Assembly: GCF_005889725.1 (NCBI RefSeq)
Contig: NZ_VCKX01000012.1
Location: forward strand, 1 to 64,000
DNA length: 64,000 nt
Direction: 5' to 3'
Source of the DNA: Nonomuraea zeae
GTDB lineage: Bacteria; Actinomycetota; Actinomycetes; Streptosporangiales; Streptosporangiaceae
Part shown: positions 1 through 64,000 of the stretch, one piece after another
How the letters are laid out: the number at the start of each line of letters is the position of its first letter
Numbering within the stretch: the first letter of the stretch is position 1
The notes under the pieces: model-generated
Told to the model about the DNA's origin: nothing
Seen by the model: only the letters and a program-made list of their open reading frames with translations
Database searches by the model: none
Position numbers and translations under genes: made by a program

Positions 1-2
1 GC

Positions 3-344
3 ATCCCCCGGCTCGGGCCGGGACGTCCCCGCACCCGGCCCGACAGCCTGACCGCGGACAAGGCCTACTCCTCCCGCGCCAACCGCGCCTACCTGCGCCG
101 CCGTAAGATCCGCCACACCATCCCCGAGCCGCGCGACCAACGCGCCCACCGGCGTCGGCGCGGCTCGGCCGGAGGACGGCCCACCGGCTTTGACGCCGAA
201 CGCTACAAGGGCAGGAACGTCGTCGAACGGGCGATCAACCGGCTGAAGAACTTCCGGGCCGTGGCCACGCGTTACGACAAACGCGCCTACATCTTTCGCG
301 GCACCGTCACCCTGGCAGCTCTGGTCATCTGGCTCCGCACCTGA
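3..344 (+). CDS. IS5-family transposase, C-terminal part (runs in from left edge)
   Basis: The frame is open from the window edge to the TGA at 342-344, about 113 codons. It shows the C-terminal part of a DDE transposase of the IS5/IS4 type: an LTADKAYSS stretch, a basic linker, then the YKGRNVVERAINRLKNF region. The Glu of VVER is the likely third catalytic acidic residue of the Y(2)R(3)E(6)K signature. The N-terminal half lies outside the window, so it cannot be said whether the element is intact. Its right terminal repeat follows directly at 346-363. Confidence 0.85.
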   Translation: MPRLGPGRPRTRPDSLTADKAYSSRANRAYLRRRKIRHTIPEPRDQRAHRRRRGSAGGRPTGFDAERYKGRNVVERAINRLKNFRAVATRYDKRAYIFRGTVTLAALVIWLRT

Positions 345-345
345 T

Positions 346-363
346 CTAAGAAACAGCTCTTAG
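346..363. repeat. Probable right end (terminal inverted repeat) of the IS5-like element
   Basis: CTAAGAAACAGCTCTTAG lies two bases after the transposase stop and has the form of an IS end. It overlaps the stop codon of the neighbouring lactonase gene (TTA at 360-362 on the + strand, read as TAA). The left end is outside the window, so the inverted-repeat pair and target duplication cannot be confirmed. Confidence 0.5.
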
Positions 364-1571
364 CCGAACGTTATGCAGTCCGGGTTCGGGACGGGCATGG
401 ACGTCCCGGTGTCCGCCAGCCGCCCGGACCGCGGATCGACGCCGAACAGGTTGACGGTGCTGCTCACCTGGTTCGCCACCAGCATCCACCGGCCGCCGCG
501 GTGGATCGTGAAGCTCCACGGCGACAGCCCGCCGCAGGGGATGCGCTGGACGAGCGTGAGCCGGCCGGTCGCCCGGTCGGCCGCGAACACGACGATGGTG
601 TTCTCCCCGCGACTCGAGGCGTAGACGAAGCGGCCGTCGCGGCTCATTCCCAGCTCGGCCGCACTCTTGGTGCCGGTGTACTCGGGTGAGTCGGTGGACA
701 CGCTCTGGCCGGGCGTGAGCTCTCCCGTCCTGGGGCTCCAGCCGAGGACCTGGAGGTCCGCCGTCAGCTCGTTCAGCAGGTAGAGGGTGCGGCCGTTGGG
801 GTGGAACAGCAGGCGGCGCGGACCCGAGCCCGGGCTCGCCGCGTAGAAGCGCGGGCCGGCCGGCCCGCCGGCGGACAGAACGCGCGTCCTGCGGTCGAAG
901 CGGTAGGCGAACACGCGGTCCGCGCCGAAGTCCGCGACCAGCGCGAACCGGCCGCTCGGGTCCACGGTCACGTGGTGCGGGTGCGGACCCGCCTGGCGGG
1001 GGTGCGGGCCCGAGCCGGTGTCCACCACGACGGACACCGGGGAGCCGAGCCCGCCGTCAGGCCGGATCGGCAGGGCCGCGACCAGGCCCGCCGCGAAGTT
1101 CGCCGCCAGCACGGTGCCCGAGGGTCGGTCCACCCCGATATAAGACAGGCCACCGGGCGTGCCGGCGCTGTCCGTGGTCGCCCGGCCGATCAGGTCGAGG
1201 GCGCCGCTCCCCCGGTCGATCCGGAACGCGGAGACGGTGCCGCCGCTGTCCCCGCTGCCCACGTAGAGAACCGGCTTCGACGGGTGTCTCGCCTGCCAGC
1301 TCGAATTCACCTGCGCCACGACTCCGGACGGGGTCAGCGTCGCGCCGTCCGGGTCGAACCGGGCGCCGTTCACCTGGGTGCCCCGCCAGGTGCCGATGTA
1401 GAGCCGCTCCGCCGTCGTGCCGGCCGCCGCCTCGGCGCCGCGCGCGCCGGCGAGCGCCCCCACGGCCGCCGCGGCGGTGGACAGCACCGTTCGCAGAGCC
1501 GTTCTCCGGGACGGCCGCCAGGCGGATCCGGACGGCGAAGCCTCGGTTTCGATGTGTTCTGAGTCCCACAT
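360..1571 (-). CDS. Tat-exported lactonase-family beta-propeller protein
   Basis: A 403-residue protein of the lactonase family (PF10282; 6-phosphogluconolactonase YbhE/Pgl-like seven-bladed propeller). The N-terminus has a twin-arginine signal (PSRRTALRTVLS, then an Ala-rich stretch ending near AEA), so the mature protein should act outside the membrane. Typical blade motifs include GPHPHHVTVDPSGRF, RLLFHPNGRTLYLLNE and PWSFTIHRGGRWM. I chose ATG 1571 because GAGAGG lies about 10 bases upstream and the Tat signal follows; a longer in-frame start at 1643 has no obvious site. The substrate cannot be read from sequence. It is divergent from the aromatic-acid operon and may act on a lactone linked to it. 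Its stop codon lies inside the IS end. Confidence 0.85.
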   Translation of the reverse strand: MWDSEHIETEASPSGSAWRPSRRTALRTVLSTAAAAVGALAGARGAEAAAGTTAERLYIGTWRGTQVNGARFDPDGATLTPSGVVAQVNSSWQARHPSKPVLYVGSGDSGGTVSAFRIDRGSGALDLIGRATTDSAGTPGGLSYIGVDRPSGTVLAANFAAGLVAALPIRPDGGLGSPVSVVVDTGSGPHPRQAGPHPHHVTVDPSGRFALVADFGADRVFAYRFDRRTRVLSAGGPAGPRFYAASPGSGPRRLLFHPNGRTLYLLNELTADLQVLGWSPRTGELTPGQSVSTDSPEYTGTKSAAELGMSRDGRFVYASSRGENTIVVFAADRATGRLTLVQRIPCGGLSPWSFTIHRGGRWMLVANQVSSTVNLFGVDPRSGRLADTGTSMPVPNPDCITFG

Positions 1572-1766
1572 TGGCGGCTGACCTCTCTGTTCGCGAAGAA
1601 CACCTGTCGAGGACCAGCCGTGCGAACGCCAGACGCCAACCACGTAGTGCCACAGTCTGGGCCAGCCGCGGCCGATCGTCCAGAGCTGCCGCCGATCTCA
1701 TGGTTGCATCCGGCGCAACGTAAGGTTTCGCGATCGTCGCCCGGCGCGGAAGAGCAGGCCGTGCAC

Positions 1767-1783
1767 TGATTGTTGGACAATCA
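1767..1783. promoter_or_regulatory. Likely GntR operator (site 1)
   Basis: TGATTGT-TGG-ACAATCA is a perfect inverted repeat with 7-base arms. The TTGT-N3-ACAA core matches the general pattern of operators bound by FCD-type GntR repressors. One such regulator is encoded in the operon at 12156-12974. The position upstream of the first operon gene is what autoregulated catabolic control needs. Confidence 0.6.
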
Positions 1784-1845
1784 GCCAAGTCCATGTTGCA
1801 GACTCTTGTAGTTATGAGTCGGCACTGTTACGTTTCGTTCATCGC

Positions 1846-1856
1846 TTGTCGGACAA
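1846..1856. promoter_or_regulatory. Likely GntR operator (site 2)
   Basis: TTGT-CGG-ACAA repeats the core of site 1, with 79 bases between the two starts. The arms are only four bases, so alone it would be weak evidence. The shared core and spacing in one intergenic region make a pair of sites likely. Confidence 0.5.
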
Positions 1857-2013
1857 TCCATGAACAGAGCGGCAGGCGATCGGACCGGCGTGCGAACGCC
1901 GGACACACCAGCCACGCATCAGCGCATCAGCGACTGCGTGTCCGAGGGACGCCACCCGGACACGCGCACACAACTTCCCTACCCGCCGTTCCCGGCGGTC
2001 AAGGAGGCACACG

Positions 2014-2817
2014 TTGTCGAACAACCCTCTCGCCCCCCATCCGGACGCACTCCGCTTCGAGCACGTCACCCTAGAGTTCCCCGGTGCCCACCGGCCGGCC
2101 ATCGAGGACGTATCGTTCCAGGTCGGGCGCGGCAAGTTCGTCGCCGTGATCGGGCCCAGCGGGTGCGGCAAGAGCACCCTGCTCAACCTGGCCGCGGGGC
2201 TGCTCTTCCCGGCACAGGGCGAGGTGCACTTCAACGGCGCGCCGGTCACGGGGGTCAACTCCGAGGCCGCGTACGTCACCCAGCAGGCCAACCTGCTCCC
2301 CTGGCTGAGCGTGCGGGCCAACATCGGCCTGGCGCTGAAGTTCCGCAAGGTCCCGAAGGAGGAGCGGAACGCGCGGATCCAGCACTGGATCAAGATGGTC
2401 GGTCTCACCGGGTTCGAGGACCACTTCCCCCGGGAGCTGTCCGGCGGCATGCAGAAACGCGTCTCGATCGCGCGAGCGCTGATCTACGAGCCGTCGATCG
2501 TGCTGATGGACGAGCCCTTCGGCCCGCTGGACGCCATCACCCGGCTCAGGCTCCAGCAGGACCTGCTCAACCTCTGGCAGGAGGAGCGCGGCACGCTCGT
2601 TTTCGTCACGCACGACCTGAACGAGGCGATCTACCTGGCCGACGAGGTCATCGTGATGTCCGACGGGCCGGGCACGATCCGCCGCGTCCTGCCGGTCCCG
2701 TTCGAGCGCCCGCGCCAGATCAGCTCTCTCGTCGAGTCGCCGGAGTTCGCCGAGCTCTACAACGACCTCTGGAGCCTGTTCAGCTCCGAGACGCAGACCG
2801 CGGACACCACGGCGTGA
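2014..2817 (+). CDS. ABC importer ATPase, nitrate/sulfonate/taurine type
   Basis: A 267-residue ATP-binding subunit of the SsuB/TauB/NrtD type, energising uptake with the permease and binding protein at the far end of the operon. Walker A is GPSGCGKST (about residues 47-55). It is followed by the Q-loop (YVTQQANLLPW), signature LSGGMQKR, Walker B VLMDEPFGPLDA and the switch His in FVTHD. The start is TTG at 2014, set by AAGGAGG at 2001-2007, six bases upstream; no ATG fits. It is the first gene of the operon. The organic-acid substrate is inferred from the neighbours only. Confidence 0.9.
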   Translation: MSNNPLAPHPDALRFEHVTLEFPGAHRPAIEDVSFQVGRGKFVAVIGPSGCGKSTLLNLAAGLLFPAQGEVHFNGAPVTGVNSEAAYVTQQANLLPWLSVRANIGLALKFRKVPKEERNARIQHWIKMVGLTGFEDHFPRELSGGMQKRVSIARALIYEPSIVLMDEPFGPLDAITRLRLQQDLLNLWQEERGTLVFVTHDLNEAIYLADEVIVMSDGPGTIRRVLPVPFERPRQISSLVESPEFAELYNDLWSLFSSETQTADTTA

Positions 2818-2851
2818 GGGCCGGCCGAGCCGCCGAGCGAGGGCGGCGGCA

Positions 2852-3481
2852 TTGATATCGATCACGGAAGAGATCGCCGTCCCGAGTCCCCCGGCCCGCG
2901 TGTGGGAGGTCATCTCGAACCCGGCCGACGTCGTGTCCTGCATCAGCGGCGCCGTGCTCGGGGCAGCCCACGACGACGGCTCGTTCGACGGGACGCTGGT
3001 CGTCAAGTTCGGCGCCGTACGCGTCAGGTTCGCCGCCCGGGTCACCCTCGACCTGGCCGCGGACGAACGCGAAGGCCGCCTGTCGGCGCGCGGCCGGGAC
3101 GGCCAGCGGGCCACCCGCTTCACCGCGGACGCCACGTTCCGGGTGGCGCAGGCCGGGCCGGGCCAGGCGCGGGTGAGTGTGAGCGGCGAGATCACCATCA
3201 ACGGCAAGCTCGCCTCGCTGGTCGAGTCGGGCGCCGGAGCCGTCGTCACGCGGATGACGAAGGAGTTCTCCGACCAGCTGGTCCAGCGCTGCGCCGGTCC
3301 GGCGGCCGAAGCGACCGGCAGGACCGAAGCGACCGCGGCGACCGCGGCGACCGCGGCGACCGCGGCGACCGGCCCGACCGGCACGGCCGAAGCGAGCACC
3401 GGTCTGTTCGGCCGGTTGCGGGCCTGGTGGGCGCGGCTTCTGGAGCGACGCCGGCCCGCCGGCAGCGGAGGCCGGCGTTGA
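2852..3481 (+). CDS. SRPBCC / CoxG-family protein
   Basis: A 209-residue protein whose first 145 or so residues match the CoxG branch of the SRPBCC (START-like) fold: ITEEIAVPSPPARVWEVI at the start, the central VVKFGAVRVRF strand and the GEITINGKLASLVESG region. CoxG proteins are known around CO dehydrogenase-type hydroxylases, sometimes as membrane recruiters, but other SRPBCC proteins bind aromatic ligands. No CO dehydrogenase genes are here. The C-terminus is a Thr/Ala/Glu linker with a 9-bp tandem repeat, ending in a short basic, tryptophan-containing tail (residues about 180-209). The start is TTG 2852 with a weak GAGGG upstream; the start is less certain than the family. Confidence 0.75.
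   Translation: MISITEEIAVPSPPARVWEVISNPADVVSCISGAVLGAAHDDGSFDGTLVVKFGAVRVRFAARVTLDLAADEREGRLSARGRDGQRATRFTADATFRVAQAGPGQARVSVSGEITINGKLASLVESGAGAVVTRMTKEFSDQLVQRCAGPAAEATGRTEATAATAATAATAATGPTGTAEASTGLFGRLRAWWARLLERRRPAGSGGRR
3331..3366 (+). repeat. Four copies of a 9-bp tandem repeat inside the CoxG-like gene
   Basis: GACCGCGGC is repeated four times without change, adding in-frame Ala-Thr-Ala units to the linker of the CoxG-like protein. Because the unit is a multiple of three, copy-number changes would lengthen or shorten the linker without a frameshift. Confidence 0.9.
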
Positions 3482-3524
3482 TCCCCACCCAGGCAATCAC
3501 GAGAGCAGTCGAAGGAGGCGGGAA

Positions 3525-4385
3525 GTGGCAATGCCCAGGCTGAACAGGGTGATCGGCGGCTTGGCGGCGGGAGAGCACGTCTTCGCGTCCTTCTGCGCGC
3601 CGGATCCGGCGGCCGCGGTCGAATTCAGCACCACCGACTATGACGGCCTGGTCCTGGAGACCGAGCACAAGCCGTGGGACGTCATCGCGCTCCGGGACAG
3701 CCTGCAGTACCTGCTGAACCGGCGCCAGATCTTCACCGCCGGCAGCCTCGCGGCCCCGGTCACCCCCTTGGTGCGGATCCCCGCCAACGGCGGCGAGAAA
3801 TCCCAGTGGCACGCCAAGCAGGCCCTGGACCTGGGCGCGTACGGCATCGTGTGGCCGCACGTCACCTCGGTGGCGGAGGCGTACAACGCGGTCGCGGCCT
3901 GCCGCTACCCGCGGCTGCCCGGCACCCCGCGCCACGAGCCCGCCGGTCTGCGCGGCGACAGCCCGGCCGCGGCGGCGCGCTACTGGGGCGTGTCGAACCA
4001 GGAGTACTACGCCAGGAGCGACGTGTGGCCGCTCGACCCGGACGGCGAGATTCTCGTCGCCGTCATGATCGAGGACCAGCGCGGCATCGAGAACCTGCCG
4101 GACATCCTCGACCAGGTCCCGGGCATCGGCCTGGTCCTGCCCGGCGAGGGCGACCTGAGCCAGGAGCTGGGGGTGCCCCGCCAGTACGACCACCCGCGCG
4201 TCATGGAGTCCAAGCGCCGCATCCTCGACGTCTGCGCCGAACGCGGGGTCGCCGTCGGCCATCCCCACGTCACGGCCGACAACGTCAAGCAGGTGATCGA
4301 GGACGGCTACCGGTTCCTGATGACGGCCCCCGTGCGCTCGTACCCGGGTCTCGACCTGGGCCGCGCCCTGACCGGCCGAGCCTGA
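3525..4385 (+). CDS. HpcH/HpaI-type aldolase
   Basis: A 286-residue class II aldolase of the HpcH/HpaI/citrate-lyase-beta family (PF03328). These enzymes cleave 4-hydroxy-2-oxo acids to pyruvate or a related oxo acid using a divalent metal. Visible family features are DGLVLETEHKPWD (catalytic His segment), the substrate-binding Arg in PLVRIPANG, GAYGIVWPHV, and the metal-binding acids in VAVMIEDQRGIENL and GEGDLSQELG. The start is GTG 3525, after AAGGAGG at 3512-3518. It lies 14 bases before a LigJ-like hydratase gene. In the protocatechuate/gallate 4,5-cleavage pathway such a hydratase makes a 4-hydroxy-2-oxo acid that an aldolase splits, so this pair fits that lower pathway. Confidence 0.85.
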   Translation: MAMPRLNRVIGGLAAGEHVFASFCAPDPAAAVEFSTTDYDGLVLETEHKPWDVIALRDSLQYLLNRRQIFTAGSLAAPVTPLVRIPANGGEKSQWHAKQALDLGAYGIVWPHVTSVAEAYNAVAACRYPRLPGTPRHEPAGLRGDSPAAAARYWGVSNQEYYARSDVWPLDPDGEILVAVMIEDQRGIENLPDILDQVPGIGLVLPGEGDLSQELGVPRQYDHPRVMESKRRILDVCAERGVAVGHPHVTADNVKQVIEDGYRFLMTAPVRSYPGLDLGRALTGRA

Positions 4386-4399
4386 CGAGGAGACCTTTC

Positions 4400-5440
4400 A
4401 TGATCATCGACTGTCACGGCCACTTCACCACCGCCCCTCCCGCGCTCGGCGAGTGGCGGGAACGGCAGATCCGGGCGTTCGAGGAGTCGGGCGAGCGGGT
4501 GTCGCCCGGCGAGCTGCGCATCACCGACGACGAGATCAGGACCGCCATCGAGCAGGGCCAGCTCAAGCTGCAGCAAGAGCGCGGCACGGACCTCACGCTC
4601 TTCTCCCCCGGAGCCGGGAAGATGGCCCACCACTACGGCGACGAGCGGACCAGCCTGGACTGGTCCCGGGTCAGCAACGACCTGATCGCCCGCGTGTGCG
4701 CGCTCTTCCCCGGCAAGTTCGTCGGCGTGTGCCAGCTGCCCCAGTCGCCGGGCGCCGCCCTCGCCGCCTCGGTCCGCAACAGCGTGGCCGAGCTGGAACG
4801 CTGCGTCGAAGAGCTGGGATTCGTCGGCTGCCTGCTCAACCCGGACCCCTCCGACGGCTTCTGGCAGGCGCCCCCGCTGACCGACCGGGTGTACTACCCG
4901 CTCTACGAGAAGCTGACCGAGCTCGATGTGCCGGCCATGATCCACGTCGCGATGTCGCGGAACCCGGCTCTGCAGGGCACCTGCGCCCACTATCTCAACG
5001 GCGACACCGCGGCGTTCATGCAGCTGTGCCAGTCGGAGCTGTTCCAGGACTTCCCCACCCTGAAGCTCATCCTGCCGCACGGCGGCGGCGCCGTCCCCTA
5101 CCACTGGGGCCGGTACCGGGGCTTCCTGCTGGACCAGGGCCGCCCACCGCTGGAGGAGGCGGTGCTGCGCAACGTCTTCTTCGACACCTGCGTGTACCAC
5201 CGGCGGGGGCTGGAACTCCTGGTGGACGTCATCCCCACGGCCAACGTGCTGTTCGCCTCGGAGATGATCGGCGCCGTCCGCGCCGTGGACCCCGAGACCG
5301 GGCGGCGCTTCGACGACACCAAGTACCTCCTCGACTCCATCCCGGCCCTGGACGGCACCGCCCGTCAGGCGGTGTACGGCGGCAACGCGCTGCGCGTGTT
5401 CGGGCGGCTGGAGGGCGTGCTGAAAGGGACCATGAAGTGA
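4400..5440 (+). CDS. Amidohydrolase, LigJ-like (4-oxalomesaconate hydratase-like)
   Basis: A 346-residue amidohydrolase-2 family protein (PF04909). The opening MIIDCHGHFTTAP supplies the metal-binding H-x-H. MIHVAMS, LILPHGGGAVPYHWGR and the later segment around FASEMIGAV contain other active-site positions of the family. The N-terminus and the PHGGGAVPYHWGR segment strongly resemble LigJ, which hydrates 4-oxalomesaconate in 4,5-cleavage of protocatechuate or gallate; related members are ACMSD-type decarboxylases. The start is ATG 4400 with GAGGAGA about seven bases upstream. The stop overlaps the GTG of the next gene. The specific hydratase role is inferred from similarity by eye and from the aldolase next door. 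Confidence 0.75.
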   Translation: MIIDCHGHFTTAPPALGEWRERQIRAFEESGERVSPGELRITDDEIRTAIEQGQLKLQQERGTDLTLFSPGAGKMAHHYGDERTSLDWSRVSNDLIARVCALFPGKFVGVCQLPQSPGAALAASVRNSVAELERCVEELGFVGCLLNPDPSDGFWQAPPLTDRVYYPLYEKLTELDVPAMIHVAMSRNPALQGTCAHYLNGDTAAFMQLCQSELFQDFPTLKLILPHGGGAVPYHWGRYRGFLLDQGRPPLEEAVLRNVFFDTCVYHRRGLELLVDVIPTANVLFASEMIGAVRAVDPETGRRFDDTKYLLDSIPALDGTARQAVYGGNALRVFGRLEGVLKGTMK

Positions 5441-7080
5441 AGGTTTACGAGCTACTCGCCCAGGCGTTCGTCGCGGAGGGCACGAGCGACGTCTTCGGCA
5501 TGATGGGCGATGCCAACATGCACTGGATGAACGCCCTCGCCCGGCGCGGCGTGCGGCTGTACGAGGTGCGGCACGAGGGCTCCGGCCTGGGCATGGCCGA
5601 CGGGTGGGCGCGGACGGCCGGGCGGCCGGGCGTCGTGACGACCACCAGCGGGCCGGGCGTCGCCCAGCTCGCCACCTCGATGATCGTGGCGAGCCGGGCG
5701 CGCACCCCGCTGGTCGCCTTCTGCGGTGAGACGGCCTGGGGCGACCAGGGCGCCGTGCAGTACCTGGACCAGCGGCGCTTCGCCGCCGCGATCGAGTGCG
5801 GCTTCGTGCACGTGTCCCGGGCCGACCTGGCGGAGGAGGCCGTGCAGCGGGCCTTCTACCTCGCGCGCACCGACTCCCGGCCGATCATGCTCAGCGCGCC
5901 GATCGACGTCCAGAAGCAGGAGTGCGAGGACGGCGACCACTACGTCCCCTCCACCGACCTCATCCCGCACGTGCGCTCGCTGCCCGACCCGGCGGCGATC
6001 GAGGCGGCCCGCGACATCATCCGCACGAGCAAGCGCGTGGTCATCATCGCCGGTCGTGGGGCGCGCCGCGCGGAGGCCGGCGAGCAGATCCTGCGGCTGC
6101 AGGCGCAGACCGGCGCCCTGCTGGCCACCACCCTGCAGGCGAAGAACTGGCTGTGCGGCGACACCGACTACCACGTGGGCATCGCCGGCCTGTACGGCAA
6201 CAAGACCGCGATGGAGCTGCTGCAGGAGGCCGACTGCGTGATCGCGGTGGGCGCCAGCCTGAACCACTACACGATCGAGCACGGCTACCTGTTCCCGGAC
6301 GCCCGGTACATCCAGATCGACACGGCTCCGCACATCGTCATGGGCAACGGCGCGGTGGCGGACTCCTACATCAGGGCCGACGCGGTCACCGCCCTCACCG
6401 AGCTGAGCCAGGCGCTGGAAGGCCGGGCCGAGGGCTACCACACCGCCGAGGTGTTGCACCGGCTGACCGCCCCGCTGGTGGCCCCCGCGGAGTTCCGCGA
6501 CGAGCCTGGCCGGATGGACCCGCGCGAGGTGATCCACGTCCTGGACGAGGAGATCCCCGGCGACATCGGCCTGGTCCTGGGCAGCGGCCACCAGACCGAC
6601 TTCGGCACCATGCTCTTCCAGCGCTCGCGCGAGGTCCTGTCGAACTACGGCATGTTCGGCGCCATCGGCCAGGCTCCGCTGCTGACCATCGGGTCCATCG
6701 TGGCCGACGGCAACCGGCCCGCCTTCGTGGTCGAGGGCGACGCCAGCTTCCTGATGCACCTGCCGGAGTTCGAGACCGCCTGCCGCTACGGCATCCCGAT
6801 CCTGGTCGTCGTCATGAACGACGAGGGCCTGGGCGCCGAGTACCACAAGGCGGCGGCCGCCGGCCTGGACCCGCAGCTCGCGGTGATCCCGACGCCGGAG
6901 CTGGGCCCGGTCGCGGTGGCGCTCGGCGGCGGCGGGGCCACCGTCCGGACCGCCGACCAGTTGCGCGCCGCCCTCGCGGAGTACGTACGCGCCCCCCGCC
7001 CCACCGTGATCGACGTCCGGATCACCCGGAACGTGGTCAGCGTTCCCTACCGCCGGCTCCTGCACGGCGAGGACGTGTGA
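5437..7080 (+). CDS. Thiamine-diphosphate-dependent enzyme (acetolactate synthase / benzoylformate decarboxylase type)
   Basis: A 547-residue ThDP enzyme with the three expected domains. The N-terminal PYR domain has the activating Glu in YEVRHEGSGLGMADG; the middle domain starts near RVVIIAGRGA. The C-terminal PP domain carries the cofactor motif running from GDASFLMHLPEFETA to VVVMND. Length and order match the acetolactate synthase/benzoylformate decarboxylase superfamily, which decarboxylates 2-oxo acids or joins them to aldehydes. The start is GTG 5437, overlapping the previous stop as GTGA, which indicates coupled translation. In this operon it could decarboxylate an aromatic oxo acid or process the aldolase product. 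The exact reaction cannot be assigned. Confidence 0.85.
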   Translation: MKVYELLAQAFVAEGTSDVFGMMGDANMHWMNALARRGVRLYEVRHEGSGLGMADGWARTAGRPGVVTTTSGPGVAQLATSMIVASRARTPLVAFCGETAWGDQGAVQYLDQRRFAAAIECGFVHVSRADLAEEAVQRAFYLARTDSRPIMLSAPIDVQKQECEDGDHYVPSTDLIPHVRSLPDPAAIEAARDIIRTSKRVVIIAGRGARRAEAGEQILRLQAQTGALLATTLQAKNWLCGDTDYHVGIAGLYGNKTAMELLQEADCVIAVGASLNHYTIEHGYLFPDARYIQIDTAPHIVMGNGAVADSYIRADAVTALTELSQALEGRAEGYHTAEVLHRLTAPLVAPAEFRDEPGRMDPREVIHVLDEEIPGDIGLVLGSGHQTDFGTMLFQRSREVLSNYGMFGAIGQAPLLTIGSIVADGNRPAFVVEGDASFLMHLPEFETACRYGIPILVVVMNDEGLGAEYHKAAAAGLDPQLAVIPTPELGPVAVALGGGGATVRTADQLRAALAEYVRAPRPTVIDVRITRNVVSVPYRRLLHGEDV

Positions 7081-7081
7081 G

Positions 7082-7972
7082 ATGGCGGCGCTGACGGTCC
7101 TGCTGGGCGACTACCCGCACACGCGCCCGCTCAAGGACGGGACGCTCGCCGTGGCGGGCGTGGACTGCCGGTTCGCCAGCTCGTCCCCGCTGTACCCCGC
7201 CTTCGCCCGCATGGTGCGCGACCTGGAGTTCGACGTGTGCGAGCTGGCGCTGGCGACCTACCTCCAGGCGCGGGAGGCGGGCGTACCGATCACCCTGCTG
7301 CCCGTGGTGCTGATCGGCGGCACCCACCACCGCTCGCTCACCCGCCTGCCCGGCGGCCCCGCGCTCGCCCCCGGCGAGCTCGCGGGGCAGCGGGTCGGGG
7401 TGCGCTCCTACAGCCAGACCACGGGCCTGTGGGTCCGCGGCATCCTGCGCGAGCAGTACGGCGTCGAAGCCTCCGACGTCACCTGGGTCACCACGGAAGA
7501 GCCCCACGTACGGCACTACCGGGAGCCCGCGTACGTGACGCGGTCATCGGCCGGGCAGGTCGCCGACCTGCTGCGCGACGGCGAGGTGGCGGCCGCCGTG
7601 CTCGGCCCGCGCGCGATCGGCGGCCAGGGCGCGGGCCTGGTCCCGGTCATCCCGGACGCCCACGACGCGGAGCGCGCGTGGCTGGACCACCACGGTTTCG
7701 TCCCGGCCAACCACCTGGTCGTGGTCCGCGACGACGTGTTGCGCGCGGACCCGGACGCGGTACGCGCGCTGTACCACGCCCTGGCGGACGCGATCGGCGC
7801 CACCGCGGACCGTCGCGACGATTCACCGGCGGGCCGCGCGGTCGCGGCCGGCTGGAGCGAGCAGCTGGCCGGCTGCCTGGACCTGGCCGCCCGGTACGCC
7901 CTCGAACAGGAGCTCGTGCGCGCGCCGATCGACCTCGCCGCCATCGAGAAGGAAGCGGCCTTCCTCACATGA
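7082..7972 (+). CDS. 4,5-dihydroxyphthalate decarboxylase-like protein (paralogue 1)
   Basis: A 296-residue protein of the Pht5 family: non-oxidative decarboxylases with a type-2 periplasmic-binding-protein fold but no signal peptide. Diagnostic features are LGDYPHT near the start, RMVRDLEFDVCELALATYL, GVRSYSQTTGLWVRGIL and HHGFVPANHLVVV. The known Pht5 reaction converts 4,5-dihydroxyphthalate to protocatechuate and CO2. The start is ATG 7082, one base after the upstream stop, with GAGGA about eight bases before it. It is one of three paralogues in the operon (also 9245-10111 and 10190-11212). Substrate preference is not readable. Confidence 0.8.
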   Translation: MAALTVLLGDYPHTRPLKDGTLAVAGVDCRFASSSPLYPAFARMVRDLEFDVCELALATYLQAREAGVPITLLPVVLIGGTHHRSLTRLPGGPALAPGELAGQRVGVRSYSQTTGLWVRGILREQYGVEASDVTWVTTEEPHVRHYREPAYVTRSSAGQVADLLRDGEVAAAVLGPRAIGGQGAGLVPVIPDAHDAERAWLDHHGFVPANHLVVVRDDVLRADPDAVRALYHALADAIGATADRRDDSPAGRAVAAGWSEQLAGCLDLAARYALEQELVRAPIDLAAIEKEAAFLT

Positions 7973-8046
7973 GGGCTCAGGACATGCCCGCGGCGGCGAG
8001 CGCGGGCGGGCCGCAGGACGAGACAGCAGCACGAAGGGAGGCGGCG

Positions 8047-9189
8047 ATGACGGGATTGCGCAGGCGGGGCCATGCCCCCACCCGGCGCCCCGACGTGATC
8101 ACGCCGGAACTGCACGCGAAGATCGACTGGCGGCGGCGCGCGGCCGCGGAGCCCTTCCGCGGGGTGGCCACACCGGACGGCCCGCGGCCGGGACTGTTCC
8201 CGCTGCACGCCACCGGACTGGACGTCAGCGGCGTCCGGCGGGCGGCCGAGGACTACCTGTCCGCGCTGACGCCCCAGGAAGTGGCGCAGGGCCGGTTCGC
8301 CATGGACGACGAGACCTGGCGGCACTGGGCGAACGGCGCCCGGTACTTCCTGCGGCACGGCCTGTGCCTGGAGGACCTCGACGACGGCAAGCGGGACAAG
8401 GCGCTCGCCCTGGTCCGCGCCAGCCTCAGCGCGTACGGATACACGCAGGTCGTCGACCTGATGCACCTCAACCTGACCATCGGCGAGCTGCGCGGCGAAC
8501 AGGACCTGCTCAACGAGTGGATCTACTGGTTCAGCGTTTACGGATCGCCCGAGCAGGGCGCGTGGGGCTGGCAGCTCGACGGCCACCACGTCAACGTCAA
8601 CTGTGTCTTCGCCGGGGACCAGATGACGCTCACCCCGACCTTCCTCGGCGCGGAGCCGGTGATCGCCGAGTCCGGCAGGTACGCCGGAACCAGCGCCTTC
8701 CGCCGCGAGGAGGCCGTCGGCCACCGGCTGTTCACCAGCCTGACCGGCGAGCAGCGCAAGCTCGCGGTGATCGCGGAGGAGCTGCCGCCCGACCTGTTCA
8801 CCGGCGCCTTCCGCGACAATTTCGAGCTGAACTACGCGGGCCTGCCGCTGGGCGAGCTCACCGGGCCGCAGCGCGAGACCGCCTCCGACCTGATCGGCCT
8901 GTACGTGAACCGGGCCCGCGAGGAGCACGCCCGGATCCGGATGGACGAGGTCCGCGCCCACGAGGCGGAGACCTACTTCGCCTGGATCGGCGACCCGGGC
9001 CCCGAAGGGGTCTTCTACTACCGCGTCCACAGCCCGGTGATCCTCATCGAGTTCGAGCACCAGGCCGGTGTGATGTTCGACAACGACACGCCGACGCGCC
9101 GGCACATCCACACCGTGGTCCGCACGCCCAACGGAAACGACTACGGCATCGACCTGCTGCGCCAGCACCATGAGCGGTTCCACCGGTGA
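8047..9189 (+). CDS. DUF3500 family protein
   Basis: A 380-residue protein matching the DUF3500 family (PF12006). The clearest segments are GWQLDGHHVNVNCVFAGDQ, MTLTPTFLGAEPV and a C-terminal block with IEFEHQAGVMF and HIHTVVRTPNGNDYG. The conserved His and Glu residues in these blocks suggest metal binding, but I know of no established biochemical role. There is no signal peptide. ATG 8047 is chosen for AAGGGAGG at 8034-8042; an in-frame ATG at 7970 has no comparable site. It sits between two decarboxylase-like genes, so a step in the same aromatic-acid pathway is likely. Confidence 0.8.
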   Translation: MTGLRRRGHAPTRRPDVITPELHAKIDWRRRAAAEPFRGVATPDGPRPGLFPLHATGLDVSGVRRAAEDYLSALTPQEVAQGRFAMDDETWRHWANGARYFLRHGLCLEDLDDGKRDKALALVRASLSAYGYTQVVDLMHLNLTIGELRGEQDLLNEWIYWFSVYGSPEQGAWGWQLDGHHVNVNCVFAGDQMTLTPTFLGAEPVIAESGRYAGTSAFRREEAVGHRLFTSLTGEQRKLAVIAEELPPDLFTGAFRDNFELNYAGLPLGELTGPQRETASDLIGLYVNRAREEHARIRMDEVRAHEAETYFAWIGDPGPEGVFYYRVHSPVILIEFEHQAGVMFDNDTPTRRHIHTVVRTPNGNDYGIDLLRQHHERFHR

Positions 9190-9244
9190 CCGGCGGCGGA
9201 CCCCGTGCGGCGCAGCGGCCCACGCCCATCAAGGAGGAGCGCAA

Positions 9245-10111
9245 GTGAAGGTGGTTCTGGGCCGCGACGATCTCGCGGCCGCAGCCGAGTCGGCCGTCCG
9301 CGGGACCGGCACGGAGGTGGAGCGGCTCGATGTCCGCCCGGTGAACAGGGCCGCGCGCGGCATGATCGCCGAGTCGTCGGCCGACATCTGCGAGCTGCCG
9401 ATCGTGACGCTGCTGCAGGCCGTCGCCCACGACCGGCCGGTGGTCCTGCTCCCCGTCACCGCGCTCGGCCGCTTCCAGCACCAGACCCTGGTGACCTGCG
9501 GCGACCTGACCGTCGCGGACGTCGAGGGCCATAGCGTGGGCATCCGCTCGTGGAGCCAGACCACCGGCGTCTGGGTGCGCGGCTTCCTCACCGAGCAGTA
9601 CGGGGTCGATCTACGCAAGGTCGACTGGGTGGTGTACGAGGGCGGGCACGTGGACGGGCAGCACGACCCGGCGTACGTGCGCCGCGCGCCGGAAGGGGCC
9701 AGCCTGCCGGCGGACTTCCTCGAAGGCCGCCTCGACTTCGGGATCATGGGCAACGAGCTGCCGGCGGACGACCGCGTCCGCACCGCCATCGCCGGCCCCG
9801 CCCAGGTGGCCGCCGCCTGGTCGGCGGACAAGGGATTCGTCCCGGTCAACCATGTCGTGGGCGTCGGCGAGAAGGCCGCGCGGGAGCACCCGGCCGCCGT
9901 CTGCGCGGCCTACGACGCGATGCGCGACCTGCTCGCGGACAGCGGGACGGACCTGAACCCGGTGGGCTTCGAGGCGCTGCGCGGCCCGGTGACGCAGGTG
10001 GCGGCGTACGCGCTGGAGCAGGACGCGCTGCCGCGGCCGGTGGACTTCGACGAGCTGGTCGCGCGTTCCTGCGCGGCCCTCGGGGTCCCCTCGTCGCGCC
10101 TGGGCGGCTGA
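9245..10111 (+). CDS. 4,5-dihydroxyphthalate decarboxylase-like protein (paralogue 2)
   Basis: A 288-residue Pht5-family protein, more diverged than the other two. It lacks the LGDYPH opening (VKVVLGRDDLA instead) but keeps MIAESSADICELPIVTLLQ, GIRSWSQTTGVWVRGFL and DKGFVPVNHVVGV. There is no signal peptide, so it is unlikely to be a transport binding protein. The start is GTG 9245 with AAGGAGG upstream. Loss of the first motif while the rest is kept hints at a changed substrate, or at a partner subunit of one of the neighbouring paralogues. Confidence 0.75.
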   Translation: MKVVLGRDDLAAAAESAVRGTGTEVERLDVRPVNRAARGMIAESSADICELPIVTLLQAVAHDRPVVLLPVTALGRFQHQTLVTCGDLTVADVEGHSVGIRSWSQTTGVWVRGFLTEQYGVDLRKVDWVVYEGGHVDGQHDPAYVRRAPEGASLPADFLEGRLDFGIMGNELPADDRVRTAIAGPAQVAAAWSADKGFVPVNHVVGVGEKAAREHPAAVCAAYDAMRDLLADSGTDLNPVGFEALRGPVTQVAAYALEQDALPRPVDFDELVARSCAALGVPSSRLGG

Positions 10112-10189
10112 GGCCGGGTGACCGGCATTCGGGGGCCGATCCCAGGCGGACCCCATGACATTCACGACGTGCGGATCGGAAGGCAGGGT

Positions 10190-11212
10190 ATGGAGAAGCT
10201 CTCGGTGGCCCTCGGGGATTACCCGCACGGGCGGGCACTGCTGGACGGCGGTGCCGAGGTGGACGGCTACCGGGTCGAGCCGGTGGAGGTCAGGCCGATC
10301 ATCGCCGCGTACCGGCGGATGATCCGGGACCTCGAGTACGACGTGTGCGAGCTGGCGCCCGTGTCCTACCTGATGGCCCTCCAAAAGGGGGTGCCGATCA
10401 TCGGGATCCCGGTGTTCCTCAACCGGCGCTTCCACCACGAGGACATCCAGTGCGCCGCGCTGTCGGGCATCCGGGTGCCGCGGGACCTGGAGGGACGGCG
10501 GGCCGGGGTGCGCGCGTACTCGGTGAGCACCGGCGTGTGGGTGCGCGGCGTCCTGTCCGAGGAGTACGGCGTCGCCCACGAGAAGATCACGTGGGTGGTG
10601 GACGACGACGACCACATCGAGGGCCGCGCCCCCGCGAACGTCGAGCGGGTCACCGACGGGCGCTCCCTGGGCGAGCTGCTGCGCACCGGTGAGCTGGACG
10701 CCGCGCTCACCGGCAACGCCGGGACCGGACGCGCCGGCCCGCCCCGGGCGAACTGGACCGCGACCGCTACTGCCTCTGGGACCGTCTCCGGGATCGGCAG
10801 TGGCGCCCTGGGCGAGGACGGCGGCGCCGACGGCCCGTATCCGCTCTTCGCCGAGCCCGGGGTGCTCAGCGCCGACTGGTACCTGCGTACCGGGATCTAC
10901 CCGCTCCACTCGGTGATCGCGATCCGCTCCGAGCTGGTCGAACGTGACCCCGGCCTGCCGACGGCGCTGTACGCGGCGCTGGCGGAGAGCAAGCGCCGCC
11001 ACCTCGCCGCCGACCCCGGCTGGTCCGGGCTCGCGCGGTTCGCCCGCCAGGCGCGGCAGATCGGCGGCGACCCCGTCCCCTACGGCATCGGGGCCAACGA
11101 GCCGAGCCTGAACGCCCTCGTGCGGTACTCCCGGGACCAGGGCCTGCTCGGCCCGGACTTCCCCACCGACCTCCGCGCGCTGTTCGCGCAGGGCGACTAC
11201 CCGGACGCCTGA
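10190..11212 (+). CDS. 4,5-dihydroxyphthalate decarboxylase-like protein (paralogue 3)
   Basis: A 340-residue Pht5-family protein with ALGDYPHGRALLDGG, RMIRDLEYDVCELAPVSYL, GVRAYSVSTGVWVRGVL and the C-terminal GIYPLHSVIAI block. It is about 45 residues longer than paralogue 1. Much of the excess is a Gly/Ala/Thr-rich insertion around residues 180-215, probably a surface loop. The start is ATG 10190 after an AAGGCAGG site. With the two paralogues upstream, it suggests several decarboxylation steps, several substrates or a hetero-oligomer. Confidence 0.8.
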   Translation: MEKLSVALGDYPHGRALLDGGAEVDGYRVEPVEVRPIIAAYRRMIRDLEYDVCELAPVSYLMALQKGVPIIGIPVFLNRRFHHEDIQCAALSGIRVPRDLEGRRAGVRAYSVSTGVWVRGVLSEEYGVAHEKITWVVDDDDHIEGRAPANVERVTDGRSLGELLRTGELDAALTGNAGTGRAGPPRANWTATATASGTVSGIGSGALGEDGGADGPYPLFAEPGVLSADWYLRTGIYPLHSVIAIRSELVERDPGLPTALYAALAESKRRHLAADPGWSGLARFARQARQIGGDPVPYGIGANEPSLNALVRYSRDQGLLGPDFPTDLRALFAQGDYPDA

Positions 11213-11231
11213 CCGCAGGAAGGAACGGAAC

Positions 11232-12101
11232 GTGTACGTGATCGACACCCACTGCCATGTCCTCTCGGACGACCTGACCAGGTACCCGCGAGCGCCGATC
11301 GGCGGCAAACAGTCGGAATGGGCCGAGTCCCGGCCGGTCACCGCCGCCGAGATGGCGGACCGGATGGACGGGACCGGCATCCGGCAGGCCGTGCTGGTGC
11401 AGGCCACCACGGCCTACGGGTACGACAACTCCTACGTCCTCGACAGCGCCCGGGAGCGGCCCGACCGGTTCGTGGCGGTGGGGACCTTCGACCCCCTGCG
11501 GCCGGACGCCGCCGCCCGCCTGTCGGAGGCGGTCCGCGGCGGCCTGGCCGGGGTGCGGCTGTTCACCCACGGGAGCACCGTGCCCGTCCAGGGCGAATGG
11601 TTCGCCGCGCCCGAGACGTACGAGTTCTGGGAGAAGGCGGGAGAGCTCGACGTTCCCGTCTGCCTCCAGATGCGTCTTGGGCCGGCCACCAAGCAGTTGC
11701 GCGAGGTGCTGGAGCGGTTCCCCGGCGTGCGGGTGCTCCTGGACCACATCGGCTACCCCGGCATCGCCGCCTCACCCGCCGACGCCGGCGGCGAGGTGGC
11801 CGAGCTCGCCCGGCACCCCGGCCTGCATCTCAAGCTCACCCACCGCAACCTGGAGCGGCTGCGGGACGCCGGCGAGGAGGCCGCCGGCTTCCTGGAGCCG
11901 GTGGTCGAGGCGTTCGGCGCCGGCCGGATCGCCTGGGGGTCGAACTGCCCGGCCGCCGAGCAGTCGCTGCCGGAGCTGCTGCGGCTCGCCGAGGAGGTGC
12001 TCGCGCGGCTGTCCGAGAAGGACCGGGAGGAGATCTTCGCCGGTACGGCGCGACGGCTGTATCCGAGCCTGGCGCAGGTCGAACCCAGCGGGATGGGTTG
12101 A
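11232..12101 (+). CDS. Amidohydrolase-2 family hydrolase (LigI / lactonase-like)
   Basis: A 289-residue amidohydrolase-2 TIM-barrel protein with H-x-H in VIDTHCHVL, GLAGVRLFTHGS, LLDHIGYPG and the late GRIAWGSNCP segment. Size and motifs resemble 2-pyrone-4,6-dicarboxylate lactonase (LigI) and sugar lactonases more than the LigJ-like protein at 4400. LigI acts just before LigJ in the 4,5-cleavage pathway, so a lactone-opening role fits this operon, but that is inference. The final Asp of the family appears replaced by Asn (WGSNCP where WGSDxP is common), which may alter metal chemistry. The start is GTG 11232 behind AGGAAGGA. Confidence 0.75.
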   Translation: MYVIDTHCHVLSDDLTRYPRAPIGGKQSEWAESRPVTAAEMADRMDGTGIRQAVLVQATTAYGYDNSYVLDSARERPDRFVAVGTFDPLRPDAAARLSEAVRGGLAGVRLFTHGSTVPVQGEWFAAPETYEFWEKAGELDVPVCLQMRLGPATKQLREVLERFPGVRVLLDHIGYPGIAASPADAGGEVAELARHPGLHLKLTHRNLERLRDAGEEAAGFLEPVVEAFGAGRIAWGSNCPAAEQSLPELLRLAEEVLARLSEKDREEIFAGTARRLYPSLAQVEPSGMG

Positions 12102-12155
12102 GCTCGGACATACTCCCGGATCAGTCGTCATCTCTCTTCTGGGACACAGGTGATC

Positions 12156-12974
12156 ATGGTGGAAGTCAGCGACCACGTCGTGGAACCGGACAAGACCTCG
12201 CAGACTCGGCACAACCAGGCGTACGAAGGGCTGCGCTCGCTGCTGATGTCGGGCAACCTCGCGCCCGGCACCCGGCTCACCGAGGCGGAACTGACCACGA
12301 TGTTCAACGTCTCGCGCAGCACCATGCGGTCGGTGCTGGTCCGGCTGACCCAGGAGGGTTACGTCACCAGCGAGGTCAACCGCGGGGTGCGCACACGCAG
12401 CTTCTCGGCCGAGGAGGCGCTGGACATCCTGGAGGCCCGCGAGGTGCTGGAGTCCGCGCTGGCGGGCAAGGCCGCGGAGCGGGCCACCGAGCAGGAGATC
12501 CGCGAGCTGCGCGACACGCTGGAGGCGATGGAGGACTGCAAGCGGCGCGGCGACCAGGCCGGCTACTCGCAGGGCAACCGCAAGTTCCACCAGCAGGTGA
12601 AGGAGGCCGCCCACCAGCAGACCCTGGCCCGGGCGTACGACACCCTGCTCTACCCGCTGGTCATGCGCCAGTACCGCAACCTGTCCGCACAGCACCCGAG
12701 GAGCGGGTCGCTGGAGGAGCACCAGGCGATCCTGCTGGCCATCGTCACCCGCAACCCGGACGCGGCGGTGGCCGCGATGCGCCACCACGTCGCCTCCGCC
12801 CGGCGGGCGCTGCTGCTGCAGACGGCCGCCGACGCCGGACCGGCCGCCCGGACCGGCCAGGACGCGCGGCCCGATGAAGGCGCGCGGCCCGATGAAGGCG
12901 CGGAGCGCGGCGAGCAGCCGGCGCCGTCCGAGAACGGCCGGCAGCCGGCCGCGCCCGGGCGCGCATCCGATTGA
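12156..12974 (+). CDS. GntR-family transcriptional regulator (FCD domain)
   Basis: A 272-residue regulator. The N-terminal winged helix is about residues 20-85, with LAPGTRLTEAELTTMFNVS and VSRSTMRSVLVRL. An all-helical FCD effector domain follows (EAREVLESALAGKAAE, NRKFHQQVKEAA, HHVASARRALL), with His residues that could bind a metal. FCD regulators usually repress catabolic operons and release DNA on binding an organic acid. Two TTGT-N3-ACAA palindromes before the operon are its likely targets. The C-terminal 45 residues are Ala/Arg/Asp/Glu-rich low complexity with an 18-bp duplication. ATG 12156 is preferred (ACAGG five bases upstream); GTG 12150 is the alternative. Confidence 0.85.
   Translation: MVEVSDHVVEPDKTSQTRHNQAYEGLRSLLMSGNLAPGTRLTEAELTTMFNVSRSTMRSVLVRLTQEGYVTSEVNRGVRTRSFSAEEALDILEAREVLESALAGKAAERATEQEIRELRDTLEAMEDCKRRGDQAGYSQGNRKFHQQVKEAAHQQTLARAYDTLLYPLVMRQYRNLSAQHPRSGSLEEHQAILLAIVTRNPDAAVAAMRHHVASARRALLLQTAADAGPAARTGQDARPDEGARPDEGAERGEQPAPSENGRQPAAPGRASD
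12863..12898 (+). repeat. Perfect 18-bp tandem duplication in the GntR gene
   Basis: The unit CGCGCGGCCCGATGAAGG occurs twice head to tail. It encodes a repeated Ala-Arg-Pro-Asp-Glu-Gly in the disordered tail of the GntR regulator. The frame is kept, and the repeat lies outside both folded domains. Confidence 0.9.
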
Positions 12975-13025
12975 CCGGCCGTGCGGCGCACGGCTCGCCG
13001 CACGGCCAGGAAGGACCTACCCCCC

Positions 13026-14672
13026 ATGCGTCACCCAGTGGAAACCGAATCGGGGCTGGTGGAGGGTGTACCGGGGCGAGACCCCTCGGTCACCGTCTTC
13101 CGGGGCGTGCCCTACGCCGCTCCCCCCGTCGGGGAGTCGCGGTGGAGACCGCCGCGACCGGCGCCGCCCTGGCCCGGGGTACGCCGGGCCGCGACCTTCG
13201 GCCCGATGTGCCCGCAGGCGCCGGACGGCGGGGCGGGCGGCGCCGGACTGCCGATGAGCGAGGACTGCCTGTACCTCAACGTCTGGACCCGCGCGGCCGG
13301 TGCCGGGGAGCGGCGGCCGGTGCTGGTCTGGATCCACGGCGGCGGCTTCCGCACGGGAACCGGCGCGAGCCCCCGCTACGACGGCGAGAGCCTGGCCCGC
13401 GCGGGCCTGGTCGTGATCACCTTCAACTACCGGCTAGGAGCACTCGGGTTCCTGGCCACCCCCGAGCTGAGCGAGGAGTCCGGGCACCGCGCCTCGGGCA
13501 ACTACGGGCTGCTCGACTGCCTCGCGGTCCTGCGGTGGGTCCGGCGCAACGTCTCCGGCTTCGGCGGCGATCCCGGCCGGGTGACGATCGCCGGGCAGTC
13601 CGCCGGCGCCGGGACCGTGAACTTCCTGGCCATGTCGCCGCTGGCGGCCGGGCTCTTCCACCGGGCGGTCGCGCAGAGCCACGCCCGCCACTGCCGTGAC
13701 CCCGAGCTGCGCTACCTGGCCACGTCGTACCGGACCCTGGCCGAAGCCGAGCTCGCGGGCGCCCGGTACGCCCGGGAGCGCGGCGCGCCGACGCCGGCCC
13801 TGCTGCGGTCGCTGCCCTGGCAGCGGCTGGTGGACGGGGACGACGCCGTGGACGCCGCGGTCGAGACCTGCGGCCCGGCCAAGCCGCCGCTGTTCCGGCC
13901 GGTCGTGGACGGCCGGGTGATCCCCGCGGGCTACGAGGAGACGTACGCCGAGGGGCGGCAGAACGCGGTCTGCTACCTCGCGGGCAACAACCTCGACGAG
14001 AGCGGCGCGGTCCCCGAGAGCATGTTCACGGCCTACCGCGCGGCCGGGACGAAGACCTGGCGGCCGGGCATGCCTCCGGTCCACGTGACCCTGGACGGCT
14101 ATCTGGCCGCGGCGCGGCGCAGGTTCGGCGCGCTGGCCGGGGAGTTCCTGCGGCTCTATCCGGCGGGCACGGACGACGAGGCGGCCCGGGCGCACTGCGC
14201 GTCGGTGCGCGACAACGCCCGCGTGTCCACCTTCCTCTGGGCGGCGGACTGGAGCAGGCGGGCCCGCCGCCCCGTCTACACCTACTTCTGGACCCACGCC
14301 GCGCCGGCGCGGGGCCAGGATCCCCGGCGTGCCGCACACGGCTCGGAGATCGAGTTCGTCTTCGGCAACGTCGGCGGCGCCCCCGAAGGCGGCGGCCCGG
14401 GAGACGGCGGCCCGGGAGACGGCGGCCCGGGAGACGGCGGCGCCGGGTGGACCGGCGGCGACCGCCGGATCGCGGAGATCATGTCCGCCTACTGGGCCAA
14501 CTACTCCGCCACGGGGGACCCCAACGGCCCGGGCCTGCCGCGCTGGCCGGCGTTCTCGCCGGACTCGGCCACGGTGATGGAGCTCGGCGGCGGCTTCGGG
14601 CCGATCCCGGTGGCGGATCCCGCCCGGCTCAAGTTCTGGAAGCGCTTCTTCCGTACGGAGGAAGCATGGTGA
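13026..14672 (+). CDS. Type-B carboxylesterase
   Basis: A 548-residue alpha/beta hydrolase of the carboxylesterase type-B family (PF00135). Diagnostic motifs are FRGVPYAAPPVG, EDCLYLNVW, the oxyanion-hole WIHGGGF and the nucleophile elbow GQSAGAG with Ser192. Glu325 (in LDESG) and His438 (in AAHGSE) are the best candidates to complete the triad. There is no signal peptide. ATG 13026 follows CAGGAAGGA by about 11 bases. A Gly/Pro/Asp repeat sits in a loop near residues 456-470. Enzymes of this family hydrolyse diverse esters, including phthalate esters, so it may make the free acid that the rest of the operon degrades. Its stop overlaps a possible start of the next gene. Confidence 0.85.
   Translation: MRHPVETESGLVEGVPGRDPSVTVFRGVPYAAPPVGESRWRPPRPAPPWPGVRRAATFGPMCPQAPDGGAGGAGLPMSEDCLYLNVWTRAAGAGERRPVLVWIHGGGFRTGTGASPRYDGESLARAGLVVITFNYRLGALGFLATPELSEESGHRASGNYGLLDCLAVLRWVRRNVSGFGGDPGRVTIAGQSAGAGTVNFLAMSPLAAGLFHRAVAQSHARHCRDPELRYLATSYRTLAEAELAGARYARERGAPTPALLRSLPWQRLVDGDDAVDAAVETCGPAKPPLFRPVVDGRVIPAGYEETYAEGRQNAVCYLAGNNLDESGAVPESMFTAYRAAGTKTWRPGMPPVHVTLDGYLAAARRRFGALAGEFLRLYPAGTDDEAARAHCASVRDNARVSTFLWAADWSRRARRPVYTYFWTHAAPARGQDPRRAAHGSEIEFVFGNVGGAPEGGGPGDGGPGDGGPGDGGAGWTGGDRRIAEIMSAYWANYSATGDPNGPGLPRWPAFSPDSATVMELGGGFGPIPVADPARLKFWKRFFRTEEAW
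14391..14435 (+). repeat. Three copies of a 15-bp tandem repeat in the carboxylesterase gene
   Basis: GGCGGCCCGGGAGAC is repeated three times exactly, encoding Gly-Gly-Pro-Gly-Asp units. It lies in a loop after the catalytic His region and preserves the frame. Confidence 0.9.
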
Positions 14673-14683
14673 CAGGAGATGAC

Positions 14684-15775
14684 ATGGGACACCACATCAC
14701 GGACGGCGGCGTCGTCGGCAGCCGCGCATCGGTGACCCGCAGGCGATTGCGGGCCCTCGCGCTCGCGACCGCCCTGGCCCTCGGCGGCGGCACGCTGACG
14801 GCCGCGTGCGGCGACTCCGGGTCCGCCCAGGGCGGCGGGCCTACCGCGATCATGGTCGGCAGCGGGGAGAGCATCTTCGACCTGCCGATGAGGGTGGCGC
14901 AGGCCAAGGGCTACTTCCAGAAGCAGGGGCTCAAGGTCACGTTCGTCTCGACGAACGCCTCGACCGGCCCGGCCGCCCTCGAGTCCGGCTCCGTGCACTT
15001 CCTCAACTCCAGCCCGACCGGCTTCCTGTCCGCCCTGGCCAAGGGCATCCCGCAGGTGGCCATCGCCGCGGACGGCCTCGGCAACCCGCTCGGCATCGTC
15101 GTCAGCAAGAAGTTCGCCGACGCCAACAAGCTGTCCGGCTCGACGCCGGTGGAGCAGGTGGCCAAGGCGCTGGGCAACTCGATCGGCGGCGCCAGCTCGG
15201 CCAACACCAAGGCCCAGGCGAGCATGTTCCTCAAGGCCCGCGGCGTGGACCCCGCCAAGGTGAAGTGGGTGTCGCTGCCCAGCCCGGCCGCGAACAAGGC
15301 CGCGCTCACCAGCGGCCAGATCGACTGGTTCATCACCTCCGAGCCGACGCCGCTGTCCATCGAGCACGCCGGGGAGGGCGTCGTGGTGGCGGACCCGCTG
15401 CGGGCCCCCGAGTGGTCTCCGGAGCAGTCCGGATACGGCGAGTTCGTGGTGGTGCGCAAGGACTACCTGGAGAAGAACCCCGAGATCGCCAAGAAGTTCG
15501 TCGCCGCGGTCCAGGAGGCCACCGCATACATGAACGGCCACCTGCACGACGCCGACCTGCTGAACCTCACGTCGAAGGAGATGTCCGGCATCCCGGTCCC
15601 GGTGCTCGAGGCCAGCCTCCAGCACGCCGGCTGGCCGACGAGCGCCGCGATGGACGACGCGACCTGGAAGAAGACCTTGGACTTCGTCAACGGGCTCGGC
15701 GTGCTGCCCAAGGTGATGACCGTCACCTCGAACGACTGGACCAACAAGTACGTGCCGTCCGGCGGCGGAGCATGA
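14684..15775 (+). CDS. ABC importer solute-binding lipoprotein (NMT1/SsuA-like)
   Basis: A 363-residue solute-binding protein. The signal peptide has RRRLRALALATALALGGG and the lipobox LTAAC, so the mature protein is anchored by a lipidated Cys on the outer face of the membrane. The mature part has the NMT1/SsuA pattern: PMRVAQAKGYFQKQGL, SGSVHFLNSSPTGFL, and GQIDWFITSEPT. It would deliver substrate to the permease just downstream and the ATPase at 2014. ATG 14684 has AGGAG five bases upstream; ATG 14666, overlapping the upstream stop, is possible and only lengthens the n-region. The ligand is probably an organic or aromatic acid, judged from the operon. Confidence 0.85.
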   Translation: MGHHITDGGVVGSRASVTRRRLRALALATALALGGGTLTAACGDSGSAQGGGPTAIMVGSGESIFDLPMRVAQAKGYFQKQGLKVTFVSTNASTGPAALESGSVHFLNSSPTGFLSALAKGIPQVAIAADGLGNPLGIVVSKKFADANKLSGSTPVEQVAKALGNSIGGASSANTKAQASMFLKARGVDPAKVKWVSLPSPAANKAALTSGQIDWFITSEPTPLSIEHAGEGVVVADPLRAPEWSPEQSGYGEFVVVRKDYLEKNPEIAKKFVAAVQEATAYMNGHLHDADLLNLTSKEMSGIPVPVLEASLQHAGWPTSAAMDDATWKKTLDFVNGLGVLPKVMTVTSNDWTNKYVPSGGGA

Positions 15776-15818
15776 TCCGGCCGAGCGAGGCCGGATCGCG
15801 GACGGGAAGGAGCGCACC

Positions 15819-16682
15819 ATGGTGGCTGCCACTGACAGACCGGTGAGGAAGAGGACCGAGGTCGTCGTCGCGACCAGGCGGAAGAGCGGCCGGTGGCAGG
15901 GCCAGGCCACCCTGGTGGCGCTGCGCGTCGCCGTGATCGCGATCGCCCTGCTCCTCTGGCAGGTCCTGAGCGGCCCCGTCCTGCCCGAGTACGCCGTGAG
16001 CAAACCCACCGAGGTGGCGGGGGCCCTGGTGGAGATGCTCGGCTCGGCGTCCGGATGGGCCGACATCAGGGCGACGGTGGTCGAGGTGGTGGCCGGGTTC
16101 TCCATGGGCGTCGTGCTCGGCGCCCTGCTGGGCCTGCTGCTGGGCTCCTTCCCGCTGGCGGGGCGGGTGCTGGAGCCGCTCGTCGCCGCCTTCAACGGCA
16201 TCCCCAAGATCGCGCTCGCGCCGCTGTTCCTGCTGTTCTTCGGCATCGGCGCCTGGTCGAAGATCACGATCGCGATGATCGGGCCGGCCTTCGTGATGTT
16301 CTACAACATCTACCTCGGCCTGCGCCTGCGGGAGCGGGAGCTGGTCGAGGTCGTCCAGGTGATGGGCGGCCGCCGGCACCACCTGCTCGCGTACGTGACG
16401 ATCCCCACGCTGGCGGCGCCGTTCTTCGCCGCTCTCAAGACCGGCGGGCCGCTGGCCATCCTCGGCGTCATCGGCGCCGAGTTCATCGCCTCCACCGAAG
16501 GGCTCGGCCACGGCCTGTTCACCTCTGCCATGAATCTGGACGCGGCCACCGAGTTCGCCGGCCTGATCGTCCTGGTCACAATGACGCTCATCCTGAACGG
16601 GCTGCTGACCTGGCTCGACAAGCTCGCGCTCAAGCGTCTCGGCCTCACCGCCCGCGACCGCCCGGCGGCCGAGCACGCCTGA
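15819..16682 (+). CDS. ABC importer permease (SsuC/TauC type)
   Basis: A 287-residue inner-membrane subunit with about six hydrophobic helices after a basic N-terminus. The cytoplasmic coupling loop (EAA-like) is near VQVMGGRRHHLLAYVTIP, followed by ALKTGGPLAILGVIGAEF, as in SsuC/TauC permeases. The start is ATG 15819 behind AAGGAG. It is the last gene of the catabolic operon, followed six bases after the stop by a strong hairpin. With 2014-2817 and 14684-15775 it makes a complete importer. Confidence 0.88.
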   Translation: MVAATDRPVRKRTEVVVATRRKSGRWQGQATLVALRVAVIAIALLLWQVLSGPVLPEYAVSKPTEVAGALVEMLGSASGWADIRATVVEVVAGFSMGVVLGALLGLLLGSFPLAGRVLEPLVAAFNGIPKIALAPLFLLFFGIGAWSKITIAMIGPAFVMFYNIYLGLRLRERELVEVVQVMGGRRHHLLAYVTIPTLAAPFFAALKTGGPLAILGVIGAEFIASTEGLGHGLFTSAMNLDAATEFAGLIVLVTMTLILNGLLTWLDKLALKRLGLTARDRPAAEHA

Positions 16683-16687
16683 CGCGC

Positions 16688-16717
16688 CCTCGGGCCCGCC
16701 CGCGGCCGGGCCCGAGG
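16688..16717 (+). terminator. Terminator hairpin of the catabolic operon
   Basis: CCTCGGGCCCG (16688-16698) pairs perfectly with CGGGCCCGAGG (16707-16717) across an eight-base loop. It lies just after the permease stop. There is no U-tract, as is common in high-GC actinomycetes. Confidence 0.75.
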
Positions 16718-16825
16718 AGCTCGTGCCGGTAAGACCGCTTTCCCGGACTCCGCCCCCCGGCGGAGAACATCGGCCTGCCCGAAAGGCAGCCAATCGGCAA
16801 TGAATTCCCGGACAGCACAATCACC

Positions 16826-16854
16826 TTGACGGTGAGTACGCCCCTCAGTAGCGT
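16826..16854 (+). promoter_or_regulatory. Probable sigma-70-type promoter of the TolB-like gene
   Basis: TTGACG (16826-16831) and TAGCGT (16849-16854) are separated by 17 bases, matching the actinomycete vegetative consensus. Transcription would start near 16861, about 105 bases before the gene. Confidence 0.55.
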
Positions 16855-16967
16855 CCCGCACAAATCCGCACACCTGATTCGGACGCTGAATGGCGAATTG
16901 TTTATCTGGTCGCACATGAGCCGACGGCGGTAATCAGCCGTCCATGCGAAAGGGAGCTGGTAAGGCG

Positions 16968-18863
16968 ATGGAATCTGGAATGAAGCGACGGGCCTTTCTG
17001 ACGGCCGGCGCGGCCACCGTGGGCGCCGCTCTCCTGCCCAAGCCCTTTGCGGTGGCGGCGGCCGGCGAGAGCAAGAAGGGCGTGATGCTGATCAACCGGA
17101 TCGGGCCCTCCTCGTCGAATCTGTACATCTCCGGCGTCGATGGCTCGAACGAGCGCCTGCTCCTGGGGAGCACGGGGTTCGACTATCACGCCAGCCTGGC
17201 CGCCAACGGCCAGTCGGTGCTCTTCACCTCGGAGCGGGCCGGCGACGGCAATTCCTGCCTCTACCGGGCCAAGATCGACGGAACAGGCGTCCAGCCGCTG
17301 GTGACCGGCCCGGCGATGGACGACTCCGGCGTCCTGTCGCCGGACGGGACCCGGCTGGCCTTCGTCTCGACCCGCGGTGACCACCGAGCCCACATCTGGG
17401 TGCTCGACCTGCGCACCGGCAAGCTCAAGAACCTGACCAGCGGCTCCGCGGTCGCCGGCGACCCCGAGGGCCCCGACTGCCACTTCCGCCCTTCCTGGTC
17501 GCCCGACGGCCGCTGGATCGCCTTCTCCAGCGACCGCAACACGCAGTGGCGTGGGCACAACGAAGGCCGTGGCTGGGAGCACACGCAGGAGCTCAGCATC
17601 TACGTCATCCGGCCGGACGGCACCGGCTTCCGCCAGGTCGCCTCCAAGGAGGGCTACTGCCTCGGCTCGCCGAAGTGGTCGCCGGACGGCCGCCGGATCG
17701 TCTTCTACGAGATCACCACCGAGGGAACCTGGGGCGCCCACCGCCCCGAGTACATCGGGAAGGTCGAATCCCAGATCGTCTCGGTGGATGTCACCACCGG
17801 CGAGCGCGTCGAGCACACCTCCGGCCCCAATCTGAAGGTCTCGCCCCAGTTCGTGACCGCCACCGAGATCGGCTATCTCGTCAAGGGCGGGCCCGACGAG
17901 GGCCTGGCCTACACCTCGGGCACGCTGCCGGCCGTCAAGCGGGCGCTGCGCTCGCCGGTCTGGTCGCCGGACGGGACCTCGGTGATCTACCAGAAGTTCG
18001 GCTACGCGGTGCGCCCGCTGGACAAGCCGCTCTACAGCTGGGACCCCGACTGGGAGTATCGCTTCTGCGACGTGTTCCCCGTCCTGTCCCGGCAGGGCCG
18101 CCTGGCGATCACGGAGAAGCAGCTCGGCACGTCCTCGATCGTCACCATGCGCCCGGACGGCTCGGACCGGCGCGTCGTCTTCGACACCGCGGGGAAGGGT
18201 CTCGACCCGGTGCTGCTGGCCAAGGGCATGGCCGGCGCGTTCCGCCCCGCGTGGTCGCCGGACGGCGCGTGGATCGCGTTCGGGCTGGGCGGCTGGTTCC
18301 AGGAGCGCGCGACGCACACGGCCGTGGTGGCGCGGGTGCGCAGCGACGGCTCGGCCTGGGAGGCGCTCACGGACGGCACGACCAACGCCGGCTTCCCGAG
18401 CTACTCGGCCGACGGCAACGAGATCGTCTACCGCGTGTGGGGCGAGGAGAACAAGGGCCTGCGCATCCTCAACCTCACGACCGGGGTGACCCGCGTCCTC
18501 ACCGGCGAGTACGACAACCTGCCCGACTGGTCCCCGGACGGCAGGCTCATCCTCTTCACCCGCAAGACGAGCGCCACCAATTTCGACGTGTGCACCATCC
18601 GCCCCGACGGAAGCAATTTCCGCCGCCTCACGAGCAGCGGCTCGAACGAAGGCCACGCCGTCTGGAACCACGACGGGCGCATCCTCTACAACAGCGGCAT
18701 GTACGGCTTCCGGCAGGAAGCGGCGTTGTACGACAACACCTTCCAGCCGTACGGCCAGATTTTCAGCATGAACGCGGACGGCTCCGAAAAGAGAATGCTG
18801 ACCGACAGCCAGTGGGAGGATTCCATGCCCCTCTATCTCTCGCAGAGCGTCCTTTCCCAGTGA
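16968..18863 (+). CDS. Secreted TolB-like beta-propeller protein (WD40/PD40 repeats)
   Basis: A 631-residue protein with a Tat-type signal (MKRRAFLTAGAATVG, then AAALLP-type hydrophobic residues to about residue 33). The rest is tandem PD40/TolB propeller blades, each with a WSPDG-like turn: WSPDGRWIAF, WSPDGRRIVF, WSPDGTSVIY, WSPDGAWIAF and WSPDGRLILF, plus weaker copies. No peptidase or hydrolase catalytic domain follows, so it is probably a binding or scaffold protein outside the membrane. Its ligand is unknown. Possible starts are 16944, 16968 and 16980; 16968 is preferred because GGGAG lies upstream and the RR motif stays near the N-terminus. It converges on the polysaccharide-lyase gene. 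Confidence 0.8.
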   Translation: MESGMKRRAFLTAGAATVGAALLPKPFAVAAAGESKKGVMLINRIGPSSSNLYISGVDGSNERLLLGSTGFDYHASLAANGQSVLFTSERAGDGNSCLYRAKIDGTGVQPLVTGPAMDDSGVLSPDGTRLAFVSTRGDHRAHIWVLDLRTGKLKNLTSGSAVAGDPEGPDCHFRPSWSPDGRWIAFSSDRNTQWRGHNEGRGWEHTQELSIYVIRPDGTGFRQVASKEGYCLGSPKWSPDGRRIVFYEITTEGTWGAHRPEYIGKVESQIVSVDVTTGERVEHTSGPNLKVSPQFVTATEIGYLVKGGPDEGLAYTSGTLPAVKRALRSPVWSPDGTSVIYQKFGYAVRPLDKPLYSWDPDWEYRFCDVFPVLSRQGRLAITEKQLGTSSIVTMRPDGSDRRVVFDTAGKGLDPVLLAKGMAGAFRPAWSPDGAWIAFGLGGWFQERATHTAVVARVRSDGSAWEALTDGTTNAGFPSYSADGNEIVYRVWGEENKGLRILNLTTGVTRVLTGEYDNLPDWSPDGRLILFTRKTSATNFDVCTIRPDGSNFRRLTSSGSNEGHAVWNHDGRILYNSGMYGFRQEAALYDNTFQPYGQIFSMNADGSEKRMLTDSQWEDSMPLYLSQSVLSQ

Positions 18864-18865
18864 CC

Positions 18866-18913
18866 CTTTCCTAGTTCTCCTTCGTGGCGCGGGACGGAGG
18901 AGAACTAGGAAAG
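18866..18913. terminator. Bidirectional terminator between convergent genes
   Basis: CTTTCCTAGTTCTCC (18866-18880) is the exact reverse complement of 18899-18913, giving a 15-bp stem with an 18-base middle that can pair further. It starts three bases after one stop codon and ends about 20 bases before the other, so it can serve both convergent genes. Confidence 0.85.
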
Positions 18914-18932
18914 CTCGGCGCCCAGGAGGCGG

Positions 18933-21224
18933 TCAGACGCGCACCACCGCGGTGTGGCCGTGCCCGCGGCTGCCGCCGACCTCCACCTTGACCGCGCGCT
19001 TGGCCCTGCGCACGCTGCGGCCGCCCTCCTTGACGGACTTCACCGGCCAGGGCAGCGTGATCTTCACCTCGCCGGCGGTCCTGGACGGGTCGGAGACCGC
19101 GAGCCGCACTCGCTGGTGATCGCGGCGGAGCAGCAGCGTGCACGGGCCGTCGGCGGCCAGCGGCCCGTCCTCGGTCTCGACGGTCCCCGCGCGCCAGAAG
19201 ACGGCGGCGAGCAGGTCGTCGTGGGAGATGGCCTGCACCGCTCCGGAGTTGGCGAGGATCTCGATCCGCTGCCCGAATCCCGCGGTCTCCGCGATGGAGG
19301 CTTCGGGCAGGACGGCGTAGGCGTAGCGGGCCTTGCGCGGATCGACGCCGTGGTCGATGAGGATCGTGGTGTAGAGCCGGGTGACGGGGGTGTCGTCGCC
19401 TCCGGTGGTGGCGCCCTTGTCGATGTCGCGCCAGCGGCCGGTGCGCTGCTCGCGGATCACCTTCGGGTCGGCGCCGTCGAGCAGCGCGTAGCCGGCCACG
19501 CCGGACAGGTGGATCCAGCCGTCGCCCCGGGTCAGCGGCGGATGCCGGTCGTGGGTGTTGCGGTTCTCGACGATGGTCTCGACGCGGCGGCCGTCGGAGG
19601 CGGCGATGCCGGTGCCGAGGGCGACCACCGCGTCGTCGAGGAGGAACCACGCCTTCTTGGCCCGCAGCGAGGAGCCGCCGGCGATCAGCTTCATGGCCGC
19701 GACGCCGTGCTCGCCGAGTGCCACGCCGCCCGCCCACGGAGTGCGCGGCAGGCGGCGGTGTCCGTGCGGGAGATCGGCGCGCCTGCGGGTGTCGACCGTC
19801 GTGCCCGGCAGCCGGTACGGGTCGATCGTCGGCCACAGGTCGTCGTTCCAGGCGGTGAGGTCGCCGCCGGTGTAGAGGTAGGTCATGCCGTCGCCGGTGT
19901 ACCAGCCGCGCAGGTTCTCCCGGTTCATGGCCTCGGCCGCGCCGATCCGCTCCGAGCTCATCGCGATCGCGTAGGCCCAGCCGGGCCGGCGGTGCACGAC
20001 CCGGTCCATGTCGGCGAAGACGTACGTGCCCGTGGTGCGCGGGCCGACCGGCACCGACGGGTCCGCCAGCAGGGCCTCGGCCCGCGCGATGCCGGCCAGC
20101 GGGGCGAGCGTGTCGTAGGGGATGGCCTGGTTGCGGATGAGCCAGCCCTTCACCAGCGGGCGCCAGCGCCGGGCGTGGCGCTCGGGCGCCGCGTCCAGCA
20201 ACGTGAGGATGGTCTCGATCGTCTTCTGGCCCGAGTGGTAGTCGCGGTGGCCCTGGCGCGAGATGGACCGGCCGCGCACGCAGTCCATCATCAGCCCGTC
20301 GAAGACGAACGGCACGAAGGAGCGGTCCACGATGTCGTAGTAGGCGTCCCCGATGCCGGTGATCTCCCACGGCGATTTCGCGAGCATGGCGATCAGCTTG
20401 GCCACGCTCTCCAGGTAGTCCACGCCGTAGCTGCCGGTGTAGGGGTACACGTCGTGCTGGATGAACGACCCGTCCCGGTAGAAGCCGTCGCGTGAGCCCG
20501 AGGTCCGCCGCAGCAGGCCGGAGACCGCGTCCGCGGCCCGCTTGATCAGGCGGGCGTCGTAGGTGAGCACGCCGCGCATCGCCACCGCCATGGCCTTGCC
20601 GGCGCGGTTGGCGCCGGTCTCGACGACGCCGGGGTGGCTGACGCGGCGCTCCGGGTCGGGGCACCAGTGGCGCAACGGGCGCAGCCAGCGTTCGAGGCGG
20701 TCCTTGGGCAGGCCGTCGTAGAGCAGGGCGCAGGTGTCGGTCAGCGAGCGGGGGACGCCGATCTCCCACCAGTACCAGTTGCTGCCCCGCCGGTCGAGCC
20801 CCTCGTGGTAGGCGTGCTCGTACAGGAAGTCCAGCGCCCTGGCCGCGGTCTCGGCGACCTGCCCGTCCCCGTGCATGGCGGTGCCCGGCGTGGCCCAGCC
20901 CAGCGCCAGCGTGCGCATGCGGTTGTAGGAGCGGTTGAAGTTGCCCGTCCCGGGGTCGTCGAGCGGCAGGTCGGGCCAGAGGCTCGGGCGGCCGGGGGTG
21001 GGCTGCAGCTTGCGCAGCACCGCGTTGGCCGAGCCCTCGACGGCCTGCGCCCGCTCGGTGAACGCGGAGTCGTACGACCCGCCCGCCAGCAGGCCCACCC
21101 ACCGCTCACGCGCGGCGTCGAACGCGGCGGTGCCCGCCGCCTCGGCCGGCCTGTCCCACAGGGCGAGGCCGGCCACGGCCGCGGTGCCCAGCAGGGCGGA
21201 GCGCCGGCTGAGTGGGTGGGTCAT
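18933..21224 (-). CDS. Polysaccharide lyase family 8 (hyaluronate/chondroitin/xanthan lyase type)
   Basis: A 763-residue secreted lyase of family PL8, cleaving uronic-acid polysaccharides by beta-elimination. A Tat signal (SRRSALLGTAAVAG) is followed by the alpha-toroid domain and the C-terminal beta-sandwich domains. The catalytic set is visible: Asn in ETGANRAGK, His and Tyr in QHDVYPYTGSYG, Arg in RGRSISR and Glu in MNRENLRGWYTGDG. Trp-rich substrate-binding segments such as NWYWWEIG also fit. Hyaluronate, chondroitin and xanthan lyases share this fold, so the polymer is not fixed. ATG 21224 has GGAAGG just upstream. It is a single gene, convergent with the TolB-like gene. Confidence 0.88.
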   Translation of the reverse strand: MTHPLSRRSALLGTAAVAGLALWDRPAEAAGTAAFDAARERWVGLLAGGSYDSAFTERAQAVEGSANAVLRKLQPTPGRPSLWPDLPLDDPGTGNFNRSYNRMRTLALGWATPGTAMHGDGQVAETAARALDFLYEHAYHEGLDRRGSNWYWWEIGVPRSLTDTCALLYDGLPKDRLERWLRPLRHWCPDPERRVSHPGVVETGANRAGKAMAVAMRGVLTYDARLIKRAADAVSGLLRRTSGSRDGFYRDGSFIQHDVYPYTGSYGVDYLESVAKLIAMLAKSPWEITGIGDAYYDIVDRSFVPFVFDGLMMDCVRGRSISRQGHRDYHSGQKTIETILTLLDAAPERHARRWRPLVKGWLIRNQAIPYDTLAPLAGIARAEALLADPSVPVGPRTTGTYVFADMDRVVHRRPGWAYAIAMSSERIGAAEAMNRENLRGWYTGDGMTYLYTGGDLTAWNDDLWPTIDPYRLPGTTVDTRRRADLPHGHRRLPRTPWAGGVALGEHGVAAMKLIAGGSSLRAKKAWFLLDDAVVALGTGIAASDGRRVETIVENRNTHDRHPPLTRGDGWIHLSGVAGYALLDGADPKVIREQRTGRWRDIDKGATTGGDDTPVTRLYTTILIDHGVDPRKARYAYAVLPEASIAETAGFGQRIEILANSGAVQAISHDDLLAAVFWRAGTVETEDGPLAADGPCTLLLRRDHQRVRLAVSDPSRTAGEVKITLPWPVKSVKEGGRSVRRAKRAVKVEVGGSRGHGHTAVVRV

Positions 21225-21431
21225 GACAGCCTTCCGACAATAGGGCTGATTCTAGATAAAAGATCATATGTCGAATAGGCGACTGGATCCGGTCGCCCCT
21301 GCGACGGCAGCCCTCGGCAAGCTCTGCCGCCTGGACGATTTGGTGATCCACCGGACTCTGCCGGACGATTCACCGAATGGACCGCGCCGGACTCCGGATG
21401 CGGACCTGTCACGACAACGGGGAGAGGATCC

Positions 21432-21920
21432 ATGAAGAAGATGCTCGTCGCGCTGCTGACCGGCGGGATGCTGGTCACCGGCACGCCCGCGCTCGCCACG
21501 ACCGCGAAGCCCGCCCTGGGGCCGTACGGCTACGGTCCGGTCCGGCTCGGCATGAGCGCCACGAAGGCGCGGGCCACCGGGAAGATCGTGCGCAAGCTGC
21601 CCGCCGGGGCGGGATCGTGCTCCGGGTGGGATCTCAAGGCGCACCCGTCCGGGAAGGACCGCGTGGGCCTGTACATCTCCAGGAAGGTCGGCGTGGCCGT
21701 GATCCTGGCGCAGAAGGGGATGAAGACGCCCCAGGGCATCGGCCTGGGCTCCTCGGCGAGTCAGGTCAGAAAGGCGTACCCGAAGGCGAAGGTCTCGCCC
21801 AGCGGCTTCACGTACACCGCGGTGCCGGGCAACGCCAAGGCCTACTACGCCTTCCTCTACTCCAAGGGCAAGGTCAGGGAACTGGCCTTCGGGCTCGACA
21901 GGCAGGACTGCGTCAACTGA
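21432..21920 (+). CDS. Small secreted protein of unknown function
   Basis: A 162-residue protein with a classical signal peptide (MKKMLVALLTGGMLVTG, cleavage near ALA at about residue 22) and a mature domain of about 140 residues. YGPVRLGMSATKARATG near the start and GIGLGSSASQVRKAYP in the middle form a repeated pattern seen in small actinomycete secreted proteins. Two Cys residues, one central (GSCSGW) and one near the C-terminus (RQDCVN), could form a disulfide. I cannot assign a function. The start is ATG 21432 with GGAGAGG upstream. It is divergent from the lyase gene, and both are exported. Confidence 0.7.
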   Translation: MKKMLVALLTGGMLVTGTPALATTAKPALGPYGYGPVRLGMSATKARATGKIVRKLPAGAGSCSGWDLKAHPSGKDRVGLYISRKVGVAVILAQKGMKTPQGIGLGSSASQVRKAYPKAKVSPSGFTYTAVPGNAKAYYAFLYSKGKVRELAFGLDRQDCVN

Positions 21921-22265
21921 CGGCCGGGCGCGGGCAGGTGCGGTAAGCGCGCGAGAATAGGGAAGTCAAACGGCTCGATGACCTTATGGCGAATCCCGCC
22001 CTTGACACCCGGGTCAAGGACCTGCCCGCGCCAATCGAGACGGATTTCTCGCGCGCGAGAATCCATGCGGAGATAAATTTCAGCAGGCCTGGAACGGCTC
22101 CCGCCGCACGAACACCCGGTTATTCGGGACGCGTAATCTTCTTATCCCGTTCCAGGAAGTACCGTTCCAAGGTCACTTCCGTCGATCATTGGTCGCGGCA
22201 AATCAAGATCCGTGTTCAATCGTACGGTTCCTGTTGGTGAAAACCCCGCACTGCAGGGTGGTCGT
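21921..22265 (+). other. Leader region of the first SARP gene
   Basis: No gene is seen in these 345 bases. They contain a strong inverted repeat at 22000-22019 and two copies of GCGCGAGAAT about 100 bases apart. This is more AT-rich than the surrounding genes, as expected for a regulatory region. Confidence 0.6.
22000..22019. promoter_or_regulatory. Palindromic operator-like site upstream of SARP 1
   Basis: CCTTGAC and GTCAAGG form a perfect 7-base inverted repeat around a six-base centre (ACCCGG). It lies about 250 bases before the SARP start. It could be an operator or a transcript hairpin; the factor is unknown. Confidence 0.45.
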
Positions 22266-24158
22266 ATGGATTTCAAGATCCTCGGGCCGATCGAGGTTCG
22301 TACCTCTCATGGGAGTCCGATCGCGCTCGGACGCCGAAAACAGCGGGTGCTGCTGGCCGCCCTGCTGCTCAACACGGGCAAGGCGATCCCCAGCCGGCGC
22401 ATGCTCGACTGGCTGTGGGGCGAGCGCGCCCCCGCCACCGCGGAGTCGAACCTCTACACCTACATCTCCGCGCTGCGCAAGGTGCTCGGCTCCCCCTCCC
22501 GCATCGAGGCGGGCTCCAACGGGTACGTGCTGCGCGTCACGCCCGGCGAGCTCGACGTCACGTCGTTCGAGGACCTCGCCGCCCAGGGGCAGCAGGCGCT
22601 GGGCGCCGGCCGCTACGACGTCGCGCTCGAACGGCTCACCCGGGCCCTTTGCCTGTGGCGGGGCGAGTCCGTGCTGGAGGAGCTGCCCCTGCCCGCGCCG
22701 CTGCGCTGCGAGGCGGCGCGGCTGGAGCGGCTGCGGGCGACCGTCGTGGACGCCTCGCTGGAGGCCCGGCTGGCGCTCGGCCAGCACGGCGAGATGCTCG
22801 CCGACCTGGAGGCCCTGACCCGCAGGGACCCGCTGAACGAGCGGCTCAGGGCGCAGCTCATGCTGGCCTTGTACCGTTCCGGCCGCAGGGCCGACGCGCT
22901 GACGATCTATCAGGGCGCGCGGACGACGCTGGCCGCCGAGGTCGGCATCGACCCCGGCCCGGACCTGGTCCGCATGCACCGGCGCATTCTCGCCGACGAC
23001 CCCGCCCTGACGCCGCAGCCCGCGGTCGCCGCCCGCAGGGCCCCGGCCGAGCTGCCCATCGGCTCGGCCGCCTTCACCGGGCGGGCCGCCGAGATCGCCC
23101 GGCTGCGCACGATGCTGACCTCGGCCTCCGGCGCGACCGCCGTCTCGGCGATCACGGGCGCCGCGGGGGTCGGCAAGTCGGCGCTGGCCGTGCACGTCGC
23201 CCACCAGGTCGCCGACCGGTTCCCGGACGGGCGGCTCTACGTGGACCTGCACGACTCCACACCCGGCGTCGCGCCGCTGGACCCCGCCGACGTGCTGGCC
23301 CGCCTGCTGCGCTCGCTCGGCGACGACACGATCGGGCAACCCGGCGGGCAGCCGGGCGGACGCCACGGCGGGCGGCCCGACGTGGACGAGGCCGCGGCCC
23401 GCTTCCGCTCGCTGACCGAGGGCCGGCACCTGCTGCTCCTGCTCGACAACGCCCGCGACGCCGCGCAGGTGCGCCCGCTGCTGCCCGCGAGTCCCACGTG
23501 CCGCGTGCTGGTCACCGCGCGCAGGACGCTCACCTCGCTGGACGCCGCGTCGCACTTTCGTCTCGGCGTCATGGCCGAGGACGAGACCTCCATGCTGCTC
23601 GGCCGCCTGATCGGCGAGGAGCGCGTGGCGGCCGAGCAGCGGGCGGCGCGCGCCATCGTGCGGCTGTGCGCCGGGCTGCCGCTGGCGATCAGGATCGCCG
23701 CCGCCCGGCTGATCGCCCGGCCGGGGCTGTCGCTGCGCGCCCTGGCCGACCGGCTGGCGGTCGAGGACCACCGCCTGTCCGAGCTCCAGGCCGACGACCA
23801 GGCCGTGCGGGCGTGCTTCATGATGAGCTACCGGAGCCTGGACGCCGAGTCCTCCCGGATGTTCCGGCTGCTGAGCCTGCTCGGCGGCGCCGCCATCAGC
23901 GTCGCGGCCGCCGCGGCCCTGGCCGACCGCCCCGAGTCGTGCACCGCCGACCTGCTGGATCACCTCGCGCAGGCCCAGCTGCTGGAGGCGTACGGCCACG
24001 ACCGGTACCGCATGCACGACCTGCTCCGCCTGTTCGCCCGCGAGCGGGCGAGGGAGGAGGACACCGAGGAGGATCAGGCGCAGGCCGCCTTACGGGCGCG
24101 GCGTGACGTCTGGACGCCGTCCGCCCGGCCGGCCACCTACATGACCGCGAGGGGCTGA
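22266..24158 (+). CDS. AfsR/SARP-family regulator with NTPase domain (SARP 1)
   Basis: A 630-residue regulator. The N-terminal OmpR-type winged helix (about residues 1-90) contains GRRKQRVLLAALLLNTGK and TYISALRKVLG. The BTAD helical domain (about 95-250) has YDVALERLTRALCLWRGE and the closing IDPGPDLVRMHRRIL. An NB-ARC-like NTPase domain starts near residue 275, with Walker A TGAAGVGKSA (about 297) and Walker B LLLLDN. The protein ends about 60 residues after the MHDLLRLFARERA motif, so the TPR domain of full AfsR-type proteins is missing. SARPs activate secondary-metabolite genes. A TTA codon at 24090-24092 (codon 609) may make it depend on the bldA-type tRNA. Confidence 0.85.
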   Translation: MDFKILGPIEVRTSHGSPIALGRRKQRVLLAALLLNTGKAIPSRRMLDWLWGERAPATAESNLYTYISALRKVLGSPSRIEAGSNGYVLRVTPGELDVTSFEDLAAQGQQALGAGRYDVALERLTRALCLWRGESVLEELPLPAPLRCEAARLERLRATVVDASLEARLALGQHGEMLADLEALTRRDPLNERLRAQLMLALYRSGRRADALTIYQGARTTLAAEVGIDPGPDLVRMHRRILADDPALTPQPAVAARRAPAELPIGSAAFTGRAAEIARLRTMLTSASGATAVSAITGAAGVGKSALAVHVAHQVADRFPDGRLYVDLHDSTPGVAPLDPADVLARLLRSLGDDTIGQPGGQPGGRHGGRPDVDEAAARFRSLTEGRHLLLLLDNARDAAQVRPLLPASPTCRVLVTARRTLTSLDAASHFRLGVMAEDETSMLLGRLIGEERVAAEQRAARAIVRLCAGLPLAIRIAAARLIARPGLSLRALADRLAVEDHRLSELQADDQAVRACFMMSYRSLDAESSRMFRLLSLLGGAAISVAAAAALADRPESCTADLLDHLAQAQLLEAYGHDRYRMHDLLRLFARERAREEDTEEDQAQAALRARRDVWTPSARPATYMTARG

Positions 24159-24400
24159 AGCCGCTTCGCATGCGGGAAATCATCCGTTATCGCCGCGAGA
24201 TCTGGCTGATTGATACCCGGCGATCCACCCTCGGCCGCTTTTTCTCCTTCCCCTCTCACAACCCGCCGCGGACCTACACACATTTGTATGGCTCGGGGTG
24301 TAGCAGGATTCGACATTGTTGACGACATGTCTCACCTTTTCTCGCCGCTGAGAAGAAGGCCGGGCACCAGCGGAATTCGCGTGAACCGGGAAGGGCGGAC

Positions 24401-25834
24401 GTGTCTGAACTGATCGGCGTTGACGAGTGTGAAAATTTCACCGTAAAACAGGTCCAAGATCTGTACAGAAGGTACGTCAGCCGCAGTCAGGTCAACCTCA
24501 TGACCTCCTTCGGCTTCGGCCGGGAGCTCGTCGAGAGCGCGGAGGGCGCGTGGATCACAACGCGCGACGGCCGCAGGGTCCTTGACGTCACGGGCGGGGT
24601 CGGCGTACTGAACCACGGCCACAACCACCCCCGCATCCTCGACGCGCGGCGCCGCTTCGCCGAGCGCCGGCGCATGGAGGTGCACAAGGCGTTCTTCTCG
24701 CCGTACGTGGCCGCCCTCAGCCACAACATCGCCGAGCTGCTGCCGGGCGACCTGAACATCTCCTACTTCCCGAACTCCGGCGCCGAGGCGAACGAGGGCG
24801 CCGTGAAGATGGCGTACAAGTACCACCAGGGGCGCCGCAACACCATCCTCCGCTCCGACATCAGCTTCCACGGCAAGACCCTGGGCGCCGGGAGCCTGAC
24901 GGGCTCGTCCGAGAACTCCTTCCGCTTCCCCGGCCTGCCCGGCATCGTCGTCTACCCCTACGCCGACATCGCGGCCGTCCGCACCGCCGTCGAGGCCGCT
25001 CGCACCCCCGACGGCACGTGCGACGTCTACGCGATCATGGCCGAGCCGTTCAGCGCGTCGAGCATGCGCTGCTGGTCGGAGAGCGACCTGTACGAGCTGC
25101 GGCGGCTCTGCGACGCGAACGACATCATGCTGATCTTCGACGAGGTCTACACGGGCTGGGGCAAGACCGGCAGCCTCTTCTACTTCATGCGCCACCCCGA
25201 CCTGCTGCCCGACATCCTCGTCTACTCCAAGTCCCTCGGCGGCGGCAAGGCGTCGATCGCCGGCTACACCGCCCGCGAGCCCGTCTTCCGCAAGGCCTAC
25301 GACCGGCTCTCCGACGTCATCCTGCACAGCACCACCTACTACGGGTTCGGCGAGGAGACGGTCACCGCCATCGAGGCCGTCAACATCGTCGTCGAGGACG
25401 ACTACCCCGCCAGGGCCCGGCAGATCGAGCGCGTTCTGGGCCCGGGGCTGCAGAACATCCACAAGCGCCACCCCGACGTGGTCGGCCGGGTGAGCGGGGT
25501 GGGCGCGCTGTGGGGCGTGTTCCTCAGCGGCGGGCCCAAGGTGCTCGACCTGGCCGCCAAGCTCGCGCCCGGCTTCTCCGGCGACCCGCAGTTCCGCACC
25601 AAGCTGATCACGCTCTCGGTCATCGCCCACCTCTACCGCGAGCACGGCATCGTCTCCTACTACAGCCCGAACGCCGACAACCCCCTCGTCGTCGCGCCGA
25701 CCCTCGCCATCGAGCCGGAAGACGTCGAGTACTTCCTGGACAGCCTCGACAGGACGCTGGCCAGGGGCCTGCCGCGGCTGCTCGCCGGGTTCGTGCGGGA
25801 GAAGGTGGGGTCGCGATGGCCCGCCGGGTCGTAG
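24401..25834 (+). CDS. Class-III PLP-dependent aminotransferase
   Basis: A 477-residue class-III aminotransferase. Family landmarks are DVTGGVGVLNHGHNHP, the cofactor phosphate region YFPNSGAEANEGAVK, SFHGKTLGAGSLTG, the Asp contacting the pyridine nitrogen in LIFDEVYTGWGKTG, and the Schiff-base Lys in VYSKSLGGGKASIAG. The acceptor and donor cannot be named. The start is GTG 24401 with AAGGG upstream. The next gene starts 19 bases before this one ends, so the two are co-translated. With the epimerase and UbiA enzyme downstream it could aminate a sugar, polyol or keto acid destined for a lipid-linked product. Confidence 0.85.
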   Translation: MSELIGVDECENFTVKQVQDLYRRYVSRSQVNLMTSFGFGRELVESAEGAWITTRDGRRVLDVTGGVGVLNHGHNHPRILDARRRFAERRRMEVHKAFFSPYVAALSHNIAELLPGDLNISYFPNSGAEANEGAVKMAYKYHQGRRNTILRSDISFHGKTLGAGSLTGSSENSFRFPGLPGIVVYPYADIAAVRTAVEAARTPDGTCDVYAIMAEPFSASSMRCWSESDLYELRRLCDANDIMLIFDEVYTGWGKTGSLFYFMRHPDLLPDILVYSKSLGGGKASIAGYTAREPVFRKAYDRLSDVILHSTTYYGFGEETVTAIEAVNIVVEDDYPARARQIERVLGPGLQNIHKRHPDVVGRVSGVGALWGVFLSGGPKVLDLAAKLAPGFSGDPQFRTKLITLSVIAHLYREHGIVSYYSPNADNPLVVAPTLAIEPEDVEYFLDSLDRTLARGLPRLLAGFVREKVGSRWPAGS

Positions 25835-26862
25835 TCACCGGCAGCGCCGGGATGCTCGGCGGCAACCTGGCCCGCCGGCTCGTGCTCGACGGCCACGACG
25901 TGCTCGGGCTGGACCTGCGCCCCCAGGCGGACCCGCTGCTGGCGGCGGGGCACCGGATCTGCGACGTGCGCGACCTGCCGCTGATGACCGAGGCCATGAC
26001 CGGGGCGGACGCGGTCGTCCACTGCGCCGGCGCCCTGCCGAGCTACCCGGCCGAGCAGATCCACGACCTGATCGTCGTGGGCACCGGCACCGTCCTGGAG
26101 GCCGGGCGCCGGGCCGGCGTGCCGCGGCTGGTCCACATCTCCTCCACCGCCGTGTACGGGCTGCCGGCGCTCGTGCCCACGCCCGAGGACCATCCGCGCG
26201 AACCGGTCGACCCCTACACCAGGGCGAAGGCCGCGGCCGAGGAGCTGGCGGAGAAGTACCGGGCCGACGGCATGTGCGTGCCCATCCTGCGCCCCAAGAC
26301 CTTCCTCGGCCCCGGCCGGATGGGGCTGTTCGCGATGCTCTTCGAGTGGGCCGAGGAGGGCCGCAACTTCCCGGTGCTCGGCAGCGGGGACAAGCGCATC
26401 CAGATGTTCGCGATCGAGGACCTGGTGGACGCGGTGGCCCTCGTGCTCGACGCGCCGGCCGGCGTCGCCGACGACACCTACAACCTGGCCGCCGCCGAGT
26501 TCGGCACGCTGCGCGAGGACTTCCAGGCCGTTCTCGACGCGGCCGGCCACGGCAAGCGGGTCGTCTCGCTGCCCGCGGGACCCGCCCTGGCCGGGCTCCG
26601 GCTGCTGGAGCGCAGCCGGCTGTCCCCGGTGTACGGGCGGCTGGCGCGCAAGCTGCTCGCCGACTCCTACGTGAGCATCGACAAGGCCCGTGACCGGCTC
26701 GGCTTCCGTCCGCGGCTGTCCAACCAGGACGCGATCCTCCGCACGTACGCATGGTGGCGGGAACAGCGCGCGGCCGGCTCACCAGCCGTCTCATCGGGCG
26801 GTGCGACGAGCCGTGACGCGTGGCGGCAGGGCGCGCTGTCACTGGCGAAGGTCTTCTTCTGA
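25816..26862 (+). CDS. NAD-dependent epimerase/dehydratase (extended SDR)
   Basis: A 348-residue extended short-chain dehydrogenase of the nucleotide-sugar epimerase type. The Rossmann fingerprint is VTGSAGMLGGN at residues 7-17, catalytic Ser/Thr lie in HISSTAVYG, and the YxxxK pair is in DPYTRAKAAAE. The middle of the protein resembles UDP-hexose 4-epimerases and 3-beta-hydroxysteroid-like reductases. The substrate is unknown. ATG 25816 overlaps the aminotransferase end and has GAAGGTGGGG before it. A gap of 16 bases leads to the UbiA gene, so the three form one operon. Confidence 0.82.
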   Translation: MARRVVVTGSAGMLGGNLARRLVLDGHDVLGLDLRPQADPLLAAGHRICDVRDLPLMTEAMTGADAVVHCAGALPSYPAEQIHDLIVVGTGTVLEAGRRAGVPRLVHISSTAVYGLPALVPTPEDHPREPVDPYTRAKAAAEELAEKYRADGMCVPILRPKTFLGPGRMGLFAMLFEWAEEGRNFPVLGSGDKRIQMFAIEDLVDAVALVLDAPAGVADDTYNLAAAEFGTLREDFQAVLDAAGHGKRVVSLPAGPALAGLRLLERSRLSPVYGRLARKLLADSYVSIDKARDRLGFRPRLSNQDAILRTYAWWREQRAAGSPAVSSGGATSRDAWRQGALSLAKVFF

Positions 26863-26878
26863 GCTATCGGGGTAAAGC

Positions 26879-27862
26879 ATGCGCCTTGTCGAATCGCCAG
26901 ACGTTCCAGAGAGCCCGCAGCGTCAGGAGGCGGCGCAGGACCGGGCCGTGGGCGGCCGCAGGCACCTGGTCGCGGATCTGGCCGCCCTGATCCGCCCCTC
27001 CCACGCGGCCAAGGCGATCCTTCTCGTGCCCGTGGCGCTCATCGGCGCGCCCGCGCCCAGCCTGGCCGAGGTGGCCGGGGTCATCTGGGCCACCGTCGCG
27101 TTCATGATCGCCTCCGCCGCCGTCTACATCGGCAACGACATCGCCGACCGGCACCGCGACCGCCTGCATCCCGTCAAGCGCGAGCGCCCCATCGCGTCCG
27201 ACCGCGTGGGGGTGCTGACCGCGGGCGTCTGCTGCGCCGTCCTGCTGGCGATGCTCGCGGCCATCGTCGCCCGGGCGCCGGCGTCCTCCTGGCCGGTGCT
27301 GGTCTACCTCGTGCTCAACATCGCCTACAGCCGCCTGCTCAAGCACATCCCGCTGGTCGACGTGGGCACGGTCGCGGCCGGCTTCGTCCTGCGCGTCGTG
27401 CAGGGCTACGAGGTGACCGGAGACCGGGTGCCCGCCTGGCTGCTGATCACGGTGTTCTCGATGTCCCTGCTGCTGCTCATCGGCAAGCGCCGCCAGGAGC
27501 TGCTGGAGGCCGGGGCCGGCCACCGGCCCGCGCTGCGCGGCTACTCGATGGAGCTGACCAACTGGCTGCTGCAGATCGCCTCCGTGCTGGCGCTCGTCTC
27601 CGGCCTGATGTACCTGCGTGACGAGGGACCGTTCGGCCCGCAGCACGGCCAGACCGCGATGATGCTGTCCACTCCCTTCGCGCTCTTCGCCCTCTTCCGG
27701 TACCTGCAGATGCAGCTCGTGGAGAAGGAGGGCGGTGACCCGGTGCGGGTGCTGCTGCGCGACCGCGTCATGGTCGCGAACTCCATGTTGTGGGCCGCCG
27801 CCCTGGGCGTGATGCTCGTGCTCGTCCACCACCCGTCCCTGGCGGCACTTGTTCACCTATGA
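26879..27862 (+). CDS. UbiA-family prenyltransferase (decaprenyl-phosphate phosphoribosyltransferase-like)
   Basis: A 327-residue integral membrane enzyme with about eight helices. The first Asp-rich motif is in YIGNDIADRHRDRLHPVKR followed by RPIAS, and the second region is around SRLLKHIPLVDVGTVAAGF. These, with LRPSHAAK-like N-terminal charges, resemble decaprenyl-phosphate 5-phosphoribose synthase (Rv3806c type) more than quinone UbiA enzymes. That enzyme puts a sugar phosphate on polyprenyl phosphate in the arabinan precursor pathway. With the aminotransferase and epimerase it may make a polyprenyl-linked modified sugar for the glycosyltransferases downstream. That link is inference. ATG 26879. 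Confidence 0.78.
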   Translation: MRLVESPDVPESPQRQEAAQDRAVGGRRHLVADLAALIRPSHAAKAILLVPVALIGAPAPSLAEVAGVIWATVAFMIASAAVYIGNDIADRHRDRLHPVKRERPIASDRVGVLTAGVCCAVLLAMLAAIVARAPASSWPVLVYLVLNIAYSRLLKHIPLVDVGTVAAGFVLRVVQGYEVTGDRVPAWLLITVFSMSLLLLIGKRRQELLEAGAGHRPALRGYSMELTNWLLQIASVLALVSGLMYLRDEGPFGPQHGQTAMMLSTPFALFALFRYLQMQLVEKEGGDPVRVLLRDRVMVANSMLWAAALGVMLVLVHHPSLAALVHL

Positions 27863-27884
27863 GAACGATCGTGAGAGGAAGGCG

Positions 27885-28679
27885 ATGGACGTCCGCTTAC
27901 TGGGACCGGTCGAGGTGACCGCCGGCGACCGCTGCGTCCCCCTGGGACCACCCCAGCGACGCGCGGTGCTGGCCGCCCTGGCGATCGACGCCGACCGTCC
28001 CGTGTCGCTCGGCACGCTGATCGAGCGGGTCTGGGACGATCCGCCGGACCGGGCGACCGACTCGCTGTACGCCCACATCACCCGCCTGCGGCAGGCGCTC
28101 ACCGCCACCGGGATCGCCATCGAGCGCCGCAACGGCGGCTACGCCCTCGACGTGGACCCCGAACGGGTGGACGCCCACCGGTTCCGGCGGCTGGCCAAGC
28201 AGGCACAGCAACGCGCCTGCGACGACTTCGCCCGGGCCAGGCTGCTGGCCGAGGCGATGGACCTGTGGCGCGGCGCGCCGCTCACCGGCCTGCCCGGAGA
28301 GTGGGCCGCCCGCGTCCGGTACGGCATCGAGCAGCAGTTCGTCGGCGCCGTCGCCGCCTGGGCCCAGGCGCACCTGAGCCTGGGCCGCCCCGACATCGTG
28401 GTCACCGAGCTGACCCCGCTGGTGCCGCGCTACCCGCTCGCGGAGCCCCTGGCGAGCCTGCTGATGCGCGGCCTGTGCGCGCTCGGACGCGGCGCGGAGG
28501 CGGTGGCCCTGTACGCCCGCCTGCGCGGCTACCTCGCCGACCACCTGGGCATCGAGCCCGGACCGGAGCTGCGCGCGCTGCATCTGGGGATCCTGCGGGC
28601 CGGCACGGACCCGCTGCCCCGGCCGGCCGGGCGCCCCGGCCTGCTGTACGCCGCCCAGGTCGGCGGCCTCACCGGCTGA
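27885..28679 (+). CDS. Short SARP-family activator (SARP 2)
   Basis: A 264-residue SARP consisting only of the winged-helix domain (LLGPVEVTAG, RRAVLAALAIDADRPVS, SLYAHITRLRQAL) and the BTAD domain, ending at the IEPGPELRALHLGIL motif plus a short tail. This is the size of ActII-4/RedD-type pathway activators. Such proteins bind direct repeats with 11-bp spacing. ATG 27885 has GAGAGGAAGG before it. Codon 5 is TTA (27897-27899), typical of bldA-controlled activators. It follows the UbiA gene by 22 bases and overlaps the convergent EEP gene by 11 bases at the 3' end. Confidence 0.85.
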   Translation: MDVRLLGPVEVTAGDRCVPLGPPQRRAVLAALAIDADRPVSLGTLIERVWDDPPDRATDSLYAHITRLRQALTATGIAIERRNGGYALDVDPERVDAHRFRRLAKQAQQRACDDFARARLLAEAMDLWRGAPLTGLPGEWAARVRYGIEQQFVGAVAAWAQAHLSLGRPDIVVTELTPLVPRYPLAEPLASLLMRGLCALGRGAEAVALYARLRGYLADHLGIEPGPELRALHLGILRAGTDPLPRPAGRPGLLYAAQVGGLTG

Positions 28680-29862
28680 ACGAGATGACCAGCCGCTGCC
28701 CGCTGTGGTCGGACAGGCCGTCCGAGCGGACCAGCCGGTACTCGTGGACGGCGACCTCCTGCGTCGTGTACGCCCAGTCGATCCGCCACAGGGCTCCCAG
28801 GGTCCACCGGTCGTTCCAGGTGGCGGGGTAAAGCGAGCGCAGCGCCGGAGTGGCGTCGGCCATCCGCTCCGGCACCAGGCGCAGGATGCCCATCGCGGGC
28901 GAGGCGTTGAAGTCCCCGGCCAGGACGGCGGGCAGCGGGTTCGCCTGGATGTCGGCCGCGAGCGCGCGGAGGTTGGCCGCGCGGGCCTCGTGCTGCGCGC
29001 GGTTGAGCCGGGAAAGGCCGAGGCCGCCGGCGGACCCGCCGACCGGCGAGTTGATGTGCGAGTTGTAGAACGAGACGGTCCGGCTCCCGACCCGCAGGTC
29101 CGTGCGCAGCGTCTTCACCGTGTGGAAGCCGGGCCAGTCGGAGCCGGGCGGCACGGGCGCGGCGTGCTCGGGCGCGTGCGGGCGCAGGTCGAGGCCGCGC
29201 TCCAGGACGATCGGGAACCGCGACAGCGTCACCAGCTCGCTCGCCGCGGCGATGTGGAACCCGGGGAACTCCCCGCGCAGCCGGTCCAGGTCGTTCACCC
29301 GGATCGGCCGGGAGTCCGCGCCGAAGTAGACGTACTCCTGCAGCAGCAGCACGTCGGCGTCCTGGGCGCGGAGGTAGCGGTAGAAGGCGGCGACGTCCCG
29401 CGGGGGCGTGCCGGTGGGCGGGGGCAGCTGGCGGCCCACGGGCTGGTCCCAGTACCAGGTGTTCCAGGAGAAGACCTTGATCGCGTCCGCCGGAGCCGGG
29501 TCGGCGCGATGCCACAGCGCGGCCGGGTTGAGCCCGCTCGCGCCCCCGCCCAGCGTCAAGGCCGCCAGCGCCACCGCGACGGCCGCCCGGCGGGCGCGGC
29601 GCGCCGCCAGGGCCGCGCCGAGCAGCGCCACGGGGACGGCCGCCAGCGCCAGCGGCGGGACGAGCTCGGGGAGCTGCCACCACCACACGCGGCCGGACAG
29701 GGCGTGGTGCGCGGCCACGAACACCAGCCAGGCGCTCGCCGCGCACAGCACCAGCGGGACCCTCCGGCGGGCTCCAGGGGCGCGCCGGAGGTCGCGCGGG
29801 CGCGTCGCGGGCCCGCGCTCCTGGCGGGCCGGGCCGAACAGCGCCCGGAGCGGAGCCGTCAC
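28669..29862 (-). CDS. Membrane-anchored endonuclease/exonuclease/phosphatase (EEP) family protein, copy A
   Basis: A 397-residue protein with two or three N-terminal hydrophobic helices (LVLCAASAWLVFVAAHH; PPLALAAVPVALLGAALA) and a C-terminal EEP domain, probably on the outer face. The EEP residues are present: Asn in FSWNTW, Glu in LLLQEYVYF, His in YNSHIN, Asp/Asn in AGDFNASP and the final Asp-His in GLSDHSGQ. EEP proteins hydrolyse phosphodiesters; here a lipid or glycan phosphodiester is likelier than nucleic acid. GTG 29862 overlaps the previous stop as GTGA. A homologue lies at 33833-35056. Confidence 0.8.
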   Translation of the reverse strand: MTAPLRALFGPARQERGPATRPRDLRRAPGARRRVPLVLCAASAWLVFVAAHHALSGRVWWWQLPELVPPLALAAVPVALLGAALAARRARRAAVAVALAALTLGGGASGLNPAALWHRADPAPADAIKVFSWNTWYWDQPVGRQLPPPTGTPPRDVAAFYRYLRAQDADVLLLQEYVYFGADSRPIRVNDLDRLRGEFPGFHIAAASELVTLSRFPIVLERGLDLRPHAPEHAAPVPPGSDWPGFHTVKTLRTDLRVGSRTVSFYNSHINSPVGGSAGGLGLSRLNRAQHEARAANLRALAADIQANPLPAVLAGDFNASPAMGILRLVPERMADATPALRSLYPATWNDRWTLGALWRIDWAYTTQEVAVHEYRLVRSDGLSDHSGQRLVISFSR

Positions 29863-30902
29863 GTGGCCGCCTCGCCGGCGGCCGGGTGGCGCAGGGTCAG
29901 GTCGGTGTCGTAGAGCCGGCGGAACCTGGCCGAGCACAGCCACCGGGCGACCCCGGCGGCCACCCCGGCGGCGATGGTCACGTTCACCAGGAAGTGCACG
30001 GCGCCGAAGTAGAGCAGGAACAGCGGGCCGCGCCTGCGCAGCACGAAGCGGTACATGCCGAGGTCGGCCAGCAGCGACCCGGCCAGGGCGAGTGCCGCGA
30101 GCGCGGCGCCGGCCGGGCCGAGCACGATCGCCGACAGCGCCGCGGCCACCGCCGCCAGCGCGGCGAGGCTGCCGCCGGCCCGGCTGGAGGTCTCGAACCC
30201 GCGGGCGAAGCGGCGCCGGCGCGCGTACAGCGGCACCCGGGCGCGCCCCCGCCGGTACAGCTTGCGCAGCAGCCTGAACAGCTTGTCGTCGTGATCGTGC
30301 CGCGAGCGCACCGCGGTGGTGAGCACCATCTCGTAGCGCTGGGTGAGGCGGTGGCCGTAGTCGACCTCCTCGGTCTCGCGCAGGCGCGGGTTGAACGGCC
30401 CGACGTCGTCGAACACGCGGCGCGGCATCGCCATCAGCGCCGGGAACAGGAACGAGATGGGCCCTTCGGAGCTGGCCGTCCAGTAGTGGTACTGCAGCGC
30501 CCGGTACTCCTCGACGAGGCTGTCACGGATCAGCGGCTCGGGGTCGTGGATGCTGCACACCGCGCCGAGCCCGGGATCGGCGGCGAGCATGCCCACCGCC
30601 ACCTCGACGGCGTCGGGGTAGGGGGCCACGTCGGAGTCCACGAACATCAGGATCTCACCGCGCGCGTGCGCGACGCCGAGGTTCCGCGCGCCGGCCACGC
30701 CCAGGTTGCGTTCCGTACGGATCACCCGCACGCCGAGCTCCCACGCGACCTCGACCGAGTCGTCGGTGCTGCCGTCGTCCACGACGATCAGCTCGATCGG
30801 CCGGTAGGTCTGCGCCCGCATCGCGAGCAGGCACAGCTTCAGCGAGGCGGCGTAGTTGTAGTTGGGCACGATCGCCGACACGAGGGGGCCTTGCTCGGTC
30901 AT
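29859..30902 (-). CDS. Family-2 glycosyltransferase, copy A
   Basis: A 347-residue GT2 enzyme. The nucleotide-sugar half is at residues 8-230, with VPNYNYAASL, the Asp pair in VVDDGS (D42-D43) and DxD-type VDSD at 88-91. The acceptor side includes LRETEEVDYGHRLTQRY. Two to four hydrophobic helices at the C-terminus (about 245-325) anchor it to the membrane. Such proteins usually transfer a sugar to a polyprenyl or glycan acceptor on the cytoplasmic face. It lies three bases after copy B, with which it shares the RSRHDHDDKL-like motif, suggesting duplication. Confidence 0.85.
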   Translation of the reverse strand: MTEQGPLVSAIVPNYNYAASLKLCLLAMRAQTYRPIELIVVDDGSTDDSVEVAWELGVRVIRTERNLGVAGARNLGVAHARGEILMFVDSDVAPYPDAVEVAVGMLAADPGLGAVCSIHDPEPLIRDSLVEEYRALQYHYWTASSEGPISFLFPALMAMPRRVFDDVGPFNPRLRETEEVDYGHRLTQRYEMVLTTAVRSRHDHDDKLFRLLRKLYRRGRARVPLYARRRRFARGFETSSRAGGSLAALAAVAAALSAIVLGPAGAALAALALAGSLLADLGMYRFVLRRRGPLFLLYFGAVHFLVNVTIAAGVAAGVARWLCSARFRRLYDTDLTLRHPAAGEAAT

Positions 30903-30905
30903 CGC

Positions 30906-31937
30906 TCACACCCCGGCCGACGCGGAAGGGGCGGGCAGGTCGTACGTGCGGCGGAACCGGCTGGACAGCAGGCACTGGGCCGCGCCGGCGAACACCGCCA
31001 CCGCGACGGTGACGTTCACCAGGAAGTGCACGGCCGTGAAGTACAGGGTGAAGCGCGGGCCGGCGTAGCTCCACACGAAGCGGTACATGCCCAGGTCCGC
31101 CGCCACCGAGCCGGCCAGCAGCACGAGCGGCGCGGCCAGCCAGACCGGGCCGAGCACCACGGGCAGGGGCGCGGTGAGCACGGCGAACAGGGCGGCGAGC
31201 GAGCCCCAGCCGCGGCTGCTGTTGGTGGGGCCGCCGTTGAAGTCCGGGCGGCGCAGGTACAGCGGGATGTGCAGGCGCGCGCGGTGGAAGAACTTCGACA
31301 GCACCACCTTGAGCCGGTCGTCGTGGTCGTGCCGGCCCCTGATCCTGTTGTCCAGCACGATGCGGTAGCGCTGGGTGACGCGGTGGCCGTACTCGGCGTT
31401 CTCGCTGTGGCGCAGCGCGGGGTTGAGCGGCCCCACCTCGCGGAAGACCTCGGCCCGCATGGCGAAGAGCGCGGAGTAGATCGTGGTGATCTCGCCCTCG
31501 TCGCCGGAGATCCAGTAGTGCAGCTGGAGGCTGCGGTAGCGCTCCACGAGGCTGTCGGGGATGAGCGGCTCCGGGTCGTAGGTGCCGCACACCACCCCCA
31601 GGGTGGGATCGGCGGTGAGCAGGTCCACCGCGTGCTCGACCACGTCCTCGGCCAGCGCCAGGTCCGAGTCGAGGAAGAACAGCACCTCTCCGCGCGCGTG
31701 CTCGACGCCGAGGTTGCGCGCCGCCGGGGCGCCGATGTTGGTGTCGGTGACCACGACCCGCGCCCCGTGCCGGCGGGCGATCTGCACCGAGTCGTCGGTG
31801 CTGCGGTCGTCGACGACGATCACCTCGATCCGCGGGTACGTCTGCCGCTCCAGCGCGCTCAGGCACAGGCCGAGCGTGCGGGCGTAGTTGTAGTTCGGCA
31901 CGATGACCGAGACCAGAGGCGGTGCCTGCGGCGTCAT
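30906..31937 (-). CDS. Family-2 glycosyltransferase, copy B
   Basis: A 343-residue GT2 with the same design as its neighbour: VPNYNYARTL, VVDDRSTDD, FFLDSDLA, then an ED/Q-type acceptor segment SENAEYGHRVTQRYR and C-terminal helices from about residue 250. ATG 31937 overlaps the sulfotransferase stop as ATGA, with GAGGGG upstream. Copies A, B and C form one minus-strand operon with the sulfotransferase and EEP genes. Confidence 0.85.
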   Translation of the reverse strand: MTPQAPPLVSVIVPNYNYARTLGLCLSALERQTYPRIEVIVVDDRSTDDSVQIARRHGARVVVTDTNIGAPAARNLGVEHARGEVLFFLDSDLALAEDVVEHAVDLLTADPTLGVVCGTYDPEPLIPDSLVERYRSLQLHYWISGDEGEITTIYSALFAMRAEVFREVGPLNPALRHSENAEYGHRVTQRYRIVLDNRIRGRHDHDDRLKVVLSKFFHRARLHIPLYLRRPDFNGGPTNSSRGWGSLAALFAVLTAPLPVVLGPVWLAAPLVLLAGSVAADLGMYRFVWSYAGPRFTLYFTAVHFLVNVTVAVAVFAGAAQCLLSSRFRRTYDLPAPSASAGV

Positions 31938-32635
31938 CGGTGCTCCCCTCTCCTTGTCCGGCGCAGTAACAGTGGCAGGGGCCGGCCCAGGCCGCTCCTG
32001 GTGAAGTCCGAGGCCGCGTTCACCCGGGGGAAGGGCTCGGCCGGGACCGGGACCTCGAGGAACTCGCACAGCGGGCCCCAGCCGTCGGCGACGTCGAAGA
32101 CGAGCAGCCGCTCGGCCGGGACGGCGGCGATCACCCTGGCCGCGTGCTCCTCGAACAGCTGGACGGCCCGTCCGGGCGCCCGGTCGGCGGGTGTGGCGAA
32201 GGTCCGCGCGTCGAGGGTCGTGTCGACCATCCTGACGAACGCGGCGAGGTCGGTGCCGAGCAGCGTCGACAGCAGGACGGCGGCCCGGCCCGGCAGCGAT
32301 TCGATGCGCCGCCGCTGGGCGAACAGGGTCCGCTGCATGCTGGCCAGCCAGCGGTCCGGGTCGCGCGTGGTGAGGATGACCTTGGCCTTCGGGTAGTGCC
32401 CGGCGAGCTGCTCCCAGTAGGCGGAGGTCGGCCCGTCCACGCACGACTCGTACCCGACGAGCAGCCGGTCCCAGTTCACCTCGCCGGGCGCGGCGGCGGC
32501 CAGCCACGACCTGATCTGCTGGGGGTGGGCGAACACGTCCACCATGTGGTGGCACGGCCCGAGGCCGAGCCGCTCCAGCGCCGTCTTGAGCGAGAGCGTT
32601 CCCGTCCGGCCGAAGCCGGTGCCGATGATCTGCAT
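31934..32635 (-). CDS. Sulfotransferase family protein
   Basis: A 233-residue protein of the Sulfotransfer_4 type (PF17784). The PAPS 5'-phosphosulfate loop is visible as GTGFGRTGTLSLKTAL at residues 5-20. ILTTRDPDRWLASMQRT supplies the 3'-phosphate-binding Arg/Ser segment. It would move sulfate from PAPS to a hydroxyl. Placed between glycosyltransferases, its acceptor is probably a sugar of the same glycan or glycolipid. It starts seven bases after copy C ends; no signal peptide. Confidence 0.75.
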   Translation of the reverse strand: MQIIGTGFGRTGTLSLKTALERLGLGPCHHMVDVFAHPQQIRSWLAAAAPGEVNWDRLLVGYESCVDGPTSAYWEQLAGHYPKAKVILTTRDPDRWLASMQRTLFAQRRRIESLPGRAAVLLSTLLGTDLAAFVRMVDTTLDARTFATPADRAPGRAVQLFEEHAARVIAAVPAERLLVFDVADGWGPLCEFLEVPVPAEPFPRVNAASDFTRSGLGRPLPLLLRRTRRGEHR

Positions 32636-32641
32636 GGCCGG

Positions 32642-33661
32642 TCAGTCCTGGCCCGCGAGAATCCGGGCGGGCTTCTCCAGCCGGGTGAGCGCGAACCCCT
32701 CCAGGACGCCCACCGCTCCGCCGAGCGCGCCGGTGAAGGTGACGGCGAGGTGCACGCCGGAGAAGTACAGGCCGAACGCCAGGCCCCGCTGGGTGCAGGC
32801 GAAGCGGTAGGTCCCCGCGTCCAGGGCCATGGCGGCGGCGACGAGCGCGGGCGAGACGAGCGCGCCGGCGCGGCCCGCCGCCGCGGGCAGGACGAGGGGC
32901 AGGGCGAGCGCGGGGACGGCGGCGAGCAGCAGGACGCCGCCGATCGCGCGCGGCACGGAGTCGCCGGGCGTCTCCCCCTTGCGCCAGTCCAGCGCGCTCA
33001 TGCGGGCGCGGCGGAACACCTTGCGCAGGATCGTCCGCACGGTGGCGTCGTGGTCCTTGCGTCCGCGGATCGCGTCGCTCAGCTTCACCTGGTACGACCG
33101 CGTCACGCGGACGCGGTAGTCGGAGGAGACGGTCTCGCGCAGCCGGGGGTCGAAGGGGCCGACCTCGGCGAACACCTTGGCGGGGACCGCCAGCACGGCC
33201 GCGTGCAACTCGAGCGTCGGCCGGTGGGCGGGCATCCACCAGCGGTGCATCTGCAGGGCGCGGTACTGGGAGGCCAGGCTCTGCGAGACCAGCGACTCGG
33301 GCCGCAGGATGCCGCCCAGGGCGCCGATCCGCGGGTGGGCGTCCAGGACGCGGACCGCGTTCTCGACGGCGTCCGGGTCGAGGGCGATGTCGGCGTCGAG
33401 GAAGAACAGGATCTCCCCGGTGGCGTGCTCGGCGCCGAGATTGCGCGCGGGGGTCGGGCCGCCGTTGACCTTGGTGCGTACCACCTTGGCGCCCTTGGCC
33501 GCGGCCACCTGCGCCACGTCCTCGGTGCCGCAGTCATCCACCACGATGACCTCGATATACGGATAAGTCTGCTCTTCGACCGCAGCCAGGCAGAGTCGTA
33601 ACACGTCGGACCGGTTGTAGCTGGGGATGATGACCGAGACTAGCGGGTGCTCCCGACTCAT
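32642..33661 (-). CDS. Family-2 glycosyltransferase, copy C
   Basis: A 339-residue GT2, first gene of the minus-strand envelope operon. It has SVIIPSYNRSDVLRL, the Asp pair in VVDDCGTED, DxD-like FFLDADIA and the acceptor segment LRETVSSDYRVRVTRSY. Helices near the C-terminus (about 235-320) contain LLAAVPALALPLVLPAA. The start is ATG 33661, with GGAG about eight bases upstream. An in-frame ATG at 33673 is less well placed. Confidence 0.85.
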   Translation of the reverse strand: MSREHPLVSVIIPSYNRSDVLRLCLAAVEEQTYPYIEVIVVDDCGTEDVAQVAAAKGAKVVRTKVNGGPTPARNLGAEHATGEILFFLDADIALDPDAVENAVRVLDAHPRIGALGGILRPESLVSQSLASQYRALQMHRWWMPAHRPTLELHAAVLAVPAKVFAEVGPFDPRLRETVSSDYRVRVTRSYQVKLSDAIRGRKDHDATVRTILRKVFRRARMSALDWRKGETPGDSVPRAIGGVLLLAAVPALALPLVLPAAAGRAGALVSPALVAAAMALDAGTYRFACTQRGLAFGLYFSGVHLAVTFTGALGGAVGVLEGFALTRLEKPARILAGQD

Positions 33662-33701
33662 GATGTGCTCCATTGGCCGTGCGAGACCTCGTGTCCGGTT
33701 C

Positions 33702-33800
33702 ACGCTAGGCACAGCGGCTTGTCCCATTCTTGTCGCGCCGCACGCGCCTGCCCGGCCGCCGCCCGCTGACAAGGATGCGACAAGGACCACTGAGTACGTT
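33702..33800. promoter_or_regulatory. Mirror-image divergent promoters with 11-bp-spaced direct repeats
   Basis: On the + strand, GACAAG occurs at 33768-33773 and 33779-33784, followed ten bases later by TACGTT (33795-33800). On the - strand the same arrangement occurs: GACAAG at 33734-33729 and 33723-33718, then ten bases, then TAGCGT (33707-33702). Each direction thus has GACAAG-N5-GACAAG-N10-TAnnnT. Direct repeats with an 11-bp period just upstream of the -10 are how SARP and PhoP/OmpR-type activators bind. Two SARPs and one response regulator are in the window. Confidence 0.65.
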
Positions 33801-33832
33801 CGGCACCGGACCACCCACCGAGGACGGTGTCG

Positions 33833-35056
33833 ATGCGCGACGGGGACGCAGTGACCGAGCGGCGGCTCTCCCCCACGCCGCCCCTGCCGGAAAGGCCGTG
33901 GGCGGAACGTGCCCGGCGATTCATCCGCCCACGACGGCGCTGGTGCTGGGGCACCAAGCTGGTCGTGACCGCCTCGGTGGCCTGGCTGCTCTTCGTGCTC
34001 TGCCACCTGCTGGCCAGCGGGCGCACCTCGCTGTGGGCCCCGATCGAGCTGATACCGCCGCTGCTGTTCCTGGCGGTCCCCGCGCTGCTGCTGGTCGTCG
34101 CGCCGCTGGCCCGGCCGGTGCGCCGGCGGGTCATATCGCTGCTGGTGGCCACCGCGGTGCTGGGCGCCGGGTCGAGCGGGGTCAACTACGCCGCCCTCTG
34201 GTACACGCCGCCGCCCGCGGGCCCGGGAGGCATCACCGTGGCCGCCTGGAACACCGAGTTCTGGGACCAGGATTGGCGCACGGCCGAGGGCGACCGGTAC
34301 TCACCCGAGTTCTACGCCTACCTGCACAAGCTGGATGCCGACGTCTACCTGCTGACGGAATACCTCTACGTGGACACCCGGGCCGGGGACATGCGGGCCC
34401 AGCGGTGGACGGCCGACCTGGCGCTGCGCATCGACAAGCTGGCCGAGCTGCGCCGCGAGTTCCCCGGCTACCACGTCGCGGCCTCCGGCGAGCAGATCAC
34501 GCTCTCGCGGTTCCCGATACTCGGGCACCGCGGCCTGGACCTGCGCCCGTGGCTGCCGCCCGACCAGAAGGAGATCCCCGAGGCGCTGCGCGGCTGGCCG
34601 GAGGGCTACACGGTCGAGACGCTGCGTACCGACATCGACGTCAACGGCACGACCGTCTCCTTCTACGACGCCCAGATCTCCCAGCCCCCGCTCGAATGGC
34701 GGCTGTACGACGCCGGGTCCCGCGACGTCGCCTTCAGCAGAACCCTGCGGCGGGAGGCCAGCTACCGGGCCATCGGCGCGGACGTCGCGGCCAACCCCCA
34801 TCCCGTCGTGCTCGCCGGCGACCTGAACACCTCCCCCGCGATGGGCGTGCGCCGCCTGCTCCCTGAGCGGCTGATCGACAGGACGCCCGCGCTCTCGTCC
34901 CTCTATCCGGCGACCTACCTGGCCGGGACCGCCGAGCTGTGGCGGATCGACTGGCTGTACACCAGCCCCGAGGTGACCGTGCACCGCTACGAGCTGCCCG
35001 GCGCCGAGGGCCTGTCCGACCATCGCGCCCAGCGCATGGTCGTGTCGGTGTCCTGA
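33833..35056 (+). CDS. Membrane-anchored EEP-family protein, copy B
   Basis: A 407-residue homologue of the protein at 28669-29862. It has a cytoplasmic basic N-terminus, three hydrophobic helices (about residues 40-125), and then an extracytoplasmic EEP domain: Asn in AAWNTEFWD, Asp/Asn in AGDLNTSP, and the terminal Asp-His in GLSDHRAQ. The usual catalytic Glu is seen as YLLTEYLYV. The His expected after the Tyr/Asp strand is replaced (FYDAQIS, where copy A has FYNSHIN), so activity may differ. ATG 33833 follows GAGGA by eight bases; GTG 33827 is possible. It heads the plus-strand envelope operon. Confidence 0.78.
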   Translation: MRDGDAVTERRLSPTPPLPERPWAERARRFIRPRRRWCWGTKLVVTASVAWLLFVLCHLLASGRTSLWAPIELIPPLLFLAVPALLLVVAPLARPVRRRVISLLVATAVLGAGSSGVNYAALWYTPPPAGPGGITVAAWNTEFWDQDWRTAEGDRYSPEFYAYLHKLDADVYLLTEYLYVDTRAGDMRAQRWTADLALRIDKLAELRREFPGYHVAASGEQITLSRFPILGHRGLDLRPWLPPDQKEIPEALRGWPEGYTVETLRTDIDVNGTTVSFYDAQISQPPLEWRLYDAGSRDVAFSRTLRREASYRAIGADVAANPHPVVLAGDLNTSPAMGVRRLLPERLIDRTPALSSLYPATYLAGTAELWRIDWLYTSPEVTVHRYELPGAEGLSDHRAQRMVVSVS

Positions 35057-35085
35057 CCGGCGCGGCCCACCAAGGAAGGGAACGG

Positions 35086-36171
35086 ATGATGCCTGACGAG
35101 GTGGTCCGGCGTGATGACGTCGCGGTCATCGTGCCGAACTACAACAAGCGCAAAACCCTGCGGGCCTGCCTGGAGTCGGTGTACGCGCAGACCTACCGCC
35201 CGGCCGAGGTCATCGTCGTCGACGACGTCAGCACGGACGGCTCGCTGGAGATTGCCCGGCAGTTCCCGTGCGCGATCGTCCAGTCGTCGCGCAACCAGGG
35301 GCCGGCGGGGGCCCGCAACCTCGGGGTGGCCGCCAGCACGGCTCCGCTGCTGTTCTTCGTCGACTCCGACACCGCGCTCGCCCCCGACGCGGTGCGCAAC
35401 GCGGTCAAGGCGTACCGGGAGACGCCGGACTGCGGCATGGTCCAGGGCATCTACGACATCGAGCCGCTGTACGACGACGGCCCGGTCGAGCGCTACCGCG
35501 TGCTGTGCGAGCACTACGAGCGCAGCCGGACCACGGCGACGTTCCTGTCCTGCACCCTGATCCCGCGCCACGTCTTCGAGGAGGCGGGCGGGCTGGACGA
35601 ACGGCTGCGCGACGGCGAGGACTTCGAGTTCGGCACGCGCGTCCCGGCCCGCTACCGGCTGGTCGTCACCACCTCCGTGGTCACGAGGGCCGACGACGAG
35701 GACCGCTTCTGGGGCTGCCTGGCGGAGCGGTTCGTCCGGTCCACCACGCTGCCGCTGATCATGGTGCGGGCGCGGCGGCTGCGGGGTGAGGGCAAGGTCG
35801 GCTTCCAGCTCAACATGATCGGAACGGGCCAGAACCAGCGTCGCAAACCGCCCAAGGTCTCCTCCGCCTCGGCGACGGCCGCGTTCCTCACCCTGCCGCT
35901 CGCGCTCGTCAGCCCGTGGCTGCTGGCGGTGCCGGCGGCGGCGCTCGCGGTGTTCCTGCGCCGCAACCGTACGTTCATCGGCTTCGCCCGCCGCCACCGC
36001 GGCGTCCGCTTCGGGCTGTGGGTCGCCTGGATGCAGCTCTGCTTCCACACGGCCTTCTTCCTCGGTGCCTGCGTGGGGCTGCTGCGCGTCGCCTACGAGC
36101 TGGGCCGCCGGCGGGGAGAGCCGGTCAGGACGGGCCGGTCCCCGGTGCCGTCGGCCGGGGCGCGCGAGTGA
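35086..36171 (+). CDS. Family-2 glycosyltransferase, copy D
   Basis: A 361-residue GT2 with VPNYNKRKTLRAC, the Asp pair in VVDDVSTDG, FFVDSDTA and the ED-type segment LRDGEDFEFGTRV. It differs from copies A-C in the middle (RADDEDRFWGCLAERFVRS). Two or three helices lie at the C-terminus (LTLPLALVSPWLLAVPAAA and a later one). ATG 36171-end stop overlaps the flippase-like start as GTGA; the start ATG 35086 follows AAGGAAGGG. Confidence 0.85.
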   Translation: MMPDEVVRRDDVAVIVPNYNKRKTLRACLESVYAQTYRPAEVIVVDDVSTDGSLEIARQFPCAIVQSSRNQGPAGARNLGVAASTAPLLFFVDSDTALAPDAVRNAVKAYRETPDCGMVQGIYDIEPLYDDGPVERYRVLCEHYERSRTTATFLSCTLIPRHVFEEAGGLDERLRDGEDFEFGTRVPARYRLVVTTSVVTRADDEDRFWGCLAERFVRSTTLPLIMVRARRLRGEGKVGFQLNMIGTGQNQRRKPPKVSSASATAAFLTLPLALVSPWLLAVPAAALAVFLRRNRTFIGFARRHRGVRFGLWVAWMQLCFHTAFFLGACVGLLRVAYELGRRRGEPVRTGRSPVPSAGARE

Positions 36172-37178
36172 GATCGATCAGGCTGCCCCGGCTCCCCCGG
36201 CTGCCGCGTCCGCTGAAGCTGGCGCTGGCCGGCGCGTTCGCCGTCGCCGTCGTCACCGCGATCGTGTGGACGATGTCCCGGCTGGACTGGAGCGTGGTCG
36301 GTGTCCTGTTCACGCGACGCGACGCCGGGCAGATCAGCCTCCTGCTCGGCGGCTCGCTGCTGGCGAGCGTGGCGGGGCTGTCGCTCGGGTTCCTCGGCTG
36401 GCGCGTCGTCCTGCTGGAGCTCGGCCCCCCGGTCAGCGAGCCGCGCGTGGTGCGGATCTTCTTCGTCGGCTTCCTGTCCAAGTACCTGCCCGGACGGGTG
36501 CCCGGCATGATCGCGGCCACCAAGGTCGCCACGGCCAACGGCGTCACCTTCGGCCGGCTGATGACCACGGCGGCGCTCGTCATGAGCGTGGTGCTGCTGA
36601 GCGGGTTCACGGTCGGGCTGCTCGCGGGCGTGCAACTGCTGGGGGCGCAGGCGGCGTGGCTGGCCGGCGCCGCCGTGCTGATCGTGCTCGTCCTGGTGCG
36701 CCCGCAGATCGTCAACCAGGGCTCCGCGCTCCTGCTGCGGCTGCTGCGCCGCCCCACGGCGGCCAAGGCCGCCTCCGTCCGGGGGGTGCGGCTCGCGGTG
36801 GCCTGGCAGAGCCTGTCGTGGGTGGTCACCGGTCTGCACGTGTGGCCGCTGGCCATCGCGATGGGGGCCGCTCCGTCCCGCTCGCTCATGCTGTGCGTCG
36901 GCGCGTTCACGCTCGCCACCTCGGCCGGGATCGCGAGCGTGTTCATCCCCGACGGGATCGGCGTCCGCGAGGCGGTGCTCACGGCCGCGCTGACGCTGGT
37001 GCTGCCCGCCCCCGCCGCCGCGGTGGTGGCCCTGGCCAGCCGTCTGGTCTCCACCGTCAGCGAGGTGCTGCTCGGCGCGGCCGCCCTGGCGACCGCCGAG
37101 TACCTGATCCGCCGCGGCCGGACCGGCCCGCAGGAGATCCCTGAGCCTGCGGTGTCACCCCCGGCCGGAAGCCGGTGA
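36168..37178 (+). CDS. Flippase-like membrane protein (LPG synthase TM / AglD family)
   Basis: A 336-residue polytopic protein with about eight transmembrane helices, of the lysylphosphatidylglycerol-synthase transmembrane / AglD family (PF03706). Family features are the loop FVGFLSKYLPGRVPGMIAA after the third helix and the late IPDGIGVREAVLTAAL motif. Related proteins act in membrane translocation of lipid-linked sugars or as membrane partners of glycosyltransferases. The start is GTG 36168, overlapping the glycosyltransferase stop, so a functional pair is likely. A DNA stretch ending in CCGGCCGGAAGCCGG near the stop could form a weak hairpin. Confidence 0.78.
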   Translation: MRSIRLPRLPRLPRPLKLALAGAFAVAVVTAIVWTMSRLDWSVVGVLFTRRDAGQISLLLGGSLLASVAGLSLGFLGWRVVLLELGPPVSEPRVVRIFFVGFLSKYLPGRVPGMIAATKVATANGVTFGRLMTTAALVMSVVLLSGFTVGLLAGVQLLGAQAAWLAGAAVLIVLVLVRPQIVNQGSALLLRLLRRPTAAKAASVRGVRLAVAWQSLSWVVTGLHVWPLAIAMGAAPSRSLMLCVGAFTLATSAGIASVFIPDGIGVREAVLTAALTLVLPAPAAAVVALASRLVSTVSEVLLGAAALATAEYLIRRGRTGPQEIPEPAVSPPAGSR

Positions 37179-37440
37179 CCGCCACCGCCGAGCCGCCGTG
37201 CAGGGACGGTCCCTGTCGCACATGTCTCAACCGGTGGCCTTACCCGGGATGCTGCTCATCTGAAGGTGCCGGACCTCCCGCAAGGAGACGACGGTCCCGG
37301 CTCCCAGCAGAACGACAGCTCCACAGCCGGCCAGGACGGCTCGCACTCCCACGACGGGCCAAAGGGGCCCGCTACCGCGTACGCGACGGGCACCAGAAGA
37401 CTGCCGAGAGTGGCGTTCGCCGCCACGATCCGGGAGCCGA
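37179..37440. other. Degenerate region left of the split phosphotransferase
   Basis: No intact gene is seen. A short palindrome (CAGGGACGGTCCCTG) lies at 37201-37215. On the minus strand a hydrophobic stretch reading VLAGCGAVVLLGAGTVV could be the end of a lost membrane protein, but it has no start and no recognisable family. Confidence 0.4.
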
Positions 37441-37521
37441 TTTAGCGAGGAGCTTCTCGCCGGCGGCAACAATGCCGTGGAAGTCGTGCGTGTCGGTGAC
37501 ACGGTGCACCGCACACGCGAC
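37441..37521 (+). pseudogene. Phosphotransferase (APH-like) gene, 5' fragment
   Basis: The frame EELLAGGNNAVEVVRVGDTV and the next five residues match the N-terminal strands of aminoglycoside-phosphotransferase-like proteins, which commonly read LAGGNxxxVVRVGDTVRR. The match stops abruptly at 37521, where unrelated transposon debris begins. The continuation of the same protein is found 7.3 kb away at 44788-45117. Confidence 0.6.
37480..37521 (+). repeat. 42-bp direct repeat, left copy
   Basis: These 42 bases are identical and in the same orientation as 44794-44835. Both copies encode EVVRVGDTVHRTRD of the phosphotransferase. Here the flanking DNA on the left continues the gene; the flank on the right does not. 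Confidence 0.9.
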
Positions 37522-37534
37522 CGATCGTGCAGGC

Positions 37535-37657
37535 CAGGGAACGCAGGAGCTCGGTCCAGAACGCCTGCTCGCCGACGGTCAGGCCGAGGACCTCGCGGTG
37601 GTCGCCGGCGGTGCCGGCGATGACGACCAACTGGGAGACGATCGCGCGCCCCAGCGT
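37535..37657 (-). pseudogene. IS256-family transposase fragment
   Basis: About 41 codons read TLGRAIVSQLVVIAGTAGD and then HREVLGLTVGEQAFWTELL. This matches the segment after the first catalytic Asp of IS256 (Mutator-type) transposases, where VV.A.G....GHREVLG......FW...L is conserved. Neither the start nor the rest of the gene is present. Confidence 0.65.
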
Positions 37658-37733
37658 GCGCTCTGGCCGCCTTGGCCGACGAGCTCGCGGCCTGATCGGA
37701 GACGGCCTCGACCCGTTCGGAACATCTCCTGGG

Positions 37734-37802
37734 AACGCCGCGCGGCGCCTCGGGCCCGACCACGCCGAGGACGTCGTGGCCGAGGCGTTCACCAGGGCCA
37801 TG
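37734..37802 (+). pseudogene. ECF sigma-factor region 2 fragment
   Basis: NAARRLGPDHAEDVVAEAF followed by TRAM matches the end of region 2 of RNA polymerase sigma factors of the ECF class (RRLG...AEDVVxETF..A). The frame ends soon after at a stop near 37829. No region 4 is present. It is another scrap in the remodelled segment. Confidence 0.5.
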
Positions 37803-37868
37803 ACATGTGCTCGCCGCGAGAGGTAGTTCATGCATCGCTCCTCTTCTTGCTTGACTGATCACCCCACG

Positions 37869-38948
37869 TTATTGATCACTAGATCCCGCGAAATCCACGA
37901 CGAGCTCCAACCCGCCCCCCGGGTTGGGGCTCGCTCGCACGTCGGCCCCGTGAGCCTTCGCGATCGACGCGACGATCGACAACCCGAGCCCGGCGCCCTG
38001 TCCACGGGTCGTCTGCAGCCGCCGGAAGGGCTCGAAGAGATCGCCGAAACGTTCCTGGAGCACGTGCGGGCCGGTGTTACGGACTGTCAGAACTCCACGG
38101 GAGAGCGTTACCTCAACCGTTCCGCCGGGATGGTTGTAGCGGACCGCGTTGTCGAGGAGGTTGGTGACGAGCCGGTTCAGCAGGACAGGGTCTCCATCGA
38201 CGACGAACGGCTCTGTTCGCTCCGTCACGGTGATGCCGTCGGAACCTGTTTCCGCCAGGACGAGCCGTACCACCTCATCCAGGGCCACCGGACTCCTGTC
38301 GTCCAGGCCGTGTTCCGCCTGGGCCAGGACCAGCAAGGCATCGATGAGCTTCTCCGCGCGGTGGTTGTGGAGCAGGAGCGTGCCGCGGATCTCGCCGACG
38401 TCCTCGGGGAGCCCGATCTCGATCGCCGCCCGCTGGACGGCCAGCGGGGTCCGCAACTCGTGGGACGCGTTCGCGATGAACCGCCGCTGCCCCGCGACGG
38501 AGCGTTCGAGCCGGTCGAGCATCGCGTCGAAGGTGTCGGCCAGTTCCTTCAGCTCGTCCTTCGGCCCGGCGAGCGCGATCCGTTCGTGCAGGGTCGACAG
38601 GGACAGCCGCTGCGCGGTGGCGGTGATCCGATGGATGGGCCGCAGGATCCGCCCGGCGACCAGCCAGCCGACGACCAACGAGACCAGCGCCAGGATCCCG
38701 ACCGTCAACACGGTCGCCTGCCACTGGTAGCCGATCACCCCGTTCACCAGCTCGGGCAGCTGCGGCAGCGGCGGCGGCCGATCGACCGGCGCTCCCCGCG
38801 TCAGCTCCACCACTCTCCCGCCCAGACGGGCGATCCGCGCCTCCAGCGTCCGGCGCAGCAGGAGGTTGACCGTGACCAGCAACACGATCGAGGTCAGCAG
38901 GAACAGTCCAGAGTAGATCAGCGTGAGCCGTACCCGGATCGTCGTCAC
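37869..38948 (-). CDS. Two-component sensor histidine kinase
   Basis: A 359-residue sensor kinase. It has two transmembrane helices (IYSGLFLLTSIVLLVTVNLLL near the start and VLTVGILALVSLVVGWLVAG around residue 115) enclosing a short extracytoplasmic domain of about 60 residues. A HAMP linker follows, then HisKA with the phosphorylated His in NASHELRTPL. The ATPase domain has N-box NLLDNAVRYN and G-box GAGLGLSIV. The start is GTG 38948, overlapping the regulator stop as GTGA. The short sensor loop suggests sensing at or in the membrane, as in systems controlling peptide-resistance ABC transporters. Confidence 0.88.
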   Translation of the reverse strand: MTTIRVRLTLIYSGLFLLTSIVLLVTVNLLLRRTLEARIARLGGRVVELTRGAPVDRPPPLPQLPELVNGVIGYQWQATVLTVGILALVSLVVGWLVAGRILRPIHRITATAQRLSLSTLHERIALAGPKDELKELADTFDAMLDRLERSVAGQRRFIANASHELRTPLAVQRAAIEIGLPEDVGEIRGTLLLHNHRAEKLIDALLVLAQAEHGLDDRSPVALDEVVRLVLAETGSDGITVTERTEPFVVDGDPVLLNRLVTNLLDNAVRYNHPGGTVEVTLSRGVLTVRNTGPHVLQERFGDLFEPFRRLQTTRGQGAGLGLSIVASIAKAHGADVRASPNPGGGLELVVDFAGSSDQ

Positions 38949-39598
38949 AGCAGGTATCCCGCACCGGGAATGGTCTGAATGCACGGGGGGTCGCCCAGCT
39001 TGGCCCGTAGGCGGCTGACCAGGACCCGCACCACCGTGGTGAACGGATCGGCGTTCTCGTCCCATGCCTCTTCAAGCAGCCGTTCGGAGCTCACGACCGC
39101 GCCGTCCGCTCTCATCAGCACCTCCAGGACGGCGAACTCCTTGAGCGACAGGTGCAGGTGCCGCCCGTCCCGCGAGGCTTGCAGCCGGTGCCTGTCGAGC
39201 ACGATCCCGCGCCGCGTCAGCACCGGCGGTACCTGCGACTGGCTGCGCCGCCCCAGCGCCTGCACCCGTGCGACCAGCTCCGCGTAGTCGAACGGTTTGG
39301 GCAGATAGTCGTCGGCCCCCATCCCGAGACCCGCGATTCGCTCCGGCACCGACGACGCCGCCGTCATCATCAGGATCCGCGTGCGGCTCCCACGCGCCAC
39401 CAGCTCACGGCACACGAGGTCGCCGTGCATCTCGGGCAGGTCCCGATCCAGCACGAGAACGTCATAGTCGTGCACCGCCAATCGCTCCACCGCGGCGGCC
39501 CCGTCATACACCACGTCAACGGCCATGGCATGGCGGCGCAACCCCACCGCCACGAGATCGGCCAGGTCACGTTCGTCTTCGGCCACCAAAATCCGCAT
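38945..39598 (-). CDS. Two-component response regulator, OmpR/PhoB family
   Basis: A 217-residue regulator. The receiver domain (1-115) has the acidic pocket in VAEDERDL, phospho-acceptor Asp in VLDRDLPEM, Thr in MMTAAS and Lys in LPKPFD. A winged-helix output domain (about 125-217) ends in VRVLVSRLRAKLGD and IPGAGYLL. ATG 39598 gives the canonical MRILVAEDE start; GTG 39628 is an alternative. It is divergent from the ABC exporter genes and probably controls them. Confidence 0.88.
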   Translation of the reverse strand: MRILVAEDERDLADLVAVGLRRHAMAVDVVYDGAAAVERLAVHDYDVLVLDRDLPEMHGDLVCRELVARGSRTRILMMTAASSVPERIAGLGMGADDYLPKPFDYAELVARVQALGRRSQSQVPPVLTRRGIVLDRHRLQASRDGRHLHLSLKEFAVLEVLMRADGAVVSSERLLEEAWDENADPFTTVVRVLVSRLRAKLGDPPCIQTIPGAGYLL

Positions 39599-39778
39599 CC
39601 GACGTTCATACCCGAACCGGGGTTTCACTGGCGTTAACGGATCCGTTCGCGACCGTGCAACCCGCTTCAGGCCACGCTGACACCCATGATCAGAGCCGTG
39701 GAGTCGCGGCCCAGACCTCGGCGATCGAGGCGCTGTTCATGACCACCCCTTTCGAACCTCTGCACAGGAGGACATAGC

Positions 39779-40669
39779 GTGACTTCTATCTTGCAGGCCC
39801 AGGGCTTAGACAGGAAGTACGGCAAGCGCTGGGCGCTGCGCGAGTGCACCGTCGACATCCCGGCGGGCCACGTCGTGGGATTGGTGGGTCCCAACGGAGC
39901 CGGCAAGTCCACGCTGCTGAAGCTGGCCGGCGGCCAGCTGGAGCCGACCGCAGGCGGCATCACCGTGCTCGGCGGCCGACCAGGCAGCACGCCCGCGCAG
40001 CTGGCCAAGGTCGGCTTCGTCGCCCAAGACACCCCCGTCTACGCGGGCCTGACCGTCGCCGAACACCTGCAGCTGGGAGCCCGGCTCAACCCCCGCTGGG
40101 ACGACGGCATGGCGCGGGAACGCATCGCGCGGCTCGGCCTCGTCCCCGCCCATCGGGCGGGCAAGCTGTCCGGCGGCCAGCGCGCCCAACTCGCCCTCAC
40201 CCTGGGCCTGGCCAAGCGGCCCGAGCTGCTGATCCTGGACGAGCCCGCGGCCGCGCTCGACCCGCTGGCCCGTAGCGAGTTCCTGCAGGGGCTGATGGAG
40301 GCCACCGTTGAGCACAAGCTGAGCGTGCTGCTCTCCTCCCACCTGGTCTCCGACCTGGAACGGGTCTGCGACTACCTGATCGTGCTCGTCGACTCCCGCG
40401 TCCAGATCGCAGGGAAGACCGATCAGCTGCTGGCCACCCATCACCGGCTCACCGGCCCGCGCTGCGATCCCGACCGGCTCCCCGCCGACCAGCAGGTGGT
40501 CTCCGCGCGCCACACCGAGCGACAGAGCACGTACGTGGTCAGGACCGACGCCCCGATCCACGACCCCGCCTGGACGATCACCCGGCTCAGCCTGGAAGAC
40601 CTCGTCCTGGCCTACATGGACAAGCCCGCCGCTGAGCGTCGCCGGGTCGCCCTGGAGGTGCAGGGATGA
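39779..40669 (+). CDS. ABC exporter ATPase (antibiotic/peptide type)
   Basis: A 296-residue ATP-binding subunit of the drug/bacteriocin exporter type. Walker A is LVGPNGAGKST (about 37-47), the signature is KLSGGQRAQLAL, Walker B is LLILDEPAAALDP and the switch His is in LLSSHLVSDL. A C-terminal extension of about 70 residues follows. GTG 39779 has CAGGAGGA upstream. Codon 10 is TTA (39806-39808). The stop overlaps the permease start as ATGA. Divergence from the two-component genes suggests control by them. Confidence 0.88.
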   Translation: MTSILQAQGLDRKYGKRWALRECTVDIPAGHVVGLVGPNGAGKSTLLKLAGGQLEPTAGGITVLGGRPGSTPAQLAKVGFVAQDTPVYAGLTVAEHLQLGARLNPRWDDGMARERIARLGLVPAHRAGKLSGGQRAQLALTLGLAKRPELLILDEPAAALDPLARSEFLQGLMEATVEHKLSVLLSSHLVSDLERVCDYLIVLVDSRVQIAGKTDQLLATHHRLTGPRCDPDRLPADQQVVSARHTERQSTYVVRTDAPIHDPAWTITRLSLEDLVLAYMDKPAAERRRVALEVQG

Positions 40670-41742
40670 TCTGGCTGACCTGGCGGCAATTCCGCGGCTC
40701 GGCCGCGATGACGGCCGCCGTGCTCGTCGTCCTCACTGCTGTGCTGGCCTTGACCGGCCCGGATCTGGCCGCCCGCTACGCTGCCGGGATCGCCGGCTGC
40801 ACCCCGGACAACACCTGCAACGAATTCTTCGACCGCTTCTTCGACACCTACCAGATCCCCTTCCTCGCCCTCACCCTCGTCGTGCTGATCCTGCCGGCAC
40901 TGGTCGGGCTGTTCTGGGGAGCGCCATTGATCACCCGCGAGCTGGAGGCGGGGACGCACCTGCTGGTGTGGAACCAGAGCGTCACCCGCGCCCGCTGGCT
41001 GGCCGTCAAGCTCGGGCTCACCGGCCTGGCGGCCATAGCCGCCGCCGGCCTGTGCGGCCTCGCGGTCACCTGGTGGTCCGACCCCCTGGACAAGTCAGCC
41101 GTTCCGGAAATGGCCCAGATGGCGCCCCTGGTGTTCAGCGCGCGCGGCATCGCCCCGATCGGGTACGCGGCCTTCGCCTTCGTCCTCGGCGTGACCGCGG
41201 GCGTGCTGGTACGCCACACACTGCTCGCCATGGCCCTCACCCTGGTCGCTTTCACCGCGATCCAGCTCGCCATGCCGCTGCTGGTCCGTCCCCACCTGAT
41301 GCCCCCGGTCACGTCCACGTTCGAGCTCAGCCGGACGAACGTGAACGGCCTCGTGCCGCAAGGACAGCAAGGCGGAGGCATGCAGCTCTTCCTGAGCACG
41401 TCGGCCGTCCCCGGCCACGCGGGCGCCTGGGTCCTGTCCAGCGACCTCCTCGATCCGTCCGGACGTACCGTCGCCGGCGGCGATGGAGCCTCGGGGCCGT
41501 CGTCGACGATCGCGCGGTCCATCCCGGTCTCCACGACGTCGGGACCCTGCGCACCCATGGGGGGACTGGGCACGGACACATGCACAGCGGAGATCAACCG
41601 GCTCGGCTACCGGCAGCAGGCGACCTACCAGCCCATCGAGCGCTTCTGGCCCATCCAGTGGATCGAGACCGGGATCTACACCCTGCTCACCCTCGGCCTC
41701 ACCTGGCTCTGCTTCTGGCGGGTACGGAGAGGCTTGTCATGA
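40666..41742 (+). CDS. ABC exporter permease
   Basis: A 358-residue membrane protein with about six helices: one near the start (AMTAAVLVVLTAVLALTG), then FLALTLVVLILPALVGLFWG, GLTGLAAIAAAGLCGLAV, and a last one at the C-terminus (IYTLLTLGLTWLCFW). A large extracytoplasmic loop spans about residues 215-325. The opening MIWLTWRQFRGSA is typical of actinomycete ABC-2-type transporter subunits paired with such ATPases. It is coupled at both ends by ATGA overlaps. Confidence 0.8.
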   Translation: MIWLTWRQFRGSAAMTAAVLVVLTAVLALTGPDLAARYAAGIAGCTPDNTCNEFFDRFFDTYQIPFLALTLVVLILPALVGLFWGAPLITRELEAGTHLLVWNQSVTRARWLAVKLGLTGLAAIAAAGLCGLAVTWWSDPLDKSAVPEMAQMAPLVFSARGIAPIGYAAFAFVLGVTAGVLVRHTLLAMALTLVAFTAIQLAMPLLVRPHLMPPVTSTFELSRTNVNGLVPQGQQGGGMQLFLSTSAVPGHAGAWVLSSDLLDPSGRTVAGGDGASGPSSTIARSIPVSTTSGPCAPMGGLGTDTCTAEINRLGYRQQATYQPIERFWPIQWIETGIYTLLTLGLTWLCFWRVRRGLS

Positions 41743-43157
41743 CCGTCGTCAGGATCGCTGCCGCCGGGCTCGCGCTCCTCCTGGCGACGGCCTGCACGGC
41801 CCCGACGCCGCCGCGCGGCGAGGAGAGCACGGCGGCGGGTACGGTCTGCGCGCCGCCCCAGGGAGCGCCCGGACCAGAGACTGCCACCACGATCGACGTC
41901 ATCGAGCAGGCGTACTTCTGCATCCTCGGCAACTACTACAGCGGCGCCACCCTGGACGCCCGCTCACTGCTGACCGCCGGATTCGTCGCCCTGACCCAGG
42001 AGCTCAACCGCAACGGACGCGACCTGCCCGAGGCCACCATGCCCGCGCTGACCGGGGACCGCAAAGCCGACTGGACCGCTTTCGAGACCGTCTACCGGAA
42101 GATCACCGATCAGGTCCCCGACCTGCGCGACAAGCTGGCCATCGTCACCCTTGAGGCCATCGTGGCCGCCCTCGGTGACGACCATGCCGGCTGGACGCAC
42201 GACGTCGAGCAGCCGCCCGACTACTACGACGGCGACGGCTACGGTCTCGGGTTCCAGGCGAGCGTGGACGATTCGCAAGCGGACGGCAACCTCGGCGTCG
42301 CGCTCGCCCCGTTGTTCGTCACCACCGTGCAGGGCGGCGCCGCGCAGGACGCCGGACTGCGCCCGGGCGACATCATCGAATCGATCAACGGATCGGCGCC
42401 CTTCATCGATGGCCAGGCCACCCCCGCGATCAACGCTCTCTATCCGCAATATCCGGAAGCGCGTCCCGTCAGGCTGCGCCTCCTGCGGCAGAGCACCGGA
42501 CGCCGCTGGAGCGTGACGCTTCAGCCTGGCCTTTTCCAGCGGGACCTGGTCGCCCTGCAAGTGGTGCGGTCGAAGCTGCTGGACGACGACATCGCTCACG
42601 TACGGCTGACCAGCTTCCTGCCCGACTCCGCGGACCGGGTCCTGCGGGCGATCTCCAGGCTGCGCGCCGGCCGGACGCTGTCCGGTGTCGTGCTGGACCT
42701 GCGCGGTAACAGCGGCGGCAGCCCCACGGAGGCGGTCCGGCTGCTGAGCGCGTTCGTCCACGGCAAGGTCACCGCCTACCAGTGCGCCGTGGACGGCAAG
42801 TGCGCGACATCGCGGACCGACGACACCGTCGAGCTGCTCGGCCTGCCGCTGGTGGTGCTCACCGATGCCGGCTGCGCCTCGGCCTGTGAGCACTTCAGCT
42901 CCGCGGCCAAGGACCTGCGCATCGGCCAGCTGGTCGGCACCAGAACCGCCGGCGTCATCTCCGGGCCGGCGCAGGCGTACCTGCTGCGCAACAACACCGC
43001 GCTGGGCTTCCCCGCCCGACACCACCTCGGGCCCAACCACGAGGTGATCGACCGGGTCGGCGTGCCGCCCGACCACTACGTACCCCTGACCCCCAAGGAC
43101 GCGGCCGCCGGGCGCGACCCCGCCCTGGCCAAGGCACTGACCTTGCTGCACAAGTGA
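41739..43157 (+). CDS. S41-family peptidase lipoprotein
   Basis: A 472-residue secreted protease of the S41 (C-terminal processing peptidase) family. The signal peptide ends in lipobox LLATAC at about residues 14-19, so it is a lipoprotein. A helical N-terminal part and a PDZ-like domain (about 175-265, with AGLRPGDIIESING) come first. The protease core has GVVLDLRGNSGG and the nucleophile Ser in DAGCASACEHFSSAAK. The catalytic Lys should be in the following helix (AAKDL). It is coupled to the permease by ATGA. Processing of the exported product or of a membrane protein is possible. Confidence 0.82.
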   Translation: MTVVRIAAAGLALLLATACTAPTPPRGEESTAAGTVCAPPQGAPGPETATTIDVIEQAYFCILGNYYSGATLDARSLLTAGFVALTQELNRNGRDLPEATMPALTGDRKADWTAFETVYRKITDQVPDLRDKLAIVTLEAIVAALGDDHAGWTHDVEQPPDYYDGDGYGLGFQASVDDSQADGNLGVALAPLFVTTVQGGAAQDAGLRPGDIIESINGSAPFIDGQATPAINALYPQYPEARPVRLRLLRQSTGRRWSVTLQPGLFQRDLVALQVVRSKLLDDDIAHVRLTSFLPDSADRVLRAISRLRAGRTLSGVVLDLRGNSGGSPTEAVRLLSAFVHGKVTAYQCAVDGKCATSRTDDTVELLGLPLVVLTDAGCASACEHFSSAAKDLRIGQLVGTRTAGVISGPAQAYLLRNNTALGFPARHHLGPNHEVIDRVGVPPDHYVPLTPKDAAAGRDPALAKALTLLHK

Positions 43158-43169
43158 ACGGACCTCTCC

Positions 43170-44323
43170 ATGAGACAGCTCCTGGCCCTCGCCGCGGGAC
43201 TGGCCGTGTTGGCCGCGTCCGCCTGCTCCGCACCCGCGCCGCCCCGATCCGACGCCGTGTCCGCCGCGCCGGCCGCCCCGCCACCCTGCCCACTCCCACC
43301 GGCCCTCACCCGGTCGGCACCACCGCCTTGCATCTGACCGACACCTCCCGCCCTGACCCTTGGGATCTTGACGTCCGGGCCAGGGAGCTCAAGGTCACTC
43401 TGTGGTACCCGACCAAGCAGCGCGACGGGCAGCGGGCGCCGTACATGACGCCGAAGGAATCGGAACTGCTGCTGAAAGGCTCCGGGATCGCGAGCGCGCC
43501 GTACGACACGCTGAGCAAGACGCGCACGAACGCCATCCAAGACGCCGAACCCGCAGGGAAGATGCTGCCGCTGGTGGTGCTCTCCCCCGGCTTCACCAAG
43601 CCGATGAGCACGCTCACCTCTCTGGCCGAGGACCTGGCCAGCCGCGGATACGTCGTGGCCGGGATCGACCACACCTACGAAAGCTATGCCACCACCCTGT
43701 CCGACGGCAGGGTCGCCGAATGCCTCGCCTGCGACAGCAACTCCGATCCCGGCTTCGGCGCGGGGTTGGTCGCGGGCCGGGCCGCCGACGTCTCGTTCGT
43801 GCTCGACCAGTTGCCCTCGAAGTGGGCCGGTTCCGACCGGATCGACCGCTCCCGCATCGCGATGATCGGCCAGTCGATCGGCGGGTCCAGCGCCATGGCC
43901 ACCATGGTGAAGGACCACCGGGTGCGGGCCGGCATCGACATGGACGGCACCGCCTACGCCCGGATCCCCAAGAGCGGGTTCTCCCGGCCGTTCATGTTCC
44001 TCGGTTCGGCGCAGCACATCTCCGGAGGCCCCTTCCCCACGTGGGACCGCGACTGGAAGCTGCTCACCGGATGGAAGCGCTGGATCGTGCTGTCAGGCGC
44101 GGAACACCAATCCTTCACCGACACCCCGCTGCTGTCGGACGCCCTCGGCATCAAGCCCCTCCCCGGCGTCCTGCCCGCGGCGCGCGCCGCCGAGCTCACC
44201 CGCACATACGTGGCGGCCTTCCTCGACCAGCACCTGAAGTCGCAGCGGCAGCCCCTCCTGGACAAGCCGTCATCGCGCTACCCCGAGGCCACATTCTGCC
44301 CCGCGACCTGCGGTCGATCCTGA
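43170..44323 (+). pseudogene. Lipase/PAF-acetylhydrolase-like lipoprotein gene with an apparent frameshift
   Basis: ATG 43170 opens a clean lipoprotein signal (MRQLLALAAGLAVLAASAC), but this frame stops at 43335-43337. The enzyme domain is in another frame from about 43280 to 44323: PLVVLSPGFTKPM, nucleophile elbow GQSIGGS, an Asp in DMDGTA and the likely His in SGAEHQSF. This resembles PAF-acetylhydrolase/dienelactone-hydrolase-type enzymes. A single missing base in the C-rich stretch 43266-43300 would join signal and enzyme. A GTG at 43154 opens the enzyme frame but gives a non-hydrophobic N-terminus. Either the gene is broken, or the base call is wrong. Confidence 0.7.
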
Positions 44324-44334
44324 AGCCCGGCGGC

Positions 44335-44670
44335 CCCTGAAGCCGTCGGGGGATGCTGAAGACGGGCGCAGTAGGTCTGCCAGCGGTGGTGGGCGGCGTC
44401 GTGGGAACAGCGGCCCACCGGCACCGTTGACGCCGGCCCGGAACAACGGCCCCGCGATGCAGCCTGAGCGGGCCAGGTACAGCTTGAGCAGGGCGACGTA
44501 GCCGCGGTCGTCGAGCGCCAGGCGACGTCGGCCGCCGCGGCGGAGCGGGGCAAGTTCTTGGGCACCTTGACGGTATCGATCCGGTCCATCGGGTTGGCCT
44601 GCAGCGCGCTACGCGCTGTACGAGCCTCAGCTGCCTTCTCCAAAGCCGTGGCCCGTACTGGGAGGCCCAC
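44335..44670 (-). pseudogene. Tyrosine recombinase/integrase relic
   Basis: Pieces of a XerC/D-like tyrosine recombinase are recognisable. NPMDRIDTVKVPKNLPRS is the start of the catalytic domain. It is joined after a deletion to LALDDRGYVALLKLYLARSG and GPLFRAGVNGAGGPLF in one frame, and then SHDAAHHRWQTYCARLQHP in another. The known family has these blocks in this order, with about 60 residues between the first two. The catalytic HxxR and Tyr are lost. It lies 124 bases from the right 42-bp repeat. Confidence 0.65.
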
Positions 44671-44787
44671 GCTCGAATGCCTTCGCGCCGGACCCCACCG
44701 TGCTCGGCATGCTGGGGTCTACCTGCCTGACGTGCCTGACAGACCTCCAAGCGGCTGACCAGCCAGGTCGCTTGACAACCCAAGATA

Positions 44788-45117
44788 ACGATCGAAGTCG
44801 TGCGTGTCGGTGACACGGTGCACCGCACACGCGACAACCGCGCCGACTTTGCCGCCCGGGTACTGACCTACTTGGAGTCCGTCGGCTATCCCCATGCTCC
44901 GCGCTACTTGGGCATCGATGAACGAGGCCGGGACATCCTGACATTCATCTCGGGCACCACCACCAACCACCCCACACAACGGGCACTCGGCGCCTACGCG
45001 CGCGGCGGCCGGATGCTTCGCACCCTGCATGAGACAACCGCCGGACACGTCCTGGCCGCCGGCCAGGACTGCGTCATCCATGGCGACCCCGGGCCCTTCA
45101 ACACCATCTTCCAGAAC
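44788..45117 (+). pseudogene. Phosphotransferase (APH-like) gene, middle fragment
   Basis: After the shared 42 bp the frame continues RADFAARVLTYLESVGYPHA, PRYLGIDERGRDILTFISG, ALGAYARGGRMLRTLHETT and the catalytic-loop sequence CVIHGDPGPFNTIFQN. This is the normal order of the APH fold up to the Brenner-type motif (HGDxxxxN). The match ends at 45117, so the metal-binding DxD region and C-terminus are missing. There is no start codon of its own; its N-terminus is the fragment at 37441-37521. Confidence 0.7.
44794..44835 (+). repeat. 42-bp direct repeat, right copy
   Basis: Identical to 37480-37521, same strand. The DNA on its right continues the phosphotransferase gene and the DNA on its left does not, the reverse of the left copy. 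Confidence 0.9.
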
Positions 45118-45402
45118 GTCGACGATGAGGTCGGTGACGGCCTGGCCGGCCAGCCAGGAGGTGGCGATCGGCCAGGTGTGTATGACCACGCGTTCGCGGC
45201 GGGCCGCGTGCGGGTGTTTGCCGACGGCCACCAGCAGGTCCAGTCCCAGGGTGTCCAGGCCGTCGGCGCCGGGGTGGGGCGCACGACGGCGCGGCCGCCG
45301 CCGGGCCGGTCGAGGGTGTTGATGTGGCGGTTGGCGGCCGCGTCGTCGCCGGTGTTGTCGACCAGCACGACGTGCAGCAGCGCGTCGGCGACGTCGTGGT
45401 AG
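45118..45402. other. Unresolved debris, possibly a minus-strand gene fragment
   Basis: No start codon and no named family. On the minus strand LDLLVAVGKHPHAARRERVV and the next 25 or so residues read like a real protein segment that stops at the phosphotransferase junction. A second frame nearby also looks protein-like, suggesting a frameshifted relic. Confidence 0.35.
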
Positions 45403-45510
45403 CCGACAGCTCTGTTCTGGTCCCATCTGAACCTGTATGGGCGCTTCCAGCTGGACATGAGCCGTCACCTGGAGCTGGACGACGTCCCCCTCAGCGGCGG
45501 GCCCGCCTGA
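45403..45510 (+). pseudogene. Probable Tn3-family transposase C-terminal fragment
   Basis: The frame TALFWSHLNLYGRFQLDMSR, then HLELDD to a TGA at 45508-45510, resembles the very end of Tn3-family transposases, where a W.H.N.YG.(F)..D pattern is conserved. A stop lies just before it. Only the last 35 residues remain. Confidence 0.45.
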
Positions 45511-45643
45511 AACGGACCGCAGGCCGCCGGGAAGGGTTCGGGGAGTTGGGCAGTCGGGGTGGCGCCGGCGTGCTGCCAGGGGGTCGATGGCGGCGGAAGG
45601 GAGCGGACAGGCCCCCTGGGGGCGGTGACCGCAGGAGCTTTGA

Positions 45644-46552
45644 TCAGGCTTGGGTGCTTGTGAGCGTGTCGGCGCTCAGTCGGACGCAGAGACTCCACAC
45701 GGCGCTTTGGTTGCGTTCATCGAGAGCGCTGGCCGGCAAGGGCTTGCGGCGGCACTTGTCGTCGAAGTAGGCGCCGGTGAGGCCCTCAACCTCCGGGCTC
45801 GCGGCCAGATAGACGCTGGAACGAGCCGAACGGGTCAGATCCGACAAGAAAAGCGGAGCGACGACCTTCAGAACCAGGGGCGCGACCGGCCGGTAGAGCT
45901 TCGGGAAGGCAGTGATCGGGGTCGATCGGTTCATTGGCGTGTAGCCGTGCCCGGGGTAGACCACATTGGCGGTCACCCCCGTGCCCTGCAGTTCCCGGGC
46001 GAGCCGGGCCGTCAGCGCCATCGTCATGGTCTTGGTGTGGTTGTAGTGGCTGAACGTCCACCCGATGAAGCGGCGCTCGCCCAGCAGGTTGTCGTGCTCG
46101 ATGGGGCCGCCGGGAATGCCCCCCGTCAGGTTGACGACTCGGGCGTGACCGGCGCGCTTCAGTTGCGGCAAGAGCAGGTGAGTGAGGGTGAATGGCGTGA
46201 GAACGTGTGCGGCGAACATCTTCTCCACACCGTCGGCGGTCAGCTCCCGGCGTGGCCGGTTCATGCCGACATTGTTGACCAAGACGTCCAACGCGTTGTA
46301 GCGCTCGGCGATCTGGGATCCGAGCCGGAGCAGCCCGTGGAGGCTGGTGAGGTCGGCGGCGAAGGCGCTCACCCGATCGTGTCCCGCGCTGGTGCGGATG
46401 TCCCGGGCGGCTTGCTGCGCTTGAGCGTGATCGATTCCTACCAGGATGACGGAGGCTCCCAGTTCGGCCAGGCCGCGGGCTGTCTCCATGCCGATCCCCG
46501 CGGTGCTGCCGGTGATCAGGGCGGTCTTGCCCGTCAGGTCGCTGAGTGTCAT
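45644..46552 (-). CDS. Short-chain dehydrogenase/reductase
   Basis: A 302-residue SDR of the retinol-dehydrogenase/WWOX-like type. It has the cofactor motif TGSTAGIG (about 12-19), NNVG in place of the usual NNAG, and catalytic Tyr/Lys in HYNHTKTM. The usual catalytic Ser is not seen: where RIVNVSS is common the protein reads RVVNLTGG. A Thr may take the role, or activity may be reduced. ATG 46552 has GGAG about ten bases upstream. The substrate is unknown. A second, broken SDR gene follows upstream on the same strand, and a divergent TetR regulator probably controls both. Confidence 0.82.
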   Translation of the reverse strand: MTLSDLTGKTALITGSTAGIGMETARGLAELGASVILVGIDHAQAQQAARDIRTSAGHDRVSAFAADLTSLHGLLRLGSQIAERYNALDVLVNNVGMNRPRRELTADGVEKMFAAHVLTPFTLTHLLLPQLKRAGHARVVNLTGGIPGGPIEHDNLLGERRFIGWTFSHYNHTKTMTMALTARLARELQGTGVTANVVYPGHGYTPMNRSTPITAFPKLYRPVAPLVLKVVAPLFLSDLTRSARSSVYLAASPEVEGLTGAYFDDKCRRKPLPASALDERNQSAVWSLCVRLSADTLTSTQA

Positions 46553-46644
46553 CTGTGCTTTCTCCAGGTTTGGTCGGACGCTGTCGTCTGGGTCGGTTAG
46601 GTGAAGCATCGGAACAGGGCATGGGCATGGCCGTCAGCGTGAGA

Positions 46645-47228
46645 TCAGCTCTCGGGTGAGGTCACGGAGGCGTAGTGCGTCATGCCGGTTGAATGCGCCT
46701 TTGTCACCGCACGTAGCGGTTGCGGCAGGCTCGCGGGCATGCCGGTGGAGACCGCGCCGGGGTTGTAGCCGATGCAGGAGACGCCGCTGTCGGCATGCAG
46801 AACGCCGGGGGCGACTCCGAGGAGGTCGTCAGCCCGGAAGGACTGCAGGGTGGCCTTGGTCCCGCTGTAGGTACGTGTCAGCTGCAGGTCATCCCAGTGG
46901 ATACGGCCCAGCGGCACACCGGGCGCGCCCACGTTCATGATGACCGGAACGGAGGGCGGCCCGCAGCGGGTCGTGGAGGCCGTGGCTCAGCACGAAACGG
47001 CTGGTTGGCGAGCCGTTCGACGAGCTCCCAGGAGCCGGCCACCGAGGTGAGACCGGCGCGCACGAAGCCGGCCCGTCCGGTCGTCAGGGCTTTGGCTTCA
47101 GCGATCAAGGCCTGTCCCTTTTCTGCGGTGCTGCCGATGGCGATGACGTGAGCGCCTTGGTGGAGGTAGTGGCGGGCCAGCCCTTTGCCGAGCCCATCGG
47201 TGCCTCCGGTGATGATCACGGTCTTCAT
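46645..47228 (-). pseudogene. Broken short-chain dehydrogenase gene
   Basis: The N-terminal part from ATG 47228 reads MKTVIITGGTDGLGKGLARH and continues as an SDR for about 75 residues. It then runs into a junk Pro/Arg tail, stopping at 46935. A second frame from 46938 carries the C-terminal part: VNVGAPGVPLGRIHWDDLQL-like text, YSGTKATLQSFR (catalytic Tyr/Lys with x-G-T spacing) and GYNPGAVSTGM. About 60 residues of the middle are missing at the junction, so this is a deletion with a frame change. Confidence 0.75.
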
Positions 47229-47259
47229 GTTTCACCTGCTCTCCCCGCATACCCACCGA

Positions 47260-47323
47260 AGTGGATATGGCATATCCGCTTATGTCGGGGAGCCTAGCAC
47301 GAAGTGGATATGATGTATCCAGT
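47260..47323. promoter_or_regulatory. Pair of TetR operator sites
   Basis: Site 1 is GGATATG-G-CATATCC (47263-47277), a perfect 7-base inverted repeat extended on both sides by nearly matching bases. Site 2 is GGATA-TGATG-TATCC (47306-47320). Both share AGTGGATA...TATCC and lie between the divergent SDR and TetR genes, the standard position for a self-regulating TetR repressor. Confidence 0.7.
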
Positions 47324-47344
47324 TATCCGGACGGACGGGATGCC

Positions 47345-47941
47345 ATGAGCGAAGAGACACCGGTACTGCGCCGCGACGCCGAGCACAACCGGCAGCGCAC
47401 GCTGGCGGCGGCACAGGAAGTGTTCGCCGCGCGCGGGCTGCAAGCCACGCTCAACGACGTTGCCCACCACGCGGGACTCGGCGTCGGCACCGTCTACCGA
47501 CGGTTTCCCAACAAAGAGGCCCTCGCCGAGGCCGTCTACGCCGGCAAGCTTGACGACATCCGTGCCGCGGCACAGGCCGCGCTGGCAGGGCAGGACGCCT
47601 ACGAAGCCCTGAAAGTCTTCCTCGAACACGCTTTGGAACAAGCCGCGACCGATCGCGGGCTCCGCGAACTTATACGGCGGGGTACGGGCGAGAGCAAGCA
47701 GATCGCACGCACCCGTGAAGGCATCATGAAGTGCTGCGGCTGCCTCATCGCCCGCGCCAAGGAACAGGGCACGATGCGCGACGACATCACGGTGGGCGAC
47801 ATCGCGCCCATCGTTGCGATGATCGACTCCGTGATGGATCTGCCGTCCGCCGGTGCCGCGCAGCCGTGGCGCCGCTACCTCGCGCTCGTCCTCGACGGCC
47901 TACAGGCCAGGCCGGACCGCCGAGGCCAACGCTCTTCATAG
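47345..47941 (+). CDS. TetR-family transcriptional regulator
   Basis: A 198-residue repressor. The N-terminal helix-turn-helix reads RTLAAAQEVFAARGLQATLN, then DVAHHAGLGVGTVYRRFPNK at about residues 40-60, a near-consensus TetR DNA-binding domain. The C-terminal ligand/dimer domain ends in PWRRYLALVLDGLQA. ATG 47345 is chosen because upstream codons overlap the operators. It likely represses itself and the divergent SDR gene(s) through the two GGATA...TATCC sites. Confidence 0.88.
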   Translation: MSEETPVLRRDAEHNRQRTLAAAQEVFAARGLQATLNDVAHHAGLGVGTVYRRFPNKEALAEAVYAGKLDDIRAAAQAALAGQDAYEALKVFLEHALEQAATDRGLRELIRRGTGESKQIARTREGIMKCCGCLIARAKEQGTMRDDITVGDIAPIVAMIDSVMDLPSAGAAQPWRRYLALVLDGLQARPDRRGQRSS

Positions 47942-48349
47942 AGCGAACGTGCCGGCAGATCGGCGTTGGACGACATTGCCGTCGGACGACAGCACCTGTT
48001 TGAGAAATGATCTCCTCGACTCCGTCTCTCCCACTTGGCCTCCGGACTGGTGGATGGGACTGGAGTTTGGCTCGATGAACGACTCCCTGACGATGGATCG
48101 GTGACGGTGGCGCCGCCGATGGTCTTGCCACGGCTGGTGGCACGGGTGGAGATCTTCTCGGAGAAGATCCGGGTGTCGCTTATGGAACGCACCCGAACGA
48201 CCTTTGGAAACACAATCCGTGAGCGTGATTACGGAAAGCTACTTTGGGGCCGGTGACACGGACCCGAGTGGGGGCCGACACCGGGAGTCGCCGCCCGAAA
48301 TCCACCCTATGTGGCAGGTAATCGACAGGTAGGAGAGGTTTGGGGCTGA
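47942..48349 (+). other. Intergenic region upstream of the SnoaL-like gene
   Basis: About 400 bases without a gene I can support. It contains a perfect 19-bp palindrome at 48151-48169 and the ribosome-binding site AGGAGAGG at 48331-48338. Confidence 0.6.
48151..48169. promoter_or_regulatory. Perfect 19-bp palindrome
   Basis: GATCTTCTC-G-GAGAAGATC is symmetric over all 19 bases. It lies 180 bases before the SnoaL-like gene. It is long enough for a dimeric regulator, but a transcript hairpin or gene relic is also possible. Confidence 0.5.
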
Positions 48350-49375
48350 ATGATGGTCATGAACGTGAAGCGGAACCTTAGCCTTGCCCTTGCGGCCGGC
48401 ACTTTTGCTTTCGGTGTTGTGGCCACTCCAGTTCAGGCCCAGGAACCGGCGCAGCCGGTGATCGAGGGGCGGATGACCCCGCAGGCCAGCACCTTCATCG
48501 GGCGGCAGACCACCTTCGGCGCCATGCTCACCGAGGACGGCTTCGACGAGCGGGTGGCGGCATACGAGAGGATCTGGTCGCAGGACGCCACGCTCTGGGA
48601 GGCGGCCAGCCCGATCGTTCAGGGTAAGGAGAACATCAAGAAGTCCATCTCCAACAGCCTCACGCTCGTCCCGTCCTTCAACATGCGCCCGACTCGCATA
48701 GCCATCGGCGGCAACACGGTCATGTACGGTGCCGCCAACCGGATCGTGGTGCACGGCCGCACCATCGACTACCCCGCCATCTACCGCGTCGTGGTGAACA
48801 AGGACGGCGACGTGGTGCAGGGACGGCGCTACTACGACAGATTCGCCTGGTTCAACCCGATCGCCCCTGTGGAACTGCGCCTGGAGGACATGTTCGGCGG
48901 TATCACTGACTCCGACGGACGCGCTCCCCTCAGACCAGTGCGCGTGAGCCAGCTGACCAAGAACCTTCTCGCCCGCGCCGCCGCTTGGAACGGCAAGAAC
49001 GCCGAGGCTCTGGTGGACGGCGTCGGCGCGGCGCCGCTGTCGGGTATCGGGCTCGGCGAGCGCACGCTGCATACCCGATCTGCCAAGCTCGCCTACATCA
49101 ACAAGCTGGTCGGCAAATTCGAGGACGACCAGGATGGCACCCCCGCAGGCAAGCTCGAACCAGGGCAGACAGTACGCACCAAGAACGCCACCTATCAGGA
49201 GTGGTACGGCACGGTCCGCAGTCAGGGTCGTGACATCACCTTCGGCATCATCGAGCGCTTCGGCCACCGGCACGGCAAGGTGACCGACTGGAACCTGACG
49301 TTCGACACGCTGCCGCTCATTGCCGACCAGGAGAAGATCAGCAAACTGTACGGCCTGCTTGCGGTCAAGCAGTGA
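48350..49375 (+). CDS. Secreted SnoaL-like / NTF2-fold protein
   Basis: A 341-residue protein with a signal peptide ([21 protein letters not shown], cleavage near residue 30) and two NTF2/SnoaL-like halves. The first half has the typical [20 protein letters not shown] and a strand set ending [10 protein letters not shown]. The second half is weaker, with [20 protein letters not shown] and [19 protein letters not shown]2-fold proteins may be enzymes or ligand binders; no catalytic set stands out. ATG 48350 is the first of three closely spaced starts (48350, 48353, 48359) after AGGAGAGG. No operon partner. Confidence 0.7.
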
Positions 49376-49403
49376 TCCTTACCTCACTACCGAGATGGCC
49401 TGG

Positions 49404-49868
49404 CTAGCGCCGGGCGGCCGAGCCGGCGAGCGGGTCCGTGTCGGTGCTGATCGTCGTCATGGTCTTTCCCATGTCCATGATGGCATCGAGCCCGGTGCGG
49501 ACGCTGCCGGGAAGCTTCAGCCTCTCAAGTAGCCCTCGCGCCTTACTCGCCGACGCGGTCGCCCCGGCGGCTGCGGGTTGGGCCTGCACGATCGGGCCTT
49601 CCATCCGTCGCTGCTGACCCATTCCGGCGGCGGCCGGCATCGGGTACGGCGTCGGCGAGGTGAGCGCCCGGGCCCGCCATGCGTCCAGGGCGGCCTCGTC
49701 GTACAGCTCCGGGTCCGGGCCGGTGGTGTGCAGGGTCGGCCGTCGCCCGATGGGGGCGGGAAAGCCGTCCTGGGGACGCCAGAAGCTGCGGACGCACTTC
49801 TCCGAGCGGCCTACCCTGGCCGCCCAGTCAGCCCAGAGTGATGCCCAGTACCGGGCGAGCCGTGCACC
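49404..49868 (-). pseudogene. HTH-protein relic without a start codon
   Basis: An open stretch of about 155 codons with no ATG or plausible GTG start. Its beginning reads RYWASLWADWAARVGRSEKC and SFWRPQDGFPAPIGRRPTLH. The spacing of a short helix-turn-helix followed by FPxPxGRR and ELYDEAALDAWRARA is typical of excisionase-like or replication-associated winged-helix proteins, where W...FP.P...R..LY....V..W is common. The tail is low complexity. It is probably the 3' end of a truncated gene. Confidence 0.5.
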
Positions 49869-50015
49869 TCATGATGCCGCACGACGGGACGCCTCGCCGA
49901 CCGGGGATGGTCCCGTGGCGCGGGTGACGGTAGCGAGAGGCGAGCCCCGGCCGCGCGGGCGGGGCTGTGCCCCGTCGCCGGGACGCAACACCACAACCTC
50001 CGCTTACGTGCGCAG

Positions 50016-50045
50016 TTGACACATAACGAATGATCAGGTCATTCT
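50016..50045 (+). promoter_or_regulatory. Candidate promoter and operator of the synthetase operon
   Basis: TTGACA (50016-50021) is a consensus -35. CATTCT (50040-50045) after 18 bases is a partial -10. Inverted repeat GAATGA-TCAGG-TCATTC (50028-50044) overlaps the spacer and -10, the place for a repressor. The gene start is 55 bases further on. Confidence 0.4.
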
Positions 50046-50099
50046 GTTCCGCGGCGTGCCAAAAAGTCCTAAAAAACTCAACAATCGGCAGGCGTGACA

Positions 50100-54853
<4,754 letters not shown>

Positions 54854-54857
<4 letters not shown>

Positions 54858-57800
54858 GCCTGTCAGCCCAGCAGCGCCAGCTCCTGGAGGCGTTACGGAA
54901 GAAGAAGCAGCAGGCCGCGCCGCCGTCCAGGCCGGACCGGCTGCCGATGTCCTTCGCCCAGCTGCGCGCCTGGTATCTGGACCGGATGGCGCCCGGCGCC
55001 GCGCACTACCTGATCCCGCTCGCCTTCCGCATCGAGGGCCCGCTCGACCGCGACCGGCTGCACCGCGCCCTGAACGCGCTGGTCGCCAGGCACGAGAGCC
55101 TGCGCACCACGTTCGCCATGGACGAGGACGGCCCGTACCAGATCGTGGCCGGGACCCTCGCGATCGAGCTGGCGGACGCCGCGGACGAGACGCCGATGGA
55201 CCTGACCACCGGCCCGCTCATCCGCGCGCACCTGGTGCGCGAAGACGCCGGCCGGCACGTGCTGCACCTCACCCTGCACCACATCGTGGCCGACGCCTGG
55301 TCTCTCGACGTGCTGCGCAGGGAGCTGAGCGCGCTCTACGACGGCCAGGAGCCGGCCGCGCTGCCGAGGCAGTACCCGGACTACGCGATCTGGCAGCGGG
55401 AGCAGGACTTCGGCGCGGACCTGGACTACTGGCGCACGACGCTGGCGGGCGCGCCGCCGCTCACCGAGCTGCCGCCGGACCTGCCCAGGCCGGCCGTCCA
55501 GACGTACGCGGGGGCCGAGCTGCCCTTCACGCTCGACCTTCCGCGCGAGGAGTTCGCGGCGTACTGCCGGAGCCTGGGCGCCACCCCCTACATGGTGCTG
55601 TTCGCGGCCTACCTGGTGGTGCTCTCCCGGCGCTCGGGCCGGCGGGACCTGGTGGTGGGAACGCCCATCGCCAACCGGGACCGGATCGAGTACGAGGGCC
55701 TGATCGGGTTCTTCACCAACACCCTGGCCATCCGTGCCGACCTGTCGGGCGAGCCGTCGTTCGCCGAGGTGGCCGAGCGGGTCAAGGACGCGGTGCTCGA
55801 CGCCCACGAGCACCAGGGGATGCCCTTCGAGCGGCTGGTGGAGGAGCTCAACCCGGAGCGCCGCCTGGACCACGGGCCGGTGTTCCAGACGATGTTCAAC
55901 ATGCTGCCCGCGGCCACGGCGGAGCTGGAGCTGACCGGACTCACGGTCACCCCCGTGGAGATCCCCGAGCGCACGGCCAAGTTCGACCTGACCGTGGGCG
56001 TGCGCGAGAGCCTGGACGGGCTCGTGGAGTACAACACGGACCTGTTCCACGAGGCGACGATCCGCGGCCTGGTGGCCGACCTGCGGCAGGTGCTGAGCAC
56101 GGCGATGAGCGGCGAGGAGCCGGCCGCGGACCTGCCGCGGCACCAGATCGCCCAGATCGTCACCCGTGCCTGGCGCGAGGCGCTGGGCAGCGACGCCTTC
56201 GGCCCCGGCGACAACTTCTTCGAGGTCGGCGGCCACTCGCTGCTGGTCCTGCAGGTGCACGAGCGGCTGCGCAAGCGGTTCAGCCTGACGGTCACCGACC
56301 TGTTCAGGTATCCGACGATCGCCTCGCTGACGGCGTACCTGAGCCCCGAGGCTCCGGCGCCCGCGGTGGTCACGGCCGCCGCACCCGCGAGCGGCGCGCT
56401 CGCCATCGTCGGCATGGCCTGCCGGTTCCCCGGCGCGAGCGGGCCCGAGGAGTTCTGGGCGGCGATCCGCGACGGGGTGGAGGCCGTCCAGGACTTCACC
56501 GACGAGGAGCTGCTCGCCGACGGCGAGGACCCCGACCGGCTGGCGGACCCCGCCTACGTCCGGTCGGGCACGGTGCTGGACGGCATCGACCTGTTCGACG
56601 CCACGCTGTTCGAGTTCACCCCGCGCGAGGCCGAGATCCTGGACCCGCAGCAGCGGCTGTTCCTGGAGAGCGCCTGGGAGGCGCTGGAGGACGCGGGCTG
56701 CGACCCCGCCCGCCATCCCGGGCAGATCGGCGTCTTCGCCGGCTCGGCCATGAGCAGCTATTTCATCGAGAACCTGCTGGCCGCCCCCGACGTGCTCAAG
56801 GCGGTGGGCGAGTACCAGGTCATGCTCAGCAACGACAAGGACTCGCTGCCCACCAGGACCTCCTACAAGCTCGACCTGCGCGGGCCGAGCATCAGCGTCA
56901 ACACCGCGTGCTCCACCTCGCTGGTCGCGCTCCACCTGGCCAGGCAGAGCCTGCTGGCGGGCGACTGCGACGTCGCGCTGGCCGGAGGCGTGCGGGTCAA
57001 CGCCTGGACCCGCCGCGGCTACCTCTACCAGAGCGGTGGGATCGGCTCGCCGGACGGCCACTGCCGCCCCTTCGACGCCGCCGCCCAGGGCACGATCGGG
57101 GCCAGCGGCGTGGGCGTCGTCGTGCTCAAGCGGCTGGAGGACGCCCTCGCCGCGGGCGACACCGTCCACGCCGTGGTACGCGGCTCCGCGGTCAACAACG
57201 ACGGCACCAGGAAGGTCGGCTACGCCGCGCCCGCCGTGGACGGCCAGGCCGAGGTCATCACCGCGGCGCTGGCCGCGGCCGGCGTCGATCCCGGGACCAT
57301 CGGCTACGTCGAGGCGCACGGCACGGGCACCGCGCTCGGCGACCCCATCGAGGTCGCGGCGCTCTCCCAGGTCTTCACCGGGGACCGGCGGATCGCGCTG
57401 GGCTCGGTCAAGTCCAACATCGGGCACGCCGACGCGGCCGCCGGGATGGCCGGGCTGATCAAGACCGTGCTGGCGCTCAAGCACCGCACGCTGCCGCCCA
57501 CGGTCAACTTCGCGGCGCCCAACCCGCGCATCGACTTCAGCCCGTTCTACGTGCCCACTACCGGCGAGGAGTGGCCGCAGGGCGAGGGGCCGCGCAGGGC
57601 GGGCGTCAGCGCCTTCGGGATGGGCGGCACCAACGCCCACGTCGTCCTGGAGGAGGCTCCCCCGAGCCCGTCCGCCGCCGTCGCGCAGGAGGGGCCGCAC
57701 CTGCTGCTCCTGTCGGCCGCCGGCGAGTCCGCGCTGGCGGAGTCGGCCACCCGGCTGCGCGCCCACCTGCGCGAGCATCCCGGCACGGACCTGGGCGACG

Positions 57801-60800
57801 TCGCCGCCACCCTGCGGCACGGCCGCCGCCAGCTGCGGCACCGTGGCGTCCTGGTGGCCGGGGACCCGCGCTCGGCGCTGGAGGCCGAGCTCATCACGGG
57901 CGAGGCGCGGGCGCGCGAGATCGCCTTCCTCTTCCCCGGGCAGGGCGCGCAACGCCGCGGGATGGGCGCGGGGCTGTACCGGTCGGACGACATCTTCCGC
58001 GCCACGATCGACGCAGGCTCCGGGATCCTGCGGCCGTACCTCGGTCTCGACCTGCGCGAGGCCCTGTACGGCGAGGGCGGCGACCTCGACCAGACCTGGC
58101 TCACCCAGCCCGCGCTCTTCCTCACCGAGTACGCCCTCGCCCGCACGCTGATCGAGCGCGGGGTCCGACCGTCGATGATGGCCGGGCACAGCATCGGCGA
58201 GTACGTCGCCGCCTGCCTGGCCGGGGTCTTCACCCTGGAGGACGCCCTGCGCCTGGTCGCCGCCCGCGGCCGCCTCGTGCAGAGCCTGCCCCCCGGCTCG
58301 ATGCTGGCCGTGCCGCTGCCGGAGTCCGAGGCGACCGGGCTGCTCAGCGAGGACATCTCGCTGGCGGCGGTCAACACGCCTGAGATGTGCGTCCTGGCCG
58401 GCCCCGAGCAGGCCATCGACGAGCTGGAGCGGCGGCTGACGCGGCAGGGCGTCGCCTGCCGCCGGCTGCGCACCTCCCACGCCTTCCACTCCGCCATGCT
58501 GGACCCGGTGCTCGACGCCTTCGCCGCCGAGTTCGCCTCCGTGCAGCTCGGCACGCCGGAGCTGCCGTACCTCTCCAACGTCACGGGCGGCTGGGCGTCC
58601 GGCGCCGAGACCAAGGACCCGGCCTACTGGGTACGCCACCTGCGGGAGACCGTCCGGTTCGCCGACTGCGCCCACGCCCTGGTGGCGGCCGGCGCGGCGG
58701 TGCTGGAGGCGGGCCCGGGACGTACGCTGGCCATCCTGGTACGCCGCCAGGGCGGCCAGGCGACGGCCACCCCGCTGGCCGAACCGGACGGCGGGCCGGC
58801 CGCGCTGCTGGAGGGCGTCGGCCGGCTGTGGGTGGCCGGCGCCGGCATCGACTGGGCGGCCTTCGGCCCGCCGGGCAGGCGGGTGCCGCTGCCCGCCTAC
58901 CCGTTCGAGCGGCGCCGCTACTGGATCGGGCCGCGCACCCGGCGCTCCGAGGTCGCGGCGGCGCCGGTGGCGCGCGCGGACGAGGAGCACGACGCGGTCG
59001 CCGCCGCCTGGCGGGACGTGCTCGGCATCGCGCCGGCCGGCCCGCAGGACGACTTCTTCGAGCTGGGCGGCGACTCCCTCGTGGCCACCCAGCTCGCCTC
59101 CCGCCTCGGCCTGCCCATCGAGGCGGTCTTCGAGCACCCCACGCTGGGCGGCCAGCGGGCGCTCCTCGCCGCGGCCGACGCCCGGCGGCCGGCGGTCGCC
59201 GTCCCGGCGGCCGCCCGGGAGGTGATCCCGGTCGTCGAGGAGCCCGGTCCCGTGCCCGTCTCGTTCATCCAGCGGCGCATGTGGTTCATCGACCAGGTGC
59301 ACGGCTCGGCCGCCTACGCCGTGGCCACGGCTCTGGACCTGCGGGGCGAGCTGGACGCGGAGCGCCTGCACGACGCCCTGCGCGGGCTGGTGCGGCGGCA
59401 CGAGTCGCTGCGGACCGTCTTCCGCGCCCCTGACGGCGAGCCGGTCCAGGTCGTGCTGCCCGAGATCGACACGCCGCTGCCGGTCGAGGACTGCGACGAC
59501 GCCGAGCGGGCGCTGAGCCGGGCCGTGGCCGAGCCCTTCGACCTGGCGCACGGCCCGTTGTTCCGGGCGCGGCTGCTGCGGCTCGCCCCCGGCCACCACG
59601 TGCTGTCGCTCGTCTTCCACCACATCATCGTGGACGGCTGGACGATCACGATGCTGGAGAACGAGCTGGCCGCGCTGTACAGGGGGGAGACGCTTCCCGA
59701 GCAGCGGGTCAGGTATCGCGACTACGCGCGCTGGCAGCGGGGGCAGAGCTCCGACCTCGGCTTCTGGAAGGAGCGGCTGCGCGGCCTGCCGCACAGCCTC
59801 GACCTGCCCACGGACCGGCCGCGCCCGCCGATGCAGACCTTCGAGGGGGCGGTCGCGACCTGCGCGCTGCCCGCGGAGCTGGCGGCGGGGCTGCGCAGGC
59901 TGAGCCAGGAGCGCGGCGCCACGCTCTACATGACCCTGCTGGCGGCGCTGCACACGCTGCTGTACCGCTACAGCGGCCAGGAGGACGTCGCCATCGGCTC
60001 GCCGGTGGCCGGGCGGACCCGTCCCGAGCTCGAAGGGATCGCGGGCTGCTTCATCAACACGCTGGTCATGCGGGCCACCATGGACGGCGGCCTGCCGTAC
60101 ACCGAGCTGCTGGCGCAGGTGCGCGACTACGCCCTGGGCGCGTACGCCCACCAGGACGTGCCGTTCGAGCGGCTCGTGGAGGAGCTCAACCCGCCGCGGG
60201 ACCTGTCGCGCAACCCGCTCTTCCAGGTGCTGTTCAACCTGCTCAACCTGCCCAAGAGCGACCTCGGCATGACCGGGCTGGCCGTGGAGGAGCTGGCCGT
60301 GGAGGCCGGCACCGCCCAGGTGGACCTGGTGCTCTACGCCTACGAGCAGGGCGACGAGCTGCTGTGCAAGCTGGAGTACAACACCGCGCTCTACGACGCC
60401 GGCACCGCCGGGCGGCTGCTGCGGCACTACGAGGCCCTGCTCTCCGCGATCGTCGCGGCGCCGGAGACCCCGCTGTCCGGCCTGGCCTTCCTCACCGGCG
60501 AGGAGCTGGCCGAGCAGCTCGGCAGCCAGGACGTCGAGGTGCCGGAGCTGTGCGTCCACGAGCTGGTGGAGGCGCAGGCCGACCGGACGCCCGGCGCCGT
60601 GGCCGTCACCTTCGAAGGCGTCTCCCTGACGTACCGGGAGCTGGACGAGGAGGCCAACCGGGTCGCCCACCGCCTGCGGGCGGCCGGAGTGCGGCCCGAG
60701 GAGCTGGTGGGCGTCGCGATGGAGCGGTCGGCGACGATGCTGGTCACGCTGCTCGGCGTGCTGAAGGCGGGTGGCGCGTACGTGCCGCTCGACCCGATGT

Positions 60801-63800
60801 ACCCGCAGGAGCGCCAGGACTACATCCTCGGCCACTCCGGCATCGGCGTCCTGGTCACCGAGCGCGAGCTGGCCGGGCGTTACACCGGCTTCCAGGGGGA
60901 GCTGATCCTGGCCGACGACGGCTTCGCGGACGAGAGCCCCGCGCGGCCGGCCGCGTCGGCCACCCAGCAGAACCCCTGCTACGTCCTGTACACCTCCGGC
61001 TCCACCGGGCGGCCCAAGGGCGTGCGCGTCCAGCACTCCTCGGTGGTCAACTTCCTCGCCTCGATGCGCCGGGAGCCCGGCCTGACCGGCCGGGACACGC
61101 TCCTGGCCGTCACCACGTTCGCCTTCGACATCTCGGTGCTGGAGCTGTTCCTGCCGCTCACGGCGGGCGGGCGCGTGGTGATCGCGAGCCGCGAGGCGGC
61201 CTACGACCCGGTACGGCTGGCCGCCCTGCTGGACGAGGCCACCGTCATGCAGGCCACGCCCGCGACCTGGCGGCTGCTGCTGTCGTCGGGATGGGCGGGC
61301 AAGCCGGAGCTGAAGGCGCTCTGCGGCGGCGAGGCGCTGCCCGCCGACCTGGCCACCGACCTGCGCGGCCGGGTGGCCGAGCTGTGGAACATGTACGGGC
61401 CGACCGAGACCACGATCTGGTCCACGCTCACCCGGGTCACCGACGGGCCGATCACGATCGGCCACCCGATCGCCAACACCCGGATCCACCTGCTCGACGC
61501 CGCGATGCAGCTCGTCCCCACCGGGGTGGTCGGCGAGCTCTACATCGGCGGGGCGGGGCTGGCCCGCGACTACCTCCACCAGCCCGAGCTGACCGCGGAG
61601 CGCTTCGTCACCTGGCAGGACGGCCGCCGGCTGTACCGGACCGGCGACCTGGCCCGCCGCCGCGCCGACGGCTCGATCGAGTTCCTGGGCCGGGCCGACG
61701 GGCAGGTGAAGGTCCGCGGCTACCGGATCGAGCTGGGCGAGATCGAGTCGCACCTGCTGGCCCATCCCGCGGTCCGCGAGGCGGCCGTGGTGGTGCGCGG
61801 CTCGGACGAGGACAAGAGCATCGCCGCCTACCTGACCACCGTCGCCCCTCAGGAGGCGGGCGCAGAGCCCGACTGGCGGGAACATCTGCGGCGCAAGCTG
61901 CCCGACTACATGATCCCTTCGGCGTTCGTGCTGCTGGACGCGCTGCCGCTGACCCCCAACGGCAAGGTGGACCGCAAGGCGCTGCCCGAGCCGGTGAGCC
62001 AGGCGCGCGCCGAGGGCACGGCGCCCAGGACGCCGTCCGAGGTCAGGCTGGTCGAGCTCTGGTCGGCGATCCTGGGCGTGCCCGGGATCGGGATCGACGA
62101 CGACTTCTTTGCGCTGGGCGGCGACTCGTTCAAGGCCGTGCGCGCCGTGCGGGACTCGGGGATCCAGGCGACCGTGCTGGACCTCTTCAAGAACCCCACG
62201 ATCCGCGCCTTCGCCACGCTCGACGGCTCGTCGCAGCAGTCCGGCCTCCTGCACGAGCTGACGCCCGCGCGGTCCGCGGCCTCGCTGACCCTGGTCTGCA
62301 TGCCGTTCGCGGGCGCCGGCGCGATCACGTACCAGCCGCTGGCGGCGGCCATGCCCGAGCACGTCAGGATGCTCGCGCTGGAGCCGCCCGGCCACGACAC
62401 CGGCAACCCGGGCGAGCCCGTGCTGCCCTTCCACGAGCTGGTGGAGGGCTGCGTCAAGGAGATCAGGGAGAAGACGAGCGGGCCGCTCGCCCTCTACGGC
62501 CACTGCATGGGCGGGGCGCTCACCGTCGAGCTCGCGCGCCGGCTGGAGGAGGAGGGCGTGGAGCTGGAGAAGGTGGTCATCGGCGGCCACTTCCCCGCGC
62601 CGCGCCTGCCGGGCAAGACCTTCGCCTGGTTCCGCCGGGTCTTCCCGATGGAGCGGTGGACGTCCAAGCGGCAGGCCCTGGAGTTCCTGCGGGCCATGGG
62701 CTTCTTCACCGAGGCGCTGGAGCCCGCCGAGCGCGACTTCATCATGGGCGTCTTCCTGCACGACACCCAGGAGGGCGAGGACTACTACACCGACCTCTAC
62801 CGGGCCCCCATCACGAAGCTGTCCGCGCCGCTGGTCTGCGTGGTCGGCGAGAACGACCGCGCCACCGAGCTGTACGAGGAGCGCTTCCGCGAGTGGGAGG
62901 CCTTCTCCGACTCGGTGTCGCTGGAGGTCATCCCCAAGGCCGGGCACTACTTCCAGAAGCACCAGGCGCCCGAGCTGGCCGAGATCCTCGGCGATGCGGA
63001 CCGGACCCCGGCCCCGCTGCCGCCCCGGTACCAGGAGGCCAGCCTGAAGACGTTCTTCTCGGTGGCCTTCGGCCAGCTCGTGTCGCTGATCGGGACCGGG
63101 CTGACCACGTTCGGGCTGGGGCTGTGGGTCTACCAGCAGACCCGATCGATCTCGATGTTCGCCATCGTCTCGGTGATGGCGCTGCTGCCCGCCGTCGTGC
63201 TGGCGCCGATCGCCGGAGCGGTGGCGGACCGCTGGAACCGCAAGACCGTCATGATCACCGCCGACTCGGCGGCCGGCTGCGCCTCAGCCGCGCTGGCGGC
63301 GCTGCTCTGGACGGGCGGGCTCCAGCTCTGGCACGTGTACGTCATCGTCGCCGTCGGAGCGGTGTCGACGGCCTTCCATCAGCCCGCCTACATGGCGGCC
63401 GTGGCCCAGCTGGTGCCCAAACGCTATTACGGCAGAGCCAGCGGCGTGGCCCAGCTCGGCCAGGCGGCGGGGACCGTGCTGGCTCCGCTGATGGGCGGCG
63501 CGCTCGTGGCCGCCATCGGGCTGAGCGGCATCATCCTCATCGACCTGTCGACGTTCGCCTTCGCGGTCACCGTGACCCTGGCGGTCCGCTTCCCCGACAC
63601 GCTGTTCAAGAAGCGGGAGGAGACGTTCTGGCAGGAGGTGACGGGCGGCTGGCGCTACATCACCCGCAGGCACGGGCTGCTGGCGATCATCCTGTTCACC
63701 TCGTTCCTGAACTTCCCGTTCGCGATGGTGGAGGTCCTGGCCACGCCGCTGCTGCTCAGCCTCACCGACACCCGTGGCCTGGGCCTGGCGCTGTCGATGA

Positions 63801-64000
63801 CCGGCGTCGGGCTGCTGACCGGCAGCGTGATCATGACGGTCACCGGCGGCCTGGCCCGCCGGACCACCGGCATCCTCGGCTGCTTCGTGGCCCTGGGCTT
63901 CGCCTTCGCGATCATCGGGATCGCGCCGCACCCGGCGCTGCCCGCGATCGGGCTGTTCTTCGTCGGGCTGCTCACCGCGCTGCTGAACGCGCACTGGTTC
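54854..64000 (+). CDS. Hybrid NRPS-PKS with thioesterase and MFS transporter in one frame (truncated by window end)
   Basis: At least 3049 codons, open to the edge. Domains in order: condensation (32-440; HHIVADA at 142-148, Gly of HHxxxDG replaced by Ala); carrier (Ser462); ketosynthase (516-935; Cys686, His822, His858); acyltransferase (1024-1330; GHSIG with Ser1113, HAFH at 1209-1212, malonyl-CoA type); carrier (Ser1408); condensation (1468-1885; HHIIVDG at 1589-1595); adenylation (1910-2400; code D-I-L-Q-C-G-M-I-W, glycine type); carrier (Ser2425); thioesterase (2465-2710; GHCMGG with Cys2551, Asp2668, His2698). From about 2725 it is an MFS transporter, ten helices visible, with motif-A-like GAVADRWNRK. 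There is no KR, DH or ER, so the extended unit stays a beta-ketone. The first module has no adenylation domain. Reading frame was checked at the KS, A, TE and MFS motifs and is the same throughout. Codon 14 is TTA (54893-54895). Confidence 0.9.

Follow-up and report, generated by a model that had tools for sequence, protein, structure and literature searches.

Organization of the locus

The window analyzed here (the whole stretch of 64,000 nucleotides, bases 1-64000 of contig C35, G000:C35, in a 13.6 Mb genome) ends inside a giant gene. An ATG at position 54854 opens a single frame that ran uninterrupted to the window end and reached its stop codon on the contig at 64336, 336 bases further on, giving a protein of 3160 aa. 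Pfam profiles above their curated cut-offs (two Condensation, three PP-binding, ketoacyl-synthase N and C, acyltransferase, AMP-binding, Thioesterase, MFS_1 and MFS_3) yielded the domain order C-PCP-KS-AT-PCP-C-A-PCP-TE-MFS, in which the limits of the first C and the second PCP are our own reading. The first-pass annotation had described one frame running C-PCP-KS-AT-ACP-C-A-PCP-TE into an MFS transporter, which the contig translation and Pfam bore out; the domain search that it had proposed returned the full set, including Thioesterase and MFS_1. With C, A, PCP, KS, AT and TE all above the Pfam cut-offs in one frame, the synthetase part is a hybrid NRPS/PKS megasynthase. AMP-binding was found only once in the whole frame, leaving the first module without an A domain. 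The best stretch of the Thioesterase profile covered residues 2479-2579 and MFS_1 matched residues 2737-3072. The junction between the two, previously read as a GHYF motif leading through a Pro-rich linker into the first helix, is present as claimed: AGHYF is followed by the Pro-rich LGDADRTPAPLPPRYQ and then by helix 1. From the TE His motif up to helix 1 the window contains no in-frame ATG, GTG or TTG, and the MFS domain should therefore be made solely within the long chain. Coordinates of all features are given in Table 1.

Table 1. Features of the NRPS1/fused-gene locus (window positions; residue numbers refer to the fused protein)
Feature	Position	Strand	Basis or remark
NRPS1, 1587 aa, A-PCP-C-A-PCP	50094..54857	+	Pfam; stop overlaps fused-gene start (ATGA at 54854)
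NRPS-PKS-TE-MFS gene	54854..64000 (true end 64336, outside window)	+	3160 aa
First condensation domain	54941..56143 (approximate)	+	Pfam Condensation x2; limits are our own reading
PCP1, module without A domain	56156..56341	+	Pfam, residues 435-496
Ketosynthase	56402..57511	+	Pfam, residues 517-764 and 772-886
Acyltransferase	57926..58729	+	Pfam, residues 1025-1292
Carrier domain after AT	59051..59182 (approximate)	+	PP-binding x3; weak profile match at 1400-1443
Second condensation domain	59252..60505	+	Pfam, residues 1467-1884
Terminal A domain, code DILQLGMIWK	60569..61966	+	Pfam and code reading
Terminal PCP	62009..62218 (approximate)	+	Pfam and alignment
Thioesterase: Cys2551 (codon 62504-62506), Gly2578, Asp2668, His2698	62249..62989	+	Pfam, alignments
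Pro-rich linker, no in-frame start codon	62990..63043	+	Start-codon scan
MFS exporter domain, on to residue 3160 (64336)	63044..64000	+	Pfam, AlphaFold2 model, fold search

The ATGA overlap between NRPS1 and the fused gene was found in the window and in all 7 orthologues displayed, and NRPS1 was 76-88% identical among orthologues. To define the conserved locus, 44 rough gene calls (26-94 kb of the contig) were compared with orthologue neighbourhoods, the upstream side being covered for ~11-15 kb by 8 genomes and the downstream side for ~10 kb by 10 (one present twice), counting matches that covered at least 40% of a gene. Only NRPS1 and the fused gene were conserved at the locus in the 10 orthologous genomes; among the remaining 42 calls, two had one weak partial match each (39% and 29% identity). 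In L073 and L032, too, the gene immediately ahead of the fused one encodes a synthetase, with two A, one C and two PCP domains. This conservation pairs NRPS1 with the fused gene in a unit of two genes that has a predicted exporter built in.

Downstream of the fused gene are two TPP enzymes, a haem peroxidase/catalase-like protein and a protein of 457 aa that matched nothing in Pfam. The obafluorin pathway has a TPP enzyme. We considered these downstream genes as cluster partners and rejected them, as none was conserved in the orthologues. A siderophore cluster was considered as well; no siderophore genes were seen among 10 proteins scanned around L073, L032 and L031.

The MFS domain

An AlphaFold2 model based on a 42-row alignment (mean pLDDT 86.1, pTM 0.83) comprised a TE fold followed by helices that we read as 12 membrane spans. 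The last helices, the C-terminal tail and the stop codon all lay past position 64000, where the first-pass annotation had suggested looking for helices 11-12. Loops assigned to the cytosol, N- and C-tails included, carried 23 Lys/Arg compared with 4 outside, which places the MFS N-terminus, and hence the TE, on the cytosolic side. This charge distribution and the 12-helix model agree with the earlier proposal that the N-terminus is cytoplasmic and that the topology allows a cytosolic synthetase held at the membrane. The MFS_1 profile scored 92.3 bits against a gathering score of 33.4, and searching the model against the PDB retrieved NorA, VMAT2 and MdfA, among others, so that the model has an MFS fold and, by our reading, 12 helices. 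By sequence, no PDB chain matched the MFS part at E 0.01, and NCBIfam TIGR00900 (2A0121, H+ antiporter) scored 182.2 bits, below its curated cut-off of 319.6. From fold, topology and context, the domain probably works by proton antiport and is likely to export the compound made by the synthetase. Since only NRPS1 and the fused gene are kept across orthologues, the conserved unit contains no other exporter, and the description of this domain as the synthetase's own exporter is well supported by genomic context. With the TE cytosolic and joined to the MFS domain, the geometry would also place release next to the export channel.

Joined and separate copies in Nonomuraea

The same long frame was present in 9 named orthologues (L012-L020) from other assemblies, and the genome itself contained two more TE-MFS fusions: a synthetase on contig C269 that ends C-A-PCP-TE-MFS, with 45% identity over PCP-TE-MFS, and a third on contig C140. 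The orthologues and the paralogous fusions rule out chance or assembly error, and sequence comparison confirms the fusion as real and covalent. A search for the same join in related genomes, which had been recommended, thus recovered it in these orthologues and in many relatives.

The nearest named relatives of the genome belong to Nonomuraea. We surveyed 54 genomes of this genus with an MFS-only profile (1e-30, scoring the 31 best first-look candidates in each genome) and a TE-only profile (1e-25, best 50 candidates per genome scored), neither of which was preceded by a filter made from fused proteins. The MFS profile gave at least 134 matches, which, among the best 31 candidates per genome, separated by score: 80 reached 305 bits or more, 79 of them in long frames (1400 aa or more) and one, G173, in a TE+MFS frame of 881 aa; 28 scored 240-305 bits (8 in long frames and 20 in shorter ones); and 26 fell below 240 bits, none in a long frame. 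An MFS always encoded separately in homologues, the outcome named beforehand as speaking against the fusion, was therefore not seen, the 80 nearest homologues within the genus all being joined with a TE (best 31 candidates per genome). On the same sampling, long frames occurred in 43 of the 54 genomes. The TE profile gave at least 97 matches, of which the 88 at 270 bits or more were the 88 joined MFS frames, identified by genome, contig and frame length.

Separate relatives of the MFS domain were also associated with synthetases. At 11 of 13 Nonomuraea loci they lay directly behind a C-A synthetase on the same strand; the other two (L130, L131) lay upstream of the NRPS gene on their strand. 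Within the middle score band, three of the 20 shorter frames reached 924-1251 aa; as read in that frame, their upstream part is not synthetase sequence, so that the MFS is separate in these as well, behind a C-A synthetase. We read 8 of the 11 junctions: the MFS gene overlapped or adjoined the synthetase stop, the synthetase carried TGATGFLGAHL in 8/8, and NAD_binding_4, a reductase-type release domain, was found in 5/5 of those sent to Pfam. The position of separate relatives directly behind NRPS genes suggests that this MFS family is tied to NRPS products independently of fusion. Within our sample, the join accompanies one TE type, the separate relatives mostly occurring with a reductase or a Ser-type TE.

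Origin and wider distribution of the fusion

In a FastTree phylogeny of 65 MFS sequences (45 fused and 20 separate, midpoint root), which takes in 10 of the 20 shorter-frame genus matches at 240-305 bits, all 45 fused domains formed one clade (support 0.983) and none of the 20 separate copies fell inside it. A TE tree of 44 fused and 6 other sequences, rooted on two Ser-type rows (L104 was left out, its motif not being found), likewise placed the 44 fused TEs in one clade (support 0.867), beside a Cys-TE without MFS. As the fused MFS domains form one clade, we infer a single fusion event. Several origins of the fusion were considered and were seen in neither tree. TE and MFS distances were correlated (r = 0.97, 946 pairs, 0/5000 permutations as high); such a correlation, like the agreement of the trees, is expected anyway for two parts of one gene.

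A scan of named genomes used the MFS part as query, with a prefilter of two short peptide patterns from fused proteins that favours fused copies; in 31/31 loci the MFS continued the reading frame of a protein that carries a TE (1772-3770 aa in all), the frames of L028 and L031 running off their loci. The genera were Nonomuraea, Microtetraspora, Streptosporangium, Microbispora, Sphaerisporangium, Bailinhaonella, Catellatospora, Rhizocola, Dactylosporangium and one Streptomyces. Broader surveys scored the best 2 or 3 candidates per genome, counted our own genome and therefore give lower bounds. In the order, the TE-MFS profile was matched at 1e-60 by at least 145 of 345 genomes, a figure that also takes in those whose MFS is separate; an even draw of the class gave at least 23/394 at 1e-80, 6 of them outside the family, and an even draw of the phylum at least 11/396 at 1e-40, own genome included. 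None of the 10 other genomes in the phylum draw had a match spanning both parts (7 MFS only, 3 TE only). On plasmids, records spanning TE and MFS came from Embleya (2) and Streptomyces clavuligerus (3), with one frame in each of the three read; the Embleya and S. clavuligerus stretches carried no annotation. The join appears to be ancient and to have been retained in many related actinobacteria.

Five cyanobacterial plasmid records contained the MFS alone, and at 3 of 4 cyanobacterial loci the separate MFS gene was directly behind an NRPS gene. On the Trichormus and two Nostoc plasmids it started 14, 32 and 1 bp, respectively, after an NRPS with a terminal Ser-type TE (motif GWSMG twice, GYSFG once). 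These proteins belong to the same MFS family and are likewise encoded downstream of a terminal NRPS, but by a separate gene and behind a Ser-type TE. The separate MFS gene of Gloeocapsa follows a siderophore receptor gene.

A Cys thioesterase and clues to the product

The TE nucleophile is a Cys in a GHCMG motif. This Cys was present in 43/44 aligned TE rows, the exception being a Ser in the Streptomyces protein L039; Asp and His were each conserved in 44/44 rows, and each of two Gly near position I in 41/44. The best PDB sequence match of the TE was ObiF1 (PDB 6n8e, E 2e-34), and in the fold search with the model ObiF1 ranked first and SulM 2-5, followed by type II thioesterases. Cys2551, Asp2668, His2698 and Gly2578 aligned with the named ObiF1 residues, allowing an inferred 20-residue offset of the PDB chain. 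The fused TE thus has the features of an ObiF1/SulM-type Cys TE: a Cys nucleophile, Asp after beta7 (position II), His, Gly at position I, and ObiF1 and SulM as its closest folds. Among 9 lower-scoring TE matches in the genus, all 4 that were read had a Cys and a stop 9-24 residues past the TE, with no MFS; Cys-TEs of this type therefore also occur outside the fusion and probably existed before it. The Cys nucleophile, the two-gene unit and the single origin are points absent from the first-pass annotation.

Terminal A domain codes differed between groups, several rows being unreadable. The window has DILQLGMIWK, which we take to be Gly-like, as are the codes of its clade; the C269 clade has DLTKIAHVSK, taken as Asp-like, class II has DLLKVAHVAK, and part of class III has DVWHISLVDK, taken as Ser-like. 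A terminal beta-hydroxy amino acid, as for an obafluorin-type beta-lactone, was not indicated in the window, where the code is presumably Gly-like; the terminal residue of ObiF1 differs in having a beta-hydroxyl. The Gly-like code disfavours a beta-lactone or beta-lactam as the product of the window synthetase.

Both known enzymes resemble the fused TE in active-site layout. ObiF1, of the obafluorin NRPS, shares with it the Cys nucleophile, an Asp in the RifR-like position and a Gly at the usual Asp position; PMC6668435 and PMC11298585 describe this layout, with Cys and a position-II Asp, and with Gly occupying position I in ObiF1. In ObiF1 the TE is followed by an MbtH-like domain (PMC6668435), where the fused protein has a transporter. 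The SulM PCP-TE of sulfazecin biosynthesis (PDB 8w2c, 8w2d) is also a Cys TE with Asp at position II (PMC11298585). The same paper gives Gln-Cys-Asn as the SulM-type beta-lactam motif at the nucleophile, compared with His-Cys-Met in the window. SulM has no MFS domain, and the terms "MFS" and "transporter" are absent from the main text of that paper.

Proposed function and alternative explanations

We consider it quite probable that the fused protein is a membrane-tethered terminal synthetase with a dedicated, built-in exporter, fused once and forming part of a two-gene unit. NRPS1 and the soluble modules, judging from their domain set, would assemble a short peptide/polyketide chain; the terminal Cys thioesterase, with its conserved Cys-Asp-His triad, would take this chain off the last carrier domain and release it; and the MFS domain, attached by a short linker with its N-terminus at the cytosolic face, would export the released product, as fold, topology and context suggest. 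The trees are consistent with an MFS gene beside a release domain having been fused once, the join being kept as the synthetases diversified. Its benefit may lie in a fixed 1:1 ratio of the two parts and in the short way from synthetase to exporter.

This arrangement may also allow a coupled hand-over from TE to MFS. In its strongest form, which we regard as unlikely, the Cys TE would pass the product straight into the inward-facing MFS cavity, coupling release with export, and the didomain would have spread as a portable terminal cassette through many actinobacterial synthetases, in two-gene clusters needing no other exporter. The chances are about even that the fusion instead fixes expression and location only, two neighbouring genes having merged into a protein whose TE works independently of the MFS, with the latter exporting or anchoring but receiving no hand-over. 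The overlapping or adjoining separate genes of the sister loci indicate that being apart works too, and linker length, measured between alignment marks, ranges over 17-87 residues, unlike a tuned interface; however, the lack of any separate copy within the fused clade (0/20) would be odd if the join were useless. This explanation agrees with the preferred one except on coupling.

It is doubtful that the reason for the join is a reactive strained ring (beta-lactone or beta-lactam) formed by the Cys-TE, whose quick removal would protect the cell. The nearness of the TE to ObiF1 and SulM, whose triad is arranged alike (position-II Asp, position-I Gly), and the Ser-like terminal code in part of class III would fit such a product. 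However, the presumed Gly-like code of the window offers no beta-nucleophile and that of the C269 clade is presumably Asp-like, the window has His-Cys-Met in place of the SulM Gln-Cys-Asn, related Cys TEs occur without MFS (4/4 read among the 9 lower-scoring matches), and nothing else conserved at the locus would make or sulfonate a beta-hydroxy amino acid.

We find it improbable that the fusion is nominal, the MFS being freed by proteolysis or an internal start. At least one in-frame ATG, GTG or TTG was present in 49 of 83 linkers scanned, a scan that overran the linker in some rows (most clearly L034 and L041) and gave no motif for L094; however, the window and 7 of the 9 named clade members had no in-frame start, L017 and L020 having one GTG each. 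Finally, a frame-shift, assembly or annotation artefact has almost no chance of explaining the join: the assembly consists of 756 contigs with an estimated contamination of 8.8, but the long frame of the 9 orthologues and the two paralogous fusions refute this explanation.

Relation to known systems

A literature search over titles and the beginnings of abstracts of the matches listed, with subscription literature mostly outside its range, found no report of a bacterial NRPS-MFS fusion. NCBI uses product names such as "non-ribosomal peptide synthetase/MFS transporter". How assembly-line products find their exporter is, to our knowledge, mostly an open question. In the fused protein, maker and predicted exporter are one chain, and the join is conserved and looks single-origin. 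The unfused sisters, which have another release domain, make coupling of release and export directly testable. We suggest the didomain as a portable part for engineering secretion, and the Cys-TE as a mark of clusters whose release chemistry may be unusual.

Several known proteins invite comparison. As to MFS fusions of other kinds, PMC3924187 lists a sensor-kinase MFS family. Epsilon-poly-L-lysine and poly-ornithine synthetases are alike in being NRPS-like proteins with a C-terminal membrane domain, which has six helices in three pairs, with intervening domains that take part in polymerisation (PMC10522769). The fused protein differs in having a 12-helix MFS, and its AlphaFold2 model does not show the six paired helices of the poly-lysine type. 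ZmaM also combines a maturation enzyme and a transporter in one chain; it is a late peptidase with an ABC half-transporter (PMC9889268), whereas the fused protein joins a synthetase and an MFS. In fungi, a Verticillium PKS gene model is listed with the order KS-AT-ACP-ACP-TE-MFS (PMC9495618), and an Ophiocordyceps gene model with a Te-MFS string (PMC11057048); in both domain lists, as in the fused protein, an MFS comes after a TE.

Thioesterase variants and module 1

Among the 44 aligned thioesterases of fused proteins, a Ser nucleophile (GHSVG) occurred in a single case, L039 from Streptomyces sp. NRRL S-31. The class III branch of the fusion (L073, L083-L088, L094 and L118) has a nucleophile motif longer by one residue, GHCGxG, where x stands for a single residue. 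In the fused protein of the window, module 1 consists of C and PCP domains and has no A domain; therefore, its PCP is either skipped or loaded in trans.

Two loci were irregular. In L142 (genome G173), the A domain preceding the thioesterase continues in a different frame, which leaves a fused frame of just 881 aa, and the match on contig C484 of genome G238 was interrupted by one in-frame TGA.

Unfused relatives and gene neighborhoods

In 11 loci (L127-L129, L132, L133, L136-L138 and L144-L146), an NRPS gene is followed directly by a separate MFS gene of the fused-MFS family. These loci are unfused controls offered by nature. Eight of the 11 NRPS genes preceding the separate MFS were read, and all eight had a reductase-like domain at their end. 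In L130 and L131, the separate MFS gene of this family is flanked by two divergent NRPS genes and precedes one of the two on its upstream side.

A separate and more distant MFS relative, on a Gloeocapsa plasmid (L117), begins 3 bp downstream of a TonB-dependent siderophore receptor gene, and this adjoining gene hints at siderophore export. The fused-MFS profile gave 18 matches in the N. zeae genome, and the additional MFS gene near the second fusion, on contig C269 (L011), was not one of them.

Neighborhood comparison of orthologues revealed no conservation of the four genes that follow the fused gene on locus L009. Analysis of positions 1-45000 of the window comprised gene calling and, for the part starting at 26 kb, the conservation test.

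Location of module 1, downstream genes and the additional MFS gene
Feature	Position	Strand	Domain content
Module 1 of fused protein	window 54941-56341	plus	C, PCP
Two TPP-dependent enzymes	within L009 10885-18791 (contig 64885-72791, beyond the window)	minus	
457-aa protein	within the same interval	minus	no Pfam match
1003-aa protein	within the same interval	minus	animal haem peroxidase, catalase
MFS gene near second fusion	L011 2025-3467		MFS_1
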